Shown piece by piece: positions 1 through 64,000 of a DNA stretch of 64,000 nucleotides. Source of the DNA: Algibacter pectinivorans (GTDB taxonomy: Bacteria > Bacteroidota > Bacteroidia > Flavobacteriales > Flavobacteriaceae). The notes under the pieces are model-generated. The model made no database searches. It saw only the letters and a list, made by a program, of their open reading frames with translations, and was not told the origin of the DNA. The stretch is from assembly GCF_900112595.1 (NCBI RefSeq), contig NZ_FOMI01000005.1, forward strand, positions 124,001 through 188,000. The letters run 5' to 3'. The position numbers were made by a program, and so were the translations under genes. Position 1 is the stretch's first letter. Every line of letters begins with the position of its first letter.

Positions 1-55
1 TTTTTGTTAAGTTTTAAATCCATAGAGTATACACTTTAATATTTTTATTAAGTTT

Positions 56-1495
56 CTAATTTAACCCTGCAATTCTATCGTCATCTAAAATAGATTTGGT
101 TTCTTGCTTTACTCGATTTAAAACGAGCTTTAAATCGTCATTGCTAGTAATTAAGCCATCGGTTAATAAATTTAAAATAGCTTTGTCTTGTGCGCGTCCT
201 TTTAACATAGCTTCTCTGTAACCTATATGTTCGTTAAAAGTTACTAAAGAGTATTTTGAAGCATATTCATTTGGAAATTCTTTTTCTAAAGCCATTTCCA
301 ATTTACGCTTTTCTTGAAAAATGGCCTGATTAACATGACCTTTCATTTCATGAAAATTATCGATAGCTAAATCTGCAATGGCATCGGTGTCTTTTTTACG
401 GTTGCTTTCATAAGTTTTAAAAATGGTTTCCCAATCTTTTAAACCTTGATCTAGTACTTGGTCTAGCTCCACAACATCTTCAAAGGAAGCATTCATGCCT
501 TGACCGTAAAACGGAACAATGGCATGGGCAGCATCGCCCATTAATAACGTATTGCCTTTGTAGTGCCATGGCGAACATTTTATAGTACCCAAAGGCGATG
601 TTGGGTTAGTAAAAAAGTCGTCCAAGAGGTTTGGCATTAAAGCTAAGGCATCTGGAAATTCGTTTTGGAAAAATTTTAGAACACGTTCCTTGGTAGTTAA
701 ATTGTTAAAATTGTATTGGCCTTCTTCATAACTTAAAAATAGTGTTACGGTAAAACTGCCATCTAAATTGGGTAGGGCAATAAGCATAAAGCTACCACGA
801 GGCCATATATGAAGCGCGTTTTTATAGGCTTTAAAATCGCCATTTGGTTGTGGTAAAATACTTAATTCCTTATAACCATGGGTTAAATAGGCTTGCGAGA
901 AACTAAACAAGAATTTTTTTCCTAAATAATAACTTTTACGCAATGCAGAACCTGCGCCATCTGTGGCTATTATAACATCGGCATCCTCAATAAATTCTTT
1001 TTTTGAAATATAATCTTTAAAAAGAGCTGTTGTATTTTCAAAATTAACAGATTTACATTTACAATTAAATTGAATATTTACCTTGTCATGTTTTTCGGCT
1101 TCATTTAAAAGTAAAGCATTTAAATCGCCGCGTGAAATGGAATTGATGTATTCATACTCCCTACCGCTATAGTTCGATTGGAAGGTGTTGCCATGTGTAT
1201 CATGAATCATGCGGCCATTCATGGGGATGCATAGTCCCTTTACTTTATCTTCTAAACCAACTAATTTCATGGCTTTATTGCCGCGATCTGAAAAAGCTAA
1301 ATTAATAGAGCGTCCTGCAGAAATATCTACTTTACGTAAATCTGGACGCATTTCGTAAACGTTTACGTTAAAACCTCTTTGTGCCAAGCGTAAGGCTAGA
1401 AGTGAACCGCATAATCCGGCGCCTATAATTAATACGTTTTGAGCCTCTCCTAAACCCTCTCCAAAGGAGAGAACTTTTTTAGTCTGTTTATTCAT
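56..1495 (-). CDS. kmo: kynurenine 3-monooxygenase (FAD-dependent)
   Basis: Hydroxylates L-kynurenine to 3-hydroxykynurenine with FAD, NADPH and O2, a step of the kynurenine route to quinolinate and NAD. The 479-residue protein has an N-terminal Rossmann motif (GAGLCG, residues 25-30) and the second FAD-binding region (GDAAHAIVPFYGQGMN). These are typical of the UbiH/KMO flavoprotein monooxygenase family. The kynureninase gene lies 12 bp upstream on the same strand, so the two are very likely one operon. Odd feature: residues 8-19 precede the usual family start and are encoded by a short inverted repeat (CTCTCC/GGAGAG, 1457-1471) that recurs in the trp operon. The substrate assignment rests on family resemblance and on the neighbouring kynU. 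Confidence 0.93.
   Translation of the reverse strand: MNKQTKKVLSFGEGLGEAQNVLIIGAGLCGSLLALRLAQRGFNVNVYEMRPDLRKVDISAGRSINLAFSDRGNKAMKLVGLEDKVKGLCIPMNGRMIHDTHGNTFQSNYSGREYEYINSISRGDLNALLLNEAEKHDKVNIQFNCKCKSVNFENTTALFKDYISKKEFIEDADVIIATDGAGSALRKSYYLGKKFLFSFSQAYLTHGYKELSILPQPNGDFKAYKNALHIWPRGSFMLIALPNLDGSFTVTLFLSYEEGQYNFNNLTTKERVLKFFQNEFPDALALMPNLLDDFFTNPTSPLGTIKCSPWHYKGNTLLMGDAAHAIVPFYGQGMNASFEDVVELDQVLDQGLKDWETIFKTYESNRKKDTDAIADLAIDNFHEMKGHVNQAIFQEKRKLEMALEKEFPNEYASKYSLVTFNEHIGYREAMLKGRAQDKAILNLLTDGLITSNDDLKLVLNRVKQETKSILDDDRIAGLN
1443..1473. repeat. short palindromic repeat inside the kmo 5' end
   Basis: The inverted arms CTCTCC and GGAGAG flank AAA, preceded by a CCTCTCC half-copy. The same design occurs at 1521-1555, 50592-50626 and 50671-50700. 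Here it is in frame and encodes about 12 extra N-terminal residues of kmo. Confidence 0.75.
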
Positions 1496-1507
1496 TTCGT
1501 TTTTGTT

Positions 1508-2827
1508 TTATTCCTTCTCAGTTCCCTCTCTTTTGGATAGGGTTAGAGAGAGGTGTTCAACCAATCTATACACATCTTCAAATGAATTATAAAGCGGAAC
1601 AGGAGCACACCTAATAACATCGGGTTCTCTCCAATCGCTAATTATACCCGCTTCGGTTAATTTATTATGTAACGTTTTATCTGCGTTTTTTACTTGGATA
1701 GATAGTTGGCAACCGCGTTCGTTTGGGCTAGTTGGCGTAATAATTTTAATAGTGTCCTCGCCTAATTGCTTGATTAAAAACTCGAAATAGCCTGTTAATT
1801 TTTTAGATTTTTTAATGAGGTTTTCAAAGCCAACTTCATTAAACATATCTAACGAGGCTCTTATTGCTGCCATCGATAAAATGGGCGGGTTACTTAATTG
1901 CCAACCTTCGGCACCAGGCATTTGGTCGAACTCATCGCGCATTCTAAAACGTGTTTGCTTATTATGGCTCCACCATCCTGTAAATCGGTTTAAGTCTTTT
2001 CTGTGAGCATGACGCTCATGTACAAAGCAGCCACCTAGACTTCCTGGTCCAGAATTTAAATATTTATAAGTACACCAAACGGCAAAATCCGCCCCAGAAT
2101 CATGGAGGTTTAATGCCACGTTTCCTGCACCGTGGGCGCAATCAAAGCCTACATTACAACCATGTTTATGACCTAGGTTTGTTATGCGTTTTAAATCGAA
2201 AAACTGACCGGTGTAATAGTTAACACCGCCAATCATTATAAGGGCAATTTCATCGCCTTGTTCTTTAAGGATTTGTTCTAAATCCTCATAGTTTAGTAGG
2301 TCTTCACCTTGTCTTGGTTTCCATAATACAACACCTTCTTTATCATCGAACCCATGATGGCGAAGTTGCGACTCTACAGCATATTTATCAGAAGGAAAGG
2401 CATCACTTTCAATAAGAATTTTATATCGCGTTTTTGTAGGTTTATAAAACGACACCATCATAAAGTGTAAGTTGGCTGTTAGCGTATTCATAACAATCAC
2501 TTCAATAGGTTTTGCGCCTACAACTTTAGCCATACTTTCGGTTAAAAACTCATGATAGGGTAGCCATGGGTTTTTAGCTTCAAAATGTCCTTCAACGCCT
2601 AAATTAGCCCAATCCTTCAACTCTTGGTTTACGTAAGTTGCGGTTTGCTTGGGTTGCAATCCTAGTGAGTTTCCAGTCATGTAAATCCATGACTTACCTT
2701 GTTTGTCTTTAGGAATATGAAACTGCTCTCGGTATGTTTTTAAAGCGTCGTTTTGGTCCTGTTCTAAAGCGTAATTAAGACCTAATTTGTAATCGGACAA
2801 AGTGTTTTGGTTTTGGGTTGCTAACAA
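1508..2827 (-). CDS. kynU: kynureninase (PLP-dependent)
   Basis: Cleaves 3-hydroxykynurenine or kynurenine to (3-hydroxy)anthranilate and alanine. The 439-residue protein is of family length. The PLP lysine lies in the motif WCTYKYLNSGPG, and GFDCAHGAGN carries the cofactor-contact Asp and the family HG(A)xGN pattern. No ATG occurs in frame before about residue 50. The start is therefore non-ATG, most likely TTG at 2827 or the TTG about nine codons later. A TATTTTTG box (minus strand, 2825-2832) overlaps the first TTG, which would favour the later one if it is the real -7 element. The last ~14 residues come from a palindromic repeat. First gene of the kynU-kmo pair. Confidence 0.93.
   Translation of the reverse strand: MLATQNQNTLSDYKLGLNYALEQDQNDALKTYREQFHIPKDKQGKSWIYMTGNSLGLQPKQTATYVNQELKDWANLGVEGHFEAKNPWLPYHEFLTESMAKVVGAKPIEVIVMNTLTANLHFMMVSFYKPTKTRYKILIESDAFPSDKYAVESQLRHHGFDDKEGVVLWKPRQGEDLLNYEDLEQILKEQGDEIALIMIGGVNYYTGQFFDLKRITNLGHKHGCNVGFDCAHGAGNVALNLHDSGADFAVWCTYKYLNSGPGSLGGCFVHERHAHRKDLNRFTGWWSHNKQTRFRMRDEFDQMPGAEGWQLSNPPILSMAAIRASLDMFNEVGFENLIKKSKKLTGYFEFLIKQLGEDTIKIITPTSPNERGCQLSIQVKNADKTLHNKLTEAGIISDWREPDVIRCAPVPLYNSFEDVYRLVEHLSLTLSKREGTEKE
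1521..1555. repeat. short palindromic repeat at the kynU 3' end
   Basis: A degenerate copy of the CCCTCTCC-TTT-GGAGAGGG family: CCCTCTC...GGATAGGG, then GAGAGAGG. It encodes the C-terminal residues of kynureninase, after the conserved LVEHL ending of the domain. Confidence 0.65.
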
Positions 2828-2883
2828 AAATAAGAATTATAATGTTAGAAAAGAATAGCAAAACTAAATAGACTTAAAAAGGA

Positions 2884-2914
2884 AAAGCGCTTCAACCATT
2901 GATTGAAGCGCTTT
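2884..2914 (-). terminator. hairpin terminator downstream of the 3015-3656 gene
   Basis: A perfect 12-bp stem, AAAGCGCTTCAA / TTGAAGCGCTTT, with a 7-nt loop, followed on the minus strand by a pyrimidine-rich stretch. It lies between the lipoprotein gene and kynU and separates the two transcription units. Confidence 0.75.
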
Positions 2915-3014
2915 AATATATATAGACGCATATAGCGGAAAAATAACTGTTATACTTTATATACGCCTTAAGTCGTTGTTTAGATGTTTTACTTACTAAA
3001 AAAGTGTAAAAAGA

Positions 3015-3656
3015 TTAGTCTTTTTTAATTTTTATGTCTGTTAAAGTTAAATTCCAATCGCCATCGGCCTTTTTATGATCTAAGGCTATTTTTATACCAT
3101 TAAAATCTTGGTAACTCTCAAACGTATTTATTAATCCGGCTGTAGTAGCGTTTCCTTTTCTAAAGGCCCATTCTTTAATTATAAAATCGTTATCATAATA
3201 AATATCGTAAGCATCACCTGGTGTATAACCGCCCGTGTCTGGATAGGTAACCGTTATTTTATTAAGCTGTTTTTTATGTATTGGAGATTCTTCGGTAGTT
3301 GGTTTAGACAGTGTGGTACCTTGGTCCCAAACCAATTGAAACGGTATAAGCAGCCAAAATTTATCATTAATAAAGGCTCTATCGGCTTTTATAGATGTAC
3401 TATCTAAAGCGGTTCTGTTATAGTTAATGGTGTCTTTATCGGTAATTAGCGTAACAGCGTTAGTTTTTGGTTTCCAAACCCAACTTCTTTTATTAAAAAA
3501 GGTAAACTGAATTTCAGAAACAGCATTCCAGTTGTCAAACCCATGTGCATTAGCTATTTTTTGAGCTATACTTATTTCTTTTATAGCTTTTTCTTCCTTT
3601 TGTTTACAGGAAAGGCTAAATGCAATTAGGCAAACGGCTACTAATAATTTTTTCAT
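3015..3656 (-). CDS. conserved lipoprotein of unknown function (DUF6503-like)
   Basis: The 213-residue protein has a lipoprotein signal (MKKLLVAVCLIAFSLSC, lipidated Cys17), so it is probably anchored in a membrane facing the periplasm. The body starts with AxxIAxAHGFDNWNAV and is rich in beta-strand-like segments ending in DIKIKK. This resembles Bacteroidota outer-membrane-associated lipoproteins of the DUF6503 type. No catalytic motif was recognised. A TATCTTTG box (minus, 3672-3679) lies 16 bp upstream and fits a Bacteroidota -7 element. It stands alone, facing the divergent methyltransferase gene. The family assignment is tentative; membrane lipoprotein is the secure part. Confidence 0.7.
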   Translation of the reverse strand: MKKLLVAVCLIAFSLSCKQKEEKAIKEISIAQKIANAHGFDNWNAVSEIQFTFFNKRSWVWKPKTNAVTLITDKDTINYNRTALDSTSIKADRAFINDKFWLLIPFQLVWDQGTTLSKPTTEESPIHKKQLNKITVTYPDTGGYTPGDAYDIYYDNDFIIKEWAFRKGNATTAGLINTFESYQDFNGIKIALDHKKADGDWNLTLTDIKIKKD

Positions 3657-3689
3657 AATTTAGAGTTTTTACAAAGATATCATTTGGAA

Positions 3690-4490
3690 ATGAGTAACTA
3701 CGATAATTATTTTAACACGAATAAAAGCACCTGGAATGAAAAAGTAAAAACTCATGCTAAAAGTGATATGTATGATTTGGAAACCTTTAAAAACGGAAAA
3801 TCCTCTTTAATATCTTTTGAATTAGAAGCTTTAAGAGATGTAAAAGGAAAATCGCTATTGCATTTACAGTGTCATTTTGGGCAAGATACTTTGAGTTGGA
3901 GCAGGATGTGAGCCAAGTGCACAGGTGTAGATTTGAGTGATGAAGGTATAAAACTAGCACAACAATTAAATGATGAATTAAAGCTTGACGCAGAATTTGT
4001 TTGTTGTAATGTTTTGGATACTTCGGAATTTATAAAGGAAGAATTCGATATTGTTTATACCACGTATGGCGTTATAGGATGGTTGCCAGATTTAAAACCT
4101 TGGGGCAAAATGATTGCTGAACGTTTAAAAAAAGGAGGCACCTTTTTTATAGCTGAATTTCATCCGATAGTGTGGATGTTTGATTATTTGCACGATAAAC
4201 CCGTAATGCGATATGGTTATATGCAAGACGAGGTTATTTATGAAGAATATGAAGGCACTTACGCTAACCAAAACTCTAAAATGATAAGCAAGGAATATGG
4301 TTGGAACCATGGTTTAAGTGAAGTGATTAATGCTTTAACCGATGCTGGATTGCAAATAGAATATCTAAAGGAGTTTTATGAAAGCCCTTATGATGTGTTG
4401 ACTAATTTAACAAAGACGGATTCTGGTATGTTTGTAACAAAAGATAAATTGTATCCTTTAATTTTTATTTTGAAGGCTAGAATGATTTAG
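3690..4490 (+). pseudogene. class I SAM-dependent methyltransferase interrupted by an in-frame TGA
   Basis: Two open segments in the same frame (3690-3908 and 3912-4490) are separated by one TGA codon at 3909-3911. Read through, the segments join as a normal methyltransferase. The SAM-binding motif (LLHLQCHFGQDT) precedes the stop, and AKCTGVDLSDEGIKLAQ follows directly. Relatives have Gly at this point (codon GGA), so a single G-to-T change explains the stop. The rest, including FDIVYTTYGVIGWLPD and the C-terminal strands, is intact, and no other frame damage is visible. ATG at 3690 is preferred over the upstream TTG at 3684. It could be a recent pseudogene, a sequencing error or a rare readthrough gene. 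The substrate is unknown. Confidence 0.85.
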
Positions 4491-4597
4491 TATGTACAAG
4501 AATTTGAATGTTTACTCAATCTTTTTTTTAGATTCAATTGATTTTATAATATTTTTAAGAAACTTTAAGGATGGATTAATGACTTGGTTTTTAATAG

Positions 4598-5614
4598 TTA
4601 ACCCGAAATGTATTTTCCATACTTGATTTTTCTGAGTAAATGAATCGTTAAGCTTGAGAGCAAAAAACAAATTATTGTTGTTATTGGAATGGCTATAATT
4701 GGATTAATAAAAGACCAATTAATACCAATAAAATTTAAAATGGTTAATATTAGTAAATGAAGTAAATAAATCCCGAAGCTTTGATCACTGAAAAAACAAA
4801 TTATTTGTTTTGTTTTTTTATTTTTAATACTAGTGTTTTTAAGCATTAAAAACATACCAGCAGAGCTAAGTATTACATTTGGAGCTAAATATTTATAAAA
4901 ATATTCCGAAAATTCATTTTTTGACACAGTTATACCATAAGTGCCGACAATGGTAATTATTAATCCTATTAAGAACATTGAAATTGGGATGTATTTGTTT
5001 TTAATTTTAAAGTTTGATAAGTAATAACCTAATACAATATATCCAATATATCCTGCAAAATTTGTTAAAGGAATTTTTGGTAAGTATAGTTTATAATTTT
5101 GAAGACTATAAATAATTGTTACCAACCAAATTATTAAAAAATATAAAATTTCATTGTTACTTGAGTTTTTCACCCATTTTCTTAAAATTGGTATAAATAA
5201 ATATAGGCCAAGTAAAGTGTAAACAAACCACAAGTGATGTTGACTTCCATTGAAAATTTTTCTTATAACTAGTTTTGTGAAATCTATTAAAGTATATGAT
5301 TTTTTTCCATTTAAAACATGATCATAGATTATGTAAACTAAACTCCAGAAAATGAAAGGAGGAATTATTCGCCAAAACCTCTTTTTTAAAAAAGAATTTA
5401 GGTTGTAATCTTTACTAAGTAATAATGCGCCACTAAGCATAAAAAATAACGGCACGCAAAATCTAACAGCGCCATTATAGATATTACCTATCATCCAAAT
5501 ATTGTCTGGGATATTTCCATATTTAGGGATAATAGGGGAGGCAACGTGTAACATGACGACGGCAAGTGTAGATATTACTCTAATATTATCTAGCCAAATT
5601 AGTTTTCCTTTCAA
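4598..5614 (-). CDS. acyltransferase 3 family membrane protein
   Basis: An integral membrane O-acyltransferase of the Acyl_transf_3 (OafA/YrhL-like) family, which acylates cell-surface sugars or related acceptors. The 338-residue protein begins LIWLDNIRVISTLAVVMLHV, where the histidine after the first helix is the family's key residue. It then shows about ten hydrophobic segments with FCVPLFFMLSGALLL and FWRIIPPFIFW, both typical. The predicted start is TTG. The gene is visibly AT-richer than its flanks and has no functional partner nearby, which may indicate acquisition by transfer. The acceptor cannot be deduced from sequence. Confidence 0.88.
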   Translation of the reverse strand: MKGKLIWLDNIRVISTLAVVMLHVASPIIPKYGNIPDNIWMIGNIYNGAVRFCVPLFFMLSGALLLSKDYNLNSFLKKRFWRIIPPFIFWSLVYIIYDHVLNGKKSYTLIDFTKLVIRKIFNGSQHHLWFVYTLLGLYLFIPILRKWVKNSSNNEILYFLIIWLVTIIYSLQNYKLYLPKIPLTNFAGYIGYIVLGYYLSNFKIKNKYIPISMFLIGLIITIVGTYGITVSKNEFSEYFYKYLAPNVILSSAGMFLMLKNTSIKNKKTKQIICFFSDQSFGIYLLHLLILTILNFIGINWSFINPIIAIPITTIICFLLSSLTIHLLRKIKYGKYISG

Positions 5615-5768
5615 TATATTTTTATGATTAGGTAACTCATTAAAGTTTCCAATAGTTAAACGAAAGTAGCTGAATATTTGTAGAATTCAAATTTTAGATA
5701 ATCTATTTTAAGGATTTCAATTCACGTTTTAAAACCCCGAAGATGCCAAAAAAAAATTTAGTTAAATT

Positions 5769-6431
5769 TTAATGAGTTACTTCTTTTAAAAATTTTTTAG
5801 GGAATTTGGACTTAAATCGATTTAACCGAGGTACCGATACGTTTTTAATATATGGGTGGTTTGGGTGTAATTTCTCGTAATTTTGATGATAGTCTTCGGC
5901 TAACCAGAATTTTTGGAAAGGATACACTTCGGCCGCAATGGTTACATTTAACTTTTTTGCTAATGCTTCTTTTTTCTTTAATATGATTTGCTTTTGCGCT
6001 TCGTTTTGGTAAAAAAGTATAGAGCGGTATTGGGACCCGCGGTCGTTACCTTGTCCGTTTACTTGGGTTACGTTTTGCGATGCAAAATAAACATCTACCA
6101 AAGTTTCAAAACTTACTATGTTAGGGTCGTAAATAATTTCTACTGCTTCGGCATGTCCTGTTTTTCCTGTGTTGCTTGAGGCGTAGGTAGGGTTTTTGGT
6201 GTGTCCGCCGGAATATCCAGATATAGATTCCTCAACGCCTTTTACGCTTTCGTAAATGGCTTCTACGCACCAAAAGCATCCGCTAGCAAAGTAGGCTTTA
6301 GCTTTTCCGTTTTTTATAGGGACTTCAATGGGGTCTGCATTTATAACGGCGTCTTGTTTTTTTGATGTTTGTGCTGAATTTTGACAACTAAAAAATAAGG
6401 TTAAGGCTAATATTGATATGATATTTTTCAT
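5769..6431 (-). CDS. msrA: peptide-methionine (S)-S-oxide reductase, lipoprotein form
   Basis: Reduces the S-epimer of methionine sulfoxide in damaged proteins. The catalytic motif GCFWC lies at residues 51-55 (nucleophile Cys52), followed by GVEESISGYSGGHTKNPTY and the YRS(I)LFY motif, all hallmark MsrA elements. The N-terminus MKNIISILALTLFFSC is a lipoprotein signal (Cys16), so this copy acts in the periplasm or at a membrane rather than in the cytosol. No MsrB domain is fused. It is a single gene, separated by a repeat-rich gap from the gene at 6736-7515. Assignment is secure; the cellular location is inferred from the signal peptide. Confidence 0.96.
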   Translation of the reverse strand: MKNIISILALTLFFSCQNSAQTSKKQDAVINADPIEVPIKNGKAKAYFASGCFWCVEAIYESVKGVEESISGYSGGHTKNPTYASSNTGKTGHAEAVEIIYDPNIVSFETLVDVYFASQNVTQVNGQGNDRGSQYRSILFYQNEAQKQIILKKKEALAKKLNVTIAAEVYPFQKFWLAEDYHQNYEKLHPNHPYIKNVSVPRLNRFKSKFPKKFLKEVTH

Positions 6432-6559
6432 AAATTTTTCTTTGTTTAGACGTATAAATGTATGAAACCTTAAATGGTTGGTGTTAATGTTGTTTTAAAA
6501 TTGTTTTTTGTTGGTGTGTGCCAGCCGTAAACTAAGGCGTGTTGCAGGCAAGCAAGCCC

Positions 6560-6668
6560 GCGTTAGGGATTGCAACGGAAAGTCCACAGCCCGACGAAGG
6601 AGGTGCGAGGACTTGTAGAGGAAAGCCCGACCCTTTAGGGTAACCTGCCTGCCTGCCGGCAGGCGCCC
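6560..6668 (+). repeat. dispersed intergenic repeat, copy A
   Basis: Begins with GCGTTAGGGATTG (6560-6572) and carries GCCCGACCC and GGTAAC near its right end. It shares a long internal block (CCCGACG..GGAGGTGCGAGGACTTG) with copy B at 38447. The terminal GGTAACGCCC is split by a nested CTGCC-repeat/GGCAGG palindrome. It fills most of the 303-bp gap between msrA and the next gene, and no ORF is credible inside it. Confidence 0.8.
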
Positions 6669-6682
6669 AAATTATGGGGTAT

Positions 6683-6711
6683 AAAAAAAGCCTTCAAAAT
6701 TAATTGAAGGC
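6683..6711 (-). terminator. intrinsic terminator of the nif3-coiled-coil operon
   Basis: The stem GCCTTCAA/TTGAAGGC (6690-6697 and 6704-6711) is followed on the minus strand by seven T residues, 25 bp after the stop codon of the gene at 6736. Confidence 0.85.
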
Positions 6712-6735
6712 CTAATTATATGTAATTATAATGGA

Positions 6736-7515
6736 TTATAGTTTAGAAAACAATTTTTCCATTTTTGCTTTTTGCTCTTCGGCTAGTTCTGCATCGACTA
6801 AAATACGTCCACTATGCTCGTCTGTAATTACTTTTTTACGTGAAGCAATTTCTACCTGTACTTGTGGCGGAATGGTGAAGAATGATCCTCCAGAGGCACC
6901 TCTTTCGATTGGCACAACTGCTAATCCATTCTTTACGTTTGTTCTAATTCTAGTGTATGCTTTAACTAAGCGCTCTTCGATTTGCTTTTTGTATTCTTCA
7001 GACTTACCAATTAAAGCTTGTTCTTCTTTTTCGGTTTCGGCTAAAATAGCATCTAACTCACTCTTTTTGTGTTTTAAGTGGTTTTCTCGCTCTTTTAAAC
7101 GGTCTTTAGTTTCAGAAATAACAACTTTTTTCTGCTCTATTTGAGCTTTAAATTCTTTAATGTGTTTTTCTGCTAACTCAATTTCTAATTCTTGAAATTC
7201 TACTTCTTTGGTAAGAGAGTTGAATTCTCTGTTATTTCTAACGTTTTTTTGTTGCTCGCTATATTTTTTTATTAAAGCTTTAGATTCTTCAATTGAGTTT
7301 TTCTTGCTAACAATATCGTTATCTACAACTTCTAAATTGGCAACAAGTTTTTCTAATCTTATGTTTAATCCAGCAACTTCATCTTCTAAATCTCGAACTT
7401 CTAAAGGAAGTTCTCCACGAACATTTCTAATTTCATCAATTCGTGAATCGATGAGTTGTAAATCGTATAAAGCTCTTAAACGCTCTTCAACAGTTACTTC
7501 TTTCTTTTTAGCCAT
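6736..7515 (-). CDS. coiled-coil protein of the C4-zinc-ribbon (DUF164/CT398) family lacking its cysteines
   Basis: The 259-residue protein has two long antiparallel coiled-coil helices (about residues 10-180), then the C-terminal domain signature GASGGSFFTIPPQVQVEIASRKK and GRILVD of the DUF164 family. In zinc-binding relatives the segment before GRILVD reads like CxxC. Here it reads TDEHSGRILVD, and the whole protein contains no cysteine, so the zinc ribbon is present only as a fold. The gene starts 3 bp after nif3, the usual partner of this family, and ends at a strong terminator. The function is not established; chaperone or tethering roles have been suggested for the coiled-coil hairpin. 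Confidence 0.88.
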   Translation of the reverse strand: MAKKKEVTVEERLRALYDLQLIDSRIDEIRNVRGELPLEVRDLEDEVAGLNIRLEKLVANLEVVDNDIVSKKNSIEESKALIKKYSEQQKNVRNNREFNSLTKEVEFQELEIELAEKHIKEFKAQIEQKKVVISETKDRLKERENHLKHKKSELDAILAETEKEEQALIGKSEEYKKQIEERLVKAYTRIRTNVKNGLAVVPIERGASGGSFFTIPPQVQVEIASRKKVITDEHSGRILVDAELAEEQKAKMEKLFSKL

Positions 7516-7518
7516 ACT

Positions 7519-8613
7519 TTAAAAATACTTAACAGGATTGGTATTTATCTTTGATAAAATGATTGCAAAATTAGTAATTTTTTTTGTAAGATATGCTACT
7601 AAAAGGTTTTTTGTGTATTGTTCGCTTTCGTAATGTCCAATATCTGCCAAAAGTATGGTGTTTTCGGCTGTAAAAAAATCGTGATATTTTAAATCGGCCG
7701 TTATAAAAGCATCGGCACCAGCGCCTTTAGCAGCATTAATGGCAAAACTTCCGGAGCCGCCTAACACCGCCACGCGTTTTATGTTTTTATTTAATAATGC
7801 GGAATGCCTTACGCATTTGGTGTTCATTTTTGTTTTTAGATGGTTTAAAAACTGATTTTCGTCCATGGATTCGGCAAATTCGCCAATCATTCCCATACCA
7901 ATATTCTGGTTTTTGTTTTCTATGGTAGTAATTTCATAGGCTACTTCTTCGTAAGAATGGGTTTTAAAAAGCGTGTTTAAAATGTTGTTTTGCAAATGTT
8001 TTGCAAAGGTTACCGTAACTTTTGTTTCCGGCTCGGTATGGGTTTCTCCTTTTTTGCCCAGTGTAGGTTTGGCATGCTCATTGGCTTTATAAGTGCCTTG
8101 GCCTTCTATATTAAAACTACAATTGGAGTAATTACCTATGTTACCGGCTCCTGCATTAAATAGAGCGTCTCTTAGTTGTTGGGCTTCATTTTTTGGCACG
8201 TAGGTGGTTAGTTTTTTTATGGTAGCGCTTTGTGGTATTAAAATGCGTTTATTGGTGAGTTGTAATTGGTTACAAATCATATCGTTTACACCTTGTTGTG
8301 CATTATCTAGAGCGGTATGAATGCTAAAAATTGCTATATCGTGTTTTATGGCCTTTAAAACAATACGCTCTACGTAATTGTTACCTGTTAGTTTTTTTAG
8401 GCCTTTAAATATAATAGGGTGGAAGCTTACAATCATGTTGCAGTTTGTTTCAATAGCCTCATCTACAACAGCTTCAAGAGTATCTAGAGTAACTAATATT
8501 CCTGTTACCTTGTTGTTTTTATTGCCTACTAAAAGGCCAACATTATCGAAATCTTCGGCGTAAGCTAATGGTGCTAACGCTTCTAAATGATTTATAACGT
8601 CTTGTATAATCAT
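7519..8613 (-). CDS. Nif3-like dinuclear metal centre protein
   Basis: A member of the Nif3/YbgI/YqfO (GTP cyclohydrolase I type 2-like) family, which forms toroidal hexamers with a two-metal site. The 364-residue length fits the long YqfO type, with a PII-like insert between the two halves. Metal-ligand motifs are visible: SFHPIIFKGLKKLTG and FSIHTALDNAQQGVND near residues 63-115, and a C-terminal DIGHYESEQ. GGSGSF is also conserved. A TATCTTTG box (minus, 8633-8640) sits 20 bp upstream. It is co-transcribed with the coiled-coil gene. The enzymatic activity of the family is unsettled. Confidence 0.93.
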   Translation of the reverse strand: MIIQDVINHLEALAPLAYAEDFDNVGLLVGNKNNKVTGILVTLDTLEAVVDEAIETNCNMIVSFHPIIFKGLKKLTGNNYVERIVLKAIKHDIAIFSIHTALDNAQQGVNDMICNQLQLTNKRILIPQSATIKKLTTYVPKNEAQQLRDALFNAGAGNIGNYSNCSFNIEGQGTYKANEHAKPTLGKKGETHTEPETKVTVTFAKHLQNNILNTLFKTHSYEEVAYEITTIENKNQNIGMGMIGEFAESMDENQFLNHLKTKMNTKCVRHSALLNKNIKRVAVLGGSGSFAINAAKGAGADAFITADLKYHDFFTAENTILLADIGHYESEQYTKNLLVAYLTKKITNFAIILSKINTNPVKYF

Positions 8614-8739
8614 ATTAATTGGTGTTTAATTTCAAAGATAAAATAATTACTTTCACCTTAACTAATTATTTTTAGCGTGTTATTACATGTTGTTTAATTT
8701 AATAATTATATTTCCAACCTAAAATGTAATTTCGCAGTA

Positions 8740-9738
8740 ATGAATATTATTAGAAAACTATTATTTCCCATTGTACCCATTTATTTTTTGGTGACTTGGT
8801 TGCGAAATAAATTGTACGATTTTGGTATTAAAAAATCCAAGTCCTATGATTTGCCCATTATTTGCGTTGGTAATTTAAGCGCGGGTGGCACAGGAAAAAC
8901 ACCTATGATTGAGTATTTAATAAGGCTATTAAAGGACGATTATAAAGTAGCCACATTAAGTCGTGGTTATAAACGTAAAACGGAAGGCTTTCAGTTAGCA
9001 AATAAAGAGGCTACAGCAGATACCATTGGCGATGAGCCCTTTCAATTTTATACCAAATACAAGGGTTCTGTTTTAGTAGCCGTTGATGCGAATAGGCAAC
9101 ATGGTATTGAAATGCTACAAAATGATAAGCCGGATGTTATATTATTAGATGATGCTTACCAACACCGTAAGGTTAGTGCTGGATTTAAAATTTTATTAAC
9201 CACTTATGCTAATCCTTTTTTTAAGGATATTGTTTTACCAACAGGTAATTTAAGAGAGCCACGAAGAGGAATGCTTAGGGCAGATGTTATTGTGGTTACC
9301 AAATGCCCTAAGGGCTTAAGTGCTAGCGAAAAAAGCAATATTATTAAGCGTATAAACCCCAAAACGCATCAGGATGTTTTTTTTAGTAGTATAGATTATG
9401 CTGAATTTGTTATTGCGGCCAATAAAACAGAAGTAATAGAGAGTTTAGGGCATTTTACTTTGGTTACTGGTATAGCAAATGCGAAACCATTGGTGAATTA
9501 TTTGAATGAAAAAAACTTAAATTTTGAGCATTTAAATTTTAAAGATCATTACAATTTTACATTAAACGATATTGAGAATTTAGCGCAAAAGGAGCTTATT
9601 GTAACCACCGAAAAAGATTACATGCGGTTAAAACAATACGATAGTTTAAAAGAAAAATTGTTCTATTTACCTATTACGGTTCATGTTGATAATGCCGCAA
9701 AGTTAAATACCTTAGTTAAAACGTTTGTTACGCATTAG
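8740..9738 (+). CDS. lpxK: tetraacyldisaccharide 4'-kinase
   Basis: Phosphorylates the 4' position of the lipid A disaccharide precursor at the inner membrane. The 332-residue protein has the family start (a membrane-associated N-terminal helix with PIYFLVTWLRN), the P-loop-type motif GNLSAGGTGKTP (about residues 45-56), then LSRGYKR, GDEPFQ and DDAYQHR. These define LpxK. It implies a Gram-negative envelope with lipid A. A single plus-strand gene, it overlaps the end of the convergent histidine kinase by 11 bp. A weak -7-like TAATTTCG lies directly upstream. Confidence 0.96.
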   Translation: MNIIRKLLFPIVPIYFLVTWLRNKLYDFGIKKSKSYDLPIICVGNLSAGGTGKTPMIEYLIRLLKDDYKVATLSRGYKRKTEGFQLANKEATADTIGDEPFQFYTKYKGSVLVAVDANRQHGIEMLQNDKPDVILLDDAYQHRKVSAGFKILLTTYANPFFKDIVLPTGNLREPRRGMLRADVIVVTKCPKGLSASEKSNIIKRINPKTHQDVFFSSIDYAEFVIAANKTEVIESLGHFTLVTGIANAKPLVNYLNEKNLNFEHLNFKDHYNFTLNDIENLAQKELIVTTEKDYMRLKQYDSLKEKLFYLPITVHVDNAAKLNTLVKTFVTH

Positions 9739-11968
9739 TTTCTGGTACCTTATTTTTGTTTGTTAAGGCGTTATAAAGTTTTTTCTCGAACTCTTCTTGC
9801 TTAAATGGTTTAGGGATAATATCGGTAAAGCCAGCTTCGTCAAATTCTTGCATTTTATCTTCTATAGTTACCGCGGTTAAAGCAAAAATGGTAAGGTCTT
9901 TATCAAACTCTCTTACACGCTTGGTAGCTTCCATACCACTTATACCTGGCATGTGAATATCCATAAGGATAATGTTATAGTCATTATTACGAATTCTTTC
10001 AACAGCTTCTTCACCATTGTCTACAATATCGCATTTAAGTTCCATTTTTGTTAAAATCTTTTTGGTAATCATTTGGTTAATTTTATTGTCTTCAACAACC
10101 AGTATTTTAACTTTAGATAAATCTATATCGTCTGTATTACCATCAAAATATGCTACTTTTGTTTCTTCAGCCTCAATAATGTTTGTTTGTTCAAGCGGAA
10201 TTTCAAAGTAAAATGTTGTTCCTTTATTTAATTCACTTTTTACGTAAATTGTACCTTTTAGAATATCTATTAAGCCTTTAACGATGGATAGTCCTAGACC
10301 AGTACCACCGTACTTGCGGTTAATTTGAATAGATCCTTGAGAAAAGCTTTCGAACATGTGATCTTGCTTTTCTTGACTTATACCAATACCATTGTCCTCT
10401 ATCTCAAAACGAAGGGTGTATATTTTGCCTTCTTCTTCAATTTTATAAACGCGAATCCAAATATCACCGTTTTTTGTAAATTTAATAGAGTTGCCTACTA
10501 AGTTTATCAAAATCTGTGAAATTTTTAACTGATCGGCAATAAAAAATTCAGGTAGTTCTTTTTCGTATTCTAAATGAATTTTAATGTTATTATCTAAGGC
10601 TGAATTGTTAAGAGCTAAAATTATGTTTTTTATTTTCTTTTTTAGGCTGAATGATTCTGGTTCTACATTAACCTTGTTGGCTTCTATTTTGTTTATTTGA
10701 AGGATGTCGTTAATAAACGTTAAAAGGTAGTCTCCAGAGAATTTAAGCGATTTTAAATGTTGTACTTGTTCTGGCCTCGGGTTTTCGTCTAGTAACATAT
10801 TACTTAATCCGGTAACAGCATACAAAGGTGTTCGAAGCTCGTGTGTTACTGTTGATAAAAAATTGGCTTTGGTTTTTGATGCTAATTCTGCTTTTTCTTT
10901 GGCGATAATAAGTTCTCCATTTTTTTTATGAAGCATATTATTGGTTTTGAGTCTTATGTTGTTGTTTTTGTAAAGTGATAATGTTAAAAGTGCCAAAATA
11001 GTAATTAAAGCAACACTTAATATAGATATAAAAGCATTTAGGTTTTTATCGTCCTCAGCTTTTTCTAATTTTTGTATGATTTCATTATTTTTTTCAATTT
11101 CGGCATTTAGTCTAAATTCGGCTTTTTGGTTTCTTGATGATTTAATTTTGGTTAGACCTCTTATTGAATCTGATAAGTTTAAGTGTGCCTTTAAATAATC
11201 CCTAGATAGTTTGTATTGTTCTAGTTTATTATATAAGTCGCTAGCAATAAGTAAGCCTTGATTGCTAACATTTGTTTGTTTGTATAGTTTTGCAATTTGA
11301 AGCCCTTCCAAAACTGCTTGTAATGCTTTCTCGTTGTTACTAAGTTTGTTGTATACCTTAGCATGGTTAATTAAGGCTTCACTTTGTAAGTTGTAGTAGT
11401 CATACTTTTTAGCCATCGCTAAGGCTTGTTCAATAATGTCTCTAGCGTTTTTGTAATTTTTTAGCTGATAATATGTTTTACCCTCGGCTAATAGTGTTTC
11501 GGCTAATTCTTGATTTAATTCTTCTTCTTGAAATTTTGATTTTGCTGCGGTATAAGAATCTAGTGCAGAATAGTAATCTTTTTTTGCTAAATAGACATCA
11601 CCAAAGGTTTTGTACGAGTTTCCAAGGTTGGCATTGTCGTTTATAATACGTTGTATTTCGATAGCTTTATTAAGGGATTTTATAGCGTTATCCTCTTCTT
11701 CTATAACCAATTCGATTTTACCTTTAACCGCATGTATAATACCAAGGCTTTTTTTGTTATCTGCTATAATTGCTAGTTCTAATGCGTTATCGAGATTTTT
11801 TTTTGCTTTAAAATAATTAAAGTTTTCCAACTCAAGTTTAGATTGTGCAATCCAATAATTAATATTGTTTTGCACTAACTCCGGGTCTTTTTCATGAGAT
11901 TGCTGCGCATAAACAGCAGTACTAATGAGTAGGATAAATAGGAGTAATATTTTAATTAGTTTAAGCAT
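9728..11968 (-). CDS. TPR-containing hybrid sensor histidine kinase/response regulator
   Basis: The protein reads, in order, signal peptide (about 1-23), a periplasmic tetratricopeptide region (about 40-290), one membrane helix (about 314-336), HisKA with phospho-acceptor His in FLSTVTHELRTP, HATPase with N box (NLVGNSIKF), DNGIGI and GTGLGLSIV, and a C-terminal receiver with intact Asp in ILMDIHMP. All catalytic residues are present, so it should autophosphorylate and relay to its own receiver. No output DNA-binding domain is fused and no partner regulator is adjacent. ATG at 11968 is chosen over TTG at 11974. TATATTTG (minus, 11988-11995) may be its -7 box. The ligand sensed by the TPRs is unknown. 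Confidence 0.92.
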   Translation of the reverse strand: MLKLIKILLLFILLISTAVYAQQSHEKDPELVQNNINYWIAQSKLELENFNYFKAKKNLDNALELAIIADNKKSLGIIHAVKGKIELVIEEEDNAIKSLNKAIEIQRIINDNANLGNSYKTFGDVYLAKKDYYSALDSYTAAKSKFQEEELNQELAETLLAEGKTYYQLKNYKNARDIIEQALAMAKKYDYYNLQSEALINHAKVYNKLSNNEKALQAVLEGLQIAKLYKQTNVSNQGLLIASDLYNKLEQYKLSRDYLKAHLNLSDSIRGLTKIKSSRNQKAEFRLNAEIEKNNEIIQKLEKAEDDKNLNAFISILSVALITILALLTLSLYKNNNIRLKTNNMLHKKNGELIIAKEKAELASKTKANFLSTVTHELRTPLYAVTGLSNMLLDENPRPEQVQHLKSLKFSGDYLLTFINDILQINKIEANKVNVEPESFSLKKKIKNIILALNNSALDNNIKIHLEYEKELPEFFIADQLKISQILINLVGNSIKFTKNGDIWIRVYKIEEEGKIYTLRFEIEDNGIGISQEKQDHMFESFSQGSIQINRKYGGTGLGLSIVKGLIDILKGTIYVKSELNKGTTFYFEIPLEQTNIIEAEETKVAYFDGNTDDIDLSKVKILVVEDNKINQMITKKILTKMELKCDIVDNGEEAVERIRNNDYNIILMDIHMPGISGMEATKRVREFDKDLTIFALTAVTIEDKMQEFDEAGFTDIIPKPFKQEEFEKKLYNALTNKNKVPETNA

Positions 11969-11996
11969 TTTCAAATAATGATCCTGACAAATATAA

Positions 11997-13013
11997 TTAT
12001 TTTATCGATAAAACATGTCTTTTCATCGATAAATTACATATTAGGTCGATGATTCTTTGGGAATATCCTGTTTCATTGTCGTACCAACCTATAATTTTTA
12101 CCATATTTCCTATTACTGAGGTCATTTGTGCATCAAAAATACAAGAGTGTGGGTTTCCAACTATATCAATTGAAACAATAGGGTCTTCGGTATATTCTAT
12201 TATATCTTTATAGTTTATGTCTGCAGCCAATTTAAAGGCAGTATTAACATCTCCTATACTTACCGTTTTTTTTACATTAAATGTAATATCTGTTAACGAA
12301 CCATTTATTACTGGAACTCTAATACCACAACCACCTATAACATTTGATAACGCCGGAAAAATTTTTGTTAATGCTTTTGCAGCACCTGTTGTTGTAGGTA
12401 CTATAGATTGACTTGCAGCTCTAGCTCGTCTTAAATCTCTATGGGGTTGGTCGTGTAAACTTTGGTCGGTAGTGTAGGAGTGTACCGTTGTAATATACGC
12501 TTGATTTATACCGCACAATTTATTGATTACATCAATCATTGGAGCCGCATTATTTGTTGTGCACGATGCGTTTGATATTATAGTTTCTGTCCCATCAATA
12601 CTGGAGTCATTTACACCTAGCACTATGGTTTTTATGTCATCTTCTAAAGGAGGTACACTTAAAACAACTTGTTTGGCGCCATTGGTTATATGACATTGCA
12701 AATCGGTAGTTGTTTTAAATTTCCCGGTTGCTTCTATTACAAAATCGATATTAAAAGGTTTCCAATTAATACGACTTGGGTGGTTCTCATTTAATAGCGT
12801 AATATGGTTTTGGTTTACCGTAATACTGTTTTCATTATGCGAGATATCTGCATTAAAAACGCCGTGTACACTATCATATTTAAGTAAATGGCTTAGCGTT
12901 TTAGCATCGGCTAAGTCGTTAATAGCAACAACCCGAATAGTTTCATGGTTTTGTAGTAGTTTAAAAACGCGTCTACCAATTCTGCCAAAACCATTTATGG
13001 CAACATTAATCAT
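11997..13013 (-). CDS. gap: type I glyceraldehyde-3-phosphate dehydrogenase
   Basis: Oxidises glyceraldehyde-3-phosphate to 1,3-bisphosphoglycerate with NAD. The 338-residue protein has the Rossmann motif GFGRIGRRVF at the N-terminus, the catalytic Cys in NASCTTNN, and the conserved HSYTTDQ and RAASQSIVPTTTGAAKA segments. The widespread ASCTTNC motif here ends in Asn, so the second cysteine is absent. This variant occurs in one of the GAPDH classes of Flavobacteria. The acidic residue after strand beta2 (INDLAD) suggests NAD preference. It follows lipA by 3 bp on the same strand. Other copies could exist outside this window. Confidence 0.93.
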   Translation of the reverse strand: MINVAINGFGRIGRRVFKLLQNHETIRVVAINDLADAKTLSHLLKYDSVHGVFNADISHNENSITVNQNHITLLNENHPSRINWKPFNIDFVIEATGKFKTTTDLQCHITNGAKQVVLSVPPLEDDIKTIVLGVNDSSIDGTETIISNASCTTNNAAPMIDVINKLCGINQAYITTVHSYTTDQSLHDQPHRDLRRARAASQSIVPTTTGAAKALTKIFPALSNVIGGCGIRVPVINGSLTDITFNVKKTVSIGDVNTAFKLAADINYKDIIEYTEDPIVSIDIVGNPHSCIFDAQMTSVIGNMVKIIGWYDNETGYSQRIIDLICNLSMKRHVLSIK

Positions 13014-13016
13014 ATT

Positions 13017-13895
13017 TTAATTTATGTGTTTTTGTGCCTTGTAAGACGACCTTACTAATGCGCTACTTTCAACATGACGGAACCCTAATTCTAATCCAAT
13101 TTCTTCGTATTCTTTAAATTGGTCTGGATTAATAAATTGTTTTACGGGTAAATGCTTTTTACTAGGTTGTAAATATTGGCCAATCGTTACCACATCAACA
13201 TCATTAGCTTTAAGGTCGTGAAGTGTTTCAATTACTTCTTCTCTCGTTTCGCCTAAACCAAGCATTATGCCAGATTTTGTTCTGCGCTGTCCTTGTTGTT
13301 TTAAATACTTTAACACGCCCATGCTACGATCGTATTGTGCTTGTATTCTAACCTCGCGTGTTAATCTGCGTACGGTTTCAATGTTATGAGATACCACTTC
13401 TGGAGCAACCTCTATAATTCTATCAATATGTTTTTCAATACCTTGAAAATCTGGAATAAGTGTTTCAAGTGTTGTTTTTGGGTTCATTCGTCTAACCGAT
13501 TTAACAGTTTCGGCCCACATTATGCTTCCCATGTCTTTTAAATCATCACGATCAACACTTGTTAAAACAGCGTGTTTTATCTGCATGATTTTTATAGATC
13601 GTGCTACTTTTTCCGGCTCGTCCCAATCAACGGTTTCTGGTCGTCCTGTTTTTACACCGCAAAATCCGCAAGAGCGCGTACAAACGTTTCCTAAAATCAT
13701 AAACGTGGCAGTACCTTCGCCCCAACACTCACCCATATTTGGGCAACTTCCCGAAGTACAAATGGTATTTAAGCTATATTTATCAACTAAACCTCTTAAC
13801 TCGGTGTATTTTTTTCCTGTTGGAAGTTTTACACGTAGCCATTTTGGTTTGGCTATTCGTTCTGGTAATATATTCGATTTTGTTTCGGTATTCAT
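13017..13895 (-). CDS. lipA: lipoyl synthase (radical SAM)
   Basis: Inserts two sulfurs into protein-bound octanoyl groups to make lipoyl cofactors. Both iron-sulfur sets are visible: the auxiliary cluster cysteines in [12 protein letters not shown] and the radical-SAM CTRSCGFC (CX3CX2C). The C-terminal RSSYKA serine ligand is also present. The start is taken at ATG 13895 (292 residues), not the longer reading to 13925, because a TATCTTTG -7 box (minus, 13915-13922) would start transcription inside that extension. It is followed at 3 bp by gap, probably one transcript. Confidence 0.96.
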
Positions 13896-13914
13896 ATCTG
13901 TAAAATGTAGATAA

Positions 13915-13922
13915 CAAAGATA
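13915..13922 (-). promoter_or_regulatory. -7 promoter element for lipA-gap
   Basis: A minus-strand TATCTTTG matches the Bacteroidota TAnnTTTG consensus and lies 20 bp before the lipA ATG. No good -33 TTG is seen at the usual spacing, so only the -7 element is supported. Confidence 0.55.
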
Positions 13923-14065
13923 CAAAGTATTCTTTTAAATAATGGTCATATCTTGGCATGCTAACCCTAGGTGTTTAAATTTATATAAATGCCAAAAGGT
14001 GCTGAAGGATTCCTAAGTTTAAGCTTAATTATACTTAGGCAGTGTACTGTTGCATACGGGCTTTA

Positions 14066-14611
14066 TTATTTACCTCTAATTATTTCGGCTAAAAGCTTTT
14101 TTGCCCTTAGTAATTTAACTTTTACATTACTCATGGGCTCGTTAAGTTCTGTCGAAATTTCCTTATAACTATACTCTTGGAAATACCGTAAGTTTATGAT
14201 TTCTTGATAGTGAGGTTTCAACTTTTTAATGTCGCGTAATAATTTGGCTAAATTTTGGTCGGTAATTAATTTGTCTTCTGCGGAAGGTGTTTCATCTAAA
14301 ACCTGAAATAGCTCTCGGTTATCTTTTGATATTATCTGTGAAATAGAGTTTTTTTCTTTTCGTAATAAATCGATATGAATATTCTTCGAAATGGTTATTA
14401 ACCATGTTTTAAAGGTGTAGTTTTCATCGAAGGTATTAATCTTATCGAATGCTTTAGAGAAGGTTTGGATGGTAATATCCTCTGCATCATTTTCATTTTC
14501 TGTTCGCTTTAATTGAAAACCATAAACGTTATCCCAATAAGTATCTAATAAGTAATTAAATGCTTTTTGGTCATTATTTTTAGCTCGCAAGATAGCTTCC
14601 TCTATTTCCAA
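14066..14611 (-). CDS. ECF-type RNA polymerase sigma factor
   Basis: The 181-residue protein has sigma region 2 (DAEDITIQTFSKAFDKI, then FKTWLITISKNIHIDLLR, residues about 40-80) and region 4 (LRYFQEYSYKEISTELNEPMSNVKVKLLRAKKLL, a helix-turn-helix, about 140-175). Regions 1 and 3 are absent, which is the ECF architecture. The only credible start is TTG at 14611, overlapping the glycosyltransferase stop by 10 bp, so translation is probably coupled. No anti-sigma gene is adjacent; the gene downstream on the same strand is lipA, beyond a 140-bp gap. The regulon is unknown. Confidence 0.92.
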   Translation of the reverse strand: MEIEEAILRAKNNDQKAFNYLLDTYWDNVYGFQLKRTENENDAEDITIQTFSKAFDKINTFDENYTFKTWLITISKNIHIDLLRKEKNSISQIISKDNRELFQVLDETPSAEDKLITDQNLAKLLRDIKKLKPHYQEIINLRYFQEYSYKEISTELNEPMSNVKVKLLRAKKLLAEIIRGK

Positions 14612-15714
14612 TGATTAGGTTTTGATATTATATTAGTTATAAATATACTTAATTGTGCAATAATTAAAAAGATTTCTAAAAAAGGAAGTATTAGTAATAA
14701 ATCTGTTTCTCCTAATTTTTTCGATGCCACTCCTAAAATTATATATTGAGTTACAATTCTAAAAAGCAATAAACCTAGTACAATTTGCCAATTAAATAAT
14801 GGTATTAATAAAGTTAGTGCAAATAGCCAAAATAAAAAAGCCGATACGTATAAAAGTGTAAGCAACACTTTGTGTTTCATTTTATAATGTTTGGCGGTAG
14901 ACACATGCCGTCTTTTTTGCTTAAACCAATTTTTAAAGGTTGTTTTTGGTATGGATTCTGTAAAACTATTTTTGTTAAAACTAATAGCTGTATTTTGTGA
15001 TGTAGCGATTTGATTAATAAATAAATCGTCGTCTCCAGATCTAATTTTAATATGGTTTATAAAACCATTAGCATCAAAAAAAGATTTTTTTGTATATGCC
15101 AAGTTACGCCCAACGCCCATATAAGGTAATCCTATTTTTGCAAACGAAAAATAGTTTATAGCGGTACTAAAAGTTTCGAAACGTATAAGTTTGTTTAATA
15201 GGGAGTTTTTAATTTTTTTATAGGCGCCATAGCCTAAAACAATCGACTTTTTGCTGCTAAAATGAGCTGTCATGTCTTGTATCCAATATTTTGAAATCGG
15301 TTTGCAATCGGCATCGGTAAATAGTAGATAATCGTTTTTTGCAGCCTTTATGCCTAAGGTTAATGCATATTTTTTGTTTCCCCAAAAGGCTTCAATGCTT
15401 TTTACATTAACTATTTTAATATTGCTATGTAAGCTAGAAAAATGCTCGATTACATCTAGTGTGTTATCTGAGGAGGCATCATTAATTAAAACTATTTCAA
15501 AATCACTGTAGTTTTGATTTATGACCGATGGTAAATTTTTTTTTAAGTTTTCGGCTTCGTTTTTAGCACATATTATTACCGAAACCGCTAAGTTTTTAGT
15601 TGTGCTTTTATTTTGTTTAAGGAATGCAAATCTCCCAAATATAAAAAGGTAAAATATAACTTGAATAATTACTACGGTTGTAAAACCATAGAATACAAAA
15701 TCAAGAACCCCCAT
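14602..15714 (-). CDS. membrane glycosyltransferase family 2
   Basis: Transfers a sugar from a nucleotide-sugar donor at the cytoplasmic membrane; the acceptor is unknown. The 370-residue protein starts with a membrane helix, followed by a GT-A domain (VSVIICAKNEAENL, LINDASSDNT, metal-binding DAD in LFTDADC, and GDDDLFIN). It then has KQKRRH, equivalent to the Q/RxxRW-type motif, and two to three C-terminal helices. This layout is seen in processive-type GT2 enzymes. It sits between the small Cys-rich gene (6 bp upstream) and the ECF sigma gene (overlapping), making a three-gene unit. Confidence 0.92.
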   Translation of the reverse strand: MGVLDFVFYGFTTVVIIQVIFYLFIFGRFAFLKQNKSTTKNLAVSVIICAKNEAENLKKNLPSVINQNYSDFEIVLINDASSDNTLDVIEHFSSLHSNIKIVNVKSIEAFWGNKKYALTLGIKAAKNDYLLFTDADCKPISKYWIQDMTAHFSSKKSIVLGYGAYKKIKNSLLNKLIRFETFSTAINYFSFAKIGLPYMGVGRNLAYTKKSFFDANGFINHIKIRSGDDDLFINQIATSQNTAISFNKNSFTESIPKTTFKNWFKQKRRHVSTAKHYKMKHKVLLTLLYVSAFLFWLFALTLLIPLFNWQIVLGLLLFRIVTQYIILGVASKKLGETDLLLILPFLEIFLIIAQLSIFITNIISKPNHWK

Positions 15715-15720
15715 AAAGTC

Positions 15721-15924
15721 TTATGAATGTTGAGGTTCGTTGCAATCGCCAAATTGGTCTGGGGTTTTTCCACAAAAACCACAAGATTCACCTTCTTTAT
15801 TTAGCATAGGGTTTTGGCTAGCGCATGTTCCGGCAAATTTACCGTCTTTTTTAGCCCAAATTTTAATGGCTATTCCAGCTATTCCTAATCCTAAAAGTAA
15901 AATGGTTATTAATAAGAGTTTCAT
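15721..15924 (-). CDS. small cysteine-rich membrane protein (NqrM-like)
   Basis: A 67-residue protein with one N-terminal membrane helix (about 2-23), then a short soluble tail. The tail holds four cysteines, in GTCASQNP, ESCGFCG and GDC. The tail pattern resembles the NqrM/DUF539 family, which helps assemble the iron centre of the Na+-NQR complex. No nqr gene is present here, so this is resemblance only. It heads the unit with the glycosyltransferase and ECF sigma factor. A TATCTTTG -7 box lies at 15953-15960 (minus). A metal-binding or redox role is an inference from the cysteines. Confidence 0.7.
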   Translation of the reverse strand: MKLLLITILLLGLGIAGIAIKIWAKKDGKFAGTCASQNPMLNKEGESCGFCGKTPDQFGDCNEPQHS

Positions 15925-16081
15925 TGAGAGTGTTTATGTATAAATCTATGGACAAAGATAAGATTTTTGTTTAAAGTTTTAAGAAGAAACATTGTGTAAA
16001 ATTAATATGATATCTAGCTATTAAAATTGTTAAACTATAGTTGGAGCAAAAACTATTTTTTAAATTTTAAGTATAATAGAA

Positions 16082-16112
16082 AAGCCTCATTTTAAAATAT
16101 AAAATGAGGCTT
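16082..16112 (-). terminator. hairpin terminator after the anti-sigma gene
   Basis: The 13-bp arms AAGCCTCATTTTA / TAAAATGAGGCTT, with a 5-nt loop, are followed by a T-rich stretch on the minus strand, 24 bp after the stop of the anti-sigma gene. Confidence 0.8.
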
Positions 16113-16135
16113 AAGTATTTGCAATAAATTGTAAT

Positions 16136-16924
16136 TTAGTGTAAACTAATTTGTGCTACAGAGTTTTCTGTTGATGCTACGGCATTACCGTCTTTAGGTT
16201 CAATGGTTATACTTAATGCAAGAGCATCCTCCATATACGGTATGTTTCTTAATTTTCTATCTGCTTTATCTAAAATACCTAGGCTTACCATTTTACCTTG
16301 TAGCTCTGCCCAAATTTGGTAGCACTGTTCTTCTGGTAATTCTGGTAAAGAAACCACATCTATCATCGATGTTTTTTCTTTAGGGTTGATATAAGCAACA
16401 GTTTTTAAGTCTTTAGCACGTTCATTCCCTTTAATAATATATTTTTCAGTTTCAGGGTTGTTAAGCTTTAAAAGTTGTCTCATTACTTTATCCAACATCT
16501 CATTGTTTTTTGCAATGTCGCTTCTTAAGTCTTCAATTTCTGCATCTACTACTACGCTGTCGTTTTGTAATTTTTGATTTTGATCGTAAAAGTAAGTTGC
16601 AGATCCTGCAAAAATTAATGCTGCAACGCTTGCTGCAATACTAAGCTTAAACCATGTTTTATGCTTTTTTGGACTATTTAATTTAACAACAGGTGTATCG
16701 TCTAGCTCATCTAGAATGGAATTTAGAAGGGCTTTAGGTGCTTCTACAGCATGCGTTTTTGCAACTACTTCTAGGTTATGCTGCATCATGTTGTAGTTGT
16801 TTTCGATTTCTGGGTATCTTGCGATAAAAGACTCCACCATTTCTGCTTCTGCAGGAGTGGTTTCACCTAATAGATATTTGTCTAATAGGCCAGAACTTAA
16901 AAAAGTATTTATTTTCTCATTCAT
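16136..16924 (-). CDS. anti-sigma factor, RskA-like
   Basis: The 262-residue protein has a cytoplasmic anti-sigma helical region (LLDKYLLGETTPAEAEMVESFIARYPEI compressed into residues 14-41), one membrane helix near residues 88-108, and a short coiled coil. It ends with a periplasmic RskA-type C-terminal domain (YQIWAELQGKMVSLGIL...). It should hold the neighbouring sigma factor inactive at the membrane until a signal releases it. The gene begins 8 bp after the sigma gene and ends at a strong hairpin, so the two form one operon. The inducing signal is not evident. Confidence 0.9.
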   Translation of the reverse strand: MNEKINTFLSSGLLDKYLLGETTPAEAEMVESFIARYPEIENNYNMMQHNLEVVAKTHAVEAPKALLNSILDELDDTPVVKLNSPKKHKTWFKLSIAASVAALIFAGSATYFYDQNQKLQNDSVVVDAEIEDLRSDIAKNNEMLDKVMRQLLKLNNPETEKYIIKGNERAKDLKTVAYINPKEKTSMIDVVSLPELPEEQCYQIWAELQGKMVSLGILDKADRKLRNIPYMEDALALSITIEPKDGNAVASTENSVAQISLH

Positions 16925-16932
16925 GACTTTGG

Positions 16933-17466
16933 TTATTGAGGGTCGTAAATTTTCTTTAATTCACGTAACCCTATTTTTAATCTTGATTTTATGGTTCCCA
17001 ATGGGATTTCTAATTCGTCGCTAGCTTCTTGCTGCGTCATGCCCTCAAAAAAGAGCGCGTTAATCACTATTTGGTATTTTGTATCTAAGCTACTTAAATG
17101 TTTTTTTATATCCAAAACATCCTGATTTAGTTCGTTGGATGTTACTTTATATACGGTTGAAGTTTCCATTTGGACTTCATTATTCGTTTTATTCTTTTGT
17201 GATCGAATTTTATCTATAGCAGAGTTATAGGCAATTCTATAAAGCCAGGTAAATAATTTTGCTTTACTAGCATCGTATTTTTTTGCGTAGCGCCAAATTT
17301 TCACAAAGGTTTCTTGAAGCACGTCTTGCGCCGTATCTTCATCCTCAATAACTTTTTTTATTACACCCAATAAGGCATCAGCATAGTTCTCGTAAAGCAA
17401 ACTAATTGCTTTCTTGTCGCTATTTTGTAGTAAAGTAACTATTTGCTTTTCTATTGGTGAAATCAA
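16933..17466 (-). CDS. ECF-type RNA polymerase sigma factor (cognate of the RskA-like protein)
   Basis: The 177-residue ECF sigma has region 2 (EDTAQDVLQETFVKIWRYA, then FTWLYRIAYNSAIDKIR) and a C-terminal region 4 helix-turn-helix (FFEGMTQQEASDELEIPLGTIKSRLKIGLRELK split across about residues 138-172). The resemblance is to the SigK-like group, which pairs with RskA anti-sigmas, in agreement with the downstream gene. The only plausible start is TTG at 17466. A TAACTTTG box (minus, 17510-17517) about 44 bp upstream may be the -7 element. The regulon is unknown. Confidence 0.93.
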   Translation of the reverse strand: MISPIEKQIVTLLQNSDKKAISLLYENYADALLGVIKKVIEDEDTAQDVLQETFVKIWRYAKKYDASKAKLFTWLYRIAYNSAIDKIRSQKNKTNNEVQMETSTVYKVTSNELNQDVLDIKKHLSSLDTKYQIVINALFFEGMTQQEASDELEIPLGTIKSRLKIGLRELKKIYDPQ

Positions 17467-17532
17467 GACGGCTGGTTTTTGTAAGTCCTTTTAGTGGCTA
17501 ATTATTTATCAAAGTTAGAAATTTCTTTTGTA

Positions 17533-18546
17533 TTATATGATATTTACTTCTGCTTCAATCGAAATTCCAAAAATTCGCAGTACGGTTTTCTGTATTAATT
17601 TAGAAAGATTTAATATATCTGTACCCTTTGCATCGCCATAATTAACAAGGACCAGTGCTTGTTTTTTATGTACACCATAGTTTCCAAACGATTTGCCTTT
17701 AAAACCTGCCTTTTCTATTAACCAGCCTGCAGGAACTTTAATTTCTTCTTCAGAAATAGGGTAACTTGGTATGTCTTTAAAATTTTCAAGCAACGTATTA
17801 AAATGGGCAGTTGAGATTACTGGGTTTTTAAAAAAGCTACCGCTATTACCAATCTCCTTTGGGTTTGGTAATTTGCTCTCTCTAATACTTATTACCGCTT
17901 TTGATACATCGTGTATGGTAGGTTTGCCAACCTCCATGGCTTCTAGTTGCGCTGTAATTGCGCCATAGTTAATACTTAAGTGGTGTTTTTTTTTAGAAAG
18001 TTTAAAATTAACATTAGTAATAACGTACTGTCCTTTGGCTTCCTGTTTAAATACCGAATTTCTATAACCAAAATTGCATTCTGATTTAGAAAAAGTTTTT
18101 AAGGTTTGTGTCCTTAGCTCTAAGGCTTCGCAAGACTGAAAAACATCTTTTAGTTCTACGCCATATGCTCCAATGTTTTGAATGGGAGCAGTACCTACAT
18201 TACCTGGAATTAAAGATAGATTTTCAATACCACCAAAATTATTATTAATACACCAAAGTACAAATTCATGCCAGTTTTCTCCGGCATGGGCTTGCACTGT
18301 TACTGTATTTTCATTTTCAGAAATAATGGCGATACCTTTTAAATTAATATGAATAACAAGGCCATCAAAATCTTGAGTTAACAACATGTTGCTGCCTCCT
18401 CCTAAAAAAAGTTTGTTGAGGTGATTGTTTAAGGATAAAACTTCTTTTAAATCTTCTAAATTACTTACCGATACAAAGTGTTTTGCCTTAGCATCAATGC
18501 CAAAAGTATTGTACGGTTTTAATGATATGTTATTTTGTATTTGCAC
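17533..18546 (-). CDS. murB: UDP-N-acetylenolpyruvoylglucosamine reductase
   Basis: The NADPH- and FAD-dependent second step of UDP-MurNAc synthesis for peptidoglycan. The 337-residue length fits type I MurB. Motifs seen are NTFGID near the N-terminus, the FAD-binding GGGSNMLL, NLSLIPGNVGTAPIQNIGAYG, YRNSVFK, and the catalytic Ser region SGSFFKNP. The C-terminus reads AGWLIEKAGFKG. The GTG start at 18546 overlaps the stop of the aminotransferase gene by one base, which suggests translational coupling. Assignment is secure. Confidence 0.97.
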   Translation of the reverse strand: MQIQNNISLKPYNTFGIDAKAKHFVSVSNLEDLKEVLSLNNHLNKLFLGGGSNMLLTQDFDGLVIHINLKGIAIISENENTVTVQAHAGENWHEFVLWCINNNFGGIENLSLIPGNVGTAPIQNIGAYGVELKDVFQSCEALELRTQTLKTFSKSECNFGYRNSVFKQEAKGQYVITNVNFKLSKKKHHLSINYGAITAQLEAMEVGKPTIHDVSKAVISIRESKLPNPKEIGNSGSFFKNPVISTAHFNTLLENFKDIPSYPISEEEIKVPAGWLIEKAGFKGKSFGNYGVHKKQALVLVNYGDAKGTDILNLSKLIQKTVLRIFGISIEAEVNII

Positions 18547-19736
18547 TAGTCTTTGTAAACTTTTAAAGCTTCCTTTAAAATATAAACAGCTTTAATTAAG
18601 CTCTCTTTATCAAGTACGTAAGCAATTCTAATTTGGTTTGCTCCTATACCTGGTGTAGAGTAAAATCCATCGGCAGGAGCTACCATTACGGTTTCATTAT
18701 TTATATGGAACTCTTCTAAAAGCCATTTTGCAAAATGATCGGCGTTTTTAATAGGTAGTTCTACAATGCAATAAAAGGCCCCTTTAGGTTTGGCAACTTT
18801 TATGCCTTTAATGGTATTAAGTTCTTTAATAAGTAAATCTCTACGTCCTACATATTCTGCAATAACCTCATCAAAATAACTTTGTGGCGTATCTAGAGCA
18901 GCTTCACTAGCTATTTGTGCATAAGTTGGAGGGCTTAATCTAGCCTGAGCAAATTTAAGAAACGTTTCTCTAACCAGTTTGTTTTTAGTAACTAAGCAGC
19001 CCACACGAGCACCACACATACTGTAGCGTTTTGAAACCGAATCTATAACCACGGCATGTTCATCAATATTCGTTTCTTCCATTATAGAATGATGTTTGTG
19101 CCCATCATAAACGAACTCTCTATATACTTCGTCTGCAACTAAAAATAAATCGTGTTTAACAGCAAGCGCCGCAAGTTGTTCTATTTCTTCTTTGGAATAT
19201 AAGTAACCAGTAGGGTTTCCAGGGTTACATATTAAAATGGCTTTTGTTTTTGGGGTAATTAATTTTTCAAAAGCCTTAACAGATGGTAAAGCAAAATTAT
19301 CATTAATATCACACACAGCAGGAACTACTTTAACTCCAGAAGCCGTAGAAAAAGCTATATAGTTAGCGTAAAATGGTTCAGAAATAATAACTTCATCTCC
19401 CGGATCCATTGTGCTACTAAATAGGAAAAGTAAAGCTTCACTTGCTCCTGTGGTAACTATAATGTCTTCGTATGTAACGTTAATATTATGACCGTTATAG
19501 TATTTTGCTAATTTTTTTCTATAAGTGTCGGAACCCTCGGACCTTGAATACGATAAAATTTCAATATCGTTCTTTTTAACTGCATTTAATGCAACTTCTG
19601 GTGTTTTAATATCAGGCTGTCCAATATTTAAATGGTATATACTTTTACCATTTTTTATAGCTTCTTCTGCATAAGGAACAAGCTTTCGAATTGGTGAAGC
19701 AGGCATATCGTGCCCCTTTTTAGATATTGTTGGCAT
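18546..19736 (-). CDS. class I/II pyridoxal-phosphate aminotransferase
   Basis: A 396-residue fold-type I aminotransferase close to the aspartate aminotransferase group. The PLP lysine lies in DSVSKRYSMCGARVG. Supporting motifs are LNIGQPDIKTP, CNPGNPTG, and the substrate-carboxylate Arg in NQIRIAYV. The amino donor is probably aspartate or an aromatic/branched-chain residue, which sequence alone does not settle. It is first in a two-gene unit with murB. The 430-bp gap upstream is long for this region. Confidence 0.9.
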   Translation of the reverse strand: MPTISKKGHDMPASPIRKLVPYAEEAIKNGKSIYHLNIGQPDIKTPEVALNAVKKNDIEILSYSRSEGSDTYRKKLAKYYNGHNINVTYEDIIVTTGASEALLFLFSSTMDPGDEVIISEPFYANYIAFSTASGVKVVPAVCDINDNFALPSVKAFEKLITPKTKAILICNPGNPTGYLYSKEEIEQLAALAVKHDLFLVADEVYREFVYDGHKHHSIMEETNIDEHAVVIDSVSKRYSMCGARVGCLVTKNKLVRETFLKFAQARLSPPTYAQIASEAALDTPQSYFDEVIAEYVGRRDLLIKELNTIKGIKVAKPKGAFYCIVELPIKNADHFAKWLLEEFHINNETVMVAPADGFYSTPGIGANQIRIAYVLDKESLIKAVYILKEALKVYKD

Positions 19737-20112
19737 TTATTTTGTTTTTGAGTACAAATTTTATAAAAAAAATATTAATTTATTCAAAAAAATGTAGGTA
19801 AATAATGGTGCTAAGCTAAAGATTTGTAAATTGATTATGCTATTAATTGGTTTAATGATTAATAATAAATTTAAATTTGTAGTTTTTACCATTATATAAA
19901 CCAAGTTTACCTATTCTTGTTTTAAATTAAAAGTCTCTTAAACAGTTATCTTAAGTGAGGTTTTAGGATTAAGAACTTCTTTTTTTAAATAGACCACTAG
20001 TTTTTTTTTAGTAATATAAAACGATACTGACTTTGATATGCTATTTTTAAGAATAGCTTTAAGTTTAGCTTTCCATTAGTAAATGTTTTTATTTTATTGT
20101 TAAAGTTATAGT
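19737..20112. other. AT-rich gap with no gene seen
   Basis: Both strands were read. There is no ORF with recognisable protein character, no tRNA-like fold and no repeat shared with the rest of the window. It presumably holds the upstream control region of the aminotransferase gene, although no clear TAnnTTTG pair was identified. Confidence 0.5.
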
Positions 20113-20149
20113 AAAAAAAAAGCTTGAACCTATTAGGTTCAAGCTTTTT
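20113..20149 (-). terminator. intrinsic terminator of the DUF1573 gene
   Basis: A long hairpin, AAAAAGCTTGAACC/GGTTCAAGCTTTTT, with a short loop and an eight-T run on the minus strand, lies 18 bp after the stop codon of the gene at 20167. Confidence 0.88.
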
Positions 20150-20166
20150 AAATAGTGTTTTAAGTT

Positions 20167-20583
20167 TTATTTTTCTACAATACTTTTTTCTGTTTTTTCA
20201 AGCACACTAGCTTTACTTGTGTCTACAACTAAACCTTTAATTTTTAAGGCTACAGTTGGTGTATCAGCGTTAGACATTACAGTAATGGTTTTTCTAATAG
20301 GGTTTACTCTATTAGTATCGTACTTAACTTTTATTTCACCTGTTTTTCCTGGCATTATTGGACCGTCTGGTTTAGAAGGTACTGTACAGCCACAAGATGA
20401 TTTTACATTAGATATAATTAGTGGCTCATCTCCTGTATTTGTAAATTCAAATACACGAACTCCGTCTGCACCTTTCTCTATAGTTCCATAATCAATGGTT
20501 TCTGCTTTAAATTCAATTTTTGCTTGAGCATTTAAACCAAAACTTATTAATCCGATAAATAAAATTGTAATTAATTGTTTCAT
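20167..20583 (-). CDS. secreted DUF1573 protein
   Basis: A 138-residue protein with a signal peptide (MKQLITILFIGLISFGLNAQA) and one DUF1573 immunoglobulin-like domain. The domain markers are KIEFKAETIDYGTIEKGADG, the FTNTGDEPLIISNVKSSCGC core, and GEIKVKYDT. The family is abundant in Bacteroidota and related to ASH/MSP-type beta-sandwich domains; its exact role is unknown. The protein is probably periplasmic or outer-membrane associated. It is monocistronic, with a consensus promoter at 20669-20700 and a strong terminator. Confidence 0.9.
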   Translation of the reverse strand: MKQLITILFIGLISFGLNAQAKIEFKAETIDYGTIEKGADGVRVFEFTNTGDEPLIISNVKSSCGCTVPSKPDGPIMPGKTGEIKVKYDTNRVNPIRKTITVMSNADTPTVALKIKGLVVDTSKASVLEKTEKSIVEK

Positions 20584-20668
20584 GATTTTATCTTTTTTTA
20601 TGTGTTCTTAATTTTTAAAGCCTAATAATTAATTGGGCGTTGTGTTAATTTTAGTTCTAAAACCTTGC

Positions 20669-20700
20669 CAAACATACTTACTTTTACTATTATCTGCAAA
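20669..20700 (-). promoter_or_regulatory. Bacteroidota-type promoter of the DUF1573 gene
   Basis: Minus-strand TTTG (20697-20700), a 20-bp spacer, then TATGTTTG (20669-20676) matches the -33/-7 consensus. It predicts a leader of about 80 nt before the ATG at 20583. Confidence 0.7.
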
Positions 20701-20851
20701 AATAATAGACGTAATGCGTAAGTGTTAACATATTTAACAGGGTTAAAAGTACATATAACATTTTTATATCAATGTTTAATAAGTGTTAAAATTAGTTGAT
20801 TTTCAACTTTTCAATTACCACATATAGTTTTTATAGAAAAAGAAATATGAG

Positions 20852-20859
20852 TACTTTTG
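20852..20859 (+). promoter_or_regulatory. -7 promoter element for valS
   Basis: TACTTTTG matches TAnnTTTG. Transcription would start near 20866, downstream of the TTG at 20857, which rules out the longer reading and supports the ATG at 20890 as the valS start. Confidence 0.6.
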
Positions 20860-20889
20860 CACATCAATATTCAAAAACTATTCCAAAGC

Positions 20890-23523
20890 ATGCAAATCCC
20901 ATCAAAATATGATGCAAATCAGGTAGAAAGTAAATGGTACGACTACTGGATGAAACACAATTATTTTCATTCAACACCAGATGAAAGAGAGCCTTACACT
21001 ATAGTAATACCGCCACCAAACGTTACCGGTGTGCTGCACATGGGGCACATGCTTAACAATACCATACAGGATGTACTTATACGTCGTGCACGATTATTAG
21101 GTAAAAATGCATGTTGGGTTCCAGGTACAGATCATGCATCTATAGCCACAGAGGCCAAAGTAGTTGCTAAGTTAAAGGAGCAAGGTATTGATAAAAATGA
21201 TTTGTCTCGCGATGAGTTTTTAAAACACGCCTGGGATTGGACCCACGAGTATGGCGGTGTTATTCTAGAACAGCTTAAAAAATTAGGATGTTCTTGCGAT
21301 TGGGACAGAACAAAATTCACCATGGACGACGACATGAGTGAAGCTGTAATAAAGGTTTTTGTCGATTTATACGAAAAAGGCATGATTTATCGTGGTTACC
21401 GTATGGTAAACTGGGATCCTGAGGCTAAAACAACCTTGTCTGACGAGGAAGTAATACATGAAGAGCGTCAAGGTAACCTTTACTATTTAGAATATAAAAT
21501 TGAGGGAAGTTCTGATACGCTAACCATTGCAACTACACGTCCTGAAACGATTTTTGGAGATACAGCAATATGTATTAATCCAGAAGACGAGCGTTTTTCT
21601 CACTTACGTGGAAAGAAAGCCATTGTACCTATTTGTAATCGTGTTATTCCTATTATTGAAGACGAATATGTAGATGTGGAGTTTGGTACAGGGTGTTTAA
21701 AAGTAACACCTGCACACGATGAAAACGATAAGAACCTTGGCGATAAGCATAAGTTAGAAGTTATAGATATTTTTAATGAAGATGCCTCTTTAAATAGCTT
21801 CGGGATGCATTATGAAGGTAAAGATCGTTTTGTAGTAAGAAAGGAAATAGCTAAAGAATTAGAAGACAATGGTGTTTTAATTAAAACGGAAACACATATA
21901 AATAAAGTAGGAACATCCGAAAGAACTAAGGCTGTTATTGAGCCACGCTTAAGCGACCAATGGTTTTTAAAAATGGAAGAGTTAGTAAAACCTGCCATTA
22001 AGTCGGTTTTAGAAGATCATGATATTAAATTGTTCCCAAAAAAGTTCGAGAATACCTATCGCCATTGGATGGAAAATATTCGCGACTGGAACATTTCGCG
22101 TCAGTTAATGTGGGGGCAACAAATTCCTGCATATTTCTATGGCGACGGAAAAGAAGATTTTGTAGTAGCCGAAAATATCCATATTGCGTTAGATTTAGCA
22201 AGAGTGAAAACAAAAAATCTTGCCTTAACCGAAAAAGATTTGCGACAAGACAGTGATGCACTCGATACGTGGTTCTCATCTTGGTTATGGCCAATGAGCG
22301 TTTTTGATGGTATTCGAAATCCTGAAAACGAAGAAATTAAATATTATTATCCAACCAACGATTTGGTAACAGGTCCAGACATTTTGTTTTTCTGGGTGGC
22401 ACGTATGATTATTGCTGGATATGAATATAAAGATGAAAAGCCTTTTCAAAATGTTTACTTAACAGGTTTAGTTCGCGATAAGCAACGCCGTAAAATGAGT
22501 AAATCTTTAGGGAATTCTCCTGATGCTTTAAAACTTATAGAAGAATATGGTGCCGATGGTGTTCGTGTTGGATTATTATTAAGTTCTGCAGCAGGAAATG
22601 ATTTAATGTTCGATGAGGCACTTTGCCAACAAGGAAAAGGTTTCGGGAATAAAATTTGGAATGCCTTCCGTTTAATTCAAGGTTGGGAAATTGATGAGGC
22701 TATACAGCAACCAGAAACAGCAAAAGTAGGGTTGGAGTGGTATGAAGCTAAGTTTCAAAAGGCTTTAGTTGATATTGAAGATCATTTTAGTAAATATAGA
22801 CTTAGCGATGCTTTAATGTCTATTTATAAATTAATCATGGACGATTTTTCTTCATGGTTATTAGAAATTATTAAGCCAGCTTATCAAAAACCAATTGATG
22901 CAAAAACGTATGCATCGGTTATTGAAGCTTTCGAAAATAATTTGAAAGTATTGCATCCGTTTATGCCATTCCTTTCGGAAGAAATTTGGCAGTATATTTC
23001 TGAACGTACACCAGAAGAAGCTTTAATTGTTTCTAGATGGCCAGAAGCTAAACCAATTAACGAGGCCTTAATTACCGAGTTTGAATTTGCATCTGAAGTT
23101 ATTTCGGGCATCAGAAACATTCGTAAACAAAAAAATATAGCTTTTAAAGATGCTATTTCTTTTTCAGTAATAAATAATGAAAAATCGAATACAACATTTA
23201 ATGGTGTTATAGCTAAACTAGGAAATCTAGAAGGTATCGAAACTGTTTCTGAAGCTATTGAAGGTGCATTAACCTTTAGGGTAAAATCCAACGAATACTT
23301 TATTCCAATGGTTGGTGCTATTGATGTTGAGGCAGAAATCAAGAAATTAACCGAAGAGCTTAATTATACTGAAGGATTCTTAAAATCGGTACAAAAGAAA
23401 CTTTCTAACGAGCGTTTTGTAGCCGGAGCACCAGAGCAAGTCGTAGCCAGCGAAAAAAAGAAAGAAGCCGATGCTTTAGCTAAAATAGAAACTTTAAAAA
23501 CGAGTTTAGCTAGCTTAGGTTAG
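20890..23523 (+). CDS. valS: valyl-tRNA synthetase
   Basis: Charges tRNA-Val with valine. The 877-residue class I synthetase has the HIGH-type motif ([10 protein letters not shown]) and the KMSKS loop ([13 protein letters not shown]). The long CP1 editing domain lies between them (residues about 190-340, with [13 protein letters not shown]). The anticodon-binding helices follow, with a C-terminal coiled-coil arm ([19 protein letters not shown]) characteristic of ValS. The start at 20890 gives [10 protein letters not shown], the usual beginning in this group. It is monocistronic and ends at a bidirectional hairpin. Confidence 0.97.
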
Positions 23524-23564
23524 TTTTAAGCTTATACGTAAAAACTTAATTTTATATATATTGC

Positions 23565-23599
23565 AAACAGCCATGGTATTTTAAACACTATGGCTGTTT
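23565..23599. terminator. bidirectional terminator between valS and the convergent lipoprotein gene
   Basis: The arms AAACAGCCAT and ATGGCTGTTT with a 15-nt loop lie in the 75-bp gap between two convergent genes, with T-rich flanks in both directions. Confidence 0.7.
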
Positions 23600-24702
23600 T
23601 AATTTAAAAGATTTAGTTTTAAATCTTCTCTTAAATTATAAGGTTGCTTATTAAATACGTTTTTAAAATAAGTTTCAAATAGTCCGCTGTATTTTAAATT
23701 AGATATGTTGGCATCAAATGTATTTGGGTAGTAATAATCCTTAATTTTATTAGTAAAACCTCCTTTTTTGTAGAGGTAAGAAAGCGAAGTGTTTAGGACC
23801 ATAATTTCTTCAAAATTATTAAAGCTAGTTTTACCACGCATTTTATATAGCGCATTGTATTCTGGTAGGGCGGAGTGAGCATAATCAATATAGTTATGCA
23901 GCATTTCATGCAAAATACTTTCAACTAACCCCTCTTTTAAATATTCTATTCTGTTTTTATTGGCGGTACTATTACCATAAATAGGTTTGCTCCCTAAGTT
24001 TAAATGCCCTAAAATGTTTTCGCTATCAATATTTACAATAGCAATATTTCTGTATAAATCTATAGTTTTATTGGTGTCTGCATAGCCATCTAAAATTAAA
24101 TACAATCTGTTTGATGCAATGGCCGAAGGATTTTTGTTAAAACCTATCCAAATAGCTTGGTTGGTATTTAAGTAATTAAAACCAGCACTTGGCATTGGCT
24201 TTGGACCAAACATAGTATTTTTAATTAATCGGTTATAGGCTTGGGGATATCTGTATTTTAGAATGTTAATGGCCCGTAATGCGTAGTATACATTTTGTTG
24301 ACTAACGGTATCATTTGTTTCAGTTGAAATATAAAAGTAATCATACTTAAAAACGTGAAGCTTTTTGTTTAATTCCGGAGCTTTTTGGTTAGTAATTTGG
24401 TTTTTAGAAAAAAGCTTTAAGGTGTTAGGGTGTATGTATCCTAGATAATGTAATGTCTTTTCATTAAAAGGAACCTCCATATTAGTTACTAAAGCGCCGT
24501 TGTTTATTTGGGTTTGGATACTTGTATTTATTTTGGTTTCAATTTCTATTTCCGAAAAGTTTTGTTGTTCCATTACTTCTGGATTCAACTCATATAAGTT
24601 GTGGTTTTGCCATTGCTTTTCGGGTAGGCTTATTTTGTTTTTACACGATATTTGAAGGCATAAAATAGGGAGGAGTATGAATAGAATGTTTTTCAAAATC
24701 AA
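23599..24702 (-). CDS. putative zinc-metalloprotease-like lipoprotein
   Basis: The 367-residue protein has a lipoprotein signal (Cys20 after LPILCLQIS). The body is unfamiliar, but residues 265-269 read HEMLH in VESILHEMLHNYIDYAHS. This is an HExxH zinc site inside a hydrophobic helix, as in zincin peptidases, and acidic pairs (FEEIM) follow about 30 residues later. The protein is therefore a candidate membrane-anchored metallopeptidase. I do not recognise a named family. The start is TTG at 24702, since no ATG is suitably placed. It is monocistronic, convergent with valS. Confidence 0.6.
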   Translation of the reverse strand: MILKNILFILLPILCLQISCKNKISLPEKQWQNHNLYELNPEVMEQQNFSEIEIETKINTSIQTQINNGALVTNMEVPFNEKTLHYLGYIHPNTLKLFSKNQITNQKAPELNKKLHVFKYDYFYISTETNDTVSQQNVYYALRAINILKYRYPQAYNRLIKNTMFGPKPMPSAGFNYLNTNQAIWIGFNKNPSAIASNRLYLILDGYADTNKTIDLYRNIAIVNIDSENILGHLNLGSKPIYGNSTANKNRIEYLKEGLVESILHEMLHNYIDYAHSALPEYNALYKMRGKTSFNNFEEIMVLNTSLSYLYKKGGFTNKIKDYYYPNTFDANISNLKYSGLFETYFKNVFNKQPYNLREDLKLNLLN

Positions 24703-24764
24703 GTTGTAATAAAGTGTAGGGTTTTACTACGTTTAAAATCTAGTTTAAGAAGCTAGAAAAACTA

Positions 24765-25031
24765 CTATTCTCTATATAAAAAGTAATTTGTTACTAAATC
24801 AATGTAGGCTTGTTTAGCTTCATCTTCAGCAAGACCCTTGGCCTGAAATAAAGCGTTTGTTTTAAACGCATTAATTATTTCTTTTTTGCTTTTTGGGCGT
24901 CCATAGTCGTTAGTCGCTTTTTTGTAATACGCGTATAACTTTAAAAGCGTATCCGCAGGAAAGGGCTCTTTATGTGCATTTACTCGAGCTACGGCTTCTT
25001 GAAATTCTATGTCTAAATTATTACTACTCAT
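24765..25031 (-). CDS. acyl-CoA-binding protein
   Basis: Binds medium- and long-chain acyl-CoA in the cytosol. The 88-residue four-helix protein shows the family core DTLLKLYAYYKKAT and the later KAYIDLV helix; the acyl-CoA-contacting Tyr and Lys residues of the YKKAT block are present. The ATG at 25031 is preferred over the TTG at 25043. The gene overlaps the end of psd by 8 bp, so it is the last gene of the LUD-cdsA-psd unit. This placement fits a role in delivering acyl groups to phospholipid synthesis. Confidence 0.85.
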   Translation of the reverse strand: MSSNNLDIEFQEAVARVNAHKEPFPADTLLKLYAYYKKATNDYGRPKSKKEIINAFKTNALFQAKGLAEDEAKQAYIDLVTNYFLYRE

Positions 25032-25680
25032 TAATTTCTGCAATAATACTTTCGCCTCCTTTAACTTTTTGGTTTAACGCTACCTTAATTTTAGTGTCTA
25101 AAGGTAAATATAAATCTACGCGCGACCCAAATTTTATAAATCCAGATTCACCACCTTGAACTGCATTGTCACCAACCTTGGCGTAATTTACTATACGTTT
25201 AGCTAAAGCTCCTGCTATTTGTCTGTGTAACACTTTACCGTATGTTTTATTTTCAACAACTACTGTGGTACGCTCGTTTTCTTCACTAGCTTTAGGATGC
25301 CACGCTACTAAATATTTACCAGGGTGATATTTGCTAAAAACGACGTTTCCTCCAATAGGGTATCGCGTAACGTGAACATTTATTGGAGACATAAATACGC
25401 TAACTTGTAATCGTTTTTCTTTAAAATATTCTTTTTCAAAAACTTCTTCAATAACAACTACTTTACCATCTACTGGCGAAATAACTTGGCCATCGTTAAG
25501 TTGTGTGTGTCTTTTTGGGTTTCTAAAAAACTGAAGAATTAGTATTAAAAACACCAATAAAGCAAGCATAATTATGGTTTTTAGCCACGTAATTTCTATA
25601 AAACTATCGGTTAACAAATAACCGCCTACAACAATAAGTAGGGTAATAACTATAATTTTATGACCTTCTTTATGAAACAT
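25024..25680 (-). CDS. psd: phosphatidylserine decarboxylase family protein
   Basis: Converts phosphatidylserine to phosphatidylethanolamine. The 218-residue protein is the short form of the family, with two membrane helices at the N-terminus, ISPVDGKVV, the histidine-containing FMSPINVHVTRYP block, and the self-cleavage site at Gly-Ser in KFGSRVDLYLP. Cleavage there generates the pyruvoyl group. It overlaps cdsA by 11 bp and the acyl-CoA-binding protein gene by 8 bp. Together these genes cover two steps of phospholipid head-group synthesis. Confidence 0.95.
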   Translation of the reverse strand: MFHKEGHKIIVITLLIVVGGYLLTDSFIEITWLKTIIMLALLVFLILILQFFRNPKRHTQLNDGQVISPVDGKVVVIEEVFEKEYFKEKRLQVSVFMSPINVHVTRYPIGGNVVFSKYHPGKYLVAWHPKASEENERTTVVVENKTYGKVLHRQIAGALAKRIVNYAKVGDNAVQGGESGFIKFGSRVDLYLPLDTKIKVALNQKVKGGESIIAEINE

Positions 25681-26491
25681 AATTCAAAATTCTTAAAAAT
25701 AAATATATAAATGGCGCTGCAAAAAATATACTGTCTAGTCTATCTAATAATCCACCATGACCGGGCATTATTACACCACTATCTTTAACGTTTGCTTGTC
25801 TTTTAAATTTAGATTCTATTAAATCGCCTAAAGTACCAAATACACTAATAATAATACTTAGTATTAACCAATTTGTAGTCCCTAATGTGTGTGTAAAGGT
25901 AGCAATAAAATAACTTGCTACACACGAAAAAAATAATCCACCAAGAAACCCTTCAACTGTTTTTTTAGGAGATATAACTTCAAAAAGTTTTTGTTTGCCA
26001 AAATTTTTACCAACTAGATATGCAAAGGAATCGTTAACCCAAACAAGAATAAATGTTCCTAAAACAATACTAGGGTTGTAATTTTCGTAATGGTTGGCTA
26101 TTAAAATTAAAAAAACAAAGGCACTGGATACATAAAATGTGGTAAGTAAATAGCGTTTAGTAGCAAATAAAGGAATACTACGAGTTGAAAATAAATCTTT
26201 TATTAAAAACAGGTTTACAAATATTGAAAGTACCATAAGGATTTGTACCGCTTCGGTTAATCCTTCGTGTGTATTTAAAACGGGTTCCCAGTACGCGAAA
26301 ACACCATAGAGTAAAACAAATATAAAATATGGGGTATAGCTTTTTAAATTAATTAGCTTTTTAAATTCGCCTAAGCAAATGATGCCAAACGCAAAGAAAA
26401 GACCAATTAAAGCTTGTTCGAAACATAAACAAATAAGTAACAATGAAACATAGATTATTCCAGAAATTGATCGTGTCAGTGTTTCTTTCAT
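25670..26491 (-). CDS. cdsA: phosphatidate cytidylyltransferase
   Basis: Makes CDP-diacylglycerol from phosphatidic acid and CTP at the inner membrane. The 273-residue protein has eight or so hydrophobic segments, the SPKKTVEGFLGG motif, and the C-terminal family signature KDSGVIMPGHGGLLDRLDS with its catalytic Asp residues. It lies 1 bp after the LUD gene and overlaps psd, so it belongs to one operon. Confidence 0.96.
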   Translation of the reverse strand: MKETLTRSISGIIYVSLLLICLCFEQALIGLFFAFGIICLGEFKKLINLKSYTPYFIFVLLYGVFAYWEPVLNTHEGLTEAVQILMVLSIFVNLFLIKDLFSTRSIPLFATKRYLLTTFYVSSAFVFLILIANHYENYNPSIVLGTFILVWVNDSFAYLVGKNFGKQKLFEVISPKKTVEGFLGGLFFSCVASYFIATFTHTLGTTNWLILSIIISVFGTLGDLIESKFKRQANVKDSGVIMPGHGGLLDRLDSIFFAAPFIYLFLRILNYVS

Positions 26492-26492
26492 T

Positions 26493-27101
26493 CTATAAGT
26501 CTTCTAAAAGTAGTAGGTATAGGTTTTTTGCGCTACTTCCATAGCTTAAAAAATCTTTTTTATCTCCAGATTTAAAATGCTTTATTGTTGTAATGTTCGT
26601 TGGGATTTTTTGCTTGTTTTTAGACTTTATACCTCGTAAACCTTCTCCAATATTATCTACAATTTGACTTGTTGTAGCAAATACAATAAAGTTAAAAGGT
26701 AATTCAGGAAGTTTCTTTTCGAAAATTTGTTTTGATGAAATTAAAAGCGAACCATCATTAGCAATTAAGTTTTCGCAGGTTGTTAAGAAAAAAGTAGCCT
26801 CATTTAATTTTTTAGTAGGTAATAAATTAGAGTTTTTAAACTTAGCTGTTAATTCGGCGTCTAATAAAAGAACTTGTTCTTCTTGCCACTCATTTTCTTC
26901 AATAATATACTCTAAAGTTTTGTAAATTTCATTTAAGTTTTCGCAATACAGAAACTTACCGCCATTATCTTTAAAGTTTATAGTAAACCTTTCGTCTATT
27001 GGTAGTTTAATTTCGGGCATATATTTGCCTCTATTGTCAGATTTTAATTCTTCCTCTGATCGTGTAGATTTAGAACCAAAAATTTTTCTAAAAAGACTCA
27101 T
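26493..27101 (-). CDS. LUD-domain protein (LutC-like)
   Basis: A 202-residue protein with the LUD fold. Visible marks are the N-terminal FRKIFG segment, ATFFLTTCENLIANDGSLLISSKQ in the middle, and FNFIVFATTSQIVDNIGEGL near the C-terminus. In some bacteria LUD proteins form part of lactate-utilisation complexes, but lutA and lutB are not nearby, and in Bacteroidota this gene travels with cdsA and psd. Its role here is unknown. A TATATTTG box (minus, 27142-27149) about 40 bp upstream is a plausible promoter for the four-gene unit. Confidence 0.83.
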   Translation of the reverse strand: MSLFRKIFGSKSTRSEEELKSDNRGKYMPEIKLPIDERFTINFKDNGGKFLYCENLNEIYKTLEYIIEENEWQEEQVLLLDAELTAKFKNSNLLPTKKLNEATFFLTTCENLIANDGSLLISSKQIFEKKLPELPFNFIVFATTSQIVDNIGEGLRGIKSKNKQKIPTNITTIKHFKSGDKKDFLSYGSSAKNLYLLLLEDL

Positions 27102-27150
27102 TTAATGTGTTGCTATTAACTTATATTTCGATGAGGTTCATCAAATATAA

Positions 27151-27188
27151 AAAATCTTAAATTAACCCTGCGATTAATTTAAGATTTT
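27151..27188 (-). terminator. terminator after ftsH
   Basis: The 15-bp arms AAAATCTTAAATTAA / TTAATTTAAGATTTT around an 8-nt loop lie 36 bp after the ftsH stop, with T-rich sequence following on the minus strand. Confidence 0.75.
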
Positions 27189-27223
27189 TACCAAATGCTT
27201 AACAATTCAAGATGTTTTGAGTG

Positions 27224-29188
27224 TTATTCCTCTTCGTCTTTAGTTGTTTCTATTGTATTTACAGCTACTTCTTTTTCAAAAGGTCGCTTTCCAAATATTT
27301 TTTCAAGATTGTCTTTAAAAATAACTTCTTTTTCTAGTAGGACTTCGGCAAGTTCTGTAAGCTTATCTTTATTTGCTTCTAGCAACTCTATGGCGCGTTG
27401 GTACTGCTTTTCAATGATATCTGAAATTTCTCTATCAATTAATTCTGCAGTTTGTTCGCTGTATGGTTTAGAAAAACCGTATTCATTTTGTCCCGAAGAA
27501 TCGTAATAGGTAAGATTTCCAACCTTATCGCTAAGACCATAAATGGTAACCATGGCTCTAGCTTGTTTTGTTACTTTTTCTAAATCGCTTAATGCGCCAG
27601 TTGAAATTTTATTGAAAATCACTTTTTCGGCAGCACGACCACCTAAAGCAGCACACATTTCGTCTAGCATTTGCTCTGGGCGCACTATTAAACGTTCTTC
27701 TGGTAAATACCATGCAGCTCCTAATGAACGGCCACGAGGTACAATAGTTACCTTAACTAACGGAGCGGCATGCTCTAACATCCAACTTGTAACGGCGTGT
27801 CCAGCTTCGTGGAATGCCACAGCGCGTTTTTCGCTTGGCGTTATTATTTTGTTTTTCTTTTCTAAACCTCCAATAATTCTATCTACAGCGTCTAAGAAAT
27901 CTTGTTTATCTACAGCTTTCTTTCCGTTTCTAGCGGCAATTAAGGCAGCCTCATTACAAACATTTGCTATATCTGCACCAGAGAAACCAGGCGTTTGTTT
28001 AGATAAGAAATCTAAATCTAAGTTTTTTGCCTTTTTTAAAGGGCGTAAATGCACTTCAAAAATTTCTTCACGTTCGCGAACATCTGGTAAATCAACAAAA
28101 ATTTGTCTGTCAAAACGACCAGCACGCATTAGTGCTTTATCTAAAATATCGGCTCTGTTGGTAGCAGCAATTACAATAACATTGGTATTAGTACCAAAAC
28201 CATCCATTTCGGTTAATAATTGGTTTAATGTGTTTTCGCGCTCGTCGTTACTTCCAGACATAGCATTTTTACCTCTTGCACGACCAATAGCATCAATTTC
28301 ATCAATAAAAATGATTGACGGCGATTTTTCTTTAGCTTGCTTAAATAAATCTCTAACACGAGATGCACCAACACCCACAAACATTTCTACAAAATCTGAA
28401 CCAGACAAAGAGAAGAAAGGTACTTTAGCTTCGCCTGCAACAGCTTTAGCCAATAAGGTTTTACCTGTTCCTGGAGGTCCTACAAGTAGGGCGCCTTTTG
28501 GAATTTTACCACCAAGAGTTGTGTATTTTTCTGGAAATTTAAGGAAGTCTACAATTTCTTGCACCTCTTCCTTAGCGCCTTCTAAACCAGCAACATCTTT
28601 AAAGCTTGTTTTAACTTCTGTGTTTTGGTCAAAAAGTTTTGCTTTAGATTTTCCAATGTTGAAAATCTGACCTCCCGTGCCTCCACCAGCACCACCAGAC
28701 ATTCGACGCATAATAAAGATCCAAACTCCAATTAATAGTATAAATGGTAGTATACCCATTAAAAAATTACCCCAGTCGTTTGTTTCGGTATCAAAAGTAA
28801 CTATAGGTTTATTTGCTAGATTTGTAGTTTTTTCATTTAACTGATTTTCAAAGTTTTGAAGATCACCAAATTCAAATCTGTAATTAGGTAAAACTGTAGC
28901 AGAAGGAATAAATGTTTGAGGTTTAGAGTTTTTATGAATTTCTTTTTCTAAAGCTTCATTAGTTAGGTATACCTTAGCTACGCGGGTATTTTTAATAATA
29001 TCAATACGCGATACATCGCCAGCTTCTAAATACTTAAAAAAGTCTGAGGGCGTGGTTTTATTTGCGTCTTGATAATTTGCGCCACTAAATAATTGATACC
29101 CTAGAAAAAGGGCTATTAGTATACCATAAATCCAGTATGGACTAAATTTTGGCTTTTTATCTTTTAAATTTTTCTTTTCGTTTGCCAT
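27224..29188 (-). CDS. ftsH: ATP-dependent zinc metalloprotease FtsH
   Basis: A membrane-bound AAA+ protease that degrades unassembled membrane proteins and regulatory factors. The 654-residue protein has two membrane helices (about 17-34 and 142-160) bracketing a periplasmic domain. It continues with Walker A GPPGTGKT (237-244), Walker B IIFIDEID (292-299), the second region of homology (TNRADILDKALMRAGRFDR) and the zinc site HEAGH (460-464). An acidic C-terminal tail ends KDEEE. It follows rsfS by 9 bp and ends at its own terminator. Confidence 0.98.
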   Translation of the reverse strand: MANEKKNLKDKKPKFSPYWIYGILIALFLGYQLFSGANYQDANKTTPSDFFKYLEAGDVSRIDIIKNTRVAKVYLTNEALEKEIHKNSKPQTFIPSATVLPNYRFEFGDLQNFENQLNEKTTNLANKPIVTFDTETNDWGNFLMGILPFILLIGVWIFIMRRMSGGAGGGTGGQIFNIGKSKAKLFDQNTEVKTSFKDVAGLEGAKEEVQEIVDFLKFPEKYTTLGGKIPKGALLVGPPGTGKTLLAKAVAGEAKVPFFSLSGSDFVEMFVGVGASRVRDLFKQAKEKSPSIIFIDEIDAIGRARGKNAMSGSNDERENTLNQLLTEMDGFGTNTNVIVIAATNRADILDKALMRAGRFDRQIFVDLPDVREREEIFEVHLRPLKKAKNLDLDFLSKQTPGFSGADIANVCNEAALIAARNGKKAVDKQDFLDAVDRIIGGLEKKNKIITPSEKRAVAFHEAGHAVTSWMLEHAAPLVKVTIVPRGRSLGAAWYLPEERLIVRPEQMLDEMCAALGGRAAEKVIFNKISTGALSDLEKVTKQARAMVTIYGLSDKVGNLTYYDSSGQNEYGFSKPYSEQTAELIDREISDIIEKQYQRAIELLEANKDKLTELAEVLLEKEVIFKDNLEKIFGKRPFEKEVAVNTIETTKDEEE

Positions 29189-29197
29189 TTGTTTTTT

Positions 29198-29569
29198 TTA
29201 GTAACTCGTTTCTATAACTGTAGTTTTTGCATCTCCCCATAGACTTTCAATATCATAATACTCTCTAATATGTTTTTGAAATACATGCACTACAACATTT
29301 ACATAATCAATTAATACCCATTCTGCATTATCTGCACCTTCGGTATGCCAAGGATTATCTTTAAGAGTTTTACTTACTTTCTTTTGGATAGAATTTACAA
29401 TAGCGTTTACCTGCGTATTTGAAGTTCCCTCGCAAATAATAAAGTAATCGCAAACCGTGTTTTCAATTTCCCTTAAATCTAGAATATTAATTTCTTTTCC
29501 TTTAACATCTTCAATCCCACTGATTATTACAGATATTAATTGGTCTGCGCTTATTTTTTCTTTCGCCAT
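29198..29569 (-). CDS. rsfS: ribosome silencing factor
   Basis: Binds ribosomal protein uL14 and blocks subunit joining under starvation. The 123-residue RsfS/DUF143 protein shows INILDLREIENTVCDYFIICEG, then HTEGADNAEWVLIDYVNVVVHVF compressed into about residues 76-100, the family core. First gene of the rsfS-ftsH pair. A TAACTTTG box (minus, 29589-29596) stands 20 bp upstream, in the 94-bp divergent gap shared with birA. Confidence 0.96.
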   Translation of the reverse strand: MAKEKISADQLISVIISGIEDVKGKEINILDLREIENTVCDYFIICEGTSNTQVNAIVNSIQKKVSKTLKDNPWHTEGADNAEWVLIDYVNVVVHVFQKHIREYYDIESLWGDAKTTVIETSY

Positions 29570-29663
29570 TAAATATAATTAATTTGTGCAAAGTTATTAT
29601 TTTTTTAGTTCTTTATACTTTAAAATTTTCATAAGATTTTAGTGTATTGTTAATAACCTTTAT

Positions 29664-30395
29664 ATGCGTATAGTCAAACTTAATGCCATCGATTCAACTA
29701 ATAACTATTTAAAGGCTTTAGGAAGCACTGAATTTATTAGTGATTTTACTGTAGTTACAGCAAAAAATCAAACAGAAGGAAAGGGGCAAAGAGGTTCTGT
29801 TTGGAGTTCTGAGGCTAGTAAGAATCTTATGTTTAGTGTATTTAAAGATTTATCGAGTATGCCTTTAGAGCATCCATTTTATATTAGTATGATAACGTCG
29901 TTGGCACTTTTAAACACTTTAAAATCCTTTGAAATTCCTAAATTAAGTGTGAAATGGCCTAACGACATTTTGTCAGCAAACAAGAAAATATGTGGCGTTT
30001 TAATAGAAAATGTCATAAAACAGAATAAAATTAATGCTTCAATTATAGGAATTGGGTTAAATGTGAATCAAACAAGCTTCGAAAATTTACCTAGAGCCTC
30101 GTCATTAAAAAACATTGCAAATAAAAATTTTGATATGGACGAGATCCTTAAGGTTATACTTAGTAACCTTAAAGCATATTTTTTGCTTTTAGAAGCAGGA
30201 AAATATGAAAGTATAAAAGAGGAGTATGAAGCGCAACTATTTAGAAAAAATAAACCTTCAACATTTAAAAATGCTGAAGGTCTTATGTTTTTAGGTGTTA
30301 TTAAAAGTGTTTCTGATACTGGCTATCTTCAAGTGTTATTAGAAGATGATATATTGAAACCTTTCGATTTAAAAGAAATCACCCTTTTATATTAA
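29664..30395 (+). CDS. birA: biotin-[acetyl-CoA-carboxylase] ligase, monofunctional
   Basis: Attaches biotin to the carboxyl-carrier protein. The 243-residue protein starts at the catalytic domain (LNAIDSTNNYLKAL) and has the biotinyl-AMP motif KGQRGSVWSS, KWPNDIL and IIGIGLNVNQ, then a small SH3-like C-terminal domain. The N-terminal DNA-binding domain of E. coli BirA is absent, so it is not a repressor. It overlaps the convergent SRPBCC gene by 4 bp. Confidence 0.95.
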   Translation: MRIVKLNAIDSTNNYLKALGSTEFISDFTVVTAKNQTEGKGQRGSVWSSEASKNLMFSVFKDLSSMPLEHPFYISMITSLALLNTLKSFEIPKLSVKWPNDILSANKKICGVLIENVIKQNKINASIIGIGLNVNQTSFENLPRASSLKNIANKNFDMDEILKVILSNLKAYFLLLEAGKYESIKEEYEAQLFRKNKPSTFKNAEGLMFLGVIKSVSDTGYLQVLLEDDILKPFDLKEITLLY

Positions 30396-30787
30396 ATAGA
30401 TTTCGGGATACTAGTTACCAATGTTTCAATAAATTTTGTAATAGGACTTTTAATCATCATAGCCATCATAGGATTAAAATCGCCGTTAAAATCTAGTTTA
30501 ACCTCGCTAGTTTCGGGATCTATTTGTTCTATATTAGCTATTAGCGAAAAATCTATTTTTCCTCCAGCAGCACCTAAAACAATTTTATTAGGAGGTATTA
30601 CTTCTTTCTTTTTTAGCACGATTTCTGGCATTCCTTTTAAGGCAAATAAGAATTTATCTTCGCTTAAAACCTCAAACTTACTTATGTTTTCAGGCATTAA
30701 AGATTCAAAGTTTTTTATATCGGATAGAAAGTTAAACACATCTTCTGGAGATTTTTTAACGCTTATTTTAGGGGATTCTAGATTCAT
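30392..30787 (-). CDS. SRPBCC (START-like) domain protein
   Basis: A 131-residue single-domain protein with the helix-grip pattern of the SRPBCC superfamily: VKKSPEDVFNFLSDIKNFESLMP at the N-terminus, and the final long helix ending SIPKSI. The superfamily binds hydrophobic ligands; none can be assigned here. It is 79 bp downstream of pyrE on the same strand and may be co-transcribed. Well conserved in form but of unknown role. Confidence 0.8.
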   Translation of the reverse strand: MNLESPKISVKKSPEDVFNFLSDIKNFESLMPENISKFEVLSEDKFLFALKGMPEIVLKKKEVIPPNKIVLGAAGGKIDFSLIANIEQIDPETSEVKLDFNGDFNPMMAMMIKSPITKFIETLVTSIPKSI

Positions 30788-30866
30788 AGTATATATTGAT
30801 GTTATTGGTAAAGTTGCTTGGTTACTAATCTAAACGATTTTACAACTTAACAATATTAGTTTCATA

Positions 30867-31511
30867 TCAAATAGCGTTCCATTCACTTGGGTTGGTATTC
30901 CATTCAGATAAGGTTTTAAGCTGTTTTTCAGAAATATAATTGGTTTCCAAAGCTTCTTCTAGTAAACTTTCGTAATTACTTAAGGTGTTTAAACGAATGT
31001 TTTCTTCTTTGAAGTTTGTTTCTGCTATTTCAAAGCCATAGGTAAAAATAGCAACCATCCCTTTTACATTAATGTTAGCTTCTTTTAAGGCTTTAACAGC
31101 GTTTAAACTACTTTTTCCTGTGCTAATTAAATCTTCGACAACCACTACGTTTTGTCCGCTTTCTACAAAACCTTCAATTTGATTTTTTCTGCCATGACCT
31201 TTAGCATCTGGTCTAACATATATAAAAGGTAAACCTAAATATTCTGCTACTAGCATACCTATGCCTATAGCACCAGTAGCAACACCAGCAATAACATCGG
31301 GTTTGCCATATTCTCTTTCAATATACTTTCCTATTGTTTCCCGTATATAATTTCGAATGGTAGGGAAAGAAAGTACAATGCGATTATCGCAATAAATTGG
31401 CGATTTCCATCCGGATGCCCATGTAAAAGGTTCTTGTGGACTCAGTTTTATGGCATTGATTTGCAATAAAACTTCCGCGGTTTTTTTAGCTGTGTCTTTG
31501 TCAAAAATCAT
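30867..31511 (-). CDS. pyrE: orotate phosphoribosyltransferase
   Basis: Forms orotidine monophosphate from orotate and PRPP in pyrimidine synthesis. The 214-residue protein has the PRPP-binding loop VVVVEDLISTGKS (residues about 120-132), the KGHGRKNQIEG flexible loop and FTWASGWKSPIYCDNR. These three define PyrE. The start MIFDKDTAKKTAE is the usual one. A TAATTTTG box lies only 5 bp upstream (minus, 31516-31523); if real it would give an almost leaderless mRNA. Confidence 0.96.
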   Translation of the reverse strand: MIFDKDTAKKTAEVLLQINAIKLSPQEPFTWASGWKSPIYCDNRIVLSFPTIRNYIRETIGKYIEREYGKPDVIAGVATGAIGIGMLVAEYLGLPFIYVRPDAKGHGRKNQIEGFVESGQNVVVVEDLISTGKSSLNAVKALKEANINVKGMVAIFTYGFEIAETNFKEENIRLNTLSNYESLLEEALETNYISEKQLKTLSEWNTNPSEWNAI

Positions 31512-31642
31512 AATACAAAATTACAATTAAATTTAAATTTAATTGACTTGTTGGATATTAATAAAATAAATTTTTCAACAATGGTTTATATGTAACTAAA
31601 AATTATATTTTTACAATACCAAATTATTAGATATTGCAAACC

Positions 31643-32224
31643 ATGTACAAAATTTTTGTTGGCGACAAACCAATAATTTTAACCACCGTAGCTGAAGAGG
31701 AAACTAACTTTAAAAATTATTTGCTTAAAAATGTAAATATGTCTAAAGTTATAAAAAAGCTTAATAAAACAGAGTTGAGCGAGGTGAGACTTATTCATAA
31801 AAATCCTAAAAAAATCCTAAAAAAGTTTTTAAAAAAACTACCTAATGTGGTGGCCGGTGGCGGTAAAGTTTATAACGCTAATGGCGATATTCTTTTTATC
31901 TACAGAAATGATAAATGGGATTTACCTAAAGGAAAAACAGAAAAAAAGGAGAGTATTGAGCAAACATCAATACGCGAAGTAGAGGAGGAAACAGGTGTTA
32001 AGGGCTTAGAGATTGTTAAACAATTAGATACCACATACCATATTTTTAAGCGAAACGGTACTTATAAAATAAAAGTTACCTATTGGTTTGAAATGAAAAC
32101 AACCTACGATGGCAAATTAAAAGCTCAACAAAACGAAGGCATTACAAAAGTGGCTTGGTTAAATGAAGAGTTAACTAAAGAAGCACTAAAAAATTCGTAT
32201 GCAAATATAAAGTTACTCGTGTAA
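31643..32224 (+). CDS. NUDIX hydrolase
   Basis: A pyrophosphohydrolase of the Nudix family. The Nudix box is complete (GKTEKKESIEQTSIREVEEE followed by TGV, about residues 98-120). About 75 residues precede the Nudix core; they have no motif that I recognise. The likely substrate is a nucleoside diphosphate derivative or similar, not deducible from sequence. The start is ATG 31643 (193 residues); the TTG three codons upstream is less likely. Divergent from pyrE and monocistronic. Confidence 0.9.
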   Translation: MYKIFVGDKPIILTTVAEEETNFKNYLLKNVNMSKVIKKLNKTELSEVRLIHKNPKKILKKFLKKLPNVVAGGGKVYNANGDILFIYRNDKWDLPKGKTEKKESIEQTSIREVEEETGVKGLEIVKQLDTTYHIFKRNGTYKIKVTYWFEMKTTYDGKLKAQQNEGITKVAWLNEELTKEALKNSYANIKLLV

Positions 32225-32346
32225 TGGCCATTAACCTTAAGTAGTTTGCTGATTTAATAGTTGCAATGCAAATTTTATTACCTTAGTGCTTATATATTAT
32301 TTAGTAATGACATGTTTTTAATTTAGTACTATTATATTTTGATGCG

Positions 32347-32718
32347 ATGGGCATTTTTAAGTTATCATTTGGTACAATAACAATTCTTCAAAATAATTTA
32401 GCAGAAGTTATAGTTGATGAAGGTATCGTTATGGATGACTGTTCTGTGGCCGAATTTCATAAATTCATAGTTAATAAATTAGAAGCTCCGTGTGGACTAA
32501 TGGTAAATAAAAAGTATTCTTATACATATACTTTTAGTGCTCAAAAAAGAATTGGTGTTTTAAAAGAAATAGAGCACGTGGCTGTAGTAACGCAAACTAG
32601 TGCAGGTATTATGTCTACTCAAACCTTGCTAAATGTTAGTGGTTTTATTGAGGAAACAACTAGGTTGTTTCAAGATAGGGAAGAGGCACTTATTTGGCTT
32701 AAAAAGAAATTGGCCTAA
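32347..32718 (+). CDS. conserved hypothetical protein, possible STAS/SpoIIAA-like fold
   Basis: A 123-residue soluble protein with no signal peptide. It alternates strands and helices (GTITILQNNLAEVIVDEGIVM, AVVTQTSAGIMSTQ) and ends with REEALIWLKKKLA. This pattern is common in SpoIIAA-like proteins of Bacteroidota. No catalytic residue can be named. It lies alone between the Nudix gene and the SulP transporter gene. The fold call is weak; that it is a gene is well supported by its amino-acid composition and length. Confidence 0.65.
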   Translation: MGIFKLSFGTITILQNNLAEVIVDEGIVMDDCSVAEFHKFIVNKLEAPCGLMVNKKYSYTYTFSAQKRIGVLKEIEHVAVVTQTSAGIMSTQTLLNVSGFIEETTRLFQDREEALIWLKKKLA

Positions 32719-32770
32719 AATATAACGAAAACGATATAATTTTATAAAAGTAAATTATAGGTCTTCTCAC

Positions 32771-32800
32771 TTGCCTACCATTATATTAAGCGTAAATTTG
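32771..32800 (+). promoter_or_regulatory. Bacteroidota-type promoter of the SulP gene
   Basis: TTG (32771-32773), a 19-bp spacer, then TAAATTTG (32793-32800). Transcription would start about 13 nt before the ATG at 32820, leaving a very short leader. Confidence 0.7.
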
Positions 32801-32819
32801 CAGCTTCAAAAAAAGAATT

Positions 32820-34484
32820 ATGACCGAATTTTTTAGAAAGCGCTCTGCTAACGCAAAAAATGATATTTTAAGTGGTATTACTGTCTCTTTGGCAATGATT
32901 CCAGAGGTGGTTGCATTTGCCTTTGTAGCACAAATAGACCCTTTAATGGCTCTATCTGGAGCATTTATTATTGGCTTAATTACTGCCATTTTTGGAGGCA
33001 GACCCGGTTTAATTTCTGGAGCAGCAGGAGCAGTAGCAGTTATTTTTGTTAGTATGATAGCCGAAGGACATACCAAAGGTATGTTACTAGATACGCCTAT
33101 TGAAAACATGGGCTTTTTCTACCTTATGGCCTGTGTTATTTTAATGGGAATTATACAAATTTTAGCAGGGGTTTTTAAGCTGGGGCGTTTTGTTCGTTTA
33201 ATACCTCATCCAGTAATGATGGGGTTTGTTAACGGTTTATCTATTGTTATTTTTATGGCACAGGTAAAAATGTTTTCTCATAAATCCTTACAAGTATCTC
33301 CAGAAGGTGTTAACGAATATGTTAGTACCTATATGCAAGGAATAGAATTGTATACCATGATTGGTTTGGTGCTTTTAACCATGGGGATTATGTGGGGGCT
33401 ACCAAAAGTTACAAAAAAATTACCGGCAGCACTAACAGCTATTATTGTAACCACGCTAATTGTTGTTGGTTTTAATATGGATGTTTCAACAGTTGGGTCT
33501 TATATTATTGAAGGTGGTGGTACCGGTTTAAAAGGCGAGTTTCCAACACCTAACATCGAGCTATGGCAAAACTTACCTTTTAATTTAGATACCTTAAAGT
33601 TTATTGCTTTACCTGCATTTTTAGCGGCTTCGGTAGGATTAATTGAAACTTTAATGACTATGAATTTAGTCGACGAGATAACCGATACCAGAGGTAACGG
33701 AAATAAAGAATGTGTAGCACAAGGTGCAGGAAATATAGTTTCTGGTTTATTTGGTGGTACCGGTGGTTGTGGTATGATTGGACAAACAGTAATTAACATT
33801 AACGCTGGTGGTCGTGGTCGTTTATCTGGAATCATGATGGCAGTAACCTTATTATCCTTTATTCTTTTTGCCGATAAATTAATCGAAATGGTACCTATTG
33901 CGGCCTTAATAGGTGTAATGTTCATGATGGTTATCGAAACCTTTGCATGGTCAAGTTTCAGGATTTTAAAGAAAATACCAATGTCCGATGCTATTGTACT
34001 TGTAACAGTATCTTTAGTAACCGTATTTGTCGATTTAGCCATTGCTGTATTCGTAGGTGTTATTATTTCAGCATTAGTGTTTTCTTGGGAAAATGCTAAA
34101 AAAATTAGAGCCAGAAAACGTCTGTCAGAAGATGGTAAAACAAAAACGTACGAAATATGGGGTCCATTATTCTTTGGGTCAATTCAGGCTTTTAACGAAA
34201 AATTCGATATTAAAAACGATCCAGATCATATCGAAATAGATTTTGTAGAGTCGCGAGTTAGCGATCATTCTGCCCTCGAAGCCATTTTCAATATCGTTAA
34301 TAAATACGAAGCCGCGGGCAAAACCATTAAGTTAAAGCATTTAAGCGAAGACAGTAAAATTTTGCTTTACAAGGCAAGTCCAAAATTTAGAGAGGTAATT
34401 ATCGAAGATGTCGACGATCCTCGCTACCATTTAGCTGCAAACCCAGAAGCCTTCCCAAAAGGGCTTTCGGAGTATGAATTTTAA
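32820..34484 (+). CDS. SulP family inorganic anion transporter
   Basis: An inner-membrane carrier of the SLC26/SulP family (sulfate, bicarbonate or another anion). The 554-residue protein has 10-14 hydrophobic segments. It shows the family start LSGITVSLAMIPEVVAFAFV, the GLISGAAGAVAV segment and GGTGGCGMIGQT in the transport core, and a C-terminal STAS domain (about 470-540). The STAS domain is recognisable from HIEIDFVESRVSDHSALEAI. The substrate is not set by sequence. A consensus promoter lies just upstream. Confidence 0.93.
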   Translation: MTEFFRKRSANAKNDILSGITVSLAMIPEVVAFAFVAQIDPLMALSGAFIIGLITAIFGGRPGLISGAAGAVAVIFVSMIAEGHTKGMLLDTPIENMGFFYLMACVILMGIIQILAGVFKLGRFVRLIPHPVMMGFVNGLSIVIFMAQVKMFSHKSLQVSPEGVNEYVSTYMQGIELYTMIGLVLLTMGIMWGLPKVTKKLPAALTAIIVTTLIVVGFNMDVSTVGSYIIEGGGTGLKGEFPTPNIELWQNLPFNLDTLKFIALPAFLAASVGLIETLMTMNLVDEITDTRGNGNKECVAQGAGNIVSGLFGGTGGCGMIGQTVININAGGRGRLSGIMMAVTLLSFILFADKLIEMVPIAALIGVMFMMVIETFAWSSFRILKKIPMSDAIVLVTVSLVTVFVDLAIAVFVGVIISALVFSWENAKKIRARKRLSEDGKTKTYEIWGPLFFGSIQAFNEKFDIKNDPDHIEIDFVESRVSDHSALEAIFNIVNKYEAAGKTIKLKHLSEDSKILLYKASPKFREVIIEDVDDPRYHLAANPEAFPKGLSEYEF

Positions 34485-34636
34485 TGTTTATGTTACTTAT
34501 TTTGTTAATTCGAAGTACACCTCAATTTAATAGAGGCAATAGAATAAAAGATTAATAAGAGGTAAGTAATATATTTGTAATGTTTTTCGTAATCGATTTT
34601 AAACTAAAAACTATTACTGAGACCGTATTTTGAGGT

Positions 34637-36175
34637 TTATAATATGGAATTAGGAATCACTTTTCGCGTCCAAGTTTTTAAGCGCTTATAATTACTAACC
34701 TCAGAATCCGGATTAAAATCTAAAGTCGTTTCCCATGAATTTTCAGGTTTAAACTCTATGTTCATGCCTTTTAAAACACCTTCCGATATTTTTTTAGATT
34801 CTACAACTACAATACATTCCGTATTTAAATTAGCACTTCTTGGATCTAAATTAAAAGTGCCAATAACTGTAGTTTTGCCATCAATAACCATCGATTTAGC
34901 ATGTAGTCCAAAAATAGGCGCATACTCTAATGTAGCTTGCAGTTCTCCAGTCATGATTTTTTTACGTTCTTCGGCATCTGGTTTAAATTCAAATATTCTA
35001 ACACCAGTTTTTAGCAAATCTTTTCTGCTGGATTGGTAGCCACTAAACGCTTCCACGTTATCGGTGCTAGATAAACTGTTGGTAAGGATTCTAATGTTTA
35101 CACCACGATTTACGGCAGCTTTAAATAACGCTCGGGAGGTTTTCGAGGTAATTAAATACGGCGTTTGAATATCTATCGAAGATTTGGCATTTTTAACCAA
35201 ATTTATAAGTGCCGTTGTAGAAATACCACCACCACTTAAACCGTTTTTGCCATCGTTTTTCCCTGGTAAATCCGAAATAAAACGAACCTGGTCTAGCCAA
35301 ACCAAATCGCCAGAGTTTTTAATAGTATTAAATGTTTCTGGTAAATTTTCAATACGTGTTCTAACTTGTGGCCAAAAATTTTCTGGGTTACAAGCATATT
35401 CATGAAGATTGTCAAACCTGTTTTCTTCAAGTATGTTTTCAGGAATGTCCTTAATTACATTTGTAACATCTATACTTAATGCGCTATTCCAAAAGGTTTC
35501 AAAAGATGTTTTTACTGTTTTCGTTTCTTTTCCTATCAACAGGATATCTCTATCTCTAAAATTATATTCGTGGTCGTAATCAAAATACTCATCGGCTATA
35601 TTTCTGCCTCCAGTAATAACCACCTTATCATCAACAATAAAAGTTTTGTTGTGCATGCGTTGGTTAGCGGCCTTAAAATTTATTGCAAATTTTCCTGTTT
35701 TCTGAAAAATGTTTTTACCTAAGTTTACACCAGGGTTATATATTTTAACCGATATGTTTGGGTGAGAATTAAAGGTTAAAATGTCTTGAGCATCGGCTTC
35801 AATCATAATATCATCAACTAGAATGCGGACTTGAACGCCTCTGTCGGCAGCTTTAATTAAATAGTCGCAAGCAATTAAACCTACATTATCTGTCGAGAAT
35901 ATAAAGTATTGAATATCGATAGTTTTTTCGGCATATTCGGTTAACCACGCTCTGGCTACCATGGATCCGCTGCCATCTTCAAGCACATAAACACCCGTTT
36001 TGTCTTGCATTATCGGTGTGAATTCTGCTAATGCTTTAGACAGAGATAGGCTATCGTTCCGTTGGAGTTTAGAACAAAAATCGGTTTTTGTTGTATCGGT
36101 TTTCTTGTTGTTACAAGACGTTAAAACCATTACAACGACTAATAAATAGTATTTTAATTTTAAAAAGACATTCAT
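34637..36175 (-). CDS. phospholipase D-family lipoprotein (cardiolipin synthase-like)
   Basis: The 512-residue protein has a lipoprotein signal (Cys21) and two HKD motifs: HNKTFIVDDKVVITGGRN near residue 178, and HAKSMVIDGKTTVIGTFN near residue 424. Two intact HxKxxxxD sites mark the PLD superfamily, which here may include cardiolipin synthesis or phospholipid transfer. The periplasmic anchor makes a phospholipid substrate likely; the reaction is not certain. It starts 8 bp after coaD and is last in the ddl/coaD unit. Confidence 0.9.
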   Translation of the reverse strand: MNVFLKLKYYLLVVVMVLTSCNNKKTDTTKTDFCSKLQRNDSLSLSKALAEFTPIMQDKTGVYVLEDGSGSMVARAWLTEYAEKTIDIQYFIFSTDNVGLIACDYLIKAADRGVQVRILVDDIMIEADAQDILTFNSHPNISVKIYNPGVNLGKNIFQKTGKFAINFKAANQRMHNKTFIVDDKVVITGGRNIADEYFDYDHEYNFRDRDILLIGKETKTVKTSFETFWNSALSIDVTNVIKDIPENILEENRFDNLHEYACNPENFWPQVRTRIENLPETFNTIKNSGDLVWLDQVRFISDLPGKNDGKNGLSGGGISTTALINLVKNAKSSIDIQTPYLITSKTSRALFKAAVNRGVNIRILTNSLSSTDNVEAFSGYQSSRKDLLKTGVRIFEFKPDAEERKKIMTGELQATLEYAPIFGLHAKSMVIDGKTTVIGTFNLDPRSANLNTECIVVVESKKISEGVLKGMNIEFKPENSWETTLDFNPDSEVSNYKRLKTWTRKVIPNSIL

Positions 36176-36183
36176 GTAACGGG

Positions 36184-36642
36184 TTATGGCTTTACACGAA
36201 CACTATCGGGAACCAACTTGGTATAATCGCCGTTGTTTCTAATAACGTCTCGAACAATGGACGATGCTATAAACGAAGTTCTTGCCGCGGTTAAAAGAAA
36301 TACGGTTTCAATGGTAGATAAATGTCTGTTTGTGTGAGCAATAGCTTTCTCGAACTCAAAATCGGCAGGATTTCGTAATCCTCTTAAAATAAATTCTGCA
36401 CCTATTTTGTGACAAAAATCTACTGTTAAACCTTTGTATGTAACAACTTTAACCTTAGGTTCGTCTTTAAAAGTTTCCTCAATAAAGCGTTTTCTATCAT
36501 CTAAAGAGAACATGTATTTTTTATCGGCGTTTACACCAATGGCTACAATAACTTCATCAAAAAGTGTAACACCGCGTGTAATAATATCTACGTGTCCTAA
36601 GGTTAAGGGATCAAAAGACCCTGGAAATAAAGCTCGTTTCAT
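36184..36642 (-). CDS. coaD: pantetheine-phosphate adenylyltransferase
   Basis: The penultimate step of coenzyme A synthesis, making dephospho-CoA from phosphopantetheine and ATP. The 152-residue protein has the nucleotidyl-transferase motif FPGSFDPLTLGHVDII (the TxGH motif at about residues 15-18). It also has RGLRNPADFEFE and a C-terminal SSSIVRD-like block (ASSIVRDVIRNNGD). The position between an uncharacterised zinc-ribbon gene and the PLD-like gene suggests a shared transcript. Confidence 0.97.
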   Translation of the reverse strand: MKRALFPGSFDPLTLGHVDIITRGVTLFDEVIVAIGVNADKKYMFSLDDRKRFIEETFKDEPKVKVVTYKGLTVDFCHKIGAEFILRGLRNPADFEFEKAIAHTNRHLSTIETVFLLTAARTSFIASSIVRDVIRNNGDYTKLVPDSVRVKP

Positions 36643-36686
36643 AAAATTGCTTTTAGTCTAGTTATTACCGCAAAGGCGGGCATATT

Positions 36687-37292
36687 TTAATCTCTATCTA
36701 TATTATAAATAGTTTTTTCGGTATATAAAGATACTATTTCTTGTTTTGTGTAGCCATCAACTAAATCGCTGTAATTTTCGGCCTTATCAATTTTATAGAT
36801 AGCACTGCGTTTATCAATTTCATAATTGTTAAAAATTACATAAACGCTATCGTTAGTTACTCCTGTTACTTTCATGGTTGTATACTGTCCTTTAGATTCC
36901 GATAAAACAGAATAAACATCGCCAATAGCTGGGTTTTTAACGTAATCTGCTTCGGCGTCTTTATGTTTAGAACTCGAATAGGTAAAATAGGCTATAATTA
37001 GTAAAATAATAGCTAAACCACTAAAATGTAAAATTGGAATACCGGTATGTTTTTCGGTTTCGAACTTACGCTGGATTTGCTCCGGAAGCTCTTTTAATTT
37101 ATACGTACGTTTACACGAATTACACTCTAATACGTTTACTTTACCCATTGGGAAAATTGGTATCCAATATATGTAAGCGTATTTGCCAAACACACTATAT
37201 GTCATGGATGTTTGAGTTTGACAATTAGGACAAGTAACATTTGGTAATTGACCATCTTTTAATCTGGAGGAATTTGTGCCGTAAAAAATCAT
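36687..37292 (-). CDS. zinc-ribbon membrane protein of unknown function
   Basis: The 201-residue protein has an N-terminal zinc ribbon with two CxxC pairs (CPNCQ near residue 21 and CNSCKRTY near residue 58). A membrane helix (about 90-108) and a soluble C-terminal half rich in beta strands follow. The layout (ribbon, then one membrane span) is common in Bacteroidota. No enzymatic motif was found. It lies 60 bp after ddl and 44 bp before coaD on the same strand, so it is probably co-transcribed. Confidence 0.75.
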   Translation of the reverse strand: MIFYGTNSSRLKDGQLPNVTCPNCQTQTSMTYSVFGKYAYIYWIPIFPMGKVNVLECNSCKRTYKLKELPEQIQRKFETEKHTGIPILHFSGLAIILLIIAYFTYSSSKHKDAEADYVKNPAIGDVYSVLSESKGQYTTMKVTGVTNDSVYVIFNNYEIDKRSAIYKIDKAENYSDLVDGYTKQEIVSLYTEKTIYNIDRD

Positions 37293-37352
37293 GAGTTTTA
37301 GTTATATTGAATTAATTGTTTTTCGTGTTGTTTTCCTCCTGTTACAAAGGGC

Positions 37353-38333
37353 TTAAGAATGGCTTTTAAGGGCTTCTTCTATGGCGCTATCAAACAAATC
37401 GGCTAGCGATATGTTTGCCGCGGCTGCTTGTTGCGGTAAAATACTTTCTCTGGTTAACCCGGGAATGGTATTCATTTCTAATAGGTGCGGTTCACCGTTT
37501 TTAAATATAAATTCGCTTCGGCTAAAGCCTTTCATTTTTAAAACTTCGTATACTTTTTTAGCTTCTTGGGTTACTTTTTCTTCTTCCTCTGGTTTTAATC
37601 GCGCTGGTGTAATTTCTTGAGATTTACCAAGGTATTTAGCTTCGTAGTCGAAAAAATCATTTTCCGAAACAATTTCTGTTATAGGCAATACTTTGGTTTC
37701 GCCTTTATAGGTAATAACACCAACCGAAACCTCGGTACCTTCAAGAAAGGATTCAATAATAATTTCGTTGTCTTCTTTAAAGGCTACATCTATGGCGTTT
37801 TGTAAATCTTCCTTTTTATGTACTTTTGATACTCCAAAGCTGCTCCCAGCTTTATTGGCTTTTACAAAACAAGGGAGTCCCACTTTTGCAACAATGGCAT
37901 CTGGATTAATGGTATCGCCAAGGTTTACATAAAACGATTCGGCTGTTTTTATACCGTAAGGTTTTAAAACGCTTAAACAATCGCGCTTATTAAAAGTTAT
38001 ACCAGCTTGATACATATCGCAACTGGTATGTGGTATGTTTAATAGTTTGAAATAGCCTTGCATAAACCCATCTTCTCCAGGAGAGCCATGAATGGCATTA
38101 AAAACACAATCGAAGGTAATTTTAAAGGCATCTACATTAATGGAGAAATCGTTTTTGTCTATTGGGAATTCTTCGTTTTCGTCGTTAACGTAAACCCATT
38201 TATCTTTAAAAATATGTATGCGATAGGCTTTGTATTTTGATTTGTCTAGCGTTTCGTAAACTACATTTCCGCTGGTTAAAGAGATTTTGTATTCGCTGGA
38301 ATACCCACCCATAATTATGGCGATGTTTTTCAT
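37353..38333 (-). CDS. ddl: D-alanine-D-alanine ligase
   Basis: Makes D-Ala-D-Ala for peptidoglycan precursors in the cytosol. The 326-residue ATP-grasp protein begins at MKNIAIIMGGYSSEY (38333). The longer reading to 38408 is unlikely because it runs into low-complexity upstream sequence. Motifs are HGSPGEDG, CFVKANKAGSSFGVSKV, the ATP-binding EVSVG and the metal-binding NTIPGLTRESI. First in the ddl/zinc-ribbon/coaD/PLD-like unit. Confidence 0.96.
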   Translation of the reverse strand: MKNIAIIMGGYSSEYKISLTSGNVVYETLDKSKYKAYRIHIFKDKWVYVNDENEEFPIDKNDFSINVDAFKITFDCVFNAIHGSPGEDGFMQGYFKLLNIPHTSCDMYQAGITFNKRDCLSVLKPYGIKTAESFYVNLGDTINPDAIVAKVGLPCFVKANKAGSSFGVSKVHKKEDLQNAIDVAFKEDNEIIIESFLEGTEVSVGVITYKGETKVLPITEIVSENDFFDYEAKYLGKSQEITPARLKPEEEEKVTQEAKKVYEVLKMKGFSRSEFIFKNGEPHLLEMNTIPGLTRESILPQQAAAANISLADLFDSAIEEALKSHS

Positions 38334-38446
38334 ATATAGTATTTTGTTATTCCCTTGTAGCAGGGAGTCTCTTTTTTTATGTCTTTCTTGTTTTTTTGTT
38401 GTTAACACAAACTTTAGCTTTAATGTTTAACTTATGCACTACGCCC

Positions 38447-38580
38447 GCGTTAGGGATTGTAGTGGAAAGCCCGCAGCCCGACGGTAGGAGGTGCGAGGAC
38501 TTGCAGCCTTTCGATTTCGCTCAAAACAGGCTTCAAGCCCAACCGCCTGCCCTGATCGAAGTTGAAGGGTGCGGTAACGC
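38447..38580 (+). repeat. dispersed intergenic repeat, copy B
   Basis: Begins GCGTTAGGGATTG and ends GGTAACGC, the two inverted ends of the family. It shares a block with copy A (CCCGACGGTAGGAGGTGCGAGG-type) and carries an extra ~60-bp insert (from CTTTCGATTTCGC to CGAAGTTGAAGG) absent from the others. A 100-codon ORF across it has no protein-like character and is not called. Confidence 0.8.
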
Positions 38581-38788
38581 TCAAAATATTGATAGTATTC
38601 AGATAAAATATCGAAATCTATTGAAGCGGCTTAACATTAAAAAAACTAATTTTGTGAACTTACAACCAAAAACTAATAATAAAACGTACTTATTTTGAGT
38701 TACTATTAGTTAAGCTAAAATATCATATATATTGCAAAAGAAAAAACAGTTCTGTTTTTATATATTTGCCTAATCGAAAATTCTATTC
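38581..38788 (+). promoter_or_regulatory. control region of the PASTA-rluD unit
   Basis: AT-rich and without a gene. A TATATTTG box at 38761-38768 (the TAnnTTTG consensus) lies 20 bp before the ATG at 38789. The nearest upstream TTG is 26 bp away, a little beyond the normal spacing, so the -33 element is unconfirmed. Confidence 0.5.
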
Positions 38789-39346
38789 ATGAGCTTTATA
38801 AAATTTATAACCAGTAAAACTTTTTTTAAGCAGCTTTTACTTGCTTTAGTAGCTGTTGTCGTATTGTGTTTTATCATGTTAAAGTGGTTAAATATTACAA
38901 CCAATCATGGCGATTTTGAAACTGTGCCGCAGCTTACAGGTAAATCTATTAGTGTGGCACAAATGGAATTGAAGGATAATAATTTGGTGATGAAAATTCA
39001 GGATTCGGCAAATTACAACCCGGATTACCCGAAGTATTCGGTAATAGAGCAAGACCCGCAAGTGGGAACACAAGTGAAAAAGGATAGAAAAATTTATATA
39101 ACGCTTAACCCATCTGGCTACAGAAAAATGAACATACCAGAGGGCTTAATAGATAAAACATTTAGACAGGTTAAACCAAATTTAGAGGCCTTAGGGTTTA
39201 AAATTGGTAAAATAACTTATGTTGATAATATTGGAAAAGACATGGTTTTAAAGCTTAGTCACAAAGGAAAAACACTTAATGCTGGCGATAAATTAGCCAA
39301 AACTTCGGTTATAGATTTAGTGCTTGGTAATGGAAACCGACCGTAA
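38789..39346 (+). CDS. PASTA-domain membrane protein
   Basis: The 185-residue protein has one N-terminal membrane helix (residues about 17-34), then two PASTA repeats, DFETVPQLTGKSISVAQMEL and PEGLIDKTFRQVKPNLEALG. Each is followed by the typical IxxVDN- or VIEQDPQVG-like strand. PASTA domains usually bind peptidoglycan fragments, but no kinase or transpeptidase domain is fused. It is 2 bp upstream of rluD, an arrangement common in Bacteroidota; the functional link is not known. Confidence 0.88.
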   Translation: MSFIKFITSKTFFKQLLLALVAVVVLCFIMLKWLNITTNHGDFETVPQLTGKSISVAQMELKDNNLVMKIQDSANYNPDYPKYSVIEQDPQVGTQVKKDRKIYITLNPSGYRKMNIPEGLIDKTFRQVKPNLEALGFKIGKITYVDNIGKDMVLKLSHKGKTLNAGDKLAKTSVIDLVLGNGNRP

Positions 39347-39348
39347 CT

Positions 39349-40383
39349 ATGGACGACTATACACCGCAATTACCAGACGAAAATGATCTTTACGAACATC
39401 ATGCATTTACTGTAGATAAAGGGCAAACGCCCCTTCGTATTGATAAATATTTAATGAATTTTGTTGAAAACGCTACCCGAAATAAAATACAAGCTGCTGC
39501 CAAAGAAGGAAGCATTTTTGTTAACGATGTGGCTGTTAAAGCAAACTACAAAGTAAAACCCCTAGATAAGATTAGAGTATTGTTATCGCACCCACCATTT
39601 GAGAACTTATTGGTAGGTGAGGATATTGATATAGATGTCGTTTACGAAGACGACGACCTGTTGGTGGTTAATAAAGAAGCCGGTATTGTTGTGCATCCAG
39701 GGCATGGTAATTATTCGGGTACGCTTATAAATGCTTTAATTTACAGATTCGATAATTTACCAAACAACTCTAGCGAACGCCCGGGATTAGTGCACCGCAT
39801 TGATAAAGATACTAGCGGACTTTTAGTGGTTGCCAAAACCGAAAAAGCTATGGCACATTTATCGGCACAGTTTGCTAATAAAACTAGCGAGCGCGAATAT
39901 GTGGCTATTGTTTGGGGAAACATGAGCGAAGATGAAGGCACTATTGAGGGCAACATTGGACGCCACCCTAAAAACAGACTACAAAACACCGTGTTTCTTG
40001 ATGATGAGGCCGATAAAGGCAAACCAGCCGTTACGCATTACAAAGTTTTAGAGCGTTTGGGTTATGTAACCTTGGTGTCCTGTAAACTAGAAACTGGCCG
40101 TACGCATCAAATACGTGTGCACATGAAACATATTGGACACACCTTGTTTAACGACGAGCGTTATGGTGGCGAAAAAGTGCTAAAAGGTACCACGTTTACT
40201 AAATACAAGCAGTTTGTAGATAATTGTTTTAAGGTATTACCAAGGCAAGCGCTGCATGCTAAAACTTTAGGTTTCGAGCATCCAACCACGGGAGAATTTA
40301 TGCGTTTTGAAACTCCGGTGCCAGACGATATGCAACAGTGTATCGAGAAATGGCGTAATTATACTAAAAACCAAGCTTTATAA
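39349..40383 (+). CDS. rluD: 23S rRNA pseudouridine synthase, RluD family
   Basis: Converts specific uridines of 23S rRNA helix 69 to pseudouridine. The 344-residue protein has an N-terminal S4 RNA-binding domain (about 20-80, with RIDKYLMNFVENATRNKIQ). The catalytic domain has the active-site Asp in GLVHRIDKDTSGLL, followed by LETGRTHQIRVH and KVLPRQALHAKTLGFEHP. Of the RluA/C/D group the S4 domain and order fit RluD best. It is co-transcribed with the PASTA gene. Confidence 0.92.
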   Translation: MDDYTPQLPDENDLYEHHAFTVDKGQTPLRIDKYLMNFVENATRNKIQAAAKEGSIFVNDVAVKANYKVKPLDKIRVLLSHPPFENLLVGEDIDIDVVYEDDDLLVVNKEAGIVVHPGHGNYSGTLINALIYRFDNLPNNSSERPGLVHRIDKDTSGLLVVAKTEKAMAHLSAQFANKTSEREYVAIVWGNMSEDEGTIEGNIGRHPKNRLQNTVFLDDEADKGKPAVTHYKVLERLGYVTLVSCKLETGRTHQIRVHMKHIGHTLFNDERYGGEKVLKGTTFTKYKQFVDNCFKVLPRQALHAKTLGFEHPTTGEFMRFETPVPDDMQQCIEKWRNYTKNQAL

Positions 40384-40571
40384 TAGTTATGTTATTTCTG
40401 TTAAGGGAATAAGGCTTATAAGTTTTCTTTAATAATTAACATTTTTGAGCACTAATCTATTTTTTACTAGGAATTAATGACACCTTAAGCCTTCTATATG
40501 TGTGGCTTGTTTTTAGCATTTTTTAAGGGTAATAAAACCGCTTTATTTAAATCTTAATTAATTTATAAAAA

Positions 40572-40589
40572 GCTAACTTTGGTGTTAGC
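40572..40589 (-). terminator. weak terminator after the SDR gene
   Basis: The stem GCTAAC/GTTAGC with a 6-nt loop is followed by five Ts on the minus strand, 14 bp after the SDR stop codon. Confidence 0.5.
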
Positions 40590-40602
40590 CTATAAATTTA
40601 TA

Positions 40603-41319
40603 TTAAGGGTTGGTAGACCATAAAGAAGCCCCTTTTAACATGGCTCTTCTAGGTAATTTTAAACTAGCCACAATTAATTCGGCAAAATCTTCGGGTTGCA
40701 AAACTTTTTCTTCGTTGCCATCAGTTATTCCTAAATCTAGGGCCATATCTGTTGCAATGGTACTTGGTGTTAAAGTACACACACGAATATTGTTTTTACG
40801 AACTTCTTTCATTAGCGATTCAGACATGCCAATTACAGCAAATTTAGAAGCTGAATATGCCGATGTTTGCGCATTTCCCGTTAAACCAGCTGTTGAGGAT
40901 ACATTTAAAATATCACCTTCATTTTTTTCTATTAAATTCGGCAATACTTCTTTGGTAACATAATACATGCCCATAACATTTACTTGAATGATTTGTGTCC
41001 AATCTTCAACTGTCATGTCGTTAAAAGTTCCAAAAGCAGCAATACCAGCATTGTTTACTAAAATATCAACAGTGCCTAAGTCAGTTATAAGTTTATTAAT
41101 TCCTTTTTGTACATCTTGATAGTTGCTTACATCAAAAACTGCGTAAAAGGCATTAACGCCTAAAGCTTTTAGCTCTGTTACTGTTTCTTTTAAGGTGTTT
41201 TCATTTCGGCCTGTAATAGCAACATCAACACCTTCTTTAGCTAAAGCAATAGCTGTTGCTTTTCCTAGTCCTCGACTACCACCTGTAATAATTGCTTTTT
41301 TTCCTTTTATAACTTCCAT
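40603..41319 (-). CDS. short-chain dehydrogenase, FabG-like
   Basis: A 238-residue NAD(P)-dependent SDR with the classical cofactor motif TGGSRGLGKATA (TGxxxGxG), NNAG (in DILVNNAGIAAFG), the catalytic Ser in NVSSTAG, and YSASK. The annotation as 3-oxoacyl-ACP reductase is common for such proteins, but the substrate cannot be set here because no fatty acid gene is adjacent. Monocistronic, with its own weak terminator. Confidence 0.88.
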   Translation of the reverse strand: MEVIKGKKAIITGGSRGLGKATAIALAKEGVDVAITGRNENTLKETVTELKALGVNAFYAVFDVSNYQDVQKGINKLITDLGTVDILVNNAGIAAFGTFNDMTVEDWTQIIQVNVMGMYYVTKEVLPNLIEKNEGDILNVSSTAGLTGNAQTSAYSASKFAVIGMSESLMKEVRKNNIRVCTLTPSTIATDMALDLGITDGNEEKVLQPEDFAELIVASLKLPRRAMLKGASLWSTNP

Positions 41320-41491
41320 AATATTTTAGATTAAGTTTTAAGTAAAGATAAAAACATCAATTCTATTTATAGTCGTATCATAAATAATTTTAAGACCAAA
41401 ACATATAAATGAATTAGTAGTTGTAAATTTGAAAATGAAGAAAAATTGAGAGTTCTACTTTTAGCAGAACTAAAAAAAAATAGCATTAATT

Positions 41492-42250
41492 ATGAAATTA
41501 GTATTATCACCAGCAAAGTCTTTAAATTTTGAAAGTCCGTTACCAACGGCAAAACATACAACGCCAGAATTTTTGAAGCAGTCTGAACGTTTAAATAAAC
41601 TGCTTAAAACCAAATCGGCTAAAAGTTTGTCTAAGCTTATGAGTATTTCTGATGCTTTAGGACAGTTAAATTACGAGCGTAATCAAGATTGGGAAACCCC
41701 TTTTACTCCAGAAAATGCGCGACCAGCAGTGTATGCTTTTAACGGCGATGTGTACCGAGGTTTAGATGCCTACACCATTCCGGAAGAAAAATTAGAAACC
41801 CTACAAAGTACGGTGCGCATACTTTCGGGTTTATATGGTGTTTTGAAACCAACCGATTTAATGCAACCCTATAGATTAGAAATGGGAACAAAATTAAAAG
41901 TTGGGCAAAATAAGAATCTTTATGAGTTTTGGAAAAAAGACATTACAAAAGCCTTAAATGAAGAGCTTGAAGACGATGAGCTGTTCTTAAACTTAGCGAG
42001 TAACGAGTATTTTAAAGCCATAGATACCAAAACATTAAAAGTACCAGTTGTAACTGCTAATTTTAAAGATTTTAAAAATGGTAAGTATAAAGTTATATCA
42101 TTTTTTGCAAAGGAAGCTCGTGGTGCCATGGCGCGTTATATTGTAGATACTAATGCACAAACTATAGACGATTTAAAAGGCTTTAATTATATGGATTACG
42201 GTTTTAGCGATGAGCTATCTAAAGCTAACGATTTAGTTTTTACAAGGTAG
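41492..42250 (+). CDS. yaaA: peroxide stress protein YaaA (DUF328)
   Basis: In E. coli YaaA lowers intracellular free iron during hydrogen peroxide stress. The 252-residue protein begins MKLVLSPAKSLNFESPLP and shows FNGDVYRGLDA, the LSGLYGVLKPTDLMQPYRLEMG block, and FFAKEARGAMARYI, the family core. A TAAATTTG box at 41424-41431 may be its -7 element; OxyR-type operators were not recognised. Identity is secure; the peroxide role is carried over from the family. Confidence 0.93.
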   Translation: MKLVLSPAKSLNFESPLPTAKHTTPEFLKQSERLNKLLKTKSAKSLSKLMSISDALGQLNYERNQDWETPFTPENARPAVYAFNGDVYRGLDAYTIPEEKLETLQSTVRILSGLYGVLKPTDLMQPYRLEMGTKLKVGQNKNLYEFWKKDITKALNEELEDDELFLNLASNEYFKAIDTKTLKVPVVTANFKDFKNGKYKVISFFAKEARGAMARYIVDTNAQTIDDLKGFNYMDYGFSDELSKANDLVFTR

Positions 42251-42301
42251 TTTTAGTAAAACTATGTCACAGCAATCCAATTTTATAAGTTTAAAAATTT
42301 A

Positions 42302-43024
42302 ATGTATTACTACTTAATAATTGCACTTCAGGCGTATTGTTTATACCATCTCTATACCAATAGAAATGCCTTTTATTGGTGGTTTATTATTCTGTTTTTA
42401 GGACCTATTGGATGTGCAATCTATTTACTAACCCAAGTTTATAATAAGCGTGATGCCGAAAAAATAACGGAAAATCTGGCTCATGTAATTAATCCTTCAA
42501 AAAAGATTACGGATTTAGAAAATCGATTAGAATTTTCGGACTCGTACCAAAACCGTGTAAATCTGGCCGATGCGTATTTAGAAATTAAAGATTTTGATAA
42601 GGCAATTGCGCAATACCAAGAAGCTTTAAAGGATACATCTCAAAATAATTCTTACGTTACCAAGCAACTTATTGAAGCGTATTTTAATATTCAGGATTTT
42701 AATCAGGTTGTTTTTTATGCTGAAACCATTAAAAATCATTCCGAATTTAAAAAATCTAGAACACAGTTTTTATACGGATTAGCCTTAGAACAATTAGGCA
42801 AATTGGAAGCTGCCGAAGCTAATTTAAGAACTATTGATGTTAGATATTCCTTTTATGAAGAGCGCCTAATATTAGCTAAATTTTTGATAAGTAATCAAAA
42901 AACAGAGGATGCTAAAGCGATTTTGAATGCTATTTCTACCGAGTCTAGTCACATGACAAAACAAAACCAAAAACTTTATAGAACAACCATACTAGAGGTT
43001 GAGAAGCTATTAAAAGAGCTGTAG
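42302..43024 (+). CDS. TPR protein with N-terminal membrane helices
   Basis: The 240-residue protein starts with two hydrophobic segments (about 2-22 and 24-46, resembling a PLDc_N-type domain). Tetratricopeptide repeats follow from about residue 75 (YLEIKDFDKAIAQYQEALKD is the first clear one) to the end. A scaffold at the inner membrane is likely. It is 51 bp downstream of yaaA on the same strand and ends 3 bp before the convergent THX gene. The name of the family is uncertain. Confidence 0.8.
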   Translation: MYYYLIIALQAYCLYHLYTNRNAFYWWFIILFLGPIGCAIYLLTQVYNKRDAEKITENLAHVINPSKKITDLENRLEFSDSYQNRVNLADAYLEIKDFDKAIAQYQEALKDTSQNNSYVTKQLIEAYFNIQDFNQVVFYAETIKNHSEFKKSRTQFLYGLALEQLGKLEAAEANLRTIDVRYSFYEERLILAKFLISNQKTEDAKAILNAISTESSHMTKQNQKLYRTTILEVEKLLKEL

Positions 43025-43027
43025 TTG

Positions 43028-43162
43028 TTATTTTGCTTCGGCTTTAGCACCAACGCTAATTTTGTTTTCAATAGATTGTTTCTTTTTAATTCGTGGTCGT
43101 CTTGCCCCAAAAGTACCTCTGTTTATTTTACCTCGTTTTGTTTTTTTATCTCCTTTTCCCAT
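43028..43162 (-). CDS. 30S ribosomal protein THX
   Basis: The 44-residue very basic protein begins MGKGDKKTKRGKINRGTFG and continues ARRPRIKKK. It matches the THX (Thx/bS22-like) family of small 30S proteins known from Thermus and Bacteroidota. The start at 43162 fits the family. The reading frame continues upstream to 43219 through an interspersed palindrome and would add 19 residues of no known relative. The C-terminus has a short AKAEAK-type tail. Confidence 0.85.
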   Translation of the reverse strand: MGKGDKKTKRGKINRGTFGARRPRIKKKQSIENKISVGAKAEAK

Positions 43163-43181
43163 ATCAAGTAATTGTTTTTTC

Positions 43182-43201
43182 ATTTCCGCGACGGCGGAAA
43201 T
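43182..43201. repeat. short palindrome upstream of THX
   Basis: The arms ATTTCCGC and GCGGAAAT around a 4-nt loop, in the 5' untranslated region of the THX gene. Related GC-richer palindromes stand at 52556, 53254 and, degenerate, at 36665 and 55115. Confidence 0.6.
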
Positions 43202-43263
43202 CTCATTATTTTTAACCAATTATAGAATATAGCCATTTTAAAGCAGAAATACAAGTTAAATAG

Positions 43264-43944
43264 ATGTTCATTCATAAACACCCCTACAAACCATTTATCG
43301 AAAAAGACACAACAAAATTGATAGTTGGCACCTTACCACCTCCAAGGTTTTCAACGGGAGATCTTTTAGAAAAGGATGTCGATTTTTGCTACGGAAGTTA
43401 TTACAACTCGCTTTGGCTATTTATCGATAAAATCCATAATTTAGGTTTGCGATACGATGGTTCGAGTGAAGCTATTGAACAACGAAAAACATTTTTAAAA
43501 AAGCATAAAATTGGCGTTTGTGATATTGTGGCTAGTGCAGAACGCGAAAAAGTTGATGCTTCAGATTTAGGTATGACAAATATTAAACTTCGGGATATTG
43601 TGGGTTATTTAAAACAATATCCAAATATTAATACATTATTGTTTACCGGTGGAAATAGTAAAAATGGGCCCGAATATTTTTTCCGAAGGCATTTAAAGAC
43701 TTATAATTTAAAGTTAGATGTAGTTGAAAATGAAGTGCCACGAATTCATGAATTTGTCATGCCGAATAACACACAGGATGCTGTTAATGGTAAACGTATT
43801 ATTAAAACGGTTTCGTTAACCTCAAGTTCTGGAGCAGCAAATATTTCAATAAGTAGACTACCACTTTATAAACAGTTAAAGGCTAAAAATCCGGAGTTTA
43901 ATACCTTCGATTTTCGAGTGATGCAGTATAGTGAGTTTTTTTGA
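43264..43944 (+). CDS. uracil-DNA glycosylase superfamily protein
   Basis: The 226-residue protein has the superfamily's active-site-like segment LIVGTLPPPRFSTGD near the N-terminus and FCYGSYYNSLW, which fits a UDG-fold protein related to mismatch-specific glycosylases. The C-terminal half contains TVSLTSSSGAANISIS, the usual position of the DNA-intercalation motif. Substrate and activity are not established. Monocistronic, divergent from THX by 101 bp. Confidence 0.75.
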   Translation: MFIHKHPYKPFIEKDTTKLIVGTLPPPRFSTGDLLEKDVDFCYGSYYNSLWLFIDKIHNLGLRYDGSSEAIEQRKTFLKKHKIGVCDIVASAEREKVDASDLGMTNIKLRDIVGYLKQYPNINTLLFTGGNSKNGPEYFFRRHLKTYNLKLDVVENEVPRIHEFVMPNNTQDAVNGKRIIKTVSLTSSSGAANISISRLPLYKQLKAKNPEFNTFDFRVMQYSEFF

Positions 43945-43952
43945 GCCTTTAA

Positions 43953-43986
43953 TTGAAAGCTAGCGAGAAAATTAGCTGTACCTTTG
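43953..43986 (+). promoter_or_regulatory. promoter of the rhlE operon
   Basis: TTG (43953-43955), a 23-bp spacer, then TACCTTTG (43979-43986) matches the Bacteroidota consensus. The leader before the rhlE ATG is about 78 nt and contains an unusual Shine-Dalgarno sequence. Confidence 0.6.
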
Positions 43987-44000
43987 TCGCTTAATAATAA

Positions 44001-44120
44001 GAAGGAGGTAAAATGCATTTATGTTTTGTTATCTCAAATGCCCAAGAAAGGGTCTTCATAAAAACACTATATGTCATTTCAATCTTTAGGCTTATCCGAA
44101 GCCTTGCTAAAAGCAATTAG
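44001..44120 (+). promoter_or_regulatory. Shine-Dalgarno-led upstream ORF overlapping the rhlE start
   Basis: GAAGGAGGTAAA (44001-44012) precedes an ATG at 44013 opening a 35-codon frame that stops at 44118-44120, about 50 bp inside rhlE in another frame. A full anti-SD match is rare in Bacteroidota. It may be a translated leader coupled to rhlE, or chance; the peptide has no recognisable feature. Confidence 0.4.
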
Positions 44121-45342
44121 CAAAAAAGGATACACAACCCCAAGTCCAATTCAACAAAAAGCAATTCCTCCAGTTTTAGAAGGGCACGATGTATTAGCAT
44201 CTGCACAAACAGGAACCGGAAAAACAGCTGGTTTTACATTACCATTGTTACATATACTTTCTGAAAATCCGAAAGAAAAATATAGACCCATTCGTGCTTT
44301 AATATTAACACCAACAAGAGAGTTGGCGGCACAAGTTTATGCTAATGTTAGAGAATATAGTGAGTTTTTAAACTTACGTAGTGCTGTAATTTTTGGTGGC
44401 GTAAACCAAAAACCACAAGCAGCAACTATTCGTCAAGGTGTCGATGTTTTAGTTGCTACTCCCGGACGTTTATTAGATTTACAGAGTCAAGGTATTATAT
44501 CGCTTAAACGCGTAGAAATATTTGTTTTAGATGAAGCAGATAGAATGCTTGACATGGGATTTTTAAGAGATATTGAAAAGGTTATAAAATCTATGCCTGA
44601 AAAGCGTCAGAATTTGATGTTTTCGGCTACGTTTTCAAAAGATATTAAGAAATTAGCACATGGTATTTTAAACCATCCTGTGCAAGTTGAAGCTACTCCC
44701 GAAAATACTACCGTTGAAGCGATTTCGCAAAAAGTATATCGAGTTGCCAAAGGCTTAAAAACAGGCTTAATTATTAAGTTAATTTCCGATGGAAATTGGA
44801 AACAAGTTTTGGTTTTTAACCGAACAAAACATGGTGCGAATAAGCTTTGTGAAAAGATGATTAAATCTGGAATAACAGCAGCAGCTATTCATGGAAATAA
44901 AAGTCAAGGCGCAAGAACAAAAGCTTTGGCTGGTTTTAAAAGTGGACGAGTACGTGTTTTAGTGGCAACAGATATTGCAGCACGTGGTTTAGATATTCCA
45001 TTATTACCTCATGTTATTAATTTTGAATTACCTAATATTTCTGAAGATTATGTGCACCGTATAGGTAGAACGGGTAGAGCAGGAGCTAAAGGTGAAGCTA
45101 TATCCTTAGTAAGTGCCGATGAAACTAGTTTTTTAAGAGATATTGAAAAGCTTATTGATATGAAATTGCCAGTGCAAATTGTAGAAGGTTTCGAACCTGA
45201 CCCAAATGCATCAACGCAACCTATAAAACAAGGTCAAGGGCGTCAAAATAGAAAACCTAGAAATAGCAATTCTGGTGGTTCTAATAAAAACTCAGGAAGA
45301 AGTAATAAGTCTAGAAGCGGCAATAGTGCAAGACGTAAATAG
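44071..45342 (+). CDS. rhlE: DEAD-box RNA helicase, RhlE-like
   Basis: Remodels structured RNA with ATP. The 423-residue protein has all helicase motifs: the Q motif ([11 protein letters not shown]), motif I AQTGTGKT, Ia PTRELA, DEAD in [17 protein letters not shown] and ARGLDIP, then HRIGRTGR. A basic, Ser/Gly/Asn-rich tail (about 375-423) is typical of RhlE. It heads an operon with the two small genes that follow. Cold induction is likely for the family but not shown by the sequence. Confidence 0.95.
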
Positions 45343-45347
45343 TATAC

Positions 45348-45563
45348 ATGAACAAGATTCTTAAAGCTAAAATCATAGAAGTTTGCGACAAAAAAATTGC
45401 CTCGAAAGGAGACGGTGTTGGCGTATCCTTCTATGCTTTTTTCAAGAATAAAAATGATAACCCAGAACTATTAATGGAAGCTGCAACATGGTGGATTAAA
45501 ACCCATAAATTAGACCATTTTGAAAAGGCCGTTAAAATTAAAAAATTAGTCGAAAATTTGTAA
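45348..45563 (+). CDS. small conserved protein (DUF6500-like)
   Basis: A 71-residue soluble protein: KIIEVCDKKIASKGDGVGVSFYAFFK, then NPELLMEAATWWIKTHKLDHFEKA in its second half. Resemblance to the DUF6500 family is good but made from memory. It lies 5 bp after rhlE and overlaps the next gene by 1 bp, so it is co-translated with both. No enzymatic or DNA-binding motif was found. Confidence 0.75.
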   Translation: MNKILKAKIIEVCDKKIASKGDGVGVSFYAFFKNKNDNPELLMEAATWWIKTHKLDHFEKAVKIKKLVENL

Positions 45564-45787
45564 TGGAATCACAACCAAATAATCCGCTTCATGGCATAAA
45601 GCTAGAACAAATTATTAATGATTTGGTAGCGCATTATGGATGGGAATATATGGGAACTGTTGTGAAAATTAAATGTTTTACAGATAATCCTACTGTAAAA
45701 TCTAGCTTAAAATTTTTACGTAGAATGCCTTGGGCTAGAACTAAGGTTGAAAATATGTATTTAAATATGCTAAAGCAAAAACGATAA
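45563..45787 (+). CDS. VF530-like DNA-binding protein (DUF2132)
   Basis: A 74-residue protein with the conserved start NNPLHGIKLEQIINDLVAHYGWEYMG and end KFLRRMPWARTKVENMYL of the VF530/DUF2132 family. Structures of the family suggest double-stranded DNA binding. The start ATG overlaps the previous stop (taATG). Its position behind rhlE and the DUF6500-like gene is an arrangement I would expect to be conserved in flavobacteria. Confidence 0.85.
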   Translation: MESQPNNPLHGIKLEQIINDLVAHYGWEYMGTVVKIKCFTDNPTVKSSLKFLRRMPWARTKVENMYLNMLKQKR

Positions 45788-45797
45788 TGCTATTATT

Positions 45798-46247
45798 TTA
45801 TATGTTTTTCAACCCCTCATAAACAGTAATGCTAACCGCATTAGCTAAATTTAAGCTTCTAATATGCTCGCTATAGAGTGGGATTTTAAAAAGCTGATCT
45901 TTATGTTTTTCTATTAATGGTTTAGGTAAGCCAACAGACTCTTTTCCAAATATTAAAAATATATCATCTTCAAAAGGAATATCCCAATGATTTTTGGAGC
46001 CATGGCTAGACAGAAACGCCATGTTTTTATCTTTATTGATGTTAAAGAATTCATCAATATTTTCGTAGTAAGTAATTTGTATATGTTGCCAATAATCTAA
46101 CCCTGCACGTTTTAAACGCGCATCGGTAATTTCAAAACCAAAAGGCTTAACTAAATGCAAGTGCGACCCAGAAGCTAATGCTAAACGGCCAATGTTTCCT
46201 GTGTTATTAGGTATTTCTGGTTCTATTAAAACAATGTTTAAAGGCAT
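45798..46247 (-). CDS. trmL: tRNA (cytidine(34)-2'-O)-methyltransferase
   Basis: Methylates the wobble-position ribose of certain leucine tRNAs. The 149-residue SPOUT-fold protein begins MPLNIVLIEPEIPNNTGNIGRLA. It shows the knot motifs IFGKESVGLP and NLANAVSITVYEGL, with the length and order of TrmL. It overlaps the NDH-2 gene by 1 bp (start/stop), so both are co-translated. Confidence 0.94.
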   Translation of the reverse strand: MPLNIVLIEPEIPNNTGNIGRLALASGSHLHLVKPFGFEITDARLKRAGLDYWQHIQITYYENIDEFFNINKDKNMAFLSSHGSKNHWDIPFEDDIFLIFGKESVGLPKPLIEKHKDQLFKIPLYSEHIRSLNLANAVSITVYEGLKNI

Positions 46248-47533
46248 TATTCTGTTTTGGTTTTAACCTTTACTTTGGTAGCTGCAGGTTTCATTATAAT
46301 TCTTAAAGTACTGTCGTTATTAAAATAACTAATCATCCAGTTCATGAAAATAAGGAGCTTGTTTTTTATGCTTAAAATTAGCATTAAGTGAATAAACATC
46401 CATGTAAACCAAGCTAACCTACCTTGAAAACTAAATTTTGGTAAATCTACAACAGCCTTACGTTTTCCTATAGTTGCCATAGAGCCTTTGTCTTTATATT
46501 TAAAGTCTTTTAGAGGTTTACCTGTAATGCGGTTGGATAAGTTTTTGGCTAAAACATCGGCTTGCTGCAAAGCTACTCCGGCAACTTGCGGATGTCCATG
46601 CTCGTAATTTGGTGTACTCATAAATGCAATATCTCCCAAAGCATAAACTTGGTTTAAGCCTTCAACTTCGCTATGTCTGTTAACAATTAACCTGTTGCCA
46701 CGGGTAACGCAAGCTTCTGGAAACCCTTTTATTATATTTCCTGTTACACCAGCTGCCCAAATCACATTTCTAGATGGAATTAGTTCTCCAGAATTTAGTG
46801 TTACCGTTCGTCCATCATAATCACTAACAAAAGTGTTGGTTTTAACTTCAACACCAAGTTCTTCTAGGTATTTTTGAGACATGGTTTGAGAACCTTCACT
46901 CATAGGACTTAGCGTATTCGGGCTTCCTTCTAGCAGGTAAATAACCAATTTAGAAAAATCTTTATCTGGGTAATCTTTAGGTAAAATGTTTTTCTTCATT
47001 TCCGCCAAAGCCCCTGCTAATTCTACTCCGGTGGCGCCACCACCAACAACAACAAAGTTTAGTAGGGCCTGTAGTTTGGTGGGGTCTGTAGTGTTTAAAG
47101 CATCTTCAAAGGTTTGTAAAATCCTATTTCTAAGCTGTATAGCTTCTGGAATAGTTTTCATGGGGTAGGCAAATTTTTTAATGCTCTTATTGCCAAAATA
47201 GTTTGTAGAGCAACCTATGGATAATACCAAATGATCGTAATCAAAATTACCTATAGGTGTGCTTACAAATTTATCCTCAAAATTAATTTCAGAAACCTTT
47301 GTTATTCTAATTCGTACATTTTTTGCCTTTTGAAACACCTTTCTTAAAGGAAAAGAAATACTTGCGGGTTCCAGTCTGGCAGTCGCAACCTGATACATTA
47401 AAGGTTGAAATTGGTGGTAGTTTTGCTTATCAATTAGCCATACTTCATAGTTGGGGTGGTTAATTAATTCTTGAGCAAGCCTTAAGCCTGCAAATCCAGC
47501 ACCAATTATTACTATTTTTTCCGGTTGTATCAT
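46247..47533 (-). CDS. ndh: type II NADH dehydrogenase / NAD(P)-FAD oxidoreductase
   Basis: Oxidises NADH and reduces quinone at the inner face of the membrane without pumping protons. The 428-residue protein has two dinucleotide-binding sites: GAGFAGLRLAQEL at the N-terminus for FAD and VVGGGATGVELAGALAEMK (about 165) for NADH. The FAD-contacting YALGDIAF (about 290) and a hydrophobic C-terminal segment (WFTWMFIHLMLIL) provide the FAD site and membrane attachment. It could be another pyridine nucleotide-disulfide-type enzyme, but NDH-2 fits best. Confidence 0.88.
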   Translation of the reverse strand: MIQPEKIVIIGAGFAGLRLAQELINHPNYEVWLIDKQNYHQFQPLMYQVATARLEPASISFPLRKVFQKAKNVRIRITKVSEINFEDKFVSTPIGNFDYDHLVLSIGCSTNYFGNKSIKKFAYPMKTIPEAIQLRNRILQTFEDALNTTDPTKLQALLNFVVVGGGATGVELAGALAEMKKNILPKDYPDKDFSKLVIYLLEGSPNTLSPMSEGSQTMSQKYLEELGVEVKTNTFVSDYDGRTVTLNSGELIPSRNVIWAAGVTGNIIKGFPEACVTRGNRLIVNRHSEVEGLNQVYALGDIAFMSTPNYEHGHPQVAGVALQQADVLAKNLSNRITGKPLKDFKYKDKGSMATIGKRKAVVDLPKFSFQGRLAWFTWMFIHLMLILSIKNKLLIFMNWMISYFNNDSTLRIIMKPAATKVKVKTKTE

Positions 47534-47629
47534 TTTTATTTTAATATAGATTCAACAAAGTTATTTAATGTAGCAACTCTTCTCTATAAGGTGTTATTAC
47601 GTATTTCTAATGCTAGTAAAACCTTAGTT

Positions 47630-47851
47630 CTAGGATGCAGTATTTAATAGTTTTAAAGCAATTATCCTCACTAAGAGTAAAAAAGGAAATGCATGCATTA
47701 GTAAATCAAACCAATCTTTAATCTCCATACCATGTGCTCCTCCAAAAACCCATTTTAACTTTCCCCAAACATGCGGTTCTGGATAAAAAGGGGCTAGTCC
47801 TAAAGTAAAACAAAGTAGTATGGCAATTCTAAGATCCTTAAGTGGTTTCAA
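47630..47851 (-). CDS. small two-helix membrane protein at the end of the trp operon
   Basis: A 73-residue protein with two predicted membrane helices (about 9-24 and 48-66) around GAHGMEIKDWFDLLMHAFPF. In flavobacterial genomes such proteins often carry the name RND transporter without evidence. It starts with TTG 6 bp after the trpA stop, so it is probably the last gene of the trp transcript. The function is not known, and the linkage to trp could be accidental. Confidence 0.6.
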   Translation of the reverse strand: MKPLKDLRIAILLCFTLGLAPFYPEPHVWGKLKWVFGGAHGMEIKDWFDLLMHAFPFLLLVRIIALKLLNTAS

Positions 47852-47857
47852 ATAGGT

Positions 47858-48622
47858 TTAATTTAAAATTGAATTTACAAATGTATCAATGCTATTTACC
47901 CCATTATTAGTAACATGTTTTACAAAAGCACTACCAATAATAGCCCCTTTGGCATATTGCGTGGCTTGTGTAAAAGTCTCGTTATTACTAATCCCAAAAC
48001 CAATAACCTGCGGGTTATTTAAGTTCATTTTTCCAATACGCTCAAAATATTCGGTTTGCACGGTTCCAAAACCAGATTGCGCTCCGGTAGTACTCGCACT
48101 ACTCACCATATAAATAAATCCGTTAGAAATAGAATCGATATAATGAATACGCTCATCGCTAGTTTGCGGTGTAATTAAAAATACATTTATAAGGCCGTAT
48201 TTTTCAAAAATAGCTTGATATTCTTCATGGTAAACATCAACAGGTAAATCCGGAATAATTAAACCATCAATACCAATTTCTTGGCATTTTTTGCAAAAAG
48301 CTTCAACCCCATATTGAAACATTGGGTTAAAGTATCCCATAATAATTAAAGGAATATTTACTGTTTTTCTAATGTCTTTTAGCTGTTCAAAAAGCACTTC
48401 GGTGGTCATGCCGTTTTTTAAAGCAGCTGTAGAACTTGCTTGAATAGTTGGTCCATCGGCCAATGGGTCGCTAAACGGTAGGCCAATTTCAATCATATCG
48501 ACACCGTTTTTTTCTAAATTCTCGATAATGGTCACGGTATCGTCAATATTTGGATATCCTGCTGTAAAGTAAATAGATAGTAATTTTTTGTCTTCGTTTA
48601 GCTTTTTATTTATTCTGTTCAT
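47858..48622 (-). CDS. trpA: tryptophan synthase alpha subunit
   Basis: Cleaves indole-3-glycerol phosphate to indole and glyceraldehyde-3-phosphate. The 254-residue TIM barrel has the catalytic Glu in MIEIGLPFSDPLADGPTIQ and Asp in IDGLIIPDLP. GFGISNNET binds the substrate phosphate. ATG 48622 (MNRINKKL) is the normal start; the reading that extends to a GTG at 48649 runs into a dispersed repeat. It receives indole-channelling partners from the TrpB part of the upstream fusion. Confidence 0.95.
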   Translation of the reverse strand: MNRINKKLNEDKKLLSIYFTAGYPNIDDTVTIIENLEKNGVDMIEIGLPFSDPLADGPTIQASSTAALKNGMTTEVLFEQLKDIRKTVNIPLIIMGYFNPMFQYGVEAFCKKCQEIGIDGLIIPDLPVDVYHEEYQAIFEKYGLINVFLITPQTSDERIHYIDSISNGFIYMVSSASTTGAQSGFGTVQTEYFERIGKMNLNNPQVIGFGISNNETFTQATQYAKGAIIGSAFVKHVTNNGVNSIDTFVNSILN

Positions 48623-48639
48623 TGTCGTTTTTATTTTGG

Positions 48640-48723
48640 GCGTTACCACAAGGGTCGGGCTTTCACTACTCGCTCCCTCCTAAAAAGTCGGGGAGCTCAA
48701 ACATGCCGTTCAATCCCTAACGC
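48640..48723 (-). repeat. dispersed intergenic repeat, copy C
   Basis: On the minus strand it runs from GCGTTAGGGATTG (48711-48723) to GCCCGACCC and GGTAACGC (48640-48647). It lies exactly between trpFB and trpA. Copies A, B and D have the same ends. Confidence 0.8.
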
Positions 48724-48741
48724 GGTAATAACGTCATCTAT

Positions 48742-50658
48742 TTATATTTTAAAATACTCAATATAGTTGTTTAAATCCTTATCACCACGACCAGATAAAC
48801 TAACCACAACAACATCATTTGGTTTAAATTGTCTCTGTTCAAAAATGGCTAAAGCATGCGAACTTTCAATAGCCGGAATAATACCTTCTAGTTTACAAAG
48901 TTCTAACCCAGCATTCATAGCATCTTCATCTGTAATAGCCATAAATTCTGCACGCCCTGTTTTCGCTAAATGCGCATGCATTGGGCCAACACCAGGATAG
49001 TCTAATCCTGCCGAAATAGAATACGGTTCTGTAATTTGTCCGTCTTGCGTTTGCATTAACAAGGTTTTACAACCATGAATAATACCTTCTTTCCCTAAAA
49101 CCGATGTTGCAGCACTTTCACCCGAATCTACACCTAAACCTGCAGCTTCAACGGCTATAATTCCAACTTCTGGTTCGTGTAAATAATGGTAATAGGTTCC
49201 TGCAGCATTGCTACCTCCACCAATACAAGCCACTAAATAATCTGGGTTTTCATTACCTGTTTGTTCTTTTAATTGCCATTTAATTTCTTCTGATATTACC
49301 GCTTGAAATCTAGTAACCATATCAGGATACGGGTGCGGACCAATAGCCGAACCAATAATATAATGCGTATCCACAGGATTATTTATCCAATCGCGAATAG
49401 CTTCGTTGGTAGCATCTTTTAACGTGCGGCTTCCCGATAATGCTGGTACTACTTTGGCACCTAACATTTTCATTCTAGCCACATTGGGTGCTTGTCTAGC
49501 AATATCTATTTCGCCCATGTAAACAATACACTCTAAGCCCATTAAAGCACAAACAGTAGCTGTTGCAACACCATGTTGTCCAGCGCCAGTTTCGGCAATA
49601 ATACGGTGTTTGCCTAAGCGTTTGGCCATTAAAATTTGACCAATAGTATTATTAATTTTATGAGCACCAGTATGGTTTAGGTCTTCGCGTTTTAAATATA
49701 TTTTGGTGTTATATTTTTCCGAAAGACGTTTAGCAAAATAAAGCGGACTTGGGCGTCCTACATAATCTTTTAAAAGTTTATCGAACTCTGCCTTAAAATC
49801 GGGTTCTGCCATAACTTTTAAATAGTTTTGGCGCAACTCTTCTACATTTGGGTATAGCATTTCTGGTATAAATGCACCTCCAAATTCGCCATAATAGCCT
49901 TTTTCGTTTACGTTATAATTCATAACATGTTCTTTTTTATAATCTAATACCTCGCTGAGGTTCTTTTTAAAAGCTTTTAATGCTTCAATGTTTTTTAATC
50001 CGGGTTCAATTTCAAACTTACTGTTTACATCCAAAGCATAACAGTATTTTGATGCTTTGCTGTTTGTAAATTGTTTAATATCTTCTATTTCTTCTAAGCC
50101 AATACCACCACTTAAAAAGAAGGGTTTTGTTGATGGGTAATGGTTTAATAAATTCCAATCAAAGGTATAACCGTTTCCTCCAGGGTGTTTTCCTTTTGTA
50201 TCAAACAAAAAGAAATCGCATACAGCTTCATAAGGTTTTAGTCTGTTAAAATTGAATTCGTCTTTTACCGAAAACACTTTTATTATTTCTAAAGGATGTG
50301 ATACTGAAACAAATTTAGCATGACGATTTTTTAAATCGTCACAATATTCAGGAGATTCGTTGCCGTGTAATTGAACAGCTTGTAAGTTGTGCTTGTTTAT
50401 TTTATCTATTACAAATTCCAATGAGGCATCAACAAAAACTCCTGTTTTTTTGATGGCTTCGTGTATGTCAGGAATGCTTTCAGAATCAAAGTTTCGCGCA
50501 GATTTTTCATAAAATATAAATCCAAGATAATCCGGTTGCAATGCTGCAACGTTTTTGATGTTATCTTGATATTTCATGCCACAAACTTTCAGCCTCACCC
50601 TAGCCCTCTCCAAAGGAGAGGGAATTGATTGCGTGATATGTTGTTTCTTTTTAGTCAT
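48742..50658 (-). CDS. trpFB: fused phosphoribosylanthranilate isomerase / tryptophan synthase beta (TrpF-TrpB)
   Basis: A single 638-residue frame joins two trp enzymes. Residues about 22-235 are TrpF (KVCGMK with catalytic Cys26, LHGNE, and ALDVNS with catalytic Asp210). Residues 246-638 are TrpB (catalytic Lys334 in [23 protein letters not shown]). Met246 sits where free TrpB proteins of this group start ([12 protein letters not shown]), so internal initiation is possible. The joining linker (about 231-245) includes a CCTCGCTGAGG palindrome. Residues 11-23 come from another palindromic repeat. Both active sites look complete. In most flavobacteria I would expect two separate genes. Confidence 0.93.
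50592..50626. repeat. short palindromic repeat in the trpF 5' end
   Basis: A perfect CCCTCTCC-AAA-GGAGAGGG stem (50604-50622) with a CCTCACCC flank. It is in frame and encodes the residues between Met1 and the conserved KVCGMK start of the TrpF domain. Confidence 0.75.
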
Positions 50659-50670
50659 AAGAGTAAAAGT

Positions 50671-50700
50671 TCTCCTCCTTTGGAGGAGTTAGAGGAGGCC
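50671..50700. repeat. short palindromic repeat across the trpC stop codon
   Basis: The arms CTCCTCC-TTT-GGAGGAG (50672-50688), then AGAGGAGGCC. The trpC stop codon and its last codons lie inside the element. Same family as at 1443, 1521 and 50592. Confidence 0.7.
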
Positions 50701-51471
50701 CTTTATAAATTCGGTTGCACTTGTTCCAGGATTATCTGTTTTCATAAAGTTTTCTCCAATTAAAAAACCTTGGTACCCATATGGTTGTAATTCCTTTATA
50801 GCTTCAATATTACTTATACCACTTTCCGATACTTTTACAAAATCGTTTGGTATAAGGCCGCTTAAACTTTTACTGGTGTCTAAACTAACATCGAAGGTTT
50901 TTAAGTTTCTGTTATTAACACCAAGCATGTCTAAACTTGGCATAATAGATTTATGTAACTCTTCTTCGTTATGCACTTCCAAAAGTACATCAAGATGTAA
51001 ACTTTTAGCAAACTCAGAGAATTGTTTTATTTCATCTCTAGATAAAATTGCAGCGATAAGTAGAATAACATCTGCGCCGTAAGCTTTAGCTTCAAGCATT
51101 TGATACTCGTCTATTATAAATTCCTTCCTTAGTAAAGGTAAGTTACAACTTGCTCTTGCTGTTAGTAAATCGTCTAACGAACCGCCAAAATACTTGCCAT
51201 CCGTTAAAACAGACATACCGCAAACACCTGCATCTTGATACCCTTTTGCTACGTCTTGCACATTTAAACTGTTGTTAATTACAGATTTTGATGGCGAACG
51301 ACGTTTATGTTCTGCTATAATTCCAGATGTACTGTGGCGTAGGTTGTTTGCTAAGGATACGGTTTGTCTTTCAAATAAAACAGATTGTTCTAATTGAGAG
51401 GTTGGAATTAGGCTTTTTCGAAGCTCAACTTCTTTGCGTTTATCAAGTGTTATTTTATCTAGTATATTCAT
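50689..51471 (-). CDS. trpC: indole-3-glycerol phosphate synthase
   Basis: Closes the indole ring of the tryptophan precursor. The 260-residue TIM barrel has IAEHKRRSPSK (catalytic Lys), the catalytic Lys and Glu in LLRKEFIIDEYQ and the VLLEVHNEEEL and GVNNRNLKTF blocks. The C-terminal VSESGIS carries a phosphate-binding Ser. The stand-alone TrpC is not fused to TrpF as in enteric bacteria; here TrpF is fused to TrpB. Fourth structural gene of the trp operon. Confidence 0.96.
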   Translation of the reverse strand: MNILDKITLDKRKEVELRKSLIPTSQLEQSVLFERQTVSLANNLRHSTSGIIAEHKRRSPSKSVINNSLNVQDVAKGYQDAGVCGMSVLTDGKYFGGSLDDLLTARASCNLPLLRKEFIIDEYQMLEAKAYGADVILLIAAILSRDEIKQFSEFAKSLHLDVLLEVHNEEELHKSIMPSLDMLGVNNRNLKTFDVSLDTSKSLSGLIPNDFVKVSESGISNIEAIKELQPYGYQGFLIGENFMKTDNPGTSATEFIKGLL

Positions 51472-51474
51472 GTT

Positions 51475-51554
51475 CTAGTCTTCAGTATTCAGTATTCAGT
51501 CCTCAGTCCTCAGTGAGCAAACTGCTAACTGGTTACTGCCAACTGCGAACTTTT
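51475..51554. repeat. degenerate tandem repeats between trpC and trpD
   Basis: A heptamer array (AGTATTC/AGTCCTC, about five units, 51482-51514) is followed by a degenerate ACTGC/CAACTGC series. There is no coding content; it is one of three unrelated tandem arrays in the trp junctions. Confidence 0.75.
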
Positions 51555-52547
51555 TTATTTACTTAACTCAATCAATTTATCTAAACTGGTTTTAGCTTTA
51601 CCAGAAAACAGGGAGTCTTTTGCAATTTCAAAACCTGCTTGATGCGAAATTTGTTTTGATGTTGCAATAGCTAATCCTGCATTGGCGCAAACGACGTTGT
51701 TTTGTGCTTCGGTTCCTTTACCGCTAATGATATCAACAAATATGTTTGCGGCATCTGTTATGGTATCGCCACCAAAAATGGCTTCTTGTTTTATTTTTGC
51801 AACCCCTAAATCTTCTGGAGAGAAAAGTTTTTCGGTGTGGTTTGAAATAATTTTTGCTTTTCCTGTTAACGAAATTTCATCGTAACCATCTAATGCATAA
51901 ACAATATTATAGTTGCTACCTGTGTTTTGATATAAAAAACTATATAGCCTTAAAACCTCTAAGTTAAAAACACCTAATACGTGGTTTTTAGGAAACGATG
52001 GATTAACCAAAGGACCTAAAATATTGAAAAACGTTTTTACACCTAATTCTCTTCGTATTGGTGCTACGTTTTTCATTGCTGGATGAAACAGTGGTGCATG
52101 TAATATGCAAATTCCTGCTTGGTCTAAACATCGCTTTAGGAAATCTTCGTTATTAGAAAATTTTACACCTAAATGTTCCATTACATTGGATGATCCGGAT
52201 GTTGATGACACACCATAATTGCCGTGTTTAGATACATGAACTCCTGCGCCTGCCGTAATAAAAGATGATAGGGTAGAGATGTTAAAGGTGTTTTTGCCAT
52301 CGCCACCGGTTCCTACTATATCTATGGCATTAAAATCGGACAGATTTATTGGTAAACATAGCTCTAGTAGGGCGTCTCTAAAACCTTTTAACTCTTGTAT
52401 AGTAATACTTCGCATCATGAAAACCGATAGAAAACACGTTATTTGGCTAGGGTTATACATATCGTTGGATATGTTAACGATAACTTGTTTAGCTTCTTCG
52501 CTTGAGATAGTTTCGTAATTTATTAATCTTTTGAGTATATCTTTCAT
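51555..52547 (-). CDS. trpD: anthranilate phosphoribosyltransferase
   Basis: Couples anthranilate to PRPP. The 330-residue glycosyltransferase family 3 protein has the PRPP-binding GTGGDGKNTFNIST, the KHGNYGVSSTSGSS segment, and the NPSFPKNHVLGVF block. It is a stand-alone TrpD, not fused to TrpG. Third structural gene of the operon, after trpG across a 130-bp repeat-filled gap. Confidence 0.96.
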   Translation of the reverse strand: MKDILKRLINYETISSEEAKQVIVNISNDMYNPSQITCFLSVFMMRSITIQELKGFRDALLELCLPINLSDFNAIDIVGTGGDGKNTFNISTLSSFITAGAGVHVSKHGNYGVSSTSGSSNVMEHLGVKFSNNEDFLKRCLDQAGICILHAPLFHPAMKNVAPIRRELGVKTFFNILGPLVNPSFPKNHVLGVFNLEVLRLYSFLYQNTGSNYNIVYALDGYDEISLTGKAKIISNHTEKLFSPEDLGVAKIKQEAIFGGDTITDAANIFVDIISGKGTEAQNNVVCANAGLAIATSKQISHQAGFEIAKDSLFSGKAKTSLDKLIELSK

Positions 52548-52555
52548 TTTCTTTC

Positions 52556-52575
52556 ATTCCTGCGAAGGCAGGAAT
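52556..52575. repeat. short palindrome (ATTCCTGC/GCAGGAAT family)
   Basis: The arms ATTCCTGC and GCAGGAAT (with one central mismatch) between trpG and trpD. An almost identical copy lies at 53254-53273 between trpE and trpG. Confidence 0.7.
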
Positions 52576-52610
52576 CTTTTATTTAATTATACTTTTTTCA
52601 ATCGAGTAAG

Positions 52611-52675
52611 CACTGTTTACTGCCACTGTTTACTGCCACTGTTTACTGCCACTGTTTACTGCCACTGCATACTGC
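52611..52675. repeat. 13-bp tandem array, five units
   Basis: Units read CACTGTTTACTGC four times, then a variant (CACTGCATACTGC). The array ends two bases before the trpG stop codon, so it lies in the trpG-trpD junction and is non-coding. Copy number is probably variable between strains. Confidence 0.9.
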
Positions 52676-52677
52676 GA

Positions 52678-53244
52678 CTAATTTTCAACCCAGTTTTTTA
52701 AAATTTTCTTTCCATCGGGTGTTAATACAGATTCTGGGTGGTATTGCACGCCTCTTACATCATAGACTTTATGTCTTAAAGACATGACTTGTCCGTTTGC
52801 ATCGAATGAGGTGGCTTCTAAACTTTCTGGTAATTCTGGACTTACCACCCATGAATGGTAACGACCTACTTCGATATTTTTATCTAAGCCTTTAAAAATA
52901 TATTCGTCGTCTACACTAATGGTAACATTGGTGGCTACACCATGATACACATCGTCTAGATTTATAAGTGAACCTCCAAAAACTTCGCCAATGGCTTGCT
53001 GACCTAAACACACACCTAATATACTTTTTGTTGCGGCGTATTTTTCGATAATTGGTTTTAGTAAACCGGCTTCGTCTGGAATTCCAGGACCTGGCGACAA
53101 TACAATTTTATTGAAAGCCTCCACATCTTCTAAAGCTAATTTGTCGTTTCTTACTACGGTTACATTACAGTTTAAATCTTCTAGGTAATGTACCAGATTG
53201 TATGTGAAACTGTCGTAATTGTCTATAACTAATACTTTTTTCAT
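52678..53244 (-). CDS. trpG: anthranilate synthase component II (glutamine amidotransferase)
   Basis: Supplies ammonia to TrpE from glutamine. The 188-residue class I amidotransferase has the catalytic Cys in GVCLGQQAIG, and His-Glu in YHPESVLTPDG. The family start is MKKVLVIDNYDSFTYNLV. It is not fused to TrpD. Close relatives include PabA of folate synthesis; the operon context makes TrpG the better call. Confidence 0.95.
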   Translation of the reverse strand: MKKVLVIDNYDSFTYNLVHYLEDLNCNVTVVRNDKLALEDVEAFNKIVLSPGPGIPDEAGLLKPIIEKYAATKSILGVCLGQQAIGEVFGGSLINLDDVYHGVATNVTISVDDEYIFKGLDKNIEVGRYHSWVVSPELPESLEATSFDANGQVMSLRHKVYDVRGVQYHPESVLTPDGKKILKNWVEN

Positions 53245-53253
53245 CTGTTTATC

Positions 53254-53273
53254 ATTCCTGCGTAGGCAGGAAT
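53254..53273. repeat. short palindrome, second copy (ATTCCTGC/GCAGGAAT)
   Basis: Nearly the same sequence as at 52556-52575, directly upstream of trpG. It precedes another perfect palindrome, TCCCGATAATTATCGGGA (53308-53325). Confidence 0.7.
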
Positions 53274-53307
53274 CTATTTTTAGTTAATCTTTTTATATTT
53301 CTGTTCA

Positions 53308-53325
53308 TCCCGATAATTATCGGGA
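53308..53325. repeat. perfect 18-bp palindrome
   Basis: TCCCGATAATTATCGGGA, fully self-complementary. It is followed by a short sequence (to about 53450) with CAAGCCGAGGAATTTTTCAG and other inverted bits. A 60-codon frame across it is not considered a gene. Confidence 0.65.
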
Positions 53326-53523
53326 CGAACCAAAAAATCAAGATCAAGCCGAGGAATTTTTCAGTAAAAACTGAAAACCGATTTGAAAACTCCGCGTCGA
53401 ACTCCGTTCTCCTGTTTTCGGAGCTTTTCTTCATCTATTCTGCGTCTTGATGTTCAATTCTACGAATTGATACAGGTGTTGACTTTCTGCTATTTTTATT
53501 TTTTACTTTCAATTTATTTTTAA

Positions 53524-53570
53524 TCTTTCTAACTTCTAACTTCTAACTTCTAACTTCTAACTTCTAACTT
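53524..53570. repeat. heptamer tandem array (TAACTTC)n
   Basis: About six units of TAACTTC ending against copy D of the dispersed repeat. It lies in the 448-bp gap between trpE and trpG, which contains no gene. Confidence 0.9.
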
Positions 53571-53685
53571 GCGTTAGGGATTGCAGCGGCATCCTTTTTT
53601 TGCTGCCATAAATGGCAAAAAAAGACCTGCCTGCCTGCCTGCCTGCCGGCAGGTATAGCGTAAAGCCCGACCCTTGTGGTAACGC
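53571..53685 (+). repeat. dispersed intergenic repeat, copy D
   Basis: GCGTTAGGGATTG at 53571-53583 and GGTAACGC at 53678-53685, with GCCCGACCC before the right end. Inside it is a nested CTGCC tetranucleotide-like run ending in a GCCGGCAGG palindrome, which is also present in copy A at a different position. It ends 7 bp before the trpE stop codon. Confidence 0.82.
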
Positions 53686-53692
53686 CCATACT

Positions 53693-55099
53693 TTAAATGT
53701 TTTCGGCTAATTTAATAGCTTTTTTTAGTGCTCCTAGTTTATTATATACTTCTTGCAGCTCGTTTTCTTGATTGGATTTTGATACCAATCCTGCGCCGGC
53801 TTGCCAGTTTAATTTATAGTCTTTACTTAAAAAAGTACGAATCATTATGGCGTGGTTAAAATTGCCATCGAAATCCATAAAACCAATGGCGCCACCGTAG
53901 TAGCCTCGGCTGGTTTTTTCGTAATCTTCTATGAGTTGCATGGCGCGGTGTTTTGGCGCGCCGCTTAGGGTTCCTGCTGGAAAGGTATCGGCCACGACTT
54001 GCATGGTTGATGTTTCCTTGTGTTTTTGTCCTGTTACTTTACTTACCAAATGGATAACGTGAGAGAAAAACTGAACTTCGCGATAGGTAACTACTTTTAC
54101 TCCGCTACCGTGGCGACTTAAATCGTTTCGTGCTAAATCGACTAGCATAACGTGTTCTGCGTTTTCTTTGTCGTCGTTTTTTAGTTTTTCGGCTAAAATT
54201 TCGTCTTTGTGCTCATCGCCAGTACGTTTAAAGGTTCCTGCAATGGGGTGTATTTCTGCTAAACCATCGTCGACAATAAGTTGTGCTTCTGGCGAGCTGC
54301 CGAAAATTTTAAAATCGCCATAATCGAAATAGAATAGGTAAGGCGATGGGTTTATGCTTCTTAGAGCGCGGTATACATTAAAATCGTCGCCCGTAAATTC
54401 TTGAGAAAAACGTCTGGATAATACCAATTGAAACACATCTCCGCGTTGGCAATGTTTTCTTGCTATTTCAACTTGGTTTCTAAATTCGTTGTCGGTAAGG
54501 TTAGACTTAATATCGTCTTTAGAACTAAAATTATATGACGCGAAATTTTGAACGTTTATAAGTTTATCTATGGCATCGATATTGTTTTCGGTGTCTTCAT
54601 AACAATGCGCAAATATGTAAGCTTCGTTTTTAAAGTGGTTTATGGCTATGATGTTTTTGTAAACGGCATAGTACATGTCTGGAATAATCACCGAGTCGTC
54701 TTTTTTACTAATTTGAACATCTTCGAAATACCGAACAGCATCGTAAGCGGTGTAACCAAAAATACCGTTGTTTATAAACTTGAAATCCTCGTCGGTTTTG
54801 GTATCGAATTTTTTAGTGAATTTGTGTATTTCGTCGGCCACATTAACATCTTTAGTAATGTTTAAAGTTGTGGTGCTGCCGTCTGGAAATGTTTCTGAAA
54901 TCACTTCGTTTTCTACCTTAATTGTAGCAATAGGATTAAAACAAATGTATGAGAAGTTTTTATGGCTTCTGTGATAATCGCCACTTTCTAATAAAATACT
55001 ATTTGGGTATTTATCGCGTATTTTATAATAAACCGTTACAGGTGTAATGGTATCTGTTAAAATGCGTTTGTGGTGTGTATAAAGACTAAATTTTTTCAT
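53693..55099 (-). CDS. trpE: anthranilate synthase component I
   Basis: Converts chorismate and ammonia to anthranilate, the first committed step of tryptophan synthesis. The 468-residue protein has the N-terminal feedback-binding LLESGDYHR (LLES motif, about residue 36). The chorismate-binding core includes GDVFQLVLSRRF, GSSPEAQL, HPIAGTFKRTG, LVDLARNDL, and GTLSGAPKHRAMQLI. First structural gene of the operon. It is preceded by an attenuator-like terminator and a Trp-rich leader peptide, so expression is likely controlled by Trp-tRNA charging. Confidence 0.97.
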   Translation of the reverse strand: MKKFSLYTHHKRILTDTITPVTVYYKIRDKYPNSILLESGDYHRSHKNFSYICFNPIATIKVENEVISETFPDGSTTTLNITKDVNVADEIHKFTKKFDTKTDEDFKFINNGIFGYTAYDAVRYFEDVQISKKDDSVIIPDMYYAVYKNIIAINHFKNEAYIFAHCYEDTENNIDAIDKLINVQNFASYNFSSKDDIKSNLTDNEFRNQVEIARKHCQRGDVFQLVLSRRFSQEFTGDDFNVYRALRSINPSPYLFYFDYGDFKIFGSSPEAQLIVDDGLAEIHPIAGTFKRTGDEHKDEILAEKLKNDDKENAEHVMLVDLARNDLSRHGSGVKVVTYREVQFFSHVIHLVSKVTGQKHKETSTMQVVADTFPAGTLSGAPKHRAMQLIEDYEKTSRGYYGGAIGFMDFDGNFNHAIMIRTFLSKDYKLNWQAGAGLVSKSNQENELQEVYNKLGALKKAIKLAENI

Positions 55100-55154
55100 T
55101 TTATGTTTTTATAAATTTCCGCTTAGGCGAAAACAAAAATATTTATAAATAAAA

Positions 55155-55182
55155 AAAGGCTTGTCGTGAATGACAAGCCTTT
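55155..55182 (-). terminator. attenuator hairpin of the trp operon
   Basis: The arms AAAGGCTTGTC (55155-55165) and GACAAGCCTTT (55172-55182) with a 6-nt loop are followed on the minus strand by a run of seven T residues. It lies between the leader peptide and trpE, which is the position of a classic attenuator. The seven-T run begins inside the downstream arm. Confidence 0.88.
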
Positions 55183-55204
55183 TGAATATTTTTAAGTTTT
55201 AAAT

Positions 55205-55258
55205 ATACTAGGGTTTTACTTCACGAAGATTAGTTTCGAAAGCTCCACCACCAAGTAT
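55205..55258 (-). promoter_or_regulatory. candidate competing leader RNA pairing (regions 1 and 2)
   Basis: The minus-strand segment at 55251-55258, which contains the first Trp codon, can pair with 55205-55212 in seven of eight positions (AUACUUGG with CCUAGUAU). A ribosome stalled on the Trp codons would block this pairing, as expected for a leader-peptide attenuator. The antiterminator partner of the terminator stem is not clear by eye. Confidence 0.45.
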
Positions 55259-55277
55259 TATTTAAAATTGAATTCAT
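55230..55277 (-). CDS. trpL: trp operon leader peptide with WWW run
   Basis: A 15-codon frame from ATG 55277 to the TAA ending at 55230 encodes MNSILNNTWWWSFRN. Three consecutive TGG codons (55245-55253) in so short a frame are very unlikely by chance. The terminator hairpin follows about 47 bp later, and trpE starts 55 bp beyond. This is the arrangement of a ribosome-mediated attenuator: charged tRNA-Trp lets the ribosome pass and the terminator form, and starvation stalls it. I did not find a strong Shine-Dalgarno sequence, in keeping with Bacteroidota translation. Confidence 0.85.
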   Translation of the reverse strand: MNSILNNTWWWSFRN

Positions 55278-55296
55278 TTTTTTGTTTTAATTGGTC

Positions 55297-55328
55297 CAAA
55301 TATAAAGATGAAAATAGTTTTACACAAA
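55297..55328 (-). promoter_or_regulatory. trp operon promoter, Bacteroidota consensus
   Basis: Minus-strand TTTG (55325-55328), 20-bp spacer, TATATTTG (55297-55304). Transcription should start near 55291, leaving about 14 nt before the leader ATG. Confidence 0.78.
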
Positions 55329-55403
55329 ACTTTGAATCGTTTTTTACATAAAAGTTTGTTAAACTATAAGAAATGCAAAGAAGTATTATTTAATTTTATA
55401 GTT

Positions 55404-55949
55404 ATGAAACTAAAAGCATTATTTGTTGCTATTCTTTTAATGGCAAGTTGTAAAGAAAATAGTAAGATAACCGAAGTGGTTAAGGAAACTACCAAAGAAG
55501 TTGCCGTAAATACCAGTGAAACTAATGATGTTAAACTTGAGATTTATGATTTTGCAGGTTTTGAGCAATTTTTAAATAAAAAAGATGATAAAACCTACGT
55601 TGTTAATTTCTGGGCTACCTGGTGTGCACCTTGTGTAAAAGAGTTACCTTATTTTGAAAAATTAAATAGCGAATACCAAAGTAAGAATGTTGAGGTGATT
55701 TTGGTGAGTTTAGATTTTCCGCATATGTATGATAAAAAACTGAAGCCTTTTATTAAGGAAAACGCTTTAAAATCGAAAGTTATTGTATTGGAAGATCCAG
55801 ACATGAATAGTTGGATTCCTAAAGTAGATAAAGGTTGGTCGGGTTCCATTCCTGCCACAGTTATTTACAAAAATGACACGAGTAGGTTTTATGAGCAATC
55901 TTTTAATTACGAAGAGTTACAACAAGAAGTTAATCAATTTTTAAAATAA
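55404..55949 (+). CDS. TlpA-like thioredoxin-fold lipoprotein
   Basis: The 181-residue protein has a lipoprotein signal (MASC, Cys at about residue 16) and the thioredoxin motif WCAPC in FWATWCAPCVKELPYFEKL. It is a membrane-anchored periplasmic disulfide reductase of the TlpA/ResA type, acting perhaps in cytochrome maturation or oxidative repair. ATG 55404 is preferred over the upstream reading from 55308, because the longer one would run across the trp promoter. A second thioredoxin-fold gene follows 8 bp later. Confidence 0.85.
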   Translation: MKLKALFVAILLMASCKENSKITEVVKETTKEVAVNTSETNDVKLEIYDFAGFEQFLNKKDDKTYVVNFWATWCAPCVKELPYFEKLNSEYQSKNVEVILVSLDFPHMYDKKLKPFIKENALKSKVIVLEDPDMNSWIPKVDKGWSGSIPATVIYKNDTSRFYEQSFNYEELQQEVNQFLK

Positions 55950-55957
55950 GATATAGT

Positions 55958-56575
55958 ATGAAAAAATTAATAAAATTAGTTCCGGCAGCAATTCTTGTGC
56001 TTTTTATTAGTGCATTTACTTTAAATAAAACCGTAAGTAACGGTTATGGTATTGGCGATATAGCCGAAGATTTTTCGTTAAAAAATATTGATGGTAACAT
56101 GGTGTCCTTATCAGATTATAAAGAGGCCAAGGGGTTTATTGTAACTTTTACTTGCAACACCTGTCCGTTTGCAGTGATGTACGAAGATAGAATACAAGCC
56201 TTAAATGAAAAATATGCACCAAAAGGTTATCCTGTTATAGCCATTATGCCAAATAATACAGATGTAAAACCAGGCGATGCTTTACCAGAAATGAAAAAGA
56301 GAGCAGAGGAGAAAGGTTTTACTTTTCCTTATTTAATAGATGAAGGACAACATGTATATCCAAAATTTGGCGCTACCAAAACACCACATATTTATGTGCT
56401 TGAGAAAACTAATAAGGGTAATGTTGTAAAATATATTGGTGCTATTGATGATAACCATACGGATGCATCGGCAGTAAAAGTAAAATTTGTTGAAAATGCG
56501 GTTGATGCCTTATTAGTAGGAAAAGAAGTGGAGCAAAAAGAAACCAAAGCAATTGGATGCACCATAAAAGTTTAA
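55958..56575 (+). CDS. secreted AhpC/TSA-type thioredoxin-fold protein
   Basis: The 205-residue protein has a signal peptide or N-terminal anchor (residues 1-22) and the pattern FTCNTCPFAVMYEDRI, where CNTC is the redox pair. The following IAIMPNN and TPHIYVLEK correspond to the peroxiredoxin-like fold. These proteins are often annotated as thioredoxin family or redoxin-domain proteins. It is transcribed with the TlpA-like gene and ends at a terminator. The physiological partner is unknown. Confidence 0.85.
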   Translation: MKKLIKLVPAAILVLFISAFTLNKTVSNGYGIGDIAEDFSLKNIDGNMVSLSDYKEAKGFIVTFTCNTCPFAVMYEDRIQALNEKYAPKGYPVIAIMPNNTDVKPGDALPEMKKRAEEKGFTFPYLIDEGQHVYPKFGATKTPHIYVLEKTNKGNVVKYIGAIDDNHTDASAVKVKFVENAVDALLVGKEVEQKETKAIGCTIKV

Positions 56576-56598
56576 AACATACAGTATTGGCTGTTTAC

Positions 56599-56629
56599 AA
56601 TCCGAAGTGTAATACTTCGGATTTTTTTT
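56599..56629 (+). terminator. intrinsic terminator of the thioredoxin-fold pair
   Basis: The stem AATCCGAAGT/ACTTCGGATT with a 5-nt loop is followed by eight Ts, 24 bp after the stop codon. Confidence 0.9.
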
Positions 56630-56683
56630 CGTCTATACATTTAGTTATGTTAATTTTGTATAACATCAATATTTAAATAAAAC

Positions 56684-56998
56684 ATGGAAGATTTAACACA
56701 GGAAGAATGGGCAGAACAGTTAGCCAACGATACTAATGCAGTTGTGCTAGATGTAAGAACCGATGCCGAAGTGGCCGATGGAATTATTGAAAATGCCATT
56801 CATATAGATATTTATAAGGGTCAAGAATTTATTAATGAAATTGAAGGCCTTGATAAGAGTAAAAATTACTACGTGTATTGTCGTTCTGGAAACAGAAGCG
56901 GTCAAGCTTGCCAAATCATGGAGCAGTTAGGTTTTGAAAATGCATATAACCTTGAAGGCGGCATGTTAGAATGGACTGGCGATGTTGTGGATTTGTAG
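56684..56998 (+). CDS. rhodanese-like domain protein
   Basis: A 104-residue single rhodanese domain with the active-site Cys in VYCRSGNRSGQA (about residue 69) and the start WAEQLANDTNAVVLDVRT. The GNRS loop has the length expected of a sulfurtransferase active site. It probably passes sulfur or detoxifies cyanide or persulfide in the cytosol. A TAATTTTG box (56651-56658) lies 25 bp upstream. Monocistronic. Confidence 0.93.
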   Translation: MEDLTQEEWAEQLANDTNAVVLDVRTDAEVADGIIENAIHIDIYKGQEFINEIEGLDKSKNYYVYCRSGNRSGQACQIMEQLGFENAYNLEGGMLEWTGDVVDL

Positions 56999-57462
56999 TG
57001 AGTTATAAATGTTGTGAACGGTCTGGTTTTATTTTGTTTTTAGCGTGGTGGTGTTTAATCTAACTAAGAATGAAAATAACATCTTAATATTTAAAACCTT
57101 TTTAGCATAAAAATGTTAGAAGGTGTTACTTTTTTTAATAGTTTATGGCTTGCACCAAAAAAGTTTTAAAAATATTAAAAATTTATAGTCTACTTAAGAT
57201 TGATTTTTTGCTGTTGCAATTAGCTGAATAAAAAATGGTGGTTTTAAATTTTTTTGGTTTTAAATTTAATACTTAGGATCTAGCAAACGTTTTAATAGAT
57301 TGAAAATGATCTTAGGTTTAATCGTTAATTTATGTTTTGGTTAGCTTGTTTAACTACTTTTTAAGTACTTTATCTTTTTAATTTTTACGTTATTACGTAA
57401 TTGCGTATTTTTATTTAAAGTTTACCTTTTAAGTATTAATAGCAATTAATTATATTCACGTC
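56999..57462. other. 464-bp AT-rich gap with no gene seen
   Basis: Neither strand shows an ORF with protein-like character, a repeat or an RNA-like fold. A palindrome ATTACGTAAT occurs at 57392-57401, followed at once by TGCGTA, in front of the next gene; a regulatory role is possible but not shown. Confidence 0.5.
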
Positions 57463-57732
57463 ATGGAAAACGGTTATATCATTTTAGGCCTGATAGCGCT
57501 ACTGTTTTTAAGTATTTATGGTTTTTCTTATCTATCTGTAGCGAGAGAGAAAATGAACCAGAAAAAACAACAACAGAAAGAGTTAGAAAAAGCGCAACTT
57601 AGGCGACAAGCTCGAATAAAAAATCAAGAGTTAATTGATGAGCGCGTAAGGAAATTTAACAAAAGAAAAGAAGAGATTCAACATGAATTAATGTTGTTAA
57701 AAAAGATGAAAGAAAAGCAAAAAGTAAGTTAA
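57463..57732 (+). CDS. small single-pass membrane protein with coiled-coil tail
   Basis: An 89-residue protein with one membrane helix (about 5-26), then a highly charged Lys/Glu/Gln-rich helix for the rest (KQQQKELEKAQLRR, KEEIQHELMLLKKMKE). It probably sits in the inner membrane with a cytosolic helix. It is unrecognised as a family. A strong terminator follows 18 bp after the stop, so it is monocistronic. The length and composition support a real gene. Confidence 0.6.
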   Translation: MENGYIILGLIALLFLSIYGFSYLSVAREKMNQKKQQQKELEKAQLRRQARIKNQELIDERVRKFNKRKEEIQHELMLLKKMKEKQKVS

Positions 57733-57750
57733 GTAATTCTATCATCTAGA

Positions 57751-57787
57751 AAAGCTCCAATGTTAAAAAACATTGGAGCTTTTTTTT
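57751..57787 (+). terminator. intrinsic terminator of the 57463 gene
   Basis: The 12-bp stem AAAGCTCCAATG/CATTGGAGCTTT with an 8-nt loop is followed by a run of about eight Ts. Confidence 0.92.
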
Positions 57788-57856
57788 AACATGGTTTTAG
57801 CGTTGTTGTCTAGAAATAGCTAGATAATTTTAAATTTCTTTTTCTATCTTAGTTGA

Positions 57857-58885
57857 ATGACCCACGAATTAAAACTTATAGCCCAAGAAGCCAGAAAAAA
57901 TGAGCTACTAGGCATTAAAAATGTTCTTGCTACTGTGGTGGCTTTAGATGGTTCGTCCTACAGGCGTCCGGGTGTTAGAATGTTATTGTCTAGCAATGGT
58001 GCCATGGTTGGCGCAGTTAGTGGTGGTTGTGTAGAAAAGGAAGTGCAACGCAGTGCACAATCTGTGTTTAAAACAGGAGTTTCTAAAATGATGACCTACG
58101 ATGGGCGTTACCGCTTAGGTTGCGAAGGTGTTCTATATATTCTTTTAGAGACTTTTAAAGTTTCAGATGAATTTTATACAACGTTTACTAGTAAAGTAGA
58201 AGCGCGAGAATCTATGACACTATCTTCCTTTTACGAGAAAAAAGATGCTGTTGAGGGCGACTTTTATTCGGTACTTGCTTTTAGTAAAGGGGCAACATTT
58301 ACGTTTTCGGCGGTTAAACGTGCTTCAATGGTTGTTCCTGCATTAAGCGTTTTTAAGCAAACACTACTACCATGTTTTAAGTTGGTTATTATAGGAGGCG
58401 AACATGATGCTGTTAAGCTTTGTAAAGCAGCTTCGTTATTAGGGTGGCAGATACATGTGGTTTCATCAATTAAAGACCCTAAAACTCTCAATGATTTTCC
58501 GGGAGCAACGGCGGTAAGCTCTAACACTCCAGAAAATTTTGATATAAGCACATTAGACTCTAATAGTGCGGTTGTTTTAATGACTCATAATTTTGCACAA
58601 GATTTAAGTTATTTGGTAAGACTACAAGATTGTAAATTACCATATATTGGTGTTTTAGGATCGGCCAAAAGACGTAATCAGCTAGAAAATGATTTGTTCG
58701 ATTATATTCCAGAATTAAAAGAAACATTTATAAATAGCATACATAGTCCGGCAGGATTAAATATTGGTGCTATTACTCCAGAGGAAATTTCAATTTCTAT
58801 TTTATCTGAAATTTTAGCAACCATAAGAAATAAAAACCCCGTTAGTTTAAAAACCATAACAGGTAAAATTCACACGCAGTTGTAA
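57857..58885 (+). CDS. xdhC: XdhC/CoxI family protein
   Basis: A 342-residue protein of the XdhC family, which sulfurates or inserts molybdenum cofactor into xanthine dehydrogenase-type enzymes. Motifs are SSYRRPGVRMLL and GAVSGGCVE in the N-terminal domain, and a Rossmann-like second half with VIIGGEHDAVKL and GVLGSAKRR. The start codon of the next gene overlaps the stop (taATG). No molybdenum hydroxylase is present in this window, so the target enzyme is elsewhere. Confidence 0.9.
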   Translation: MTHELKLIAQEARKNELLGIKNVLATVVALDGSSYRRPGVRMLLSSNGAMVGAVSGGCVEKEVQRSAQSVFKTGVSKMMTYDGRYRLGCEGVLYILLETFKVSDEFYTTFTSKVEARESMTLSSFYEKKDAVEGDFYSVLAFSKGATFTFSAVKRASMVVPALSVFKQTLLPCFKLVIIGGEHDAVKLCKAASLLGWQIHVVSSIKDPKTLNDFPGATAVSSNTPENFDISTLDSNSAVVLMTHNFAQDLSYLVRLQDCKLPYIGVLGSAKRRNQLENDLFDYIPELKETFINSIHSPAGLNIGAITPEEISISILSEILATIRNKNPVSLKTITGKIHTQL

Positions 58886-59487
58886 TGTGTATTGCAGCGG
58901 TTATATTGGCAGCAGGAAAAGCGACTAGAATGGGTAGTGTAAAACAATTACTTCCTTATAAAGGAACTACACTTTTACAACATGTTATTAAACAGGTAGA
59001 AGTCTCTGATGTTAATTATATAAGTTGTGTTCTTGGAGCCAATTTTCAAGTTTTAAAACATACTCTAACAAACCACAGTGTAACGGTTATTGATAACCAG
59101 AAATGGGAACTTGGTTTAAGTTCTAGTATTTCTGTGGCGGTTACTCATTTAAAAACATTACAGCCATTACCAGAAGGTGTTTTGTTTTTACTTGCCGACC
59201 AACCGCACGTAGATTCAGACTATATTAATAAAATTATTAACTGTTTTAAAAATAACAATGGAAAAATAGTAGCATCTAACTATGCAAATGGCCATGGCGT
59301 ACCAGCTCTTTTTCCTGCCGTTTATTATGATGCGCTATTAAACTTAAAAGGGGATAAAGGTGCTAAGCTATTTTTAGTTAATCATAAAGAACGTGTTATT
59401 AGCATAAAAACGAGTTCTGAAGATGTATTGTTTGATGTGGATACGCCTAAAGATTATAACAAGTTAGTAAAAGGGAAAAGCGAGTAG
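58885..59487 (+). CDS. MobA-like molybdenum cofactor nucleotidyltransferase (MocA-like)
   Basis: A 200-residue nucleotidyltransferase with AVILAAGKATRMGSVKQLLPY, the NTP-binding loop of the MobA/GlmU fold, and LLADQPHVDSDYI, the metal-binding Asp segment. It most likely attaches CMP or GMP to molybdopterin for the enzyme served by the adjacent XdhC. It overlaps xdhC by 1 bp and is convergent with the histidine kinase gene, 10 bp away. Confidence 0.87.
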   Translation: MCIAAVILAAGKATRMGSVKQLLPYKGTTLLQHVIKQVEVSDVNYISCVLGANFQVLKHTLTNHSVTVIDNQKWELGLSSSISVAVTHLKTLQPLPEGVLFLLADQPHVDSDYINKIINCFKNNNGKIVASNYANGHGVPALFPAVYYDALLNLKGDKGAKLFLVNHKERVISIKTSSEDVLFDVDTPKDYNKLVKGKSE

Positions 59488-59497
59488 TTTTAATACA

Positions 59498-61012
59498 CTA
59501 CTTCATGTGCTTATAAATTTTTTCTAATAAAATGGTCTCGTCAAAAGGTTTTGTAACAACGTCATTTATTTTAGCCTGTTTAAAACGTTTTATATCTTCC
59601 TTAAAGGCTTGTGTAGACAAAACAATAATTGGTGTTTTTTTATATTCTCTAGATAGGTTACGTACCGAAGCTGCTAGGTCCATTGCAGAAAAATCTTGAA
59701 TGGTATTAGCTAATAAAATTAAATCGACATCTTTGTTTATAATGTTGGATACCAGTTCTTCTCCTTTTGAAATAATATTAATATAAAAATGACCAGTTGC
59801 AGCTAGTATTTTTAAAATAGTAAGTTGTATTAATTCAGAATCTTCTACAAGTAAAATATGGTACTTTTTATTTAATTTAGGAACCTGGTATTTTAGGAGT
59901 TCTTCTTTTATGCTTTCGCGGTGGTTTGAAAGCTTAAAACTAAGGTTAAAGGTAAATTTAGAGCCTTTATTTATTTCGCTCTCTACTTTAATATTACCTT
60001 GCATTTCAGAAATTAAATACTTTACTATAGATAGGCCTAAACCAATACGCTTATCGTTACGAGCTGCAGCATCTAATTTGGTGAATCTTTCAAAAATAGT
60101 ATCGATTTTTGAGGCTTCAATACCAATGCCAGTATCCATAATTTCAAAGTGAATATTCGCTTTTTTAGCTCGTACATAATTTAGCGACACATTTAATGTA
60201 ATGCTTCCTGTATGCGTGTTGTTTATAGCATTTGTAAGTAAATTAGCGATAATTTGTTTTAATCTATACTGGTCTGCTTTAACGTATTCTGGAAGTCCTT
60301 CCTGTAGATTGAAATTGAATTCTAATCCTTTATTATTAGCCAAAATTTTATAGCCTGTAATAATATCATTTAGTAGTTTGCCAAAATCAAAAACTTTATC
60401 GTTTAAACTTAATTTACCAGATTCAATTTTGGAAATATCTAAAATATCTTCAATCCTAGTTTTTAAGTCTTTATTTGCAGATTGAATAATGTCTAGATAA
60501 TTTTTTTGATCGGCATTCAAATTACTGTTAATTAGTAAATCGCTAAAAATAATAGACGCCGTTATAGGATTTCTTAGTTGATGGCTAAAGTTTGCTATAA
60601 AGTTGTTTTTAAAGGTTTCCTTTTCTAATAAATACTCGTTTTTTAATTCTAAAACTTGAGAGTTTATAATGGATTCGTTTCTAGTTTGTGCAGTAAGTTG
60701 GTAGTTGTTGTAGTGCTTTGTTAAATCTTCTAAAATAATAAGGTTCTCGTTTTTATTTTGAGATATTATAATAATATCGGCAATAAGAATTTTATTATTA
60801 AATTCGAGATTAATACATGAAAACTCAAAAGTTTCATCATTAACTTGTAGTAAATCAGTTAATATTTCGAAAAATGGATGACAGTCTTGTAAAAGCGATT
60901 TGGGCTGTACTGTAAAAAGATTATTATCCGTTTCTAGGACAGCGCCAAAATTGTCTACTAGAATGTATTGAAAATTGTTTTGGTGATATTTCTTTTTATA
61001 CGCTTCTAACAT
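59498..61012 (-). CDS. soluble hybrid histidine kinase with degenerate receiver domain
   Basis: A 504-residue protein without membrane helices. The N-terminal ~100 residues look like a PAS-type sensor. HisKA follows, with the phospho-acceptor His144 in FSHQLRNPI. The ATPase domain has N box NLLTNAINN, DTGIGI and GLGLSIV. The C-terminal receiver (about 385-500) keeps the acidic pair (VEDSE) and Lys488, but the expected phospho-acceptor Asp near residue 435 reads LLANT, with Ala or Asn instead. It therefore cannot be phosphorylated in the ordinary way. Last of the four-gene unit; starts 5 bp after the GTPase gene. Confidence 0.9.
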   Translation of the reverse strand: MLEAYKKKYHQNNFQYILVDNFGAVLETDNNLFTVQPKSLLQDCHPFFEILTDLLQVNDETFEFSCINLEFNNKILIADIIIISQNKNENLIILEDLTKHYNNYQLTAQTRNESIINSQVLELKNEYLLEKETFKNNFIANFSHQLRNPITASIIFSDLLINSNLNADQKNYLDIIQSANKDLKTRIEDILDISKIESGKLSLNDKVFDFGKLLNDIITGYKILANNKGLEFNFNLQEGLPEYVKADQYRLKQIIANLLTNAINNTHTGSITLNVSLNYVRAKKANIHFEIMDTGIGIEASKIDTIFERFTKLDAAARNDKRIGLGLSIVKYLISEMQGNIKVESEINKGSKFTFNLSFKLSNHRESIKEELLKYQVPKLNKKYHILLVEDSELIQLTILKILAATGHFYINIISKGEELVSNIINKDVDLILLANTIQDFSAMDLAASVRNLSREYKKTPIIVLSTQAFKEDIKRFKQAKINDVVTKPFDETILLEKIYKHMK

Positions 61013-61017
61013 AGCTT

Positions 61018-61506
61018 CTAAATTAACTCTTTAGCTAATTTAGAAAAAAGAGATTCAACTCTGCTACCATTTTTAGCACTAACAAATAAATCGACCAAAT
61101 CATCAAATTCATCGTTATACTGTGTTAAATATTCTTTATTTACTAAATCGACTTTATTTCCAACTACTTTAAGTGGAATTTTAGAGTAGTTTTCATGTAA
61201 GTAATTAATTTCGCTTTTTAAATTTTCAAAGGTCGAAGGTCGTGATAGGTCAAAAACATAAATAAAAGCATGTGTACCAAGTAGGTACGATACTCTGGTT
61301 TTTTTTATGTCATCTTGCCCTTCTAAATCCCAAATAATAAAGGAAACAGATTGGTCTTCAGATAATTCTAAAGTTTTTTTAGAAATATGAACTCCTATTG
61401 TAACTTTATAATCTTCGGAAAATGTGTTTTCAACAAAACGTCTAATTAAAGATGTTTTTCCAACCCCAAAATGACCAATTAAAACTATTTTTTTAGATGC
61501 TATCAT
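61018..61506 (-). CDS. Ras-like small GTPase
   Basis: A 162-residue small GTPase of the Rab/Ras-like type. G1 is GHFGVGKTS (residues 11-19), G2 has Thr36 in switch I, G3 is WDLEGQ (59-64, catalytic Gln64 retained), G4 is NKVD, and G5 is SAK. There is no prenylation motif or membrane segment, so it should be cytosolic. It overlaps the upstream gene by 14 bp and is followed 5 bp later by the histidine kinase gene. Bacterial GTPases of this kind (such as MglA) work with a roadblock-type partner, which the upstream gene may provide. Confidence 0.9.
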   Translation of the reverse strand: MIASKKIVLIGHFGVGKTSLIRRFVENTFSEDYKVTIGVHISKKTLELSEDQSVSFIIWDLEGQDDIKKTRVSYLLGTHAFIYVFDLSRPSTFENLKSEINYLHENYSKIPLKVVGNKVDLVNKEYLTQYNDEFDDLVDLFVSAKNGSRVESLFSKLAKELI

Positions 61507-62311
61507 CGTTAAAGAAATCTTCGAGTTTTTGGTTTATTAATGTTTTATTATTTAAAATGTCAGACACTTTTTGTTTGCTTGTAAAATCTAGTATTTTATC
61601 CTCTAATTTGTCTTGGTATATAATGTTGTATGCTCCGGATATAACTACTGCAATATAAAACGAAGAAAAATTTTGAAGATGAATGTGGTAAAGGTCGTAA
61701 TCTATATGCTGTAAGTTCTGGCTTTCTTTTTTAAAGGCATCTTCAACAAAACTTTTAATAGCGGTTAGCATACCTGCAACCATGTCTTCGTCTGTGGTTA
61801 TGTTTTTAGAAAATTCGGCTAAAACAATACCAGAACCTTTTTCAATTATAATTACTTGTTCTATTTTAGTATTGCTTAGTTCTTGCAGTATTAAATCGGA
61901 TTCATTAACACCAGATGCCTTAGACTTGGCTTTTCTAAAAATACCTTTAAAAGAAAATGTGTTATTAACCTGCGTGTTAATTTTATCGGATAGTAACTTC
62001 ATTTCATGCTGTATATAACGCTTTATCATTTTTCCTATAATAGGGAAAAGGGCTTCTACAACAGCATCTTGCGAGTTTTTAATTTCTTCCTTTAAAGTTT
62101 TGGTAATGGTTGGTCCTAAGGTTTTAGGAATTTCCTTTATAAAGTTGTTTAGCTTATCATCAATGATAGGGTCTACCTTACCAGATAGCTTTTCCTTTTC
62201 ATTAATGGTTTTTTCAAGACTTTTAATTTTTTTTTCGATAGATGAGGTAAACTCCCGCTCGTCTGTAAGCAGAATATCTTTAATGATACTTAGTTTTTCA
62301 TCTTGATTCAT
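61493..62311 (-). CDS. putative roadblock/longin-like partner protein with helical N-terminus
   Basis: The 272-residue protein has an N-terminal half that is mainly helical (to about residue 110, including an amphipathic LFPIIGKMIKRYIQHEM segment). Then residues about 148-235 form an alternating strand/helix domain starting KIEQVIIIEKGSGIVLAEF. This pattern resembles roadblock/longin-type domains and a family found fused to OmpA domains in other bacteria. The core call is from memory and modest. The gene lies 14 bp downstream of the coiled-coil gene and overlaps the GTPase start by 14 bp, so all are co-translated. Confidence 0.6.
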   Translation of the reverse strand: MNQDEKLSIIKDILLTDEREFTSSIEKKIKSLEKTINEKEKLSGKVDPIIDDKLNNFIKEIPKTLGPTITKTLKEEIKNSQDAVVEALFPIIGKMIKRYIQHEMKLLSDKINTQVNNTFSFKGIFRKAKSKASGVNESDLILQELSNTKIEQVIIIEKGSGIVLAEFSKNITTDEDMVAGMLTAIKSFVEDAFKKESQNLQHIDYDLYHIHLQNFSSFYIAVVISGAYNIIYQDKLEDKILDFTSKQKVSDILNNKTLINQKLEDFFNDDSI

Positions 62312-62325
62312 TAGTGCAGTAGTAT

Positions 62326-62688
62326 TTAGTCACTAATTTTCTCACCTAATTTTATAAAAAGTTCACCTAGTAATTTTCGGTTCACTTTTTTCTCATCGAG
62401 GTTGTCTAATTTATCTTCAACAGATTTTTCTAAATCGGAAATTCTTATATTAATATCTGTGCTTAAGGTATCTATATTTTGTAAAATTTCAGATTCTACA
62501 GTACCTATTAAGTTTTGAAGTTCTTCTTTTTTAGCTATAATATCAGCTTTTAAAGCTTCAAATTCCGAATTGTAAGCCTGAATATTTTCACCAAAAATAA
62601 GTTCTTTAATGGCGTCAATTTTTGAATTAGCAGAATTAAGCTTGCCATTCAAATTTTCCGGAGTCTCTTCTTTTACTTGTTCTTTCAT
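62326..62688 (-). CDS. coiled-coil protein, first gene of the GTPase unit
   Basis: A 120-residue soluble protein that is almost entirely helical, with heptad-like spacing (FEALKADIIAKKEELQNL, EKSVEDKLDNL). No catalytic motif is visible. It may act as an adaptor or oligomerisation factor for the GTPase system. A minus-strand TACTTTTG box (62716-62723) lies 28 bp upstream, but the expected -33 TTG is not at a normal distance. It has the codon use and composition of its neighbours. Confidence 0.7.
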   Translation of the reverse strand: MKEQVKEETPENLNGKLNSANSKIDAIKELIFGENIQAYNSEFEALKADIIAKKEELQNLIGTVESEILQNIDTLSTDINIRISDLEKSVEDKLDNLDEKKVNRKLLGELFIKLGEKISD

Positions 62689-62997
62689 TTTCGCAGTGGT
62701 ATTAACCTATTCACACAAAAGTAGTTTAAAAAACACAATATGTGATATGTTTTTTCATTTTTTAGGTTTACGTTGGTAGAACTGTCTAGTAGTAAAGGTT
62801 TGTTGCTTTAGGGTTTAATGCGTGATTAAGTTTAAAAAAAAGTGGTTGTAGAGGTATGTAGTTAATAATTCTGTTTTGTGTAAAGACTTAATTAAATGTT
62901 GTAATTTTAGGTTTTTGTTATCTGTGTTTTTTTAATAAATTTTTGTTAGGAAGTAGTGGGATTGTTTTAGACTTGTATTTTCTATTTTGTAATAAAT
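62689..62997. other. 309-bp gap with no gene seen
   Basis: AT-rich, no ORF of merit, no repeat shared with the window. It holds the upstream region of the GTPase unit and the downstream region of the AraC gene. Confidence 0.5.
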
Positions 62998-63885
62998 TTA
63001 TTTTCTTTGACTTTGCTTGTAATTTCTGGGGGATTTTCCCATAAAACTCTTGAATATTCTTGAGAAATATAGAGGGTCGTTAAACCCTATTTGGTAGCTA
63101 ATTTCTTTAATGCTTAGATCTGTGTAACTTAAATATTCGCATGCTTTTTGTACTTTTTTTAGTTTAAAAAAAACGAGTACGGGGTAACCTGTGTTTAATT
63201 TAAATTTGGAATGTAGGTACGACTTGGAATAATTGAATTTAGAAGCAAGTTCATCTAGGGTAAAGTTTTTGTCTAAATTATTAAGTAAATAATCTTTAAC
63301 AGAATCTACTAAGTTTTTATTTTGCTGAGTATTACTAATAGACTGAAAATCGTAATAAACAAATGAACTTATAAAATTAAGACTCAATAGGTTTGCGTAT
63401 TCTATATGGTTTAATAGGTAATTATTGTTAAATAGGTCAAAGATTTTATTGAATTGGTCTATAATGCTTTTTGAAAAGGAAATGTTTTTATAATTATTGC
63501 TATCTGTTTTTGAATAGCGATTGTAAATTTCTTTACCAAAAGGCCCGTTAAAATGAAACCAGTAAATACTCCATGGGTTAGTATCATCTGCTTTATATTC
63601 ATGTTTTGTTTTTTTGGGTATTATAAAAAAACTGTTTGGAGTAATTAATGTTTTTTTGTTGTTTATAATAATTTCTCCTTTACCTTTTGTGCAATAAATA
63701 AAAATAAATTCTTTAGATCCTTTTTTTCTTGATCGAAAATGGTGATTTGCTACAGGGTAATAGCCTAGGTCACTAATATAAAAATTTTTTGAAATAGGAT
63801 TGTTTTTAATTTGTTCTAAAATGGGTTTTGGGAATGCAACCATTTTTTGCCCTAGAAAACCTTCTTTTAAATTATTTATATCCAT
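62998..63885 (-). CDS. AraC-family transcriptional regulator
   Basis: The 295-residue protein has an N-terminal cupin-like sensing domain (about 30-150, with SIYWFHFNG and a KKTKHEYKADD strand). The C-terminal AraC DNA-binding domain has two helix-turn-helices (LDELASKFNYSKSYLHSKFK and IKEISYQIGFNDPLYFSRIFK, ending in the conserved GKSPRNYK). Such regulators of carbohydrate utilisation sit beside their targets, but the operon they control lies outside this window or is not obvious. The gene is visibly AT-rich. Confidence 0.92.
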   Translation of the reverse strand: MDINNLKEGFLGQKMVAFPKPILEQIKNNPISKNFYISDLGYYPVANHHFRSRKKGSKEFIFIYCTKGKGEIIINNKKTLITPNSFFIIPKKTKHEYKADDTNPWSIYWFHFNGPFGKEIYNRYSKTDSNNYKNISFSKSIIDQFNKIFDLFNNNYLLNHIEYANLLSLNFISSFVYYDFQSISNTQQNKNLVDSVKDYLLNNLDKNFTLDELASKFNYSKSYLHSKFKLNTGYPVLVFFKLKKVQKACEYLSYTDLSIKEISYQIGFNDPLYFSRIFKSFMGKSPRNYKQSQRK

Positions 63886-64000
63886 TTTTTTCTGATTGTT
63901 TGGTTTTTATATAAATAGCATTGCTTTTAAGGTGTTAAAAGCTTAAATGCTTTTGTTATATGTGCTGTTTTTAAAGGTGTAAAGTAATTTTGTCCATGTA
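63886..64000. other. window end, AT-rich upstream region of the AraC gene
   Basis: No gene or clear promoter was recognised in the last 115 bp. Confidence 0.4.

Follow-up and report, generated by a model that had tools for sequence, protein, structure and literature searches.

The window analysed here, a 64-kb stretch of Algibacter pectinivorans DNA, carries on its minus strand a trp operon that NCBIfam matches order as trpEGDC(FB)A, preceded by a leader region. Its features, in the direction of transcription, are as follows.

55297-55328, minus strand: promoter of Bacteroidota type, TTTG-N20-TATATTTG, with TTTG at 55328-55325 and TATATTTG at 55304-55297 (from the sequence)
55230-55277, minus strand: leader peptide ORF MNSILNNTWWWSFRN, 15 codons and TAA, with ATG at 55277 and TAA at 55232-55230 (from the sequence and family comparison)
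55245-55253, minus strand: three consecutive Trp codons, TGGTGGTGG, the proposed stall site (from the sequence and family comparison)
55205-55258, minus strand: outer protector stem, ATACTTGG (55258-55251) with CCTAGTAT (55212-55205) (from the RF01692 consensus and folding)
55218-55243, minus strand: inner protector hairpin, region 1 GCTTTCGAA (55243-55235) with region 2 TTCGTGAAGT (55227-55218) (from the minimum free energy fold)
55220-55226, minus strand: candidate antiterminator region 2, TCGTGAA, complementary to 55170-55164 (from comparison, co-variation and folding)
55164-55170, minus strand: proposed target of region 2, TTCACGA, five terminator-loop bases and the two that open the 3' arm (from comparison and co-variation)
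55154-55183, minus strand: intrinsic terminator, AAAAGGCTTGTC, loop ATTCAC and GACAAGCCTTTT, 12 pairs, then a T-rich tail (from a terminator scan)
53693-55099, minus strand: trpE, anthranilate synthase component I, the first structural gene, with ATG at 55099 (TIGR00564)
47858-53244, minus strand: trpG, trpD, trpC, fused trpF-trpB and trpA, the remainder of the operon (NCBIfam)

The best NCBIfam match of trpE was TIGR00564 (trpE_most; 428.1 bits, E 4.4e-128), below the cut-off of 517.7, and matches of the trp genes 3' of it to TIGR00566, TIGR01245, NF001377 and TIGR00262 exceeded their cut-offs. TrpF and TrpB are encoded by a single 638-aa ORF (48742-50658, minus strand), which scored 774.4 bits against the bifunctional PRAI/TrpB model NF010376 (cut-off, 819) and also matched the trpB model TIGR00263 above its cut-off. 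Among the best 80 of 570 loci, the nearest named relative of the window's TrpE was that of Algibacter amylolyticus (98% identical), which places the lineage in the Flavobacteriaceae. The 448-base gap between trpE and trpG holds a match to the Flavo-1 RNA (RF01705) at 53562-53676 on the plus strand, at 32.8 bits below the cut-off of 42. As the genome contains 53 such matches at E <= 0.001, 24 of them above the cut-off, this looks like a dispersed repeat.

The initial annotation had described a consensus promoter, a 15-codon Trp leader, a terminator and trpE in that order, and all of these elements were found where it had put them. The promoter, which resembles the Bacteroidota consensus, was not listed by a generic sigma-70 scan. 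The leader RNA folded at -36.4 kcal/mol, compared with -17.4 +/- 3.2 for dinucleotide shuffles (z -6.0), and two terminator-like sites were detected in 801 bases against 0.2 expected, both from one hairpin seen on the two strands. The stem at 55154-55183 scores as a terminator on the plus strand too; on that strand, no ORF of 100 aa or more terminates directly upstream of it. A divergent TlpA-like gene begins at 55404 (plus strand). As in an attenuator, an intrinsic terminator separates a leader peptide ORF that has regulatory codons from the first gene of the operon.

Analysis with cmscan placed the RNA family RF01692, Bacteroid-trp, at 55172-55297 with 60.9 bits (gathering score, 49; E 8.6e-6). 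The trp genes lie downstream of this match, the Trp-codon ORF lies inside the motif, and it was the only match in the Algibacter genome. The window shares with the family its sequence, its place before trpE, its Trp leader ORF and its protector stem, and nothing in the window itself differs. Table 1 of Weinberg et al. 2010 (PMC2864571) lists Bacteroid-trp in Bacteroidetes, with "y" for RNA, "y" for cis-regulatory and "n" for switch, and a 2019 paper on F. psychrophilum (PMC6414381) describes the element as conserved upstream of the trp operon of that species and compares it with the E. coli leader. The initial annotation had thought that the attenuator may be new to this lineage. It is real, yet not new, since its family was catalogued in 2010 and a member in front of the F. 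psychrophilum trp operon was pointed out in 2019. In the literature searched, judged mostly from listings, we found no experimental test of the family.

In surveys conducted with strict filters, RF01692 was detected at E <= 0.001 in 109 of 149 Flavobacteriaceae genomes, 95 of them above the cut-off. An order sample of 116 genomes yielded 26 with a match and a phylum sample of 296 yielded 30, of which 23 and 28, respectively, are Flavobacteriaceae. Only one (L125) of 12 divergent leaders that we tested, four of them from Flavobacteriaceae, passes the RF01692 cut-off, so the predicted trp switch looks wider than the model. In one genome (G380; loci L036 and L210), a 78.1-bit match (G380:C3:788912-789049) lies about 1250 nt upstream of trpE, so the operon may be longer in that genome, with the attenuator at its head.

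We then looked for Trp leaders independently of the RF01692 model. A homology search detected TrpE in 136 of the 149 family genomes, and after three partial hits (G066, G079 and G147) were dropped, 133 upstream regions were retained. A leader ORF was defined by an ATG start, a length of 6-45 codons, at least two adjacent Trp codons and a location within 450 nt of trpE. The initial annotation had proposed to search for such short ORFs before trpE in other Flavobacteriaceae, and 127 of the 133 regions have one. A similar ORF search gave 127 of 132 for the real sequences and 0.65 of 132 for shuffles. Among the exceptions, two leaders start with TTG (L069 and L089) and one with GTG (L124), one lies further upstream of trpE (L063), and one is cut by a contig end at TGGTGGTGG, its terminator being visible (L157). 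L154 was the sole case among the 133 with no leader before trpE. In L063, which comes from an Algibacter-genus genome (G044:C7:147961-148721), a short ORF that presumably resembles a GIY-YIG endonuclease sits between the attenuator terminator and trpE, which is why the leader is found some 400 nt upstream. The counts given for the family are for the 149-genome sample and leave out same-family loci beyond it (most of L032-L054, L056 and L057).

Of 130 family leaders, 126 have the promoter motif TAnnTTTG no more than 90 nt before their start, compared with 14.4 in shuffles, and in 121 of those 126 the Trp codons lie in the frame set by the first ATG past the motif. All 80 named relatives (the best 80 of 570) have TGGTGGTGG with an in-frame ATG, GTG or TTG 4 to 12 codons upstream, intervening stops being ignored, and 78 of these 80 have both TCGTGA and GTC-TCACGAC. 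Outside the family, 71 TrpE places were eligible once same-family and 0.6-Mb genomes had been left out. Of the 60 examined, 48 have a Trp-Trp leader by ORF scan, and 49 leaders were collected altogether. One scan hit, 488 nt upstream (L200), was dropped as it lies in another gene. Two loci (L155 and L165) carry two tandem Trp-Trp leaders with terminator-like hairpins before trpE.

An attenuator of this kind calls for an RNA segment that competes with the terminator, and the initial annotation had assigned this role to the pairing of 55258-55251 with 55212-55205. The pairing is there, with 7 of 8 bases matched as claimed, but it is the outer protector stem of the RF01692 consensus and does not touch the terminator, and it was thus ruled out as the antiterminator. 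In the window, the proposed terminator competitor is 55226-55220 (TCGTGAA) with 55170-55164 (TTCACGA). The RF01692 model stops in the 5' arm of the terminator and its structure line pairs nothing with the loop or the 3' arm, so the proposed antiterminator is absent from it. No description of a loop/3'-arm antiterminator was found in the literature searched, judged mostly from listings; an earlier one may exist in supplements or in Lopatovskaya et al. 2010.

We aligned 129 family leaders with MAFFT and determined the percentage of cells paired for each stem. The terminator was paired in 95.2% of cells, with many double changes. The ATACT/AGTAT outer protector was paired in 76.8%; in the inner protector, CGAA/TTCG reached 71.6%, with double changes, and CTTT/GAAG only 55.2%. 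The antiterminator core CGTGA/TCACG was paired in about 90 to 98% of cells, and the eight antiterminator columns together in 83.0%, the first of them being unpaired in the window. Region 2 and the terminator may have a GTAT hairpin between them, but with only 65.2% of its cells paired we do not claim it. On its own, the near-invariant core proves little, and it is the divergent leaders that carry the argument. In L125, the antiterminator pair is TTGTCGCAA with TTGCGACAA, other letters that keep the pairing, and in five more leaders (L139, L142, L147, L150 and L156) region 2 and its target have both changed and the pair is retained. CRCGAY spans the loop and the 3' arm in 121 of the 129 family terminators.

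Co-variation was assessed by a swap test on 43 representatives (<0.70 alike) of 178 leaders, in which the segment from +12 to +75 was paired with its own or another leader's terminator hairpin, taken as 8 nt of each arm plus the loop. Pairing was stronger with the own terminator (-13.8 kcal/mol) than with swapped ones (-10.4 kcal/mol; z -8.0, 0 of 20000 permutations). Segments on either side of the leader, taken as controls, gave z 0.09 (upstream) and -0.2 (downstream), and reversed terminators gave z -1.6, indicating that a small part of the signal is composition. In individual leaders the signal was modest: only 14 of the 43 representatives reached p <= 0.05 against shuffles of their own sequence, and the own pairing ranked first in only 4 of the 43.

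The swap test of the whole hairpin leaves the partner segment unspecified, and a target-by-target test specifies it. Among 17 divergent family representatives, the loop plus 5 nt of the 3' arm gave z -4.4 (0 of 10000 permutations) and the last 5 nt of the 5' arm plus the loop z -2.8; the 5' arm alone showed no co-variation (z +2.2), and the reversed loop plus 3' arm gave z -0.7. Among 26 representatives from outside the family, the loop co-varied together with either arm (z -4.4 and -5.2), with a weak signal for the 5' arm alone (z -2.4) and -1.7 for the reversed control.

We also examined where a ribosome would sit relative to region 2. Across 128 leaders of the family, the median start of region 2 is +27 from the first Trp codon (10-90% range, 26 to 28), and the stop codon lies anywhere from +6 to +39. 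The footprint was taken to end 13 nt downstream of the A-site codon's first base; PMC4833913 gives it as 12 nt past the stop codon. In 127 of the 128 leaders, a ribosome on the last Trp codon leaves region 2 beyond its footprint, and in 120 a ribosome at the stop covers region 2 wholly; in 7 of the 128 it is either free at the last Trp codon or covered at the stop, not both. Outside the family, it is free at the last Trp codon in 47 of 48 leaders and covered at the stop in 29 of 48. A best-helix search returned no region 2 in L130 and L201, and in outside group f2 (many of L161-L182, with a stop at +51) its automatic assignment was unconvincing.

The leaders were next folded with a ribosome positioned on them. 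In the window, an A site on the first Trp codon gives the 7-pair antiterminator for as long as no more than 7 nt of the 3' arm are out, and the terminator prevails at 8 nt. With the ribosome at the stop or absent, the terminator forms and the antiterminator does not. For the family, a fold was called an antiterminator if it had 5 or more pairs joining upstream RNA to the terminator. With 6 nt of the 3' arm out, it was obtained in 113, 123 and 124 of 129 leaders for the A site at 0, +3 and +6, and at +27 the terminator was obtained in 128 and the antiterminator in 1. With the A site 12 nt before the Trp codons, the terminator was favoured in 96 of 129, as the protector predicts. Shuffling the free upstream segment reduced the antiterminator counts at 6 nt to 25.6 and 27.0 of 129 (A site at 0 and +6). 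At 4 nt, shuffled segments still gave 75.0 and 69.8 of 129, so only the 6-nt point discriminates. The 43 representatives gave 36 and 38 antiterminator folds at 6 nt, compared with 15.4 after shuffling, and leaders from outside the family gave 45 and 47 of 49, compared with about 24.5, a high control value. As the initial annotation had suggested, the leader was thus folded according to the state of its Trp codons, and it yielded the antiterminator with the ribosome on them and the terminator with the ribosome near the stop.

At equilibrium, with 8 nt of the 3' arm out, the terminator wins in 116 of 128 leaders when the A site holds the first Trp codon, and the finished terminator is favoured in 92 of 128 with the A site at +6. 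Since the complete terminator is preferred despite a stalled ribosome, antitermination would have to be kinetic. The first terminator finder detected none in L141, and the second misplaced that of L153, which was left out of the co-variation, alignment, geometry, folding and E. coli-comparison sets. The folding sets are also without L089 (no ATG anchor), L154 (no leader) and L157 (contig end).

The E. coli trp antiterminator uses the 5' arm of the terminator. The E. coli trpL leader (RF00513, Trp_leader) shares with the window the logic of Trp codons, protector, antiterminator and terminator, with a ribosome at the stop that covers region 2. The identical folding procedure applied to trpL of E. 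coli K-12 yields an equivalent switch, and there too the complete terminator wins at equilibrium in this calculation. No match to RF00513 was found in the window up to E 5. The window has three adjacent Trp codons instead of two and a Bacteroidota-type promoter, and the two leaders also differ in the partner of region 2. In E. coli K-12, region 2 pairs at -10.9 kcal/mol with the 5' arm and at -4.9 kcal/mol with the loop and 3' arm, whereas in the window the order is opposite, -2.7 and -8.8 kcal/mol, and the E. coli type of pairing with the 5' arm is not what was found. The loop plus 8 nt of the 3' arm, a target somewhat longer than that of the 5' arm, is the stronger partner for 125 of 129 leaders in the family and for 18 of 49 outside it. 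These comparisons suggest that the window's attenuator works like that of E. coli, with an antiterminator that would reach the terminator from the opposite side.

Taken with comparison and folding, which point to an antiterminator that depends on ribosome position and excludes the terminator, these data indicate that the trp operon is very probably controlled by ribosome-mediated transcription attenuation through a Trp leader, as a member of the Bacteroid-trp family. This reading, put forward in the initial annotation, is strongly supported by the 127 leaders in 133 regions, the co-variation, the spacing and the folds. From the elements, their conservation, the co-variation and the predicted structures, we infer the following course of stalling, kinetic preference, termination and response to tryptophan. 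When charged tRNA-Trp is scarce, the ribosome would stall on the three Trp codons and open the protector stem, leaving region 2 (TCGTGAA) free just past its footprint. While the terminator is being transcribed, region 2 would pair with TTCACGA, in the loop and at the beginning of the 3' arm. This pairing would confine the 5' arm to an internal loop and delay the hairpin until the polymerase has passed, and trpE-A would be transcribed. When Trp is plentiful, the ribosome would reach the stop codon at 55232-55230 and cover region 2, allowing the terminator to form.

The conserved multi-part stem and conserved sequence of RF01692 might also be those of a leader that binds a protein or a ligand, TRAP-like or a riboswitch, in which the short ORF is incidental. 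This is highly improbable, as an ATG ORF with two or more Trp codons in a row (127 of 133), a first ATG after the promoter that is in frame (121 of 126) and a fixed spacing from the Trp codons to region 2 are what a stalled ribosome requires; the motif is also scored "n" for switch in the table of Weinberg et al. (PMC2864571). Still less probable is a leader peptide with a plain terminator that lowers trp expression constitutively, regardless of tryptophan, which would leave unexplained both the in-frame Trp codons of 127 of 133 upstream regions and the co-varying alternative pairing.

A more serious question is whether attenuation by the ribosome relies on a conventional 5'-arm antiterminator, the complementarity of 55226-55220 to the loop and 3' arm being a by-product of the resemblance of region 2 to the end of the 5' arm (GTC). 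In many leaders the GTC of region 2 and that of the 5' arm do share the partner GAC, and outside the family the loop plus 3' arm is the stronger target in only 18 of 49 leaders and the 5' arm alone co-varies weakly (z -2.4, 26 representatives). We nevertheless consider this unlikely. Within the family, 125 of 129 leaders pair better with the loop plus 8 nt of the 3' arm, as does the window (-8.8 versus -2.7 kcal/mol), with targets of unequal length, and it is the loop plus 5 nt of the 3' arm, not the 5' arm, that co-varies among the 17 family representatives (z -4.4 against +2.2). In addition, 121 of 129 terminators have CRCGAY lying across the loop and 3' arm, and this motif changes jointly with region 2, for example, in L125, L139, L142, L147, L150 and L156.

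We are less sure of the loop/3'-arm geometry than of attenuation by the Trp leader. On balance, we favour a reversed antiterminator in the Flavobacteriaceae, directed at the loop and the start of the 3' arm, with a kinetic decision taken after the loop has emerged; elsewhere in Bacteroidota, region 2 would pair with the loop and either arm, the target having slid along the terminator while its distance from the stalled ribosome was kept. This offers a mechanism for a catalogued RNA family that guards tryptophan synthesis across much of the Flavobacteriaceae. If capture of the loop and 3' arm is true, attenuators can shift the target of their antiterminator along the terminator, the distance from the stalled ribosome remaining fixed.
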